From a virus, in the IMG/VR virus record IMGVR_UViG_3300037150_000252, positions 1 to 23,260 of that record: DNA of 23,260 bases, one strand, 5' to 3'. Each line of letters begins with the position of its first letter. Positions within the stretch are counted from its first letter, which is position 1. The notes beneath the pieces are model-generated. The model ran no database searches. It saw only the letters and a program-made list of their open reading frames with translations, and was not told the origin of the DNA. Both the position numbers and the translations under genes were made by a program. Below, piece after piece: positions 1 to 23,260 of the stretch.

Positions 1-78
1 GAAGGCCGCCTGCTCGCGTCGATCAACGACACGGCCACGCTGGCGTTCTGGCGCTGGTGGGGATCGCTCGAAGATTAA
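1..78 (+). CDS. C-terminal end of an unknown protein (partial)
   Basis: The reading frame is open from the first base and ends at TAA 76-78, giving 25 residues ending in the tryptophan-rich string FWRWWGSLED. The rest of the gene lies outside the window, so no function can be assigned. Its last codons overlap the 3' end of the minus-strand micro-gene at 75-176, so the two converge. Codon choice (GC-rich third positions) matches the neighbours, which supports a real gene end. Its place just before the integrase region would fit a tail-fibre or lysis gene, but nothing in the sequence proves it. Confidence 0.55.
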   Translation, partial: EGRLLASINDTATLAFWRWWGSLED

Positions 79-176
79 TGCCACGTCACCGTCGCGGGCG
101 CGGTAGCCGCCAGGTAGATCAAGAAAAATACTGCCATTACGCCCAGCAGCAGCCACGACACGGTGTTCTGTTTCAT
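75..176 (-). CDS. 33-aa single-span membrane micro-protein
   Basis: On the minus strand an ATG at 176 opens 33 codons ending in TAA at 75-77. The product starts MKQNTVSWLLLGVMAVFF and continues LIYLAATAP, so residues about 7-25 form one strongly hydrophobic segment after a short polar N-terminus. A GGAGG lies 9 nt upstream of the start (186-190 read in reverse), and a second GGAGG lies closer. The gene overlaps the end of the preceding plus-strand gene and is divergent from the HTH gene at 195. A tiny one-span protein near the end of a phage late region could be a holin- or spanin-like lysis accessory or a superinfection-type membrane protein. That role is inference; the membrane prediction and ribosome binding site are visible. 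Confidence 0.6.
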   Translation of the reverse strand: MKQNTVSWLLLGVMAVFFLIYLAATAPATVTWH

Positions 177-194
177 AGCCTCCATCCTCCCACA

Positions 195-614
195 GTGAAA
201 CGCAAGCCTCTCCTATCTACCGTCGCCAAAGCACGCGCCTTCCTGGCCGCATACCGCAAAAGCGCCAACCTCACGGCCTCGGCCCGCGCGGCCGGGATCG
301 GCGTGCGCAACCACTATCGATGGATTGAGGAGTACCCCGCCTACGCCGAGGCATTCAAGCGCGCGCACCTCGTGGCGCGGCAGTTTCTCAAAGACAAGGC
401 AATCGAGTTCTCTACGGTCGGCTGGACAGAGCCCGTATTCTACCAGGGTGTTCTGTGCGGCCACGTGAAGCGGCGCGATAGCGGCCTGCACCAGATGCTG
501 TTGCGCGGCGCGTTCCCCGAAGAGTTCGGCAAAAAACTGGAAGTCACCGGCAAGGACGGCGCGGCCATCGACACACGGCTGGAAGTGGTGTTCGTCAAGG
601 CAACTGAATTGTGA
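195..614 (+). CDS. Phage HTH protein, terminase-small-subunit-like
   Basis: From GTG 195 the protein has 139 residues starting VKRKPLLSTVAKARAFL. Residues about 12-50 contain an HTH-like block (ANLTASARAAGIGVRNHYRWIEEYPAY), the pattern of phage terminase-small-like and transposase-type DNA-binding domains. The C-terminal part (LHQMLLRGAFPEEFGKK, then VTGKDG) resembles the 'LLKarrPEkyg' tail common in phage small-terminase-like proteins. The same frame is open upstream to 57, but that extension crosses the micro-gene and has unlike, low-complexity composition, so GTG 195 is preferred. A second, P27-type small terminase lies beside the large terminase at 5578, so this protein may be a DNA-binding paralogue or regulator rather than the packaging subunit. 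A perfect hairpin follows the stop. Confidence 0.75.
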   Translation: MKRKPLLSTVAKARAFLAAYRKSANLTASARAAGIGVRNHYRWIEEYPAYAEAFKRAHLVARQFLKDKAIEFSTVGWTEPVFYQGVLCGHVKRRDSGLHQMLLRGAFPEEFGKKLEVTGKDGAAIDTRLEVVFVKATEL

Positions 615-621
615 GAGCGGA

Positions 622-648
622 GCTGGAGGAGGGCGGACCTCCTCCAGC
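622..648 (+). terminator. Perfect 11-bp hairpin after the HTH gene
   Basis: Eight bases after the TGA at 612-614, GCTGGAGGAGG (622-632) pairs without mismatch with CCTCCTCCAGC (638-648) around the loop GCGGA. No T-tract follows, so it is not a canonical intrinsic terminator. It could be a 3'-end stabiliser, a Rho-assisted stop, or the 5' arm of the structured repeat starting at 670. The second repeat copy is also preceded by a weaker GGAG/CTCC stem, at about 20572-20592. Confidence 0.55.
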
Positions 649-669
649 CATCAGCAGTTTGCTCGCATC

Positions 670-824
670 CGGTTCCAGTCTTATAACGAGCAGCTTCCCA
701 ACCTGTCCGCCCAGGTTATCGGGTTGCCTCTAGGTCTGCACCAACTGGATTCGGCAGACTCACACCGCCCGGAACAACAGCTTGCGTTCAAGGTTTGGCG
801 CGGCGGGGGTGGCCCCGCAAGCCA
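670..824 (+). ncRNA. Structured repeat, copy 1 (candidate ncRNA or leader)
   Basis: This 155-nt segment recurs at 20598-20750. By hand alignment I count about 13 substitutions and one 2-nt indel, roughly 90% identity. A consistent fold is visible: GTTCC 672-676 with GGAAC 771-775 closing a multibranch; ACCTG 701-705 with CAGGT 712-716, flanked by CCC 697-699 and GGG 721-723; GTCTGC 734-739 with GCAGAC 754-759. A separate 3' hairpin has TGGC 796-799 with GCCA 821-824 and inner stem 803-808 with 813-818. It ends 10 nt before the ATG at 835. The indel would shift any reading frame through it, so it does not look coding. I do not recognise it as a named riboswitch or ncRNA class. It may be a cis leader, an independent small RNA, or a mobile non-coding element. 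Confidence 0.7.
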
Positions 825-834
825 CGACTATACC

Positions 835-1110
835 ATGAGAGCCGAGTTCCCCGAAAAGTTCGCCTTCCTGCATCCAGAAGGCGAAACCGTGGCAGCGCCC
901 TGCATTGTCGAATTGCCTCGCGTTTCCGAACCGGCAACCCTGGCCGACACCATGCGAGACCAGCTCGATTTCTTGGTCGACGTGCAAGAACGTGGGCTGG
1001 CGACCGCCGAACAAGTCAACCGTATCTGCCGAGTGATGCGGATACTCCTCGAACCATTCGAAGTAAAACGCAAGGGGGACCAGCCCCAAACCCCAGCTCG
1101 TTTTAGCTAA
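835..1110 (+). CDS. Hypothetical protein, 91 aa, downstream of the structured repeat
   Basis: ATG 835 lies 10 nt after the end of the structured repeat, and the frame runs to TAA 1108-1110. The product starts MRAEFPEKFAFLHPEG and has a probable helical C-terminal half (TMRDQLDFLVDVQERGLATAEQVNRI). Codon use is GC-rich at third positions, like nearby genes. The frame is also open upstream to 724, but that extension would read through the repeat, so 835 is chosen by analogy with the gene after the second repeat copy. No Shine-Dalgarno sequence is visible before the ATG in either case. I do not recognise a family. A 144-codon open frame lies on the opposite strand, but it runs across both gene and repeat and looks like a shadow. 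Confidence 0.55.
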   Translation: MRAEFPEKFAFLHPEGETVAAPCIVELPRVSEPATLADTMRDQLDFLVDVQERGLATAEQVNRICRVMRILLEPFEVKRKGDQPQTPARFS

Positions 1111-1307
1111 ATTTTCTGGCCAGCATTTCCCCGCGAACGCTTTTCCGTTGGCCGGAGTCTGAGCACCGCCGTTAACTGGCATTATCACAACCACTCAGGA
1201 GACGAGAAATCGCCAAACGACCTGAAACCGCCTGCGTGCTTTTCCGAAATAGACGCCTTTGTCGGCTTTCCGCCGATACGTAACGCCTTTACGCTTCATG
1301 GCTTTAG
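1111..1307. other. Non-coding spacer before the integrase
   Basis: These 197 bases hold no convincing gene. GGCC at about 1120 and again at about 1152 could close a loose loop. The bases before the integrase repeat small motifs such as ACGCCTTT (1252-1259, and as AACGCCTTTACGC near 1282), which could be arm-type recombinase or excisionase sites. I see no clear sigma70 promoter. Confidence 0.35.
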
Positions 1308-2402
1308 ATGACGTATGAAATCACAGCGGGCAGTTTTGAGATTTCGTCCCCAATCCCGGTGCCCCGGCTCTCCCAACATGCGGATAGGCACGTAGCAGCA
1401 CCGATCGATTTCCCCGACCTCCAGCGCATCAAGGCCCTGGTCCTCGACTCCCTCAGTTCCCTCCACAGCCGGCGGGCCTACGACCTGGCACTCTCGCGTT
1501 TTTTGACGTGGGCTGCCGGCGCGGGAGAGCCGCTCTCGAAAGCGCTTGTCCAGCGCTATGGCCGCGAGCTTGCCAATTCCGGTCTTTCTGCGGCAACGGT
1601 AAATCTGCGCTTGACGGCCGTCCGTCGCCTGGCGGCCGAAGCAGCCGACAACGGATTGCTGGCCCCCGATCTGGCGGCCGGTATCGCCCGGGTGAAAGGG
1701 CAAAAGTCATCCGGTGTCCGCACTGGCACATGGCTGACACGCGACCAGGCCGAGCAGCTTCTGGACTATCCGGATGCATCGCCGATCAAGGGGATACGCG
1801 ATCGCGCCATCCTCGCGGTTTTGATCGGCGCAGGACTCCGGAGGGATGAGTGTTGCCGCCTTGACTGCCAATCCGTGCAGCAACGTGATGGACGGTGGGC
1901 TATCGTCGATATCCGTGGTAAAGGCAACAAAATCAGGACGATCCCGATCCCCTGCTGGGTGAAAGTGTCCATTGATGCTTGGCTGGCTCGATCCGGCATC
2001 ACTGAAGGCACCGTGTTCAGGTCTCTGAACAACCGCGGGCATGTGCTCCCGAATCCCCTGGTAGGCCAGTCCATCCTTGACATAGTGGCCGATGCTGGAT
2101 CCCACATTGGGATACCGCGCCTGGCCCCGCATGATTTGCGGCGGACGTTTGCCAAGCTGGCGCACAAGGGAGCATCTCCACTCGAGCAGATTCAGCTTTC
2201 CCTGGGGCACGCCTCAATTCAGACCACCGAGCGCTATTTGGGAGTGAAGCAGACCCTCGGTGATGCACCTTGCGACCACCTGGGGCTGGAAGGGCCAAAG
2301 CACCTGAGTCTCCTCCCAGCAGCCTATGCAGGTGCCGCCGCCGCCGCCCCCCTGGGCGAAAGCGCCATGATTCACGAGCCGGTCATCATTATTTTGAAAT
2401 GA
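1308..2402 (+). CDS. int: Tyrosine site-specific recombinase (phage integrase)
   Basis: The 364-residue protein has the two-domain layout of XerC/D-like integrases. An N-terminal SAM-like core-binding domain covers about residues 35-130 (SRRAYDLALSRFLTWAA), and the catalytic domain covers about 140-315. The full catalytic set is visible: Arg178 in GAGLRRDE, Lys205 in RGKGNK, His275 and Arg278 in HDLRRT, His301 in LGH and the nucleophile Tyr310 in TERYLG. The protein should therefore be active in strand exchange between attP and attB. The C-terminal 50 residues are alanine/proline-rich with no family match that I know. Start ATG 1308 lacks a good ribosome binding site. A tRNA-3'-end-like segment starts 22 nt after the stop, the usual position of an attachment core. 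Confidence 0.93.
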   Translation: MTYEITAGSFEISSPIPVPRLSQHADRHVAAPIDFPDLQRIKALVLDSLSSLHSRRAYDLALSRFLTWAAGAGEPLSKALVQRYGRELANSGLSAATVNLRLTAVRRLAAEAADNGLLAPDLAAGIARVKGQKSSGVRTGTWLTRDQAEQLLDYPDASPIKGIRDRAILAVLIGAGLRRDECCRLDCQSVQQRDGRWAIVDIRGKGNKIRTIPIPCWVKVSIDAWLARSGITEGTVFRSLNNRGHVLPNPLVGQSILDIVADAGSHIGIPRLAPHDLRRTFAKLAHKGASPLEQIQLSLGHASIQTTERYLGVKQTLGDAPCDHLGLEGPKHLSLLPAAYAGAAAAAPLGESAMIHEPVIIILK

Positions 2403-2423
2403 AGATCGACGAAGACTAGCGAC

Positions 2424-2447
2424 GTTCGATTCCCGTTAGCGCTACCA
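2424..2447 (+). other. Candidate attachment core: tRNA 3'-end mimic
   Basis: Starting with G2424, the segment reads as the 3' end of a tRNA with exact spacing. TTCGATT (2425-2431) is a T-loop, CCCGT (2432-2436) a T-stem 3' strand, TAGCGCT (2437-2443) an acceptor 3' strand, A2444 a discriminator base, and CCA 2445-2447. The bases upstream do not pair as the other half of a tRNA, so it is not a tRNA gene. Many phages integrate into tRNA 3' ends and carry the matching core beside int, so this is a likely attP or attR core. Confidence 0.6.
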
Positions 2448-2602
2448 TGTTTTCTACAACTTACGGGGAATGCGCTTTAATCTTAAAGTGCGAGTCGCGG
2501 CACATCAAGAGTGGGGCGGGCGGCTTTACGGTGTTGCCGCCACTTAGGCCCCGGTCTTTGCGTGCCAGCCCGACTCCCGTACGCAGCGCAGCCAGGACTC
2601 AC

Positions 2603-2995
2603 ATGCCAGCAGCCCCTAGCCGTCCCTGTAGTAAGCCAGGCTGTATCAATCTCAACTGCACTGAGCACAGCGCATCCAAGTCCTACGACCAGGCCCGGCG
2701 CCGCGCTCGTCACTCGGACCCCGAGCGTGCTCCAGGCTTAGGCAGATACAACACAACGCGCTGGCGTCAGGTGCGGGAGATCGTGCTGGCGCGCGACCTG
2801 ATTTGCGTGGTGTGCCGAGAGGAAGCCGCGAACGAAGCGGATCACATCGTTGCAATCGCGCGCGGCGGCGAAGTTTGGGATCTGAGCAACCTGCAGGGCC
2901 TGTGCGCGAGCTGCCACTCCAAAAAAACTCGGCGTGAGGGCGCGACGGGGGTGGGGCCTTCGCTTCCCACTTCTCGCCGGGCATGGAGCCGATAG
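2603..2995 (+). CDS. HNH endonuclease (phage packaging-associated type)
   Basis: From ATG 2603 the product has 130 residues beginning MPAAPSRPCSKPGCINLNC, the usual start of small phage HNH proteins that sit near terminases. An AGGA lies 8 nt upstream. The core shows C68-x2-C71, His81 in EADHIVAIARGG, Asn96 in LSNLQGLC, and C101-x2-C104 followed by His105. That is the zinc-braced beta-beta-alpha metal nuclease with complete key residues. In HK97-like phages such proteins assist terminase cleavage at cos ends. Here it is separated from the terminase genes by the ParB and minus-strand cluster, so a homing or free-standing role is also possible. The frame is open back to 2447, but that part is low-complexity and overlaps the att-like core. 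Confidence 0.88.
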   Translation: MPAAPSRPCSKPGCINLNCTEHSASKSYDQARRRARHSDPERAPGLGRYNTTRWRQVREIVLARDLICVVCREEAANEADHIVAIARGGEVWDLSNLQGLCASCHSKKTRREGATGVGPSLPTSRRAWSR

Positions 2996-3032
2996 GCTCA
3001 CGCGTAGGAAAATCTGCGAAATTGGAAATTCG

Positions 3033-3617
3033 ATGAAGAAACCGGAAAAGCTCGCGCCCGTCGCCCTGCTCGCAATCGAGAAGTGGCCGATTGAGCGTGT
3101 TATCCCATACGCGCGCAACGCGCGGCAGATCGGCCAGACGGCCATCGCCAAAGTAGCCGCATCAATCAAGGAATTCGGCTGGCGTCAACCCATCGTAGTC
3201 GAGCCGGACGGCGTGATCGTGGTGGGGCACGTGCGCTTGCTGGCGGCGCAAAGCCTGAAGCTCGTGGAAGTGCCGGTGCACGTCGCGAGCGATCTGAGCA
3301 AGGCGCAGATCAAGGCGTACCGGATGATGGACAACCGCTCGCACGACGAAGCGAAGTGGGACATGCAGCTCGCCGGCCTGGAACTCGCGGACCTGAACGC
3401 GCTGAACTACGATCTCAAGCTCACCGGGTTCGACAAGCTGCAAGCGCAGGAAGCCTTCCTGAAGGACTGGGAAGAAGAGCCAAAAGCGAAGGCCGAGCCG
3501 GGCGCCGGCGGCCTGGAATTTCGCGTCATCGTGACCTGCGTGGACGAGAACCAGCAGACGGAGCTGCTCGACCGCTTCGAAGCCGAGGGGCTGAAGTGCA
3601 AGGCGCTGATCTCCTGA
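3033..3617 (+). CDS. ParB/sulfiredoxin-fold nuclease-like phage protein
   Basis: The 194-residue protein starts MKKPEKLAPVALLAIEKWPI at ATG 3033. Residues about 20-90 form a ParB N-terminal-type domain: IPYARNARQ, an alternating strand-helix region ending WRQPIVVEPDG, and the hallmark GHVRLLAA at 65-72. The block AYRMMDNRSHDEAKWDMQLA (95-114) is the conserved 'DNR..e..WD' segment of this family. The tail (about 150-194) is a short alpha/beta stretch. No HTH of a true partition ParB is visible. Phage members often sit by terminase or methyltransferase genes and may bind or cut DNA or act as CTPase-like switches. It is one base from the ABC/GNAT gene, so the two are co-translated. Bases 3315-3377 recur in a distant gene at 16000-16062. 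Confidence 0.82.
   Translation: MKKPEKLAPVALLAIEKWPIERVIPYARNARQIGQTAIAKVAASIKEFGWRQPIVVEPDGVIVVGHVRLLAAQSLKLVEVPVHVASDLSKAQIKAYRMMDNRSHDEAKWDMQLAGLELADLNALNYDLKLTGFDKLQAQEAFLKDWEEEPKAKAEPGAGGLEFRVIVTCVDENQQTELLDRFEAEGLKCKALIS
3315..3377 (+). repeat. ParB-gene segment recurring at 16000-16062
   Basis: These 63 bases code for the segment centred on NRSHDEAKWDMQLA. They match 16000-16062 at 56 of 63 positions by my count, in the same reading frame. The stretch TCGCACGACGAAGC is identical in both. It is native here, where it continues a complete ParB-like domain. Confidence 0.85.
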
Positions 3618-3618
3618 C

Positions 3619-4725
3619 ATGCGGATCGATCTCGTAGTCCAGTCCGAAATTTCCCGCTCGGGGCGCGTGCGCCAACTGGAAGCCATGTTCGATGTGCCGC
3701 CGGCCGAGAAATCGCGGATCGAATGGCGTGGGGAACTGCCCATCGAAGCGGACGACTGGAACGTGGGTCTGATCGTGGGCCCCTCCGGGTGCGGAAAAAC
3801 CAGCATCGCGCGGCAGTGCTTCGCCGAGCGCTTCCACCCCGAGATGGACTGGAAAGCTGGCTCGGTGGTGGACGACTTCGCTAAGTCCTCCAGCATGCAA
3901 CAGATATCGGGCGTCTGCCAGGCGGTCGGGTTCAACACGATTCCGGCCTGGATGCGGCCCTTCGCGGTGCTCTCGAATGGCGAGCGCTTCCGCGTGGAGC
4001 TGGCGCGCCGCCTCCTGGAGCTGCCGGACCCGATTGTGGTCGATGAATTCACCAGCGTGGTGGATCGCCAGGTGGCCCAGATCGGCTCCCACGCCGTGCA
4101 GAAGTACGTCCGCAAATTCAAGCGCAAGTTCGTCGCCGTCTCGTGTCACTACGACATCGTGGACTGGTTGCAGCCGGATTGGATCTTCGAGCCGGCCACG
4201 ATGCACTTTGCGCGGAGGTCGCTTCAGCGGCGCCCAAGTCTCGATGTCACGGTCTGCCGCGTGCCCTACTCCGCTTGGAAACTGTTCGCTCCGTTTCACT
4301 ATCTGACCGGGGAACTGCATCGCTCGGCCCGCTGCTTCGGGCTGTTCGTCGGGGATCGCATCGCGGCCTTCGCGGGGATACTGCCCAAACCGGTGAGCCG
4401 GGGGGCGAATGCCGGCGAAGCCATTCGCGGGGTGTCGCGTGTCGTGACGCTGCCCGACTGGCAGGGGTTGGGGCTGGCCTTCGTGCTTCTCGATAAATTG
4501 GGCGCGGCGTACAAGGCGACCGGGCTACGGTTTCGGAACTACCCGGCGCATCCGGCTTTCGTGCGCTCTCACCAGCGCAGCGCGGCATGGTCCCAAATCA
4601 CGGCCGCCGGGCAATTCTCGACGGCGAGAGCGGGCACGGGATGGGGCGGGCGCGCTTGCGGGGTGTTCGAGTATCGCGGGGATGCCCTCCCGCTCAGGGA
4701 CGCGCAGCGCCTCCTGGCCGCGTGA
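3619..4725 (+). CDS. ABC-type ATPase fused to GNAT acetyltransferase domain (COG2401-like)
   Basis: The 368-residue product has an ABC ATPase domain at about residues 40-200. It shows Walker A GPSGCGKT (54-61), the signature-like LSNGE (118-122), Walker B PIVVDEF with catalytic Glu143, and a switch His177 in SCHYD. No membrane segment or permease partner is present. Residues about 205-368 look like a GNAT fold (FGLFVGDRIAAFAGIL, then a middle strand SRVVTLPDWQGLGLAFVLLDKL resembling the acetyl-CoA loop). The order ATPase then acetyltransferase matches the COG2401 fusion class, whose substrate is unknown. ATG 3619 follows the ParB-like stop by one base, so both are probably made together. The last 32 bases overlap the convergent ASCH gene. 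Confidence 0.82.
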   Translation: MRIDLVVQSEISRSGRVRQLEAMFDVPPAEKSRIEWRGELPIEADDWNVGLIVGPSGCGKTSIARQCFAERFHPEMDWKAGSVVDDFAKSSSMQQISGVCQAVGFNTIPAWMRPFAVLSNGERFRVELARRLLELPDPIVVDEFTSVVDRQVAQIGSHAVQKYVRKFKRKFVAVSCHYDIVDWLQPDWIFEPATMHFARRSLQRRPSLDVTVCRVPYSAWKLFAPFHYLTGELHRSARCFGLFVGDRIAAFAGILPKPVSRGANAGEAIRGVSRVVTLPDWQGLGLAFVLLDKLGAAYKATGLRFRNYPAHPAFVRSHQRSAAWSQITAAGQFSTARAGTGWGGRACGVFEYRGDALPLRDAQRLLAA

Positions 4726-4978
4726 AGTGGAAGACGTAGAACGGGCCAATAGACGGGCCGTAGCAATCCGTCAGATCGGCTTCGGAGACCAGGCCAGCAG
4801 TCAGCAGAGACGCACGGTTGTGCATCTCGACGCGCTCCACACTGACCCGGAATCGCCCGTTGACGGATAGCGAATCGCCGGGGCGCACGTGGCGCCAGCG
4901 GGCGCCGTGCCGGATTTCCCAGGTCTTCGTGCCGGCCAGGATTTGATCGACGAAGCGCTGCTTAACGAACAGCAGCAT
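4694..4978 (-). CDS. ASCH-domain protein
   Basis: The 94-residue minus-strand protein starts MLLFVKQRFVDQILAGTKTW, and the following EIRHGARWRHVRPGD matches the ASCH (PUA-like) pattern: an 'IlaGkKt-E-R' helix-strand, then an arginine and 'GD' turn. Further beta strands (SVNGRFRVSVERVEMH) follow. ASCH proteins bind RNA or modified nucleosides, and some hydrolyse N4-acetylcytidine. The substrate here cannot be told. GGAGG before ATG 4978 lies inside the end of the upstream 52-aa gene, which it overlaps by 17 nt, so they are translationally coupled. Its 3' end overlaps the convergent ABC/GNAT gene by 32 nt, making head-on transcription likely. Confidence 0.72.
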   Translation of the reverse strand: MLLFVKQRFVDQILAGTKTWEIRHGARWRHVRPGDSLSVNGRFRVSVERVEMHNRASLLTAGLVSEADLTDCYGPSIGPFYVFHFTRPGGAARP

Positions 4979-5120
4979 GGCGCGTCCACCTCCATACGGA
5001 GGATTGGGGCGCGCGCAGCGTCTTGGCTTCGCGGGTCAGGACGACCAGGCCGCTTTCGTCGCGGGCCTCGATCAGATACAGGCCGGTCACTTGGTAGCTG
5101 GTTGCGATTGAGATTTTCAT
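4962..5120 (-). CDS. Small hypothetical protein, 52 aa
   Basis: On the minus strand ATG 5120 opens 52 codons ending in TAA at 4962-4964. The product reads MKISIATSYQVTGLYLIEAR and continues DESGLVVLTREAKTL, which suggests two or three short beta strands. A perfect GGAGG sits 8 nt before the start. It overlaps the ASCH gene start by 17 nt and follows an 8-bp hairpin that separates it from the DUF932 remnant. No family is recognised. The ribosome binding site, overlap and codon use make it a probable real gene. Confidence 0.65.
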   Translation of the reverse strand: MKISIATSYQVTGLYLIEARDESGLVVLTREAKTLRAPQSSVWRWTRHAAVR

Positions 5121-5138
5121 GGTTTTGCCTCCGAAGTT

Positions 5139-5158
5139 GGGGGCGGCTGCCCGCCCCC
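5139..5158 (-). terminator. Perfect GC hairpin in the minus-strand cluster
   Basis: GGGGGCGG (5139-5146) pairs with CCGCCCCC (5151-5158) around a 4-nt loop, flanked by GAAG and CTTC. It lies between the DUF932 remnant and the 52-aa gene. Without a T-tract it is probably a partial terminator or an mRNA-stabilising processing hairpin. Being symmetric, it would form on either strand. Confidence 0.55.
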
Positions 5159-5166
5159 GCTTCGAT

Positions 5167-5424
5167 CTAGCTGGCCAGCTTGCGCATTTCCTCGGCCAGG
5201 GTCCACAGGGCTTCCGCGATGCGGGTGCGGGACTGAGACGCGGCCACGGGGAGAAAGCCCTCGCTCCGCATCTTTTCCACGACTTGAATGGTGGGAATGA
5301 ACGCGTAGCGCGCGCTCATCTTGTCCCAGGGCTGGGTGGCGAACACGGACGGGGCCGTGCGCATCAGTTGGTCGTTCGTCAGTGGGGTATTGCCGCGTGT
5401 AATACTGCTCGTTAGATTCATCAT
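5167..5424 (-). pseudogene. DUF932-family protein, internally deleted (85 aa)
   Basis: ATG 5424 (ATGATG) with GGAG about 8 nt upstream opens 85 codons. Residues about 14-68 match the N-terminal signature of the phage/plasmid DUF932 (TIGR03299-like) family: 'L..aPSVFA..PwdkmSarYaFIPTiqvve.mrseGf.pv.asQSRtRi'. Full members run a few hundred residues, continuing after SRTR into a conserved 'f.kH.iRfR' region. Here SRTRIA runs straight into AEALWTLAEEMRKLAS and stops, a sequence that looks like a family C-terminus. An in-frame internal deletion is the simplest reading. The intact start and stop, and the overlap with the next minus-strand frame, leave open a functional mini-protein. Confidence 0.7.
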
Positions 5425-5579
5425 TGGGTGTCTCCAGTGTTGAGTTTAGAGATCCAGGGCGGCTCCAACCGCTTCTGGATCTCGCTTACAAAACAATCAT
5501 AGGACGCCAGCCTGCGGAAGCCAAGGACTTTACCACCTTTGGTCTGAAGGACATCCGCTCCTCCCTTCCGATAACTCAT
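5421..5579 (-). CDS. Possible small protein, 52 aa, first of the minus-strand cluster
   Basis: Starting at ATG 5579, the frame reads MSYRKGGADVLQTKGGKVLG and then FRRLASYDCFVSEIQKRLEPPW. It ends in a TGA that overlaps the ATGA start of the DUF932 remnant, a typical coupling. Without this gene the 153 bases between the DUF932 start and the small terminase would be empty. The start overlaps the divergent small-terminase ATG on a shared CATG, and no Shine-Dalgarno precedes it. A GGGAGG inside the frame instead precedes an out-of-frame ATG with only 22 codons. Moderate-to-low support. Confidence 0.4.
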   Translation of the reverse strand: MSYRKGGADVLQTKGGKVLGFRRLASYDCFVSEIQKRLEPPWISKLNTGDTQ

Positions 5580-6114
5580 GCGCGGACGCAAACCCAAGCC
5601 CACCGAGCAGCAAATCGTCTCGGGCGACCCGCGAAAACACGGGGTGAACAAGCTGAGAGCGAAGCTCGCCGGCGAGCCGAAAGCATCGCGCGGATTGCCC
5701 GCCTGCCCGCGTCACCTGAAGGCGCGCGCACGGTATGCCTGGAATTTTTGGGCGGAGGAACTGGCGGCGATGAACCTGGACCGCAGGCCGGACGCCATGA
5801 TGCTCGAAGGGGCTTGCGTAGCTTACGAAGAGGCGATTTACGCCTACGAGATTTTGCAAAAGCAGGGGCGGCTGATCGCCAAGCGCGCGGTGGACCCGAA
5901 GACCAAAGAGATAGTGGTTTTGGATGTGAAGCGCCATCCGGCGACGGTCATCGGGCACAAGGCCTGGATACAGCTTCGCGCCTTCTGTTCCGAATTCGGA
6001 CTCTCTCCAGTGAGTCGCATTCGGCTGACTATCGACAGCGCCAAGGAAACCGAGCAGGATTTGATGGCCATGCTATCCCAGCCCCGCCAGCCGAAACAGA
6101 CGACCGTGCAGTAA
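5578..6114 (+). CDS. terS: Terminase small subunit, P27 family
   Basis: The 178-residue protein opens with MRGRKPKPTEQQIVSGDPRK, the diagnostic start of P27-family small terminases (basic 'GRkPkPt...l.Gnp.k'). It continues with a helical core that includes ARYAWNFWAEELAAMNLDRRPD and a helix pair ending KHPATV-type (residues about 115-145, RHPATVIGHKAWIQLRAFCSEFGLSPVSRIRL). The 'fGLtPaSR.Rl' motif is conserved in the family. It recognises the packaging site and feeds DNA to the large subunit. ATG 5578 has no Shine-Dalgarno; the start is fixed by the family N-terminus. A minus-strand gene lies between it and the large terminase, which is unusual for this pair. Confidence 0.93.
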   Translation: MRGRKPKPTEQQIVSGDPRKHGVNKLRAKLAGEPKASRGLPACPRHLKARARYAWNFWAEELAAMNLDRRPDAMMLEGACVAYEEAIYAYEILQKQGRLIAKRAVDPKTKEIVVLDVKRHPATVIGHKAWIQLRAFCSEFGLSPVSRIRLTIDSAKETEQDLMAMLSQPRQPKQTTVQ

Positions 6115-6116
6115 AC

Positions 6117-6162
6117 GCGCGGCGCAGGTAGTGTCTCGCATGTCGCCGAAAGTGCGCTGCGC
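6117..6162. terminator. Hairpin between convergent terS and a minus-strand gene
   Basis: GCGCGGCGCA (6117-6126) pairs with TGCGCTGCGC (6153-6162), ten pairs including one G-U, closing a 26-nt loop. It begins two bases after the terS stop and lies before the minus-strand stop at 6181, so it could serve as a bidirectional 3' end. No T-tract is present. Confidence 0.4.
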
Positions 6163-6180
6163 GGCTGATGGCCCCAGTCG

Positions 6181-6363
6181 TTAACCGGTGGCCGTGTGAG
6201 TCTTTTCTCCGGTCGCAGCCCATAAATTCTGGGAGCGCATTTCGTCGATGAACGATCCGAACGTCGGGTCTTTCACGGAGTGATCGTACAGCAGTCCGGC
6301 CTCTCGCGCATCCAATCCGGGGATGCTCGCGGCCAAAACGTAGTTGATGAACTTCTGTTTCAC
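6181..6363 (-). CDS. Small hypothetical protein, 60 aa, inverted between terS and terL
   Basis: GTG 6363 is preceded by AAAGGAG with 6-nt spacing, an excellent ribosome binding site that decides this start over a TTG at 6384. The product begins VKQKFINYVLAASIPGLDAR and continues EAGLLYDHSVKDPTFGSFIDEM. It is soluble and probably mostly helical, with no recognised family. It faces away from terL, with 38 bp between the two starts, and converges on terS. An opposite-strand small gene in a packaging operon is typical of a moron, expressed independently of the late genes. No clear promoter is seen. Confidence 0.6.
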   Translation of the reverse strand: MKQKFINYVLAASIPGLDAREAGLLYDHSVKDPTFGSFIDEMRSQNLWAATGEKTHTATG

Positions 6364-6401
6364 TGAAGCTCCTTTCGCCTCCAATCATAGCGCCAACCGA
6401 C

Positions 6402-8063
6402 GTGCCTTTCTCCCAACAGCACGCGGACGCGGCCTGCAATTTCTTCGAGTTAGTACTGAAACACTCAGCCGACGAATGGTGGGGCAAGCCGTTCGTGCTG
6501 GCCCCGTGGCAGGAGGAAGTACTCCAGCACGTCTTCGGAAACCTGGACGACGAGGGCAACCGCGTGATCGAGCAGGTGTATCTCGAAGTGCCGAAAAAAG
6601 CGGGCAAAACCGAATTCGCGGCGGGCCTGGTGCTCTGGGTTTCGCTCTGCACTTCCGCTCCCGGCTGCCAGGTGTACGGCGCCGCGGCGGCCACCCGTCA
6701 GGCGATGAACGTGTATCGCGCGGCCTGCAAAATGGTGGAGCAATCGCCCCTCCTGCAGAAACAGTTCCGCATCCTCAGAGGCACGAACAGAATCCTGAAG
6801 CGCTCGGACCCGGACAGCTTCTACGCGGCCATAGCGGCGGACGGCGATCTGGGCGACGGCGTGAACCCGGCCTTCGTAGTGGCGGATGAAGTCCACCGCT
6901 GGAAGACGCGCAAGCAGCAGGAAAACTGGGACGTGCTCTCAAAGGGTGGCATCACCCGGCGCCAGACCTTGACGGTGGCCATCACCACGGCGGGCGTGCA
7001 GAGTGAATCTCCGCTGGCATGGCGGCTGCACGAAAAGACGCGCAAGATCCAGGAAGGCATAGTTTCGGACGCGCGCTTTTTCGGCCGCCTTTACGGCGCG
7101 GAAAAAACGGACGACCCGGGCGATCCGAAAACCTGGATCAAGGCGAACCCCTCGCTGATCGAAAACGGCGGCTTCCTGCCCCTCGCGAAGATCGGCAAGG
7201 AGTACGCCTCCGCGCTTTCCGAAGGCACGCTGACCGCGTTCAAGAGATATTTTTTGAACATCTGGGACCAGCAGGAAGACCGGGCCATCGACATGGTGCA
7301 CTGGGATGCCTGCCCCACGGATTGGATTGCGGCGCCGCTGCGGTCGAAGCTGCCCGAAGACAAAGTTCGGAGACTCCCCGAGGGGCTGCTGAAGCGCTTC
7401 ATCGAAAGGCGCTGCTGGGCGGGCGTCGATCTCTCCATGACCACGGATCTATCCGCCGTGGCCTTCGTGTTTCAGATTGACGGTTATGGACCGGCGCTTG
7501 AACCCCAAGTTCATTATGAAGTCCTGCCGTTCTTCTGGATGCCCAAGGAAGCGGTAACTAAGCTTCAGTGCAAAGACGGCATGCCCTATGAGCGCTGGGT
7601 GGAAGAAGGATGGATTGAAACCTGCCCAGGAGCCTGCATCGACTACCGGGATGTCGAAGAGCGGTTGAAGTGGGGCGCGGAAATGTTCGACGTGGAGCAG
7701 TTCTGCTGGGACCCCTACAACTCGCATCAGATCTCAGTGCCGATGATCGAAGCGGGCTATCAGTGCATGGATGTGAAACAGGGGCTCGTTACGCTGCATG
7801 AGCCGACGAAGAAGATCCTGGAACTGATCGCACAGCATAGATTGCACCACGGCAACCACCCGGTGCTGCGGTTCAACGCCTCGTGTGCCTCGTTGGTGCG
7901 GAAAAACGATCTCATCATGTTCAAGAAGCCGGACAGGGAGAAGGAATCGAGCAGGATGGATGGGATCTCAGCCACCGTGGACGCATTGACAAGAGCTATT
8001 TTGTTCGAGCATCAGCCGAAGTACCGGAAGTCCATCTTTGATAGCGGGACGGTGGTTTTGTGA
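6402..8063 (+). CDS. terL: Terminase large subunit (ATPase/nuclease)
   Basis: The 553-residue motor protein starts at GTG 6402. N-terminal ATPase: Walker A VPKKAGKT (63-70) and Walker B FVVADE (158-163) with catalytic Glu163; the coupling segment LTVAITTAG follows at about 190. C-terminal RNase H-like nuclease: Asp343 in AGVDLSMTTD, Asp437 in CWDPYN, and a last acidic residue in the RMDGISATVDALTRA segment (520-530). This order and length fit the Terminase_1/HK97-type family, and all key residues are intact. It translocates DNA into the prohead through the portal encoded next. The stop overlaps the start of the small membrane gene at 8060. Confidence 0.96.
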   Translation: MPFSQQHADAACNFFELVLKHSADEWWGKPFVLAPWQEEVLQHVFGNLDDEGNRVIEQVYLEVPKKAGKTEFAAGLVLWVSLCTSAPGCQVYGAAAATRQAMNVYRAACKMVEQSPLLQKQFRILRGTNRILKRSDPDSFYAAIAADGDLGDGVNPAFVVADEVHRWKTRKQQENWDVLSKGGITRRQTLTVAITTAGVQSESPLAWRLHEKTRKIQEGIVSDARFFGRLYGAEKTDDPGDPKTWIKANPSLIENGGFLPLAKIGKEYASALSEGTLTAFKRYFLNIWDQQEDRAIDMVHWDACPTDWIAAPLRSKLPEDKVRRLPEGLLKRFIERRCWAGVDLSMTTDLSAVAFVFQIDGYGPALEPQVHYEVLPFFWMPKEAVTKLQCKDGMPYERWVEEGWIETCPGACIDYRDVEERLKWGAEMFDVEQFCWDPYNSHQISVPMIEAGYQCMDVKQGLVTLHEPTKKILELIAQHRLHHGNHPVLRFNASCASLVRKNDLIMFKKPDREKESSRMDGISATVDALTRAILFEHQPKYRKSIFDSGTVVL

Positions 8064-8272
8064 ATTCTTCCCCATCGCCATCTGTTCCGCCGTCTAAGGA
8101 CGAGGCTCTGCGCGGCCTGGTGGCCATCTTCGGCCTGGCGCTCATCGTGGCGTGCGTGTCGTGCTTTTCGTGGCGCGTCGCCATGGGGCTCGCAGGCTGC
8201 ATGCTGTTCGCGTGGGCCTTTGTCACCAGCGGGAAAGCCCGAAAGCCGGAAAGCAAGAAGGCCGAAGGCTAG
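8060..8272 (+). CDS. Small two-span membrane protein, 70 aa
   Basis: GTG 8060 overlaps the terL TGA (GTGA), so translation is coupled. The product has a Ser/Pro-rich N-terminus, hydrophobic spans at about residues 18-36 (GLVAIFGLALIVACVSCF) and 40-58 (VAMGLAGCMLFAWAFVTSG), and a lysine-rich tail. This is a hairpin membrane protein with a basic cytoplasmic end. Between terminase and portal it could be a holin-like or head-assembly accessory. I know no family for it. The coupled start, codon use and clear topology support a real gene. Confidence 0.68.
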   Translation: MNSSPSPSVPPSKDEALRGLVAIFGLALIVACVSCFSWRVAMGLAGCMLFAWAFVTSGKARKPESKKAEG

Positions 8273-8287
8273 TTCAGGCTACACAGT

Positions 8288-8306
8288 ACGGCGACCAAAT
8301 CGCCGT
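8288..8306 (+). other. Intercistronic hairpin before the portal gene
   Basis: ACGGCGA (8288-8294) pairs perfectly with TCGCCGT (8300-8306) around CCAAA. It sits in the 143-nt spacer 8273-8415, which otherwise contains no convincing gene. Lacking a T-tract, it may be an mRNA processing or stability element. Confidence 0.4.
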
Positions 8307-8415
8307 GGTCCGCGCCGCACTCCTCGCATCGGCGTGCGACCGACAGCACACAAAGAAAATATCCGTGCATCTCCGTCGAGGCCAGCAGCTTCAGCACGAC
8401 CAAGTGTAACTCACC

Positions 8416-10224
8416 GTGGGAATCTTACAACGAATCAGTTCGGGCGTGGCGGGCTTCCTGCCAGAATTCAGGAGTAGTCTAGAATCCCCTCAAACTCCGT
8501 TGTCGTATCCGGCCGAGTGGCTTTTGGATATGTTCAACGGAGGCAGGACTGATTCAGGAATCCGTGTCAGCGAGTTGACAGCCCTCCAGATCGCCACGGT
8601 CTATTCGAGCGTCGATCTCATCTCGGGCGCCATGGCTGCAACGGACCTCAACGTCTATGAGCAGCTCGACCCCGTAGGCAAGCGCCTGGCCTTCGAGCAG
8701 GATCTCCATTTCATCCTGCACGATGAGCCCAACGAGGAGATGACCTCGTTCACCTTCATCAAGACGTTCATGGCGCACGCCCTACTGTGGAGCAACGCCT
8801 ACGCGGAAATCGAGCGGGACAAAGCCAATCGCGTATTGGGCCTATGGCCGCGCTCGCCGATCGGCACCAAGCCGCGCCGTGTCATGGAGCGCATCCTGGT
8901 GCAAGACGAATGGGTAGAGCCCGGGCGGATCATTTTTGAGACGACGGACGGGCAGGTAGGCGAGGAAAATCAGCCGCGATCTCCGCGCCTGGTGCTCTCG
9001 GCCAATATGCTGCATGTGCCGGGGCTGTCGCTCGATGGGCGGCTGGGCAAGCCAGTCATCGAACTGACCCGGCAAGTCATGGGCCTGGCCCTGGCTACCG
9101 AAAAATTCGGCGGCAAGTATTTCGCCAACGGTATCAGACCGTCAGGTGTGGTGGAGATCCCTCACACCATGGACCCCAAGGCACTGGAGAACTTCCGGAG
9201 ATCCATTCAGGAAGCGCAGGGCGGCGAGAACATGCTGCGCCCGATGGTGATAGAAGGCGGGATGAAGTGGATCCCGTACGACGTCAAACCCAACGAAGCG
9301 CAGTTCATCGAACTCCGCAAGCATCAGCGGGAAGAGATCGGCTCCATCTTTCACGTGCCCATCCGCATGCTGGGAGAGTCGGGGAGGGTCAACCGATCCT
9401 CAGCCGAGCAGGAAGCCATTGAACTCGTGCAGTACACCTTGATGCCCTGGTATAAGCCGCTTCAGAGCGAGTTCAAGCGCAAGCTGTTCACCAAGGTAGG
9501 ACGCACGGCGTTTCAGTTCTTCCCTTCGTTCTATTACCAGCCGATGCTCACCCCGGACAGCGAGTCAAGGGCGAAGCTGATCACGGTTTTGAAGCAGTGG
9601 GGACTGGCGAACACCGACGACATCCGTGAGAAGTTCATGGACTGGAATCCGGTGGGAGGCAAAGCCGGGCAGACCTACTGGATGCCCGTCAATATGATGG
9701 ACGCCGACGATCCGTTGAGGCTGTCGCCGGGCGACCCGAATTCGATTACTGGGACAGACGGCTCGGCAGACACCGCCGAACCCGACGCGGATGACAAAAA
9801 AAAGAAGCCCGCCCCGGAAATCCCGCCCGAAGATCAGCGATGCATTCGCGCCTATTCAGGGCTATTTCAGGACGCGTTGCAGCGGGTTTTAGCACGGGAA
9901 AAGCCGGATATCAGGGACTTTCAGCGGGCGTTTACGCCGGTTCTGAGTGCCATCGCGGACACCTGCGCAGTCTCCGGCTCTATGCAATTTCGCCTCGAAA
10001 CGACCGAGTGTGGGCCGGAAGTACAGGCCTTCATCGTGGACTTCATTGCCTGCATGTTCAAGCGGTCGTCGGATTGGAAAGTGGACGAAATAAAGGCCGC
10101 CGCAAGGGAACTGGTGCGGGCTGCGAGCGCCATAAGGATCGCGGTGTACCGGGATCTGGCCACCAGAAAAGCGAAAGAGGAACACCATGAAGAACAAGAT
10201 CGAGCGCCGCAACTTCAAGACTGA
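8416..10224 (+). CDS. Portal protein, HK97 type
   Basis: The 602-residue protein starts at GTG 8416. The first 430 residues match HK97-family portals. They include an early block ELTALQIATVYSSVDLISG; the stem region VIEGGMKWIPYDVKPNEAQFIELRK; and the family hallmark EEIGSIFHVPIRMLGE, followed by SSAEQEAIELVQYTLMPW. A KKKK/proline-rich linker lies at about 475-490. A helical C-terminal extension of about 110 residues (PEDQRCIRAYSGLFQDALQRVL onward) exceeds the usual roughly 400-450-residue portal and may be a head-assembly appendage. It forms the dodecameric DNA entry ring. Its end overlaps the protease gene by 38 nt. Confidence 0.93.
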   Translation: MGILQRISSGVAGFLPEFRSSLESPQTPLSYPAEWLLDMFNGGRTDSGIRVSELTALQIATVYSSVDLISGAMAATDLNVYEQLDPVGKRLAFEQDLHFILHDEPNEEMTSFTFIKTFMAHALLWSNAYAEIERDKANRVLGLWPRSPIGTKPRRVMERILVQDEWVEPGRIIFETTDGQVGEENQPRSPRLVLSANMLHVPGLSLDGRLGKPVIELTRQVMGLALATEKFGGKYFANGIRPSGVVEIPHTMDPKALENFRRSIQEAQGGENMLRPMVIEGGMKWIPYDVKPNEAQFIELRKHQREEIGSIFHVPIRMLGESGRVNRSSAEQEAIELVQYTLMPWYKPLQSEFKRKLFTKVGRTAFQFFPSFYYQPMLTPDSESRAKLITVLKQWGLANTDDIREKFMDWNPVGGKAGQTYWMPVNMMDADDPLRLSPGDPNSITGTDGSADTAEPDADDKKKKPAPEIPPEDQRCIRAYSGLFQDALQRVLAREKPDIRDFQRAFTPVLSAIADTCAVSGSMQFRLETTECGPEVQAFIVDFIACMFKRSSDWKVDEIKAAARELVRAASAIRIAVYRDLATRKAKEEHHEEQDRAPQLQD

Positions 10225-11014
10225 AGTTCGCGTAGCAAAAAACGGCAGCGACGAGCGCCGCATCGAAGGCCACGCCTCCGTATTCAACACCCCCTACACC
10301 TTGAGCGATTGGGTGTTCGGTGAGATCGTCGAAGTAGTTGCGCCGGGAACATTTACCAGGGCGATTGCGGAGAAGCAGGATGTCCGCTGCCTTTTCAATC
10401 ACGACCCCAACCACATCCTGGGCAGGACGAAGTCGGGAACGCTCACCATCTCGGAAGACAGCGTGGGCCTGGCCTACAGTTGCACCCCACCATCCGGTAC
10501 GCATGTGACTGAGTCCATCGAGCGTGGCGATATCGACGGCTCATCCTTCGGCTTCATCGTAGTGAAAGATCAGTGGGTGGACGAACGCGACGATAAAAAC
10601 CGCGTCATCAAGTCCACGCGCACCATTCAGGACGTCGATTTATTCGACGTGTCCCCGGTGACTTACCCTGCGAATGACAGCGCCACTTCCGCCATCCGCT
10701 CGCTATTCCCCGGAGGCATCCCAGCAGAATTCCGCAGCCGCATGGAAGCCCGCAACACCTTCTGCAAATGCGATTGCGCCAAATGCGCCGAAGGCATGTG
10801 CTCGGAATGCACCGATCCGGAATGCGACGATCCCAACTGCGAAGGCGAAGACGGACGATCCGCCAAGCATCCGGCCAAGAAAACGCATACACCCGCGCCG
10901 GCTGTTGATGCGCCCGCGGTGGTTGAGCCCCCGGCTGTCGAAGAAAACGCCATGGACCCCGAAGTTGAGAATCGCAAGTTCCGGTTGCGGGCGATCCAGG
11001 CCAGTATCGAATAA
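10187..11014 (+). CDS. HK97-family prohead protease with cysteine-rich tail
   Basis: The 275-residue protein starts at ATG 10187 with AGAGGA 7 nt upstream, inside the end of the portal gene. Residues 1-175 are the U35-type serine protease: GHASVFNTPY; VVAPGTFTRAI; LFNHDPNHILGR with His72; IDGSSFGF with Ser119; and the closing strand VSPVTYPANDSA. It should cleave the capsid delta domain during maturation. Unusually, residues 193-218 carry eight cysteines (C193, 195, 197, 200, 205, 208, 213, 218) mixed with Asp/Glu, resembling a zinc-binding knuckle. An Ala/Pro-rich linker and a short C-terminal helix follow. Standard members lack such a cysteine block, as far as I know. Confidence 0.92.
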   Translation: MKNKIERRNFKTEVRVAKNGSDERRIEGHASVFNTPYTLSDWVFGEIVEVVAPGTFTRAIAEKQDVRCLFNHDPNHILGRTKSGTLTISEDSVGLAYSCTPPSGTHVTESIERGDIDGSSFGFIVVKDQWVDERDDKNRVIKSTRTIQDVDLFDVSPVTYPANDSATSAIRSLFPGGIPAEFRSRMEARNTFCKCDCAKCAEGMCSECTDPECDDPNCEGEDGRSAKHPAKKTHTPAPAVDAPAVVEPPAVEENAMDPEVENRKFRLRAIQASIE

Positions 11015-11158
11015 CCGTTTTTCTGCCGCTCAACGCGCGCCCGGATGCGGGCTCGGCTTGAATGCCCAGCGCGAAAGGCGGAAGCGCGCGATCTCCGCGG
11101 GCCGCGGCGACTCAGGCGCGTGCACCACAACCCCAAATTTCAATTTAGGAGAATCAGT

Positions 11159-12484
11159 ATGACCATCAAGGAAATGAGCGAGAAGCGCGGCCAACTGGCA
11201 AGCCAAATGGCCGCTCTCGACATGAGCGCCCCGGAGAAGCGGGCGGAGAACATCGTGAAGTTCGACGCGATGGACGCAGAGCAAAACCAGCTCAAAGAAG
11301 CCATCGAACGCATCACCCGCGCCACGGCGCTGGACGCCGAAATGCGCGGCACCGCGGACCCCACCCGCCGGGAAGGACAACCCCGCGGCGACGATCCCAA
11401 TACGGTTGAAGAGCAGCGCAAACGCGAAGGCCGCGCCTTTATCAACTATCTGAAGAACGGCTTGCTGCCGGATCAGTACGGCTTCGCTGGCGTAAGCGAC
11501 GAAGACCGCGCACTGGTCATGAAGCGCAAAACCACCATCCAATTGACCGACGGCGAGCGCCGCGACATGGGCGGAGGCGGCCAGGGCGCCTATCCGGGAG
11601 CCACCACGGGCTTCTTCATTCCCGTTGGCTTCACGAACGAAATCGAAGACGCGATGAAGTATTACGGCGACATGTGGAACGTCGCCGAGGTCATGGATAC
11701 GGCCACCGGGCAACCGCTGCCTTATCCGACCGACAACGACACCACGGTAACCGGTGAGCGCATCGGCGAAGGCCAGCAGGTCACTTCGGCGGATGTGTCC
11801 CTTGGGCAGATTCTGTTCGGCGCGTGGAAATACAGTTCCAAAATGGTGAAGGTCTCGATCGAGCTGTTGCAGGATAGCGCTTTCGACTTGGAAGCATTCC
11901 TGACTAAGAAGTTTGCCACCCGCCTGGGCCGTATCACCAACGCGGATTTCACCGTGGGGGGCGGCGTCTCGGTGTCCGCACCGAATGGCATCGTGACGGC
12001 GGCCACGTCCTCGGGGCAGACCGTAATCGGCAACGACAACGCGGTTTCGCCCGATCCTACCCAACAGGTCGGTTATCAGGATCTGGTCAACTTGGAGCAC
12101 TCCATCGATCCCTTGTATCGCAAGGGTGCGAAGTACATGTTCCACGATCAGACCTTGCGCTACCTTAAGACCCTGAAAGACAACTACGGCCGTCCCTTGT
12201 GGATGCCTGGATTCTCGGGCTTGGGCGACAAACAGCCGGACACGATCCTGGGCTACGGCTACTCGATCAACAATGACATGGCGCAACTGGCGGCGAACGC
12301 TAAGACCGTCGTGTTCGGACCGCTGGATAAGTACGTTATCCGGCGCGTCCGCGAGATGAGCGTGCTGCGTTTAGTTGAGCGCTTTGCCGACTATGGCCAG
12401 GTGGCATTCCTCGCCTTTATGCGCGCGGACGGCCAGCTTTTGGACGCGGGAACTCACCCGGTCATGTATTTGCAGCAGTCCTAA
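11159..12484 (+). CDS. Major capsid protein, HK97 fold
   Basis: The 441-residue protein starts at ATG 11159 with AGGAG 7 nt upstream, after a 144-nt GC-rich leader that includes a small GCCCG/CGGGC hairpin at 11039-11052. Residues 1-65 form a charged coiled coil (the delta/scaffold domain: MSEKRGQLASQMAALD, then AEQNQLKEAIERI). A linker follows that is probably cut near residue 75-125 by the upstream protease. The mature HK97-fold region starts around GGGGQGAYPGATTGFFIPVGF and includes a spine helix (SSKMVKVSIELLQDSAFDLEAFL), a P-domain segment ending FHDQTLRYLKTLKD, and a C-terminal A-domain near VLRLVERFADYGQVAFLAFMR. The order portal-protease-capsid is canonical. Confidence 0.95.
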   Translation: MTIKEMSEKRGQLASQMAALDMSAPEKRAENIVKFDAMDAEQNQLKEAIERITRATALDAEMRGTADPTRREGQPRGDDPNTVEEQRKREGRAFINYLKNGLLPDQYGFAGVSDEDRALVMKRKTTIQLTDGERRDMGGGGQGAYPGATTGFFIPVGFTNEIEDAMKYYGDMWNVAEVMDTATGQPLPYPTDNDTTVTGERIGEGQQVTSADVSLGQILFGAWKYSSKMVKVSIELLQDSAFDLEAFLTKKFATRLGRITNADFTVGGGVSVSAPNGIVTAATSSGQTVIGNDNAVSPDPTQQVGYQDLVNLEHSIDPLYRKGAKYMFHDQTLRYLKTLKDNYGRPLWMPGFSGLGDKQPDTILGYGYSINNDMAQLAANAKTVVFGPLDKYVIRRVREMSVLRLVERFADYGQVAFLAFMRADGQLLDAGTHPVMYLQQS

Positions 12485-12556
12485 GGCTTGCTGTTATAGG
12501 GGCCTGAAACACGGCACCTAAACCCCAATTTCCCAAACCACAGGAGAACCATTTCA

Positions 12557-12988
12557 ATGTCAATCGTCAATCGTTTCCCGGCAAGCTGTCCCGACCAGGG
12601 CACCTTCATCCCGCAAAATCTCGAACCAATCTTCGGCTACGAACTGAAGACCACATCCAATGTGAGTTCGCCGCCCCTGGCGACCGACACCGAAAACATC
12701 GTATCCAAGGAAGGCACCGTGCTACTGGCGCAGACCAGCGCCGGCGCCTGGCTGTTGCCCGCCCCTGTTGCCGGACTACCCGGCGTCGTGGCGGGAGGCC
12801 AGGATATGAAGAAGCTCACGATCCTGGATATCACGGGTCACGCCCATACCGTCACCACGCCCGCCAGCGCCATCAATGGAGCGAGTCACATCCTGACCTT
12901 TGGCGGCACCAAAGGCGAGAAGATGGAAATCACAGCCTACAACGGCGTGTGGTACGCTTACGGATCTTCCGGCGTCACCATCAGCTAG
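12557..12988 (+). CDS. Probable head decoration/capsid-associated protein
   Basis: The 143-residue protein starts at ATG 12557 after AGGAG (spacing about 11). It is rich in short beta strands and small residues. The C-terminal part (GASHILTFGGTKGEKMEI then TAYNGVWYAYGSSGVTIS) follows the 'i.f.g..g....l.aYNG.W...g..gvti' pattern seen in small phage head or fibre-tip proteins. Position directly after the capsid gene and before a terminator fits a capsid stabiliser made in high copy. The exact role is inferred from position and fold only. Confidence 0.7.
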   Translation: MSIVNRFPASCPDQGTFIPQNLEPIFGYELKTTSNVSSPPLATDTENIVSKEGTVLLAQTSAGAWLLPAPVAGLPGVVAGGQDMKKLTILDITGHAHTVTTPASAINGASHILTFGGTKGEKMEITAYNGVWYAYGSSGVTIS

Positions 12989-13012
12989 CTTTCCCTCCCT
13001 TGCTGCAAAACC

Positions 13013-13044
13013 TTGGGGCCGCGCCTACCACGGCCCCAATTTTT
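13013..13044 (+). terminator. Strong intrinsic terminator after the head genes
   Basis: TTGGGGCCG (13013-13021) pairs perfectly with CGGCCCCAA (13031-13039) around a 9-nt loop, followed by TTTTT (13040-13044). It sits 25 nt after the decoration gene stop and before the sugar-modification cassette. It should limit read-through, keeping capsid-level transcription out of the cassette. Confidence 0.88.
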
Positions 13045-13097
13045 CATCAAGCTCGCCGAATCAAGCGCGAGAAGTAATAGCCCCCCGCCAGAACAAA

Positions 13098-13802
13098 ATG
13101 CTGGTATCCGCGATCATGCCGACGCGCGCCCGTCCACTACTGTCTCAGACGGCGCTGAACTGCTGGCGATCTCAGGCGTGGCCGGATAAGGAACTCATCA
13201 TCCTGGACGACGCGGACGATCTATCTTTCCCCGCCCCCCCCAATGGACCTGGCGTCCGCTACTACCGCGCACTTAAGCGCACCATCGGGGCCAAGCGGGA
13301 ATGGCTGTGCGCCCAGGCGCAAGGGGAAGTCATTATCCACTTCGATTCCGACGACTGGTCCGACCCCGGCAGGATCGACGAGCAAGTAAGCTTACTGCTG
13401 ACTTCCGGAAGGCCCATGACGGGCTATCATTCCCTCCTGTTCTGGGACATGCGGAATGCTGTCGGATATCGTTGGAAGGGGCCGGAAGGCTTCGCTGTCG
13501 GCACCTCCATGTGTTACACGAGAGAGTTTTGGAAGTCGCATCGCTGGCCGGAATATTCAGGGCTTCCCAGTCATCCGAGGCTCGAAGCCACGGACGTAGA
13601 AGTAGCGCGAACGGCGCAAAAGCATGGCGGCGTTGCCACCTTGGATGGTCGGCAGATGTGCATTGCCAGAGCGCATTCCTCGAACACGTCCACGGCGCGG
13701 AATATCTCAAGAGTAGGCTGGCCCAAGGTCAAGAACGAAGCGTTCCCCGCGGCATTCTTTGCCGCGCTCGATATGGAAGGAATGGAAAAACGTGCGGCTT
13801 AA
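13098..13802 (+). CDS. Glycosyltransferase, family 2 (GT-A fold)
   Basis: The 234-residue protein from ATG 13098 starts MLVSAIMPTRARPLLSQTAL, the nucleotide-binding strand and helix of GT2 enzymes. ELIILDDADD and the metal-binding HFDSDDWSDP (DSDD 83-86) follow. An acceptor-side region with GYRWKGPEGFAVGTSMCY, and an acidic ATDVEVAR (candidate catalytic base), complete the fold. No membrane segment is present, so it is cytosolic and would transfer a sugar from an NDP-sugar to an unidentified acceptor. The frame is open back to 12900, but that part crosses the terminator, so the internal ATG is chosen. It is first of seven overlapping genes. No convincing promoter or Shine-Dalgarno is visible in the 53 bases after the terminator. 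Confidence 0.85.
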   Translation: MLVSAIMPTRARPLLSQTALNCWRSQAWPDKELIILDDADDLSFPAPPNGPGVRYYRALKRTIGAKREWLCAQAQGEVIIHFDSDDWSDPGRIDEQVSLLLTSGRPMTGYHSLLFWDMRNAVGYRWKGPEGFAVGTSMCYTREFWKSHRWPEYSGLPSHPRLEATDVEVARTAQKHGGVATLDGRQMCIARAHSSNTSTARNISRVGWPKVKNEAFPAAFFAALDMEGMEKRAA

Positions 13803-14277
13803 CCTCGGTTGCAGCGACGACCACAAGCCCGGCTATGTCAATGTGGACCAGGCCCCGCCCGCCGATCAGATTGTAAACCTCGCGGAGCCGTGGCCCTGGC
13901 CAGACTCGTCGGTCGATGAGATTCTGGCGCACGATGTTTTCGAGCACCTTCCCTCGAAAATCCGAACGCTCAACGAAGCCCACCGCGCGCTGAAGCCCGG
14001 CGCGTTCCTCGATCTCTGGGTGCCGCTTGTCTCCCTGTCCGATGGCCGGGTGAATCCCGGCGCGTTCTGCGATCCGACACACACGTCATTTTGGACGATG
14101 GACGATCGATACTACTTTTGCGAGGAGTGGAATAATCCGCAAGGGGAGCGCGGGCGGCTGGGTCCGGCATATGGGATCACTGCGCTTTTCCGGCCGTTGA
14201 TGTGGGAACTCTTCGAGTACGGCGAGGGTGTGGAGAGGCGCAGCAAGCTCAGAGCAGTCCTGGCGGCGATCAAATGA
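13792..14277 (+). CDS. Class I SAM-dependent methyltransferase (short)
   Basis: GTG 13792 follows GGAAGGA with good spacing and overlaps the previous gene by 11 nt. The 161-residue product starts VRLNLGCSDDHKPGYVNVD. That is the compact 'lNLGcG....GyvNvD' SAM-binding motif I and acidic motif II found in sugar/O-antigen-associated methyltransferases. Motif IV-like VDEILAHDVFEHL and the post-motif EAHRALKPGAFLDLWVP follow. The later PTHTSFWTMDDRYYF is common in the same group. The substrate is unknown; the glycosyltransferase neighbours suggest a sugar hydroxyl or amine. Confidence 0.85.
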   Translation: MRLNLGCSDDHKPGYVNVDQAPPADQIVNLAEPWPWPDSSVDEILAHDVFEHLPSKIRTLNEAHRALKPGAFLDLWVPLVSLSDGRVNPGAFCDPTHTSFWTMDDRYYFCEEWNNPQGERGRLGPAYGITALFRPLMWELFEYGEGVERRSKLRAVLAAIK

Positions 14278-14846
14278 AGCTATTCCTTTCGCCTCACAAC
14301 GACGATGAATGCTTGTTCGGTGCGCTGACTATTCAGCGTGAAAAACCGCTGGTGGTAGTCGTGTTCGATTCCCACTTGCAGGCTGAGCGGGGGAATCCGG
14401 TCACGTTGGAGCAGCGGCGAGCGGAGACCATCAGCGCGCTGAGAGAACTGGGTCATTCGGGCTGCGAATTCATAGGCATCCCCGACAATCACAATCTGGC
14501 GTCAAACTCAGACTGGATCGCGGGCCACCTCCGATGCCTGCTGCGGGAACGCTGGGACGAACGGGAAGTCGAGCACGCTTTCGCCCCGGCCATCGAGAAC
14601 GGCCACGAGCAACACACCGCGGTAGGCCGCGCAGCGGACACCCTCTGGCCTGGCCGGGTAACTCACTACCTGACTTACACGCGGGACAAAGGCAAATCCA
14701 CCAGCGCCAATCGCGTCCCGGTAAAATCCGGCGAGTGGATCCGCCGCAAGCTGCGGGCACTGGCCTGCTACGAGTCGCAGATCGACATCGCGACCCTCGG
14801 CTGCCGGGAACATTTTTGCAGGGATCTCTGGGAGTATTACGCGTGA
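14274..14846 (+). CDS. PIG-L/LmbE-family deacetylase
   Basis: The 190-residue protein starts MKLFLSPHNDDECLFGALT, the family hallmark 'PHpDDE' with zinc ligands His8 and Asp11 and catalytic Asp10. RRAETISALRELG (48-60) is the next conserved helix. IENGHEQHTAVGRA (108-120) supplies the third ligand motif H-x2-H (His111, His114). Family members remove acetyl groups from N-acetylglucosamine-type sugars in glycolipid, mycothiol or antibiotic pathways. Here it probably deacetylates an amino sugar handled by the neighbouring transferases, leaving a free amine that could be methylated. The start overlaps the previous stop as ATGA, and the stop overlaps the next start as GTGA. Confidence 0.86.
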   Translation: MKLFLSPHNDDECLFGALTIQREKPLVVVVFDSHLQAERGNPVTLEQRRAETISALRELGHSGCEFIGIPDNHNLASNSDWIAGHLRCLLRERWDEREVEHAFAPAIENGHEQHTAVGRAADTLWPGRVTHYLTYTRDKGKSTSANRVPVKSGEWIRRKLRALACYESQIDIATLGCREHFCRDLWEYYA

Positions 14847-15472
14847 CCCTCAGCCAAAAGGAACTGCTCGAATTGAAGTACTGGATTCGCGCGGAACTGC
14901 TCGACGGGCCAGACGGCCTCGCCGCGCAGAAAGCGATGCAACTCCAATACGTCCGCAGCCTTGGCCTATCCGATAGCCTGGAAAGCCCGGATGCGGCGGT
15001 CCTGGAGATCGGCGCGGGGCCGTGCTGGGGCATGCTGCCCAGCTTTCGGTGGACCGGCCTTTGCGTTGCCGTCGATCCGCTGTTTGAGGCGTTCGGCCAT
15101 TTGGGCCTGCTTGAAAACGAAGAGCGCGGCGACATCCGCTACTATTCAGCGCCGTTCGAACAATGGGATACCGACCTGACTTTCGACGCGATCCTTTGCG
15201 CGAATGCTTTGGACCACGGCGAAATGGGATTCCATCTGCTGCCGAAGATCGCACGGCTGCTGAAGCCCGGCGGCAGATTCTATCTGTACGTGCACCTGAG
15301 ACCGCCCGCGCTGTTGAACCTATTACACGACCATTCACTGACGCTGGAATCGCTCGATAAACACCTGAGCTACACACACCTGGTGGAAGTGAGCCGGGAA
15401 ATCCTCGGGCGGGACGACATCGCGGACTGGAATTGTCCGACACTGATAGGCATATGGCAGAAACCGCTGTAA
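14843..15472 (+). CDS. Class I SAM-dependent methyltransferase
   Basis: From GTG 14843 (GTGA overlap with the deacetylase stop) the product has 209 residues. AAVLEIGAGPCWGML (about 52-66) is motif I, CVAVDP motif II, FDAILCANALDHGEMG motif IV and IARLLKPGGRFYLYVHLR the post-motif strand. The C-terminus (DDIADWNCPTLIGIWQKPL) is a typical closing strand. The frame is open back to 14534, but that part is a shadow of the deacetylase gene. It belongs to the coupled sugar cassette. The acceptor is unknown. Confidence 0.82.
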   Translation: MTLSQKELLELKYWIRAELLDGPDGLAAQKAMQLQYVRSLGLSDSLESPDAAVLEIGAGPCWGMLPSFRWTGLCVAVDPLFEAFGHLGLLENEERGDIRYYSAPFEQWDTDLTFDAILCANALDHGEMGFHLLPKIARLLKPGGRFYLYVHLRPPALLNLLHDHSLTLESLDKHLSYTHLVEVSREILGRDDIADWNCPTLIGIWQKPL

Positions 15473-16971
15473 GCGCCTGGGAGCATCCGGCGACATACTG
15501 GAATCACCACACGGTGCGCGAGTTGGAGCGCGATTCCATCCGCGAGTTTATGACGCGCAACCGGCACTTGCTGTGTGGCCGCGTGCTGGACTTCGGGGCG
15601 GGGAAGCCGGGAACGTGCCGGGAGCCACAGCCATATCGGCATTTAGTCGAAGGCGAATACGTGCCCTACGACAAGGGCGATGCATGGCCGCGTGGACCGT
15701 TCGATGCGGTGATGTGCAACCAGGTCTTTCAATATCTGGAAGATCCAGTATCGTGGGCGCACGCGCTGCTGATGGCCCTGAAGCCGGGCGGCCACCTGGT
15801 GATGACGTACGCGACGAACTGGGAGGAATGCGAAGCCAGTGACCTGGCCCGATTCACAAGGATCGGGATGGATCGGCTTTTGAAGTCGGTCAATTTTGAG
15901 ATCCTTGGCCACGAGCGCCGTGCCTCGATCAACCTGGGCGGCTTCCAATTTGCGCTGGGCTATGGTGTAGTGGCGCGGAGGCGATGTACGACGGTTCGCG
16001 CGTACCGGCTGATGGCCAATCGCTCGCACGACGAAGCCAAGTGGGACATGCAGCTTGCGGCCGGCGGATACACGCGCCCGAGGATCGACGAGAGCGCAGC
16101 CGTCCTTGCGGCGCGGTCAGATTGGCCGATGTACACGCGCCTGGGCATCGACGAGAGCGCAGCCTTCCTCACTGCCAAGCTGAAGTGGCAAGCGCCGTTT
16201 TTATTCCTCCGCTATGGCGATGGAGCCATAGAATGCATCAACGGCCTGGGGAAAGGGCAGACTTGCGACGGCGAGAAGTATTCCCCCGATCTGGCGCGGG
16301 GCATGCGGCAAGCCTGGGACGATGTCGTCCACTCGACCATCGGCAGCTATGTCGGCCTGGGGTTTGTTATGGATATGTCAGCGTATAATGCGGGCCAGGA
16401 CCCAAACTGCATTGGCGATTGGCGGTTCTCGGGTGCTTTCGGCGGCCCGCAAATCTACATCGGCGATTGGCTTTCGGCTTCTTTCGGTGCCAACCGGTCC
16501 ACGGAATATCGCGCGGAATACGACCGGCTGATCGGGGATGCCAATCTCAACTTTCTGCACTTCGAAGCGCTGCTTCTGACGCGCGAGTCCCGCGAGCTGC
16601 TGGATTTCTATAAGGCGGTGAAGGCGGACACGCGGCGCAAAGTCTATCTGGGACCGGCGGCGCACGCACCGGCGGCCAAGATGCTCGGCTGCGAGCACGT
16701 CGTCACGCCCATGCGGGATCTGCTGGCATGCGCGGATTCGATCTATGACAAACTGGCGGGCAATCCGTTTGATGTCCTGCTGTGGGCCGCTGGCATGGCT
16801 GGGACAATCCCGGTAGTGAAGCTCTGGGAGGCATTTCCCGGCCGCACCTACATCAATCTGGGGAGTGCCATGGACCCGTTAACGCGGAGCGCCACCGAGC
16901 CGCGCGGATACACGAGAAGCGGGCAATTAACGCACGCACAGGCAAAGGCGTTCTTCCATGAACTGCTCTGA
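15454..16971 (+). CDS. Methyltransferase / GT-D-type glycosyltransferase fusion with a ParB-derived insert
   Basis: The 505-residue protein from ATG 15454 has three parts. Residues 1-179 are a class I methyltransferase: VLDFGAGKPGT, FDAVMCNQVFQYLEDP, LKPGGHLVMTYATNW, ending GYGVVARRR as such domains usually end. Residues about 181-203 (VRAYRLMANRSHDEAKWDMQLA) are a near-copy of a segment of the ParB-like protein at 3033-3617. Two copies of a 21-residue unit starting YTR and containing IDESAA follow (206-247). From about 248 a GT-D/DUF1792-like domain begins (FLFLRYGDGAIECINGLGKG; later RKVYLGPAAHAPAAKMLG and FDVLLWAAGMAGT). It may be one bifunctional enzyme or a recombination chimera. A TTG at 15433 is an alternative start. 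It overlaps both neighbours. Confidence 0.75.
   Translation: MAETAVSAWEHPATYWNHHTVRELERDSIREFMTRNRHLLCGRVLDFGAGKPGTCREPQPYRHLVEGEYVPYDKGDAWPRGPFDAVMCNQVFQYLEDPVSWAHALLMALKPGGHLVMTYATNWEECEASDLARFTRIGMDRLLKSVNFEILGHERRASINLGGFQFALGYGVVARRRCTTVRAYRLMANRSHDEAKWDMQLAAGGYTRPRIDESAAVLAARSDWPMYTRLGIDESAAFLTAKLKWQAPFLFLRYGDGAIECINGLGKGQTCDGEKYSPDLARGMRQAWDDVVHSTIGSYVGLGFVMDMSAYNAGQDPNCIGDWRFSGAFGGPQIYIGDWLSASFGANRSTEYRAEYDRLIGDANLNFLHFEALLLTRESRELLDFYKAVKADTRRKVYLGPAAHAPAAKMLGCEHVVTPMRDLLACADSIYDKLAGNPFDVLLWAAGMAGTIPVVKLWEAFPGRTYINLGSAMDPLTRSATEPRGYTRSGQLTHAQAKAFFHELL
16000..16062 (+). repeat. In-frame copy of a ParB-gene segment
   Basis: This stretch matches 3315-3377 at 56 of 63 bases by my count, in the same reading frame and giving the same NRSHDEAKWDMQLA core. 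It lies exactly at the junction between the methyltransferase domain and the glycosyltransferase part. No complete ParB domain surrounds it, so it is a transplanted fragment. Confidence 0.82.
16069..16194 (+). repeat. Two tandem 63-nt units inside the fusion gene
   Basis: Unit 1 (16069-16131) and unit 2 (16132-16194) both start TACACGCGCC and share ATCGACGAGAGCGCAGCC. They encode YTRPRIDESAAVLAA and YTRLGIDESAAFLTA. Beyond these blocks the units have diverged, so the duplication is not new or was patched by recombination. Confidence 0.8.
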
Positions 16972-17542
16972 CATCTCGGCCGTCATCGTCACGAAAGGCG
17001 ACGTAGACCTGTCGCCAATCCTCGAATCGCTGCCCTTCGATGACATCGTGGTCTGGGACAACGCGAAAGAGCACATCGATCAGAAAGTGTACGGCCGCTA
17101 TCTGGGCATCTACCGGGCAAAACACGATTTCATCTATGTGCAGGACGACGACTGTATTGTGCCAGTGGAAGATCTGGCTACCCCATACGTTGGGAACGGA
17201 GTCCGGCGCGAGTTGTGGTGCAACGTGCAGCGGAGCCACAGCGAATTCTACCGGCCGCTCGGCTGCACTCTCGTGGGCTGGGGCGCCATCTTTCCGCGCA
17301 TCCTGGCAAATTGGGCGTTTGCGCAATATCGCTCCGTGTTCCCCGTGGATGAGCTATTTCTCCGCGAGTGCGACCGGGTCTTTACCGGGCTCACACCGTT
17401 TCACGAAGTTGACCTAGGCGTGGATCACCTGCCCCACGCGCACGGCGTGGACCGCATGGGCATGGAAAGACGTCACGGCGACGACCTGGCCGAGATCCTG
17501 CGCCGGATCGCTTCGGTGAAAGCAAGCATGGTATCTGCATGA
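16958..17542 (+). CDS. Putative GT-A-type glycosyltransferase
   Basis: The 194-residue protein starts MNCSDISAVIVTKGDVDLSP at ATG 16958, overlapping the previous gene by 14 nt. The order of an N-terminal Rossmann strand, DDIVVWDN (nucleotide-sugar side), then FIYVQDDDCIVP (DDD 63-65, metal site) and a later VGWGAIFPR / FLRECDRVFTG acceptor region fits a GT-A transferase related to GT2 or exostosin-like enzymes. It is shorter than many GT2 proteins but appears complete. There is no membrane segment. Donor and acceptor are unknown. Confidence 0.75.
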   Translation: MNCSDISAVIVTKGDVDLSPILESLPFDDIVVWDNAKEHIDQKVYGRYLGIYRAKHDFIYVQDDDCIVPVEDLATPYVGNGVRRELWCNVQRSHSEFYRPLGCTLVGWGAIFPRILANWAFAQYRSVFPVDELFLRECDRVFTGLTPFHEVDLGVDHLPHAHGVDRMGMERRHGDDLAEILRRIASVKASMVSA

Positions 17543-18351
17543 TCGACATCCTGTTCCTCACGCATAACCGGCGGAAATTTACGGAGGCAAGCTTCGAGGC
17601 GCTGATGGAAAACACAAACTTGGACCTCGTCTCCGGGCTTGTGGTTTGCGATGATAGATCGGCGGACGGAACGCATGAACTGATGGCCGATCAGACGCGT
17701 GTATTTCGGGCGAATCTGGGCAAGCCGACGGTCTTCCGGTATTCCGTTAAGTTCGCAGATCTGACCGAGGAGGAGAAAGAGAAGGAAGGCGGCCTAGGAA
17801 GCCCCGTCGCAGTGATGGCGGACTATCTGGCTAGCCCCGGCGCGCAGTTTTGGGCCAAGATCGACTCGGATGTAATCGTCCCGCCCGGTTGGCTCGATCA
17901 ATGCGCGGCCACGTTCGAATCGCACCCGGAATTGGATCTGCTGGGCATCGAACCCCCCGATAGCCGCTGTCCGCACTTTACCCAGTCGTATCGTCCGGAT
18001 GCCACCCGCGATCTGGAGATGGCGGACGGGCCACCTTCCTACGTCCCCGTGTCGACCATCGGCGGGATCGGCGTGTTTCGCCGGCGCGCCTTCGAACGAC
18101 GGCCCCTGACGCCGCACGGCAAATACGGCGGGTTCGAAGCGTGGCAAAGAGCGCATCCGCAAGTCGTGCGGGGGCAGATTCGGCCAGCATTAGATTTGTT
18201 CCTGTTGGACCGGCTGCCAGTGGAACCATGGGCATCGCTGAGCGCGGACTACATAGCGAAGGGATGGCAGAGACCATGGCGCACGTATAGCGCTGGATTC
18301 AGTCATCTGTGGCAGTGGTGGTTGAAAGAGAGCACATGTTTCGTATCGTAA
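17539..18351 (+). CDS. Glycosyltransferase, family 2
   Basis: The 270-residue protein starts at ATG 17539 with an ATGA overlap. It has the GT2 plan: IDILFLTHNRRKFTEASFEAL, then VVCDDRSADGTHEL, and the DXD site AKIDSDVIVPPGW (DSD 109-111). The acceptor-side region VPVSTIGGIGVFRRRAF matches the 'g....g..~fRr..f' motif that positions the acceptor in this family. A tryptophan-rich C-terminus (FSHLWQWWLKES) may touch membrane or protein acceptors. It is the last enzyme of the cassette; the small gene at 18336 overlaps its end by 16 nt. Confidence 0.86.
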   Translation: MIDILFLTHNRRKFTEASFEALMENTNLDLVSGLVVCDDRSADGTHELMADQTRVFRANLGKPTVFRYSVKFADLTEEEKEKEGGLGSPVAVMADYLASPGAQFWAKIDSDVIVPPGWLDQCAATFESHPELDLLGIEPPDSRCPHFTQSYRPDATRDLEMADGPPSYVPVSTIGGIGVFRRRAFERRPLTPHGKYGGFEAWQRAHPQVVRGQIRPALDLFLLDRLPVEPWASLSADYIAKGWQRPWRTYSAGFSHLWQWWLKESTCFVS

Positions 18352-18428
18352 TCGAAGAATGCAAGCCCCCTGCGAAACCGGCAAGCCTGATCGTCCCGGC
18401 CACCTGCATGCCAAGGAGGGCTGCATGA
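18336..18428 (+). CDS. Possible 30-aa linker peptide gene
   Basis: ATG 18336 lies in the end of the glycosyltransferase gene after a purine-rich GAAAGAGAG. The 30-codon frame (MFRIVIEECKPPAKPASL, then IVPATCMPRRAA) stops at a TGA overlapping the ATGATG of the next gene. It carries that gene's AAGGAGG ribosome binding site. It may be a true micro-protein or only a translated coupler. Confidence 0.4.
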   Translation: MFRIVIEECKPPAKPASLIVPATCMPRRAA

Positions 18429-18643
18429 TGGGCCTGATCTGTCTGAAGTGCGGGAACAAGATAGACACGGGCGAGCTGCACCAGTGCATGGGTCCCTCGC
18501 TGCACGCGCCGTGGCTGCAGGCGGAAATGGAAAGGCAGACCGGCGAACTAGTAAAGATTCGCGAGTTGCTGGAAGCGGCGTACAAACGGGCCACCGAAAA
18601 CCCCGAGGTGAAGATCCGCGCGGCGAAACGCGAGACGCGCTAA
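18425..18643 (+). CDS. Small zinc-ribbon-like protein, 72 aa
   Basis: The start ATGATG at 18425 follows a perfect AAGGAGG with 5-nt spacing. The N-terminus MMGLICLKCGNKIDTGELHQC carries C-x2-C (residues 6 and 9) plus a later His-x-Cys, which could bind one zinc. The rest (LQAEMERQTGELVKIRELLEAAYKRA) is a charged helix, probably a coiled coil. It could be a small nucleic-acid or protein adaptor. The family is not recognised. Its stop overlaps the convergent cysteine-rich gene by four bases. Confidence 0.7.
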   Translation: MMGLICLKCGNKIDTGELHQCMGPSLHAPWLQAEMERQTGELVKIRELLEAAYKRATENPEVKIRAAKRETR

Positions 18644-18864
18644 CCCGCGCGCAGCCCACGTAGTTTAATGCGCTGGGTGCCCCGCATGATTTGCGCGTAG
18701 CAGTCGTCGCAGACCAAAACCATATCGGGATCGGTGCTGCGCTTGCCAAAATCGCGCAGTGCCTCGGCCAGGGCATCTTCGTCGGGTCGCCCGTAAAGGA
18801 ACCGGCCGCCGCAACTCGCGCAAACGTATGATTTCTCTGGAATTTCTAGCGCCATGTCTGGCAT
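18640..18864 (-). CDS. Small zinc-finger-like protein, about 74 aa, minus strand
   Basis: The minus-strand frame ends in TAG at 18640-18642. It contains two CxxC pairs: YVCASCGG near the start and LVCDDCYAQIM near the end, with a helical region between (EDALAEALRDFGKRS). This is a treble-clef or zinc-ribbon-like layout. Three starts are possible: GTG 18873, ATG 18864, and ATG 18855, which shares a CATG with the divergent connector gene. GGAG spacing best fits 18864. The family is not recognised. It is an inverted small gene in the late region, convergent with the 18425 gene. Confidence 0.6.
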   Translation of the reverse strand: MPDMALEIPEKSYVCASCGGRFLYGRPDEDALAEALRDFGKRSTDPDMVLVCDDCYAQIMRGTQRIKLRGLRAG

Positions 18865-19567
18865 TGTAATCACATCTCCGCCACTTGTCGAGCCCTTGTC
18901 TCTAGCTGAAGTAAAGGTCCAACTGGGCTATGGCCCCTGGGAAGACTCAGACCATGTAACCAGCGCTAATATTGCCACCCGGCTGAGAGACCTGATCAAA
19001 GCCGCGCGCGGCTATTGCGAGACGTTCACGCGCCGTACCTTCATCGCCACGGGATTCCAGCAGGTCATGGATTCGTTTCCGTACTTCACGGATACGTTCA
19101 TGTCCCAGCAGGCGTATCCCCCCGCTTACTACTCCCTGCCAAGATATTCCACGACGCTGTGGAACTACTCGCAGATGATAAAACTGTACCGGCCTCCATT
19201 GATCGGAGTCACAAACATCCAGTACGTGGACGCCATAACCGGGGAGCTGCAAACCTTGCTTCCGGGGACGCCCGCAAACCAGCAGGGTGCCTTCGTGGTG
19301 GACAACGAAAACGAACCGGCGCGCCTGTTCCCGAACTCCGGGCAGAACTGGCCCGCCTGCCTCTACGTGCCGAATGCCGTGCAGATCAACTTCACGGCGG
19401 GGTATGGCACGAGCGCCGGCTCGGTGCCTCCTGAGATCAAGGTCGCCATGCGCATGCTGGTGAAGCTCTGGGATAGGGACGAAACCCAGATCGGCAAGCC
19501 CTGCGAATGGGTGGACCGGCTGCTGTGGAGTCTGCGGTGCGAAGACTGGGCATCGACGAGAGGATGA
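18854..19567 (+). CDS. Head-tail connector, phiE125 gp8 / gp6-like
   Basis: The 237-residue protein starts at ATG 18854. The N-terminal pattern PPLVEPLSLAEVKVQLGY, then LRDLIKAARGYCETFTRRTF, is characteristic of the phage gp6-like/phiE125 gp8 connector family ('plsLaEvK.hLr... l..li.aA...iE..t.r.f'). The middle carries a beta-rich insertion with aromatic residues, and the C-terminus has IQINFTAGYG-type text (AVQINFTAGYGTSAGSVPPEIKVAMRMLVKLW), which closes these domains. It forms a ring joining the portal to the tail. No strong ribosome binding site is seen. The stop is one base from the next ATG. Confidence 0.83.
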   Translation: MSGIVITSPPLVEPLSLAEVKVQLGYGPWEDSDHVTSANIATRLRDLIKAARGYCETFTRRTFIATGFQQVMDSFPYFTDTFMSQQAYPPAYYSLPRYSTTLWNYSQMIKLYRPPLIGVTNIQYVDAITGELQTLLPGTPANQQGAFVVDNENEPARLFPNSGQNWPACLYVPNAVQINFTAGYGTSAGSVPPEIKVAMRMLVKLWDRDETQIGKPCEWVDRLLWSLRCEDWASTRG

Positions 19568-19568
19568 C

Positions 19569-20567
19569 ATGTCAACAAGTCTCTGCGCACTCCAGGATGT
19601 AAAGACGTGGCTCGCTATGGGCGCGGCTGCATCGAGCGACGACAGCCTCATCACGGGACTGATTGTAAATGTTTCCACCGACTTCCTGAATGAGATCCGG
19701 CGGCCGGATTTCACCCCGGCTCAGAATTACAACGAAGTGCGGGAAGGCGACGGCGGCGATTTGATGGTGCTGAGGCACTGGCCCATCAATTCCATTGTGA
19801 ACCTTTCGCAGATCGGGGCTGGTGGCTCGCCTCCGCTCACCGGGTCATCGATTGACCAGGCCAGCGAGACCTATACGCTGGGGCAATTCCAGACGGATCC
19901 TCCGCAGTACAGTTTCACTGTCTCCAATGCCGCAACGTTCATGTACGATGGGCCGCCCGGCCCCGAGAATTCCCTGCCCGCCGTGGTCTCGGTATCGACC
20001 GGCTTGCCCTTCGCTTACATTTCGCAGGGGCCTCTTCAGCAGAGTCAATACAGTGTCAATCCTTCAACTGGCACCTACACATTCTCGGCTGCGGACGTAG
20101 CCGCGAAAACGCAGGTGGTCATCAGCTACACCTGGTTCAACCTGGGAGGCCTGAGTGCCATCCCGGAATCCGCCAACGACGTGGCACCGGGCTGGTGGAT
20201 CGATTCGGATGTGGATCCGGAGCGCCGGTACGAACTGTATCTCGACGGAAAGGTCTTCATTTTCGTCGACGAACGGGAATACTCCATTACCTACAACGCG
20301 GGATATGCAGCCGTTCCTCCCGATGCGGCACAGGCCGTAATCGAGTGGACGGCACAGCGCTACAAGTCTCGGATGAGCATCGGACAGACCAACATCCACC
20401 AGGTGACTGGCGAAACGGTGACCACACCCGAAAGCGAGATTCCGTTGTCGGTCAAGAGGGTAATCGAACGGTACCGACGGTATGATCCGCTACAAACGCC
20501 TCCGGAGCGAGTGGCCTTGCTCGATATGAGCAAGAAACTGGATTTGGCTAAGGCGCGGAAGCGGTAA
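19569..20567 (+). CDS. Second gp6-like connector protein with inserted beta domain
   Basis: The 332-residue protein opens with LCALQDVKTWLAMGAAASSDDSLI and ends with EYSITYNAGYAAVPPDAAQAVIEWTAQRYKSR, the start and close of a gp6-like connector. These two halves are separated by about 130 residues. The insertion (about 110-195) contains FTVSNAATFMYDG, LPFAYISQGPLQQSQYSV and GTYTFSAADVAAKTQVVISYTW. A related segment is found in the tail tube protein at 21796-22566. Two adjacent gp6-like proteins could be an adaptor and a stopper, or this one may carry an exposed decoration. A structured repeat follows the stop instead of the tight spacing seen elsewhere. Confidence 0.72.
   Translation: MSTSLCALQDVKTWLAMGAAASSDDSLITGLIVNVSTDFLNEIRRPDFTPAQNYNEVREGDGGDLMVLRHWPINSIVNLSQIGAGGSPPLTGSSIDQASETYTLGQFQTDPPQYSFTVSNAATFMYDGPPGPENSLPAVVSVSTGLPFAYISQGPLQQSQYSVNPSTGTYTFSAADVAAKTQVVISYTWFNLGGLSAIPESANDVAPGWWIDSDVDPERRYELYLDGKVFIFVDEREYSITYNAGYAAVPPDAAQAVIEWTAQRYKSRMSIGQTNIHQVTGETVTTPESEIPLSVKRVIERYRRYDPLQTPPERVALLDMSKKLDLAKARKR
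20076..20135 (+). repeat. Coding segment shared with the tail tube gene
   Basis: These 60 bases match 22261-22320 at 50 positions by my count. The first 22 and last 15 bases are identical, and both copies encode YTFSAAD-x-AAKTQ then ISYTW. Protein similarity extends upstream (NAA, then 'QYS'), so a whole beta segment is shared. Confidence 0.8.
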
Positions 20568-20597
20568 ACCGAAGGAGCGGCGGCCCACCTCCGGCTA

Positions 20598-20750
20598 CGG
20601 TTCCAGTCTTATAACGAGCAGCTTCCCAACCTGTCCGCCCAGGTCATCGGGTCGCCTAGGTCTGCACCAACTGGATTCGGCAGACTCACACCGTCCGGAA
20701 CAACAGTTCGTTTTCAATGTTTGGCGCGGCGGGATGGCTCCCGCAAGCCA
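20598..20750 (+). ncRNA. Structured repeat, copy 2 (candidate ncRNA or leader)
   Basis: This 153-nt segment is the second copy of the element at 670-824. All main helices are kept: GTTCC 20600-20604 with GGAAC 20697-20701, the ACCTG/CAGGT hairpin, GTCTGC/GCAGAC, and the 3' hairpin (TGGC 20722-20725 with GCCA 20747-20750). In that hairpin the closing pair A20734-T20739 replaces G808-C813 of copy 1, a compensatory change. The tetraloop differs completely between copies (TGGC here, GTGG there). It ends 11 nt before ATG 20762. The position right before a start codon, without a Shine-Dalgarno, is the same in both copies. Confidence 0.7.
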
Positions 20751-20761
20751 TAAGAATAAGT

Positions 20762-21250
20762 ATGGTCCTCTTTACCCTCGATAAGACCTCCGTCGATTCC
20801 ACCGTCTCCTACATCGATCATCTCCAGGAACGCATCCTGGTGGGCGTCCGGGTGGGAATGAAGGACGGGGTCAAAGGGCTGGCACAAGCCGAAGTGGAAG
20901 CGGCAGCGGCGCATCCATCGGACCCTCGGAGCAAGCCCAACGACATGCTTGCCAACATCCTGGGCAGATCGGGAAGAGTGATCGAAACGGACGACGATAT
21001 CAATGCCATCTACAAGCCCAGGAACGCAGGCAAGCAAGCCCATTACTGGCTGGAATATGGCTATCACGTGCCCGCCGTCGGGAGCACAATTATGAACATG
21101 ATCGTGGGCATGCGCGCCCCTGGCGTGTATCGGGCGCACAAAGAATTCTCCGTACCTGCCCGGCCCTTTTTCTTCAGTATTGGCGAGGGATACCAGGGGC
21201 AGTTCTTCGAGAAGATTCAGGCGCGCGTTCGGGAGGCCATGAGTGCCTAG
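20762..21250 (+). CDS. HK97 gp10-like head-tail / tail-completion protein
   Basis: The 162-residue protein starts at ATG 20762, just after the structured repeat. An N-terminal helix (TVSYIDHLQERILVGVRVGMKDGVKGLAQ) is followed by AHYWLEYGYHVPAV, then a beta segment and VPARPFFFSIGEGYQGQFFEKIQARVREAM. 'vpArPFl...' followed by a terminal helix is the usual end of gp10/neck proteins, which seal the head-tail joint. Identification rests on that pattern and on position between connectors and tail terminator. The frame is open upstream to 20717, but that would read through the hairpin. Confidence 0.65.
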   Translation: MVLFTLDKTSVDSTVSYIDHLQERILVGVRVGMKDGVKGLAQAEVEAAAAHPSDPRSKPNDMLANILGRSGRVIETDDDINAIYKPRNAGKQAHYWLEYGYHVPAVGSTIMNMIVGMRAPGVYRAHKEFSVPARPFFFSIGEGYQGQFFEKIQARVREAMSA

Positions 21251-21734
21251 CCAGCTATCGGTTATAGACCGCGAGCCAATCTATGCCGCCCTGTTCAGTC
21301 TGCTGGTGGCGAATCTCCAGGGGTCACCCCCAACCTTCGTAACGGTCGGCAGGCGCTACATTCCGCCTCCCGCGCTGGGACCGGCTCAGCAGCCCGCCCT
21401 ATTCCTCGTCGAAGCGTCGGAAGACACGAACCCGCGCCCGCAAGGCACGGCAGGCAAGAAGACGCTCAGCGCCCTACTCATCGTGCATTGCTGGGAATCG
21501 GCCATCAATCAAACTCCAGGACAAGAAACGTCGCTGGCGGCCACCCAGATTAATGCGCTGCTGAATGCTATCGACACGGCGCTGCTGCCTTCATACCCAG
21601 CCGATTCGCAGGGACGCCTGACCCTCGGCGGCCTGGTCCAACACTGTTGGATCGAAGGCGAAACGCGCATAGACCAAGGCATCTTCAGCCAGCAGGCGAG
21701 CGTGCATATCCCGCTCAAGATTTTAGTTCCATAA
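21243..21734 (+). CDS. Probable tail terminator/completion protein
   Basis: The 163-residue protein starts at GTG 21243 inside the end of the previous gene (8-nt overlap). It starts MPSQLSVIDREPIYAALFSLL and then has TVGRRYIPPPAL, PALFLVEASED and LSALLIVHCWES, followed by helical LAATQINALLNAID and an ending IFSQQASVHIPLKILVP. This alpha/beta order (N-helix, strands, long helix, final strand 'a.v.ipl.i') fits phage tail-terminator-like proteins. Its place just before the tail tube gene agrees. Confidence 0.6.
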   Translation: MPSQLSVIDREPIYAALFSLLVANLQGSPPTFVTVGRRYIPPPALGPAQQPALFLVEASEDTNPRPQGTAGKKTLSALLIVHCWESAINQTPGQETSLAATQINALLNAIDTALLPSYPADSQGRLTLGGLVQHCWIEGETRIDQGIFSQQASVHIPLKILVP

Positions 21735-21795
21735 TTTTTCCCCGGCGATTCAGAAGCGCCAATCTCAACCCCCAACAAAAAAGGAGTATTACCAA

Positions 21796-22566
21796 GTGCC
21801 CAATTATCAGTTCGGCAGCGGCGTTCTCGTGGCAGTTCCGAACGCCGGAAACCTCGCAGCCAATCCCACGCCCTATATGGTCGGCACCCTTCAGGAGTGC
21901 AACATCAACGTCAAAGGCGACATCAAGAAACTCTGGGGCCAACAGCAAATGGCCGTTGCCAAAGCGCGCGGCAAAATCGATGTGACATGCAAAGGCAAGT
22001 TTGCCACCCAGGACCCCACCATGCTGAATCAGCTCTACTGGGGACAGACCCAGACCACCGGCATGCAGATCTTGGCAGCCAACGAAGCCTGGACCATCGG
22101 CGGCGGATCGCCTCCCGCGGCCACCGTCACAGTCACTAACGCAGCGAATGCCACCACCGATTTTGGTGTCCTGAATGCGGCTACCGGGCAGCAGTTTCAA
22201 AAGGTCCCAGGCACGCCCGCTATCGGCCAGTATTCCGCGCCCACCCCGTTTCTGGGCGTATACACATTCTCGGCTGCGGACGAAGCGGCCAAGACCCAGA
22301 TCTATATCAGCTACACCTGGCTGAATGCCGCCCGCGGCACCACCGTCGCTCTGGTGAACCAGTTCATGGGCTACGCGCCGGAATTCCAGGCGTTCCTGTT
22401 CAACTCGTTTCAAAGCCAGATCATGGGCATTCAACTGAATTCATGCATGATGGGCACGTTCTCCATCCCCACCAAGCAAGAAGACTTTTGGATTTCCGAT
22501 CTGGAATTCGATGCCTCTTGCGATGCGGCTGGCGTGCTCGGTTACATGTACGCGGACCTCGGTTAA
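21796..22566 (+). CDS. Tail tube (major tail) protein
   Basis: The 256-residue protein starts at GTG 21796 with AAGGAG about 10 nt upstream, after a 61-nt spacer. The N-terminal QFGSGVLVAVPNAGNLAANPTPYMVGTLQECNI is typical of tube proteins ('G.g.....~g..~P.~iG.l..v.'). KGDIKKLWGQQQMAVAKARGKIDVTCKGKFA forms the tube beta-barrel segment and loop. A beta insertion (about 120-180) holds VYTFSAADEAAKTQIYISYTW, shared with the connector at 19569. The C-terminus (FSIPTKQEDFWISDLEFDASCDAAG) returns to the tube fold. Position before the G/GT chaperone is canonical. Confidence 0.85.
   Translation: MPNYQFGSGVLVAVPNAGNLAANPTPYMVGTLQECNINVKGDIKKLWGQQQMAVAKARGKIDVTCKGKFATQDPTMLNQLYWGQTQTTGMQILAANEAWTIGGGSPPAATVTVTNAANATTDFGVLNAATGQQFQKVPGTPAIGQYSAPTPFLGVYTFSAADEAAKTQIYISYTWLNAARGTTVALVNQFMGYAPEFQAFLFNSFQSQIMGIQLNSCMMGTFSIPTKQEDFWISDLEFDASCDAAGVLGYMYADLG
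22261..22320 (+). repeat. Coding segment shared with the connector gene
   Basis: This is the partner of 20076-20135. The bases TACACATTCTCGGCTGCGGA and the following CG are identical in both genes, as is ATCAGCTACACCTGG at the end. It codes for the last strands of the shared beta insertion. Confidence 0.8.
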
Positions 22567-22572
22567 TCCGTT

Positions 22573-22911
22573 ATGGACGAGACCAGATCGCAATACGACG
22601 GCACCCCCGTCTACATGGCCGGAAAGACCTGGACAATTCCAGGCCTTTCCGTGCGGCAGTTCAAAAAATACTTCCCGGTCCTGGCGAAGTCCGCGGACAT
22701 CCCTAAGGATGCGCCCATCGAAGACGTCAGCCGCATGCTCAACGAGGCACTGGATGAGCGCTTGCCCGTGATCCTAGCGGCCATCCAACGAAACTATCCG
22801 GAAGTCACCGAGGAGCAGTTGCTCGACATGGTTGACGCGAACAACGTTCCAGCAATCATGAAGGCAATTTCCCTGGGCTCCGGACTCCGGCCGGCCAAGC
22901 CGGGGGAATAG
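22573..22911 (+). CDS. Tail assembly chaperone, G product
   Basis: The 112-residue protein starts at ATG 22573, six bases after the tail tube stop. It is acidic and mainly helical: WTIPGLSVRQFKKYFPVL, then IEDVSRMLNEALDERLPVILAAIQRNYPEVTEEQLLDMVD and NVPAIMKAISLGSG. The final KPGE ends at TAG 22909-22911. Size, acidity, position after the tail tube gene and an open downstream frame in -1 identify it as the short G form of the chaperone pair that coats the tape measure during tail assembly. Confidence 0.85.
   Translation: MDETRSQYDGTPVYMAGKTWTIPGLSVRQFKKYFPVLAKSADIPKDAPIEDVSRMLNEALDERLPVILAAIQRNYPEVTEEQLLDMVDANNVPAIMKAISLGSGLRPAKPGE
22902..22908 (+). promoter_or_regulatory. Candidate -1 frameshift site
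   Basis: The heptamer GGGGGAA, read G GGG GAA in the G frame, directly precedes the TAG stop. The P-site codon GGG re-pairs perfectly after a one-base backward slip. The A-site pairing is imperfect, so slippage would be modest, as expected for G/GT ratios. GC-rich bases downstream could form a stimulatory structure. Confidence 0.65.
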
Positions 22912-23260
22912 GCGCCGGCCCGCAGAAGATCGACTGGGACTGGTTTTACTTGCGCCTGGTCCGCGCCGCCGGCTGGTCGCTCGAATATATCGACGCCATG
23001 AGTGTGTCACGGGCGTTTGATATGGCATCCTCGCTGAATCTGCATCCGTCGGCCGACGAAATTCTGGCTGCGGTGTATTTAAAAAAACAGGAGAAGGCGA
23101 AACCCAAGCCCCAGACGCGCGATGATGCTCTTGCCCAGATGACCGCGTTCTCGGGGAGTGTGGGTGGAATGCAGGCGTCCATGAAGTTGCCGCCACATCT
23201 GCGCGCGATGGCGGAACAGGCATTGAAGGTGCAAGCGAAACTCAGTAAGTATTCGGTGAA
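22905..23260 (+). CDS. Tail assembly chaperone, T extension (-1 frame; runs off window)
   Basis: In the -1 frame relative to G, translation is open from GGA 22905 to the window end. It reads GIGAGPQKIDWDWFYLRLVR and then AAGWSLEYIDAMSVSRAF, the typical T-domain pattern ('W.~l.~~.~~~Gws..~i~~M'). A helical, lysine/proline-rich region follows, and later FSGSVGGMQASMKLPPHLRAM. No ATG with a ribosome binding site opens this frame before the conserved WDWFYLRL segment; the first ATG is at 22998, inside the domain. The segment is therefore probably made only as a GT fusion by frameshifting. The gene is incomplete at the 3' end. Confidence 0.82.
23078..23087 (+). promoter_or_regulatory. Second slippery run (T TTA AAA AAA)
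   Basis: In the T frame the codons TTA AAA AAA give the classical slippery heptamer T TTA AAA (23078-23084) overlapping A AAA AAA (23081-23087). A -1 slip would add about 13 codons before a TGA. It may be only a lysine pair in a charged linker. Confidence 0.35.

Follow-up and report, generated by a model that had tools for sequence, protein, structure and literature searches.

A candidate structured RNA element common to otherwise dissimilar phages

A 23,260-base IMG/VR virus record, analyzed at its full length and called the window here, carries two nearly identical stretches of about 155 nt, at positions 670-824 (copy 1) and 20598-20750 (copy 2). What is this sequence, why is it present twice, and does it act as RNA or spread as DNA? 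The initial annotation had read it as a structured non-coding element matching no named RNA class, and had proposed a phage leader RNA, an independent small RNA, or a mobile non-coding element.

RESULTS

Extent and coding status of the element

A repeat search of the window recovered the pair, which is its longest direct repeat, as two segments, 670-729 against 20598-20657 (97% identical) and 730-824 against 20656-20750 (88% identical), offset by a 2-nt indel; BLASTN aligned the two copies at 92% identity over 155 nt (E = 1.4e-58), in agreement with the near-identity first described. The bounds first assigned proved too short, as GC-rich 5' hairpins at 622-648 and 20569-20594 are also part of the element, which is a discrete module of ~155-215 nt. 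All features given below lie on the plus strand. In copy 1, the 5' hairpin (GCUGGAGGAGG-GCGGA-CCUCCUCCAGC, 622-648; minimum free energy of the isolated hairpin, -24.3 kcal/mol) is followed by a core at 669-780 that scores 140.1 bits with covariance model R1 and comprises a closing helix (GUUCC at 672-676 with GGAAC at 771-775), hairpin S1 (688-730, 14 pairs), and hairpin S2 (733-760, with the invariant loop ACCAACUGGAUUCG), and then by a 3' hairpin at 796-824. Copy 2 has a weak 5' hairpin at 20569-20594 (-9.3 kcal/mol), placed by alignment and folding, a core at 20597-20706 (128.5 bits with R1), and a 3' hairpin at 20722-20750, placed by folding. A third candidate copy at 8283-8321 (15.1 bits with R1) was rejected, being a single hairpin only.

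An open frame (601-1110) spans copy 1, as might be expected if the element were decayed or cryptic coding sequence, a reading to which we give almost no credence. The frame has no start codon before 724 and is interrupted by the 2-nt indel of copy 2 and by another length change in the divergent homologue L012 (see below), the sequence changes compensate base pairs, and Pfam, PHROG, and tblastn gave no match of note, no family matching the frame through copy 1. With the frame broken and no such match, the coding reading was rejected, and the description of the element as non-coding stands. Rfam 15 returned zero families at gathering score in the whole window and, with the E cutoff relaxed to 5 or 10, nothing beyond chance matches that fell well short of the gathering scores; the small ribozyme, Acido-Lenti-1, HEARO, and intron covariance models gave no match, so the element is still unmatched to any named RNA class. 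ARAGORN found no tRNA or tmRNA in the window, and neither a sigma-70-type promoter nor a U-tract terminator was found on the element strand near either copy.

Occurrence in three phages

Exact 18- and 20-mers of the element matched 14 to 15 IMG/VR stretches, and three looser patterns led to essentially the same loci, the five patterns together giving essentially the same 15. Besides the window, 14 IMG/VR contigs contain the element, L012 among them, and the loci come from seven data sets (3300047539, 3300050192, 3300050821, 3300037366, 3300036903, 3300050129, and 3300050017). The homologues form three groups: a copy 1 type carried by phage X, a copy 2 type carried by phage Y, which makes up the main part of the window, and L012, from phage Z, which is 75% identical over 102 nt (E = 8e-16 in a search of its own record). 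By BLASTN and ORF-level tblastn, the element is essentially the sole similarity among X, Y, and Z, the exception for X and Y being 70 identical bases of a second element (element 2, below). As judged by these comparisons, it is present in three phage lineages with essentially no other detectable similarity, and because the three are otherwise dissimilar, we infer that it has moved between lineages. What had been suggested as a mobile non-coding element is thus supported in the sense of horizontal movement, the element being common to three dissimilar phages and empty sites existing. A scan of 288 kb of loci with model R1 recovered the known copies alone, and the records scanned with it yielded no additional ones. 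INPHARED and PLSDB, queried with the element, its L012 version, and element 2, gave no convincing match; one hit from these searches (H1, 29 nt at E = 0.5) was taken as chance, as was the lone GTDB genome match to the pattern ACTGGATTCGNNNNNCTCACACC, in Nocardia (L018), where the flanks differ.

That the element occurs twice in one phage genome, as initially annotated, is doubtful. Bases 1 to ~870 of the window are a fragment of phage X fused to phage Y; the remainder is phage Y, with integrase, HNH, portal, protease, and capsid genes and its own terS (5578) and terL (6402), and the two copies probably come one from each of two phages. The phage X terL start (835-866) is identical to the intact terL start in L015 and L058, and only its first codons are in the window, the remainder being absent. 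It breaks off after codon 12, the same breakpoint at which L009 has a different continuation, and the sequence after this codon differs among L004, L009, the window with L017, and the element 2 group, the five X contigs that have an element 2 insertion at this point. A 56-kb contig (G008) is 99.5-100% identical to the window and lacks 2797-2997 and 5074-5375; these gaps are clean 200- and 300-base deletions, and L009 has further ones. From these sequences, a biological mosaic, an integrated phage, and an assembly chimera are indistinguishable at the X/Y junction. Copy 2 is not affected by this ambiguity, since contigs of four other samples contain it. The cut in phage X terL (window 835-870) and a tyrosine integrase gene downstream of it (1308-2402) are about 440 bases apart; the terL start might be the phage Y attachment site, or the contig might be chimeric.

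Filled and empty alleles at the terS/terL junction of phage X

In phage X, terS and terL are separated by the element. The terS ORF (57-614 from the first start codon, the true start probably lying further in; PHROG 4044, terminase small subunit, E = 2.7e-18) has its stop codon at 612-614, and the old GTG start is at 611-613; in the insert-free terL relatives L059 to L064, the stop codon of terS shares bases with the GTG that starts terL. The empty junction in L060 to L062 reads ...GAAGC/GTGAGAGCCGAGTTCCCC and the filled junction ...GTGAGAGCGGAG/element/ATGAGAGCCGAGTTCCCC; on this alignment of alleles, phage X has the element as an insertion that its close relatives lack. Copy 1 is flanked by an 11-nt imperfect duplication, TGAGAGCsGAG, whose upstream copy, a copy of the terL start (TGAGAGCGGAG, 612-622), is identical to 836-846 at 10 of 11 positions (chance fraction in shuffles, 0.001) and is single in the empty alleles L059 to L062. 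No direct repeat was found around copy 2 (fraction, 0.61), and terminal inverted repeats were no better than in shuffles for either copy. The terL of L070 resembles that of L059 except at the start, and its terL-side repeat differs from the L059 empty allele (GTGAGCGCC); simple copying from the local allele therefore does not account for the downstream repeat.

GAG codons flank the insertion, and translational bypassing was considered and discarded, as the downstream ATG makes it unnecessary. No Shine-Dalgarno site precedes ATG 835 or 20762, which is also true of many other genes in the window. The old terL GTG start opens a 40-codon frame (window 611-733) that overlaps the terS stop codon and extends across the 5' half of copy 1; a ribosome coming off terS could move on into the element.

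Across nine filled phage X contigs, mean divergence is 5.0% in terS versus 0.33% in the element, and nt 36-890 of terL are also nearly uniform, save for an indel in L070. Since the element and the first ~890 nt of terL are near-identical across divergent terS genes, this block appears to have recombined into several terS backgrounds. Selection on the element was dropped as an explanation of its 15-fold lower divergence, which is not proof of such selection because the adjacent terL is equally uniform. In L043 and L058 (contig G005, 17616-17791), the 3' hairpin of the element is replaced by GGCGGCTTTACGGGGCCACTTGGCCCC, which resembles the element 2 hairpin, a possible module exchange; in L047 (G008), a 277-bp duplication (16133-16409 and 17458-17734, 94%) lies upstream of phage X terS, and the arrangement varies among contigs.

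Element 2 (GGGGCGGGCGGCUUUACGG...; window 2513-2582) is a second shared non-coding element of a separate family, a 70-nt stretch that is 100% identical in five phage X contigs at the terL start and extends to a 101-nt identical match in G007 and G008. In phage Y the identical 70 nt precede an HNH gene, and in phage X they lie between two copies of the terL start (L015, 701-770). A diverged, longer element 2 is found at the terS/terL junction of L065 (about 2880-3000), where terL is 70% identical.

Sites in phages Y and Z

A head-tail connector gene (Pfam Phage_connect_1; stop codon at 20565-20567) and an unassigned ORF at 20762 flank the element in phage Y; in phage Z its neighbors are a lysin-like gene on one side and a convergent gene on the other. 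At all three loci it is in sense orientation and begins soon 3' of a gene's stop codon, the distance to the 5' hairpin, read from the sequences, being 7 nt in X, 1 nt in Y, and about 40 nt in Z. A position upstream of a same-strand gene holds for X and Y and not for Z. The proposed leader RNA therefore fits in part: copies 1 and 2 precede an ATG, but the phage Z copy is followed by a convergent gene and can have no downstream gene under its control. Empty sites were not found for copy 2 or the phage Z copy, searches with the gp10-like protein (Y) and the lysin-like protein (Z) returning only the same phages. A coding segment (TYTFSAAD..AKTQ..ISYTW) is repeated at 82% identity between the connector and a later structural protein of the window (20076-20140 and 22261-22325).

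Fold and covariation

The GUUCC/GGAAC closing helix enclosing S1 and S2 is present in the predicted fold of copy 1, copy 2, and L012, the closing-helix fold of L012 lying 0.7 kcal/mol above the optimum. The plan first proposed, with a closing helix around two hairpins and a separate 3' hairpin, recurs in both copies, and its core also in the divergent L012; all three begin with a 5' hairpin of the GGAGG..CCUCC type. Pair counts were taken on a sequence-only MAFFT alignment (A2). Among its three distinct core sequences, 98.8% of cells pair in the core fold and six core pairs have both members changed: S1 has two of these in its CCC/GGG part and three at its tip, and S2 has one. The five double changes of S1 are found in L012, where CCC/GGG becomes AGC/GCU and the tip CCUG/CAGG becomes CGGA/UCCG; S2 changes there from GUCUGC/GCAGAC to GCCUGC/GCAGGC. 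Neither six double-change pairs nor 98.8% paired cells was attained in any of 500 shuffles (0/500), and control structures slid by 1 to 3 columns reached a maximum of 2 double-change pairs and 47.6% paired. The closing helix is invariant in all three sequences, so that covariation speaks neither for nor against it, and in copy 2 one S1 pair is broken and part of the S1 base is missing through the indel. The 3' hairpin has GCGGGG/CCCCGC in copy 1 versus GCGGGA/UCCCGC in copy 2, which is compensatory by inspection. In this alignment of three distinct sequences only, the core is a three-way junction backed by compensatory changes, and the element is structured, as had been claimed.

Folding energy of the full copies is a poor test, with z values of -3.06 (copy 1), +0.15 (copy 2), and -1.04 (L012) that are remarkable in copy 1 alone; structural support rests on covariation. 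Watson-Crick covariation fits structured single-stranded DNA as well as RNA. The junction and loop bases CGGUUCCAGUCUU, ACGAGCAGC, ACCAACUGGAUUCG, and UCACACC are invariant and the stem tips vary, which, among the sequences aligned, is the usual pattern of functional RNAs. The 5' block CCGGUUCCAGUC and the S2 loop, each invariant, are complementary to one another (-14.2 kcal/mol; shuffle P = 0.002); their predicted pairing may represent either a pseudoknot or an alternative pairing and, with neither strand varying, is without covariation support.

DISCUSSION

We tentatively read the element as an undescribed structured RNA element of phage late transcripts, probably cis-acting and horizontally spread, and would put the probability of this reading at roughly 45%; the evidence base is thin, with three distinct core sequences. 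Its sense orientation shortly after a stop codon at all three loci suggests that it is transcribed within a late polycistronic mRNA, where, as a structure between cistrons, it would act in cis. In place of the overlapping terS/terL start, with its presumed translational coupling, phage X has the element and a fresh ATG. The most likely effect would be to uncouple and re-set the expression of the flanking genes through mRNA processing, stability, or translation. Spread would have occurred mainly via recombination of flanking phage DNA, and not by an enzyme of the element's own.

In the main rival reading, the element would be mobile DNA of the non-autonomous, MITE/PATE-like kind: a transposase from elsewhere would read its hairpins as DNA, and any RNA role would be incidental. 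The presence/absence polymorphism at terS/terL, the imperfect 11-nt direct repeat around copy 1, the hairpins close to both ends, and the three unrelated contexts all favor it; we nevertheless regard it as rather unlikely, since both copies lack terminal inverted repeats and copy 2 lacks a direct repeat, Y1 transposase (PF01797) and reverse transcriptase are absent from 11 phage records, and the L070 repeat beside terL differs from what plain copying of the local target would give. Moreover, a hairpin for a transposase would not need as many invariant unpaired nucleotides as the junction and S2 loop have, and orientation is sense at 3/3 loci. The highly conserved unpaired core, the compact size, and a presence independent of the identity of the neighboring gene would suit a phage small RNA acting in trans, for example against host defense or in regulating host or phage mRNA, and processed from late mRNA. 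With neither promoter nor terminator of the kinds sought on its strand, and with no target or partner protein for the candidate, this reading of the sequences seems a good deal less likely still.

Mosaic breakpoints at or near the element, the terL start that continues differently in four groups after codon 12, and the sweep of element and terL as one block would be accounted for if the element were a recombination linker, a conserved boundary kept for module swapping at gene junctions; the compensatory base pairs and invariant loops would be left unexplained, and we think this improbable. Much the same low weight goes to a selfish small structured RNA, mobile between unrelated phages, that would insert at gene junctions and carry or re-create the interrupted gene start, possibly via an RNA intermediate and enzymes supplied in trans; movement as RNA, if it occurs, would make the element a phage parasite of a new kind. 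The position of copy 1 between terS and terL brings to mind a terminase-bound packaging or replication site (pac/cos-like), for which we see only a very slight chance: copy 2 is about 14 kb from the phage Y terminase genes (5578-8063), the phage Z copy is beside a lysin-like gene, and close relatives of X package without the element.

HEARO and the omega RNAs of IscB/TnpB elements are structured RNAs that travel with a mobile element and have hairpin ends. The element is like them in being a structured RNA candidate, hairpin-ended and apparently mobile, and differs in having no Rfam match and no Y1 transposase, searched as PF01797, in the 11 records. Small phage introns of groups I and II are structured RNA inserts in phage genes (PMC11878797, PMC12350094); unlike them, the element has no intron model match or reverse transcriptase, although a source outside these contigs is possible, and it lies between genes, with the downstream start supplied anew. 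GOLLD and ROOL (PMC12286853) are likewise structured non-coding RNAs of phages and prophages with no function assigned, but many GOLLD exceed 800 nt and they are often near tRNA islands, whereas the element is about 155-215 nt, matches no Rfam family, and is in a window without tRNA. The closest likeness in general kind is to the candidate structured phage RNAs from comparative genomics (PMC2864571, PMC8040213), which are also short, intergenic, of conserved secondary structure and no known function, and from metagenomic phage DNA; the element differs in its empty sites and transfer between unrelated phages, and it has no match in Rfam 15. Few structured RNAs are common to unrelated phages, and a role has been assigned to only a minority of them. 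In the present case, natural alleles are directly comparable for late gene expression, since there are empty sites, several terS backgrounds that carry filled sites, and a second element that takes the same place at terS/terL.

A further repeat of the window is a 59-nt piece of a ParB-like gene (3315-3373 and 16000-16058, 92%), repeated inside the ORF at 15433-16971, where it lies at the join of a methyltransferase part and an unrelated part.

Follow-up and report, generated by a model that had tools for sequence, protein, structure and literature searches.

A short phage repeat with a conserved, branched RNA fold that may be a small insertion element

A short element with a branched, covarying fold was identified in tailed phages, where it is repeated, occupies a gene junction that is empty in close relatives, is accompanied by a target duplication at one site and lies at unlike positions in different phages. 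With moderate confidence we take it to be a non-autonomous insertion element, about 150-210 bases long, whose branched RNA fold is under selection; its mobility is suggested by the one duplicated target together with the unlike positions. The analysis started from the window, meaning the whole stretch of DNA under study, an IMG/VR virus record of 23,260 bases (IMGVR_UViG_3300037150_000252).

The window contains two copies of the repeat, at 670-824 (copy 1) and 20598-20750 (copy 2), which are 92% identical. The RNA core of copy 1 (668-773, plus strand) comprises a closing helix P1 (668-672/769-773), a long hairpin P2 (688-705/712-730, with a 3-nt bulge at 718-720) and a hairpin P3 (733-739/754-760) with its loop at 740-753. 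This fold is common to copy 1 and to two diverged loci, L013 (contig G009, 75% identity over 102 bases) and L073 (contig G029, 74% over 116 bases), and P1 is identical in the three (UCCGG/CCGGA). The core of copy 2 (20596-20699, plus strand) presents a mismatch in P1, an outer P2 helix damaged by a 2-nt deletion and one A.C pair in P2; its minimum-energy fold alone lacks the consensus, the P1 and P2 pairing being partly lost. Four distinct cores are known in total, from three independent lineages. In all four, neither the 14-base loop of P3 (ACCAACUGGAUUCG) nor the 5' strand UCCAGU (674-679, plus strand) varies, the loop having been part of the search patterns that recovered L013 and L073. The 5' strand is complementary to ACUGGA (744-749) in the loop, and a pseudoknot between them is possible, being suggested by complementarity rather than by covariation.

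Base changes that preserve the fold indicate that the fold matters. Between copy 1 and L013, eight pairs of P2 and P3 are changed on both sides, seven of them still pairable, and none on a single side; between copy 1 and L073 all eight double-sided changes are pairable and three are single-sided, one of which still pairs. None of 20,000 trials reached the L013 figure and none of 20,000 the L073 figure when the same number of changes was placed independently and at random starting from copy 1, the two comparisons sharing some pairs and so not being independent of each other. The four cores were also aligned on sequence only (alignment A1), the structure tested being drawn after the same sequences had been viewed. 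For P2, P3 and the proposed pseudoknot, 93% of the cells are paired and nine pairs are changed on both sides, with 13 such cells. Of 500 shuffled alignments none equalled the real one in pairing, in the count of such cells or in covariation score, 7 reached its number of changed pairs and 26 its number of pair types; sliding the partners as a control lowered the pairing to 27-46%. RNAalifold recovered P2 and P3 unaided and offered an alternative closing helix (GUUCC/GGAAC). Copy 1, L013 and L073 each fold singly to P1, P2 and P3, with modest scores (z -1.0, -1.9 and -1.1).

The core is flanked by hairpins at the two ends. The preliminary description had seen selection on RNA pairing in the 3' hairpin, and the sequence bears out both copies, the hairpin, and a top pair that differs between the copies over five identical pairs. 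In copy 1 (796-824, plus strand, with outer pairs 796-799/821-824) the stem 803-808/813-818 reads GCGGGG/CCCCGC and is topped by G808-C813; in copy 2 (20722-20750, plus strand) the stem 20729-20734/20739-20744 reads GCGGGA/TCCCGC and is topped by A20734-T20739. Each hairpin is predicted as the fold of its own stretch, with only a moderate advantage over shuffled sequences (z -1.6 and -2.3). The changed pair is one event across two copies, and a selection signal above chance was not confirmed there; selection on pairing is borne out by the covariation of P2 and P3 in the 5' core, and not by the single changed pair. In L021 (contig G014), which carries a third version of copy 1, the apex is different and longer (CGGGGCC-actt-GGCCCCG), so the 3' hairpin is retained while its apex varies. 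The 3' hairpin beside the core of L073 (12419-12504) is very stable (z -6.0). At the left end of copy 1 a further hairpin, P0 (GCTGGAGGAGG/CCTCCTCCAGC, 622-648, plus strand, z -5.5), was identified, with a counterpart in L013 (z -2.9) and weak ones in L073 and copy 2.

When IMG/VR was scanned with patterns and protein patterns, 15 records besides the window proved to contain the element: nine of the copy-1 type, five of the copy-2 type (G007 having both) and the two diverged contigs. The window and G007 contain two elements each and every other record one. Copy 2 was identified in five contigs from five metagenomes (3300047539 among them) and copy 1 in two metagenomes, L013 and L073 coming from two more. 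L013 lies between convergent genes; it comes after a gene with a Tlde1 domain, and phrog_2293 is the convergent gene whose end it faces. The neighbours of L073 are both on the opposite strand, which makes the element antisense to each. The L013 contig has no other DNA in common with the window and matched none of 24 window proteins (27.7 of its 32.7 kb being covered). Matches of 6-7 bases that might represent a target duplication at L013 and L073 have no clear placement. No credible copies came from INPHARED phages or PLSDB plasmids, where there were only weak matches of 22-42 bases, and two exact patterns were absent from species genomes, which excludes those exact strings only. The P3 loop alone, as a pattern of 15 bases, occurred in at least 119 viral stretches; among the loop matches listed, 109 new loci (L074-L182) were filtered and scanned with a covariance model, with no match. 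The element is rare in the searchable data, as would hardly be expected if it were active, and a description of it was not found in the open-access literature, which is not searchable by structure.

The clearest site of insertion is the terS/terL junction. Searching with the G014 large terminase (Terminase_3) gave 21 loci; L051, L052, L053 and L061, with TerL 91-99% identical over the matched part, lack the element, and their terS and terL overlap as GTGA. In the window the left target copy GTGAGAGCGGAG (611-622, plus strand), which contains the terS stop (612-614) and aligns to the empty sites of L052, L053 and L061 (..GCGTGAGAGCCGAGTTC..), is followed by about 212 inserted bases and then by the right target copy ATGAGAGCCGAG (835-846, plus strand) at the terL start. 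Each target copy has 11 of the 12 bases of the empty site. The left-hand match beyond the terS stop has no coding need and is therefore hard to explain except by duplication. The whole insert of copy 1 would extend from 623 to 834 (plus strand), with ends uncertain by a few bases and with the first base of P0 overlapping the left target copy. Empty versions are known in these four loci, and filled ones in the window and nine other records. The ATG at 835 occupies the place of the terL GTG start; insertion with duplication of the overlap would by itself put an ATG at the end of the element.

The ten copy-1 records differ in what follows the element. It stands directly before terL in two (G002 and G014), is separated from terL by a second insert (element 2) in five, and is followed by just the first terL codons in three (the window, G006 and G007); the reading frame at 835 in the window holds the first 12 only. 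In L012, a record with element 2 before terL, an ATA replaces the first ATG. A relative of element 2 lies alone at the terS/terL junction of L054, where a clear duplication is absent.

Element 2 is also represented elsewhere in the window. The 70 bases at 2513-2582 are identical to its first part (for example L003 5893-5962), which is located before terL in five related records and is 85% alike in L054; the stretch sits just upstream of an HNH endonuclease start at 2603 and constitutes a second dispersed junction element. The window contains two terminase modules, one at 57-1110, with the small subunit phrog_4044 and what is left of terL (12 codons), and another at 5578-8063, where the pair is complete (phrog_83; TerL_ATPase and TerL_nuclease), and resembles a mosaic of two phage types. 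Small gains and losses are frequent in this phage population, the window segments 81-195, 2365-2448, 2798-2996, 2962-3931 and 5074-5374 each being absent from at least one close relative.

Copy 2 fills a gap of 194 bases from the head-tail connector gene, which ends at 20567, to a gene at 20762, and its likely full extent is 20568-20761 (plus strand), the repeat proper being 20598-20750. In a distant relative, Brevundimonas phage Strzyga (ON529867), there is a one-base overlap between the homolog of the connector gene (24% identity) and the gene after it. This junction was equated with the copy 2 site by synteny only: the similarity of the next gene to the gene at 20762 is not significant, and the gene pair that follows is related (34%). 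A target duplication was looked for at copy 2 and none was found. An in-frame ATG lies at 20717 within copy 2, which makes the start of the gene at 20762 uncertain. A coding repeat of 65 bases, 82% alike, was identified between 20076-20140 in the connector gene and 22261-22325 in the gene at 21796.

As a small insertion element, it would have entered the GTGA stop/start overlap of terS and terL and duplicated about 12 bases, by which terS would keep its stop codon and terL its start codon; this would explain why it ends just before an ATG. Movement would depend on a transposase or recombinase supplied in trans. In the proposed fold P1 would close the junction of P2 and P3, the 5' strand would probably pair into the P3 loop, and variable end hairpins would flank the core. 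The fold may act as RNA and not as folded single-stranded DNA; the element would be part of the late transcripts, where it would uncouple the translation of terL from that of terS, and could perhaps be a processing or stability signal. Against insertion, a target duplication is identifiable at only one of the four sites. The ends CTGGAGGAGGGCGG.. and ..GACTATACC are not inverted repeats and no terminal inverted repeats are visible; this, together with a copy number of at most two per genome (the window and G007), is why the element is not classed as a MITE.

Several known systems are comparable in part. The YPAL/RU-2 repeats of Yersinia, as described in PMC2229807, are non-coding sequences of 168 bp, not A+T-rich, with internal and not terminal inverted repeats, target duplications of 3-26 bp and known empty and filled sites. 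The phage element shares with this description its small size, the lack of coding, the internal inverted repeats, the base composition and the empty and filled sites, and terminal inverted repeats are not required there either; it differs in its location in phages, its branched core, invariant loop and covariation across diverged lineages, and in a target duplication that is seen at one site only. The same paper presents ERIC of enterobacteria and CIR of Caulobacter as intergenic repeats of 127 bp or similar with RNA folds, ERIC being reported to alter the stability of neighbouring transcripts and CIR consisting of two arms and a linker (PMC2229807). These are folded intergenic repeats as well, likened here by that description and not by sequence, whereas the architecture and the phage location are different. 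The MPME elements of mycobacteriophages (PMC3029335) are very small and disrupt phage genes by insertion, closely related phages being free of them; MPME1 measures 439 bp, has an inverted repeat on its left side and brings 6 additional bp at the insertion. The very small size, the insertion in phages and the absence from close relatives are shared, but the present element has about 212 bp, no terminal inverted repeats and a target duplication in place of the extra 6-bp sequence.

A serious rival to the insertion element, although we consider it rather unlikely, is a stand-alone small RNA gene of phages, spread by ordinary recombination and acting in trans as a regulator, decoy or anti-defence RNA, with the 12-base duplication arising from joining and not from transposition. 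It would account for a core that is kept whatever the neighbouring genes and orientation, for end hairpins that are present though unrelated in sequence (that of L073 being very strong) and for a P3 loop and 5' strand as invariant as a binding site would be. It does not sit well with the surroundings of the copies, where neither a consensus sigma-70 promoter nor a sense-strand U-tailed terminator was found (consensus search gave neither around copy 1, and around copy 2 one terminator-like site on the minus strand, with a shuffle mean of 0.5), and two copies in one genome at tight gene junctions, with a target duplication, look more like insertion.

A more speculative version, to which we give a low probability, is a so far undescribed class of mobile structured RNA in tailed phages in which the RNA itself would be the mobile unit: the three-way junction with a pseudoknot into the invariant 14-nt loop would be recognised by an RNA-binding or reverse-transcribing partner that copies the RNA into gene junctions, with a target duplication that spares both neighbours. 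A reverse transcriptase domain (PF00078) was found in none of 13 records.

It is improbable that the pairing was selected in DNA, as a folded single-stranded site used in packaging or by an integrase or Y1 transposase. A tyrosine integrase gene (1308-2402) is located near copy 1, and IS200/IS605 genes occur in two related contigs; however, of the 13 records searched an integrase is missing from 10 and a TnpB domain from 11, no DNA match connects the element with the IS605 copies, and G-U pairs within the helices (the outermost of P3 in all four cores and one in P2 of L073) favour pairing as RNA over pairing as DNA. The contigs concerned are G006, with two IS200/IS605-like elements (L192 3463-5030 and 8915-10378) with TnpB and a Y1-like transposase reading frame recognised by eye, and G007, with a broken TnpB at 43434-43629.

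The omega RNAs and reRNAs of IS200/IS605 TnpB and IscB, and HEARO, are structured RNAs with a pseudoknot that are tied to mobile elements. The phage element is similar in being a structured RNA with a possible pseudoknot and in the presence of IS605 genes in two related contigs, and differs in having no Rfam match and no adjoining TnpB gene and in being unlike the IS605 copies of G006. A TnpB omega RNA was rejected as its identity, BLAST and a covariance model having found no link between the element and these copies. Rfam release 15 gave no match at gathering score in the whole window, copy 2 included, and so none to a self-cleaving ribozyme, and permissive scans of copy 1, L013 and L073 gave only weak, unrelated matches below gathering; ARAGORN identified no tRNA or tmRNA gene in the window.

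The preliminary description had proposed a cis-acting translational leader, or an element replacing the ribosome site, at a fixed distance before the downstream ATG, which we now hold to be quite improbable. In its favour, both window copies are in sense direction and stop short of an ATG (10 bases before 835 for copy 1, 11 before 20762 for copy 2) with no Shine-Dalgarno by a simple rule. The fixed distance stands at these two sites and fails elsewhere: L013 and L073 have no nearby start codon downstream on the same strand, and in five of the ten copy-1 records element 2 intervenes before terL, L012 having ATA for the first ATG. A riboswitch or leader would always be upstream of the regulated gene and in its sense, which is not so at L013 and L073, and closeness to a start codon is thus not a property of the family. 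The preliminary description had named placement at random relative to genes as contrary to a leader, and this is the placement at two of the four known sites. Close relatives with nearly the same terL have no element at all, and the overlapping terL start in relatives likewise has no Shine-Dalgarno in front. By the same simple rule, with start codons chosen by us, a Shine-Dalgarno is present at 10 and absent at 13 of the 23 window starts examined, so an ATG without one is ordinary in the window.

Two other identities were rejected. A protein origin does not fit the differences by codon position in the frame of the ATG at 835 (7/11/8 in one comparison and 9/15/7 for L073), which show no excess at third positions, nor a copy 2 that is shorter by 2 nt, though copy 1 and L013 are open in that frame. 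The two copies flank most of the window; prophage attachment repeats were discarded on the phage genes found on both sides of the copies and on the solitary state of each copy in other records. A coding repeat of 59 bases, 92% alike (AYRxMxNRSHDEAKWDMQLA), was also identified, at 3315-3373 in a ParB-like gene and at 16000-16058 in a methyltransferase-like ORF.

Chance, or an assembly artefact in which mosaic contigs of one sample mimic repeats and rearrangements, is scarcely credible: many copy-1 records do share a single metagenome (3300047539) and differ in segments gained or lost, but the copies come from the separate metagenomes given above, and assembly cannot create covariation, by which an artefact is already refuted for the fold.

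The element is a candidate structured RNA that Rfam 15 does not cover and in which two diverged phage lineages show double compensatory changes. The terS/terL site documents how a short insert can enter an overlapping stop/start pair with both genes spared. If the element is mobile, small folded repeats such as YPAL and ERIC, known from bacteria, would have a counterpart in phage genomes; if it is instead a stand-alone RNA, it would be a new phage RNA whose partner may be traceable through the invariant loop.
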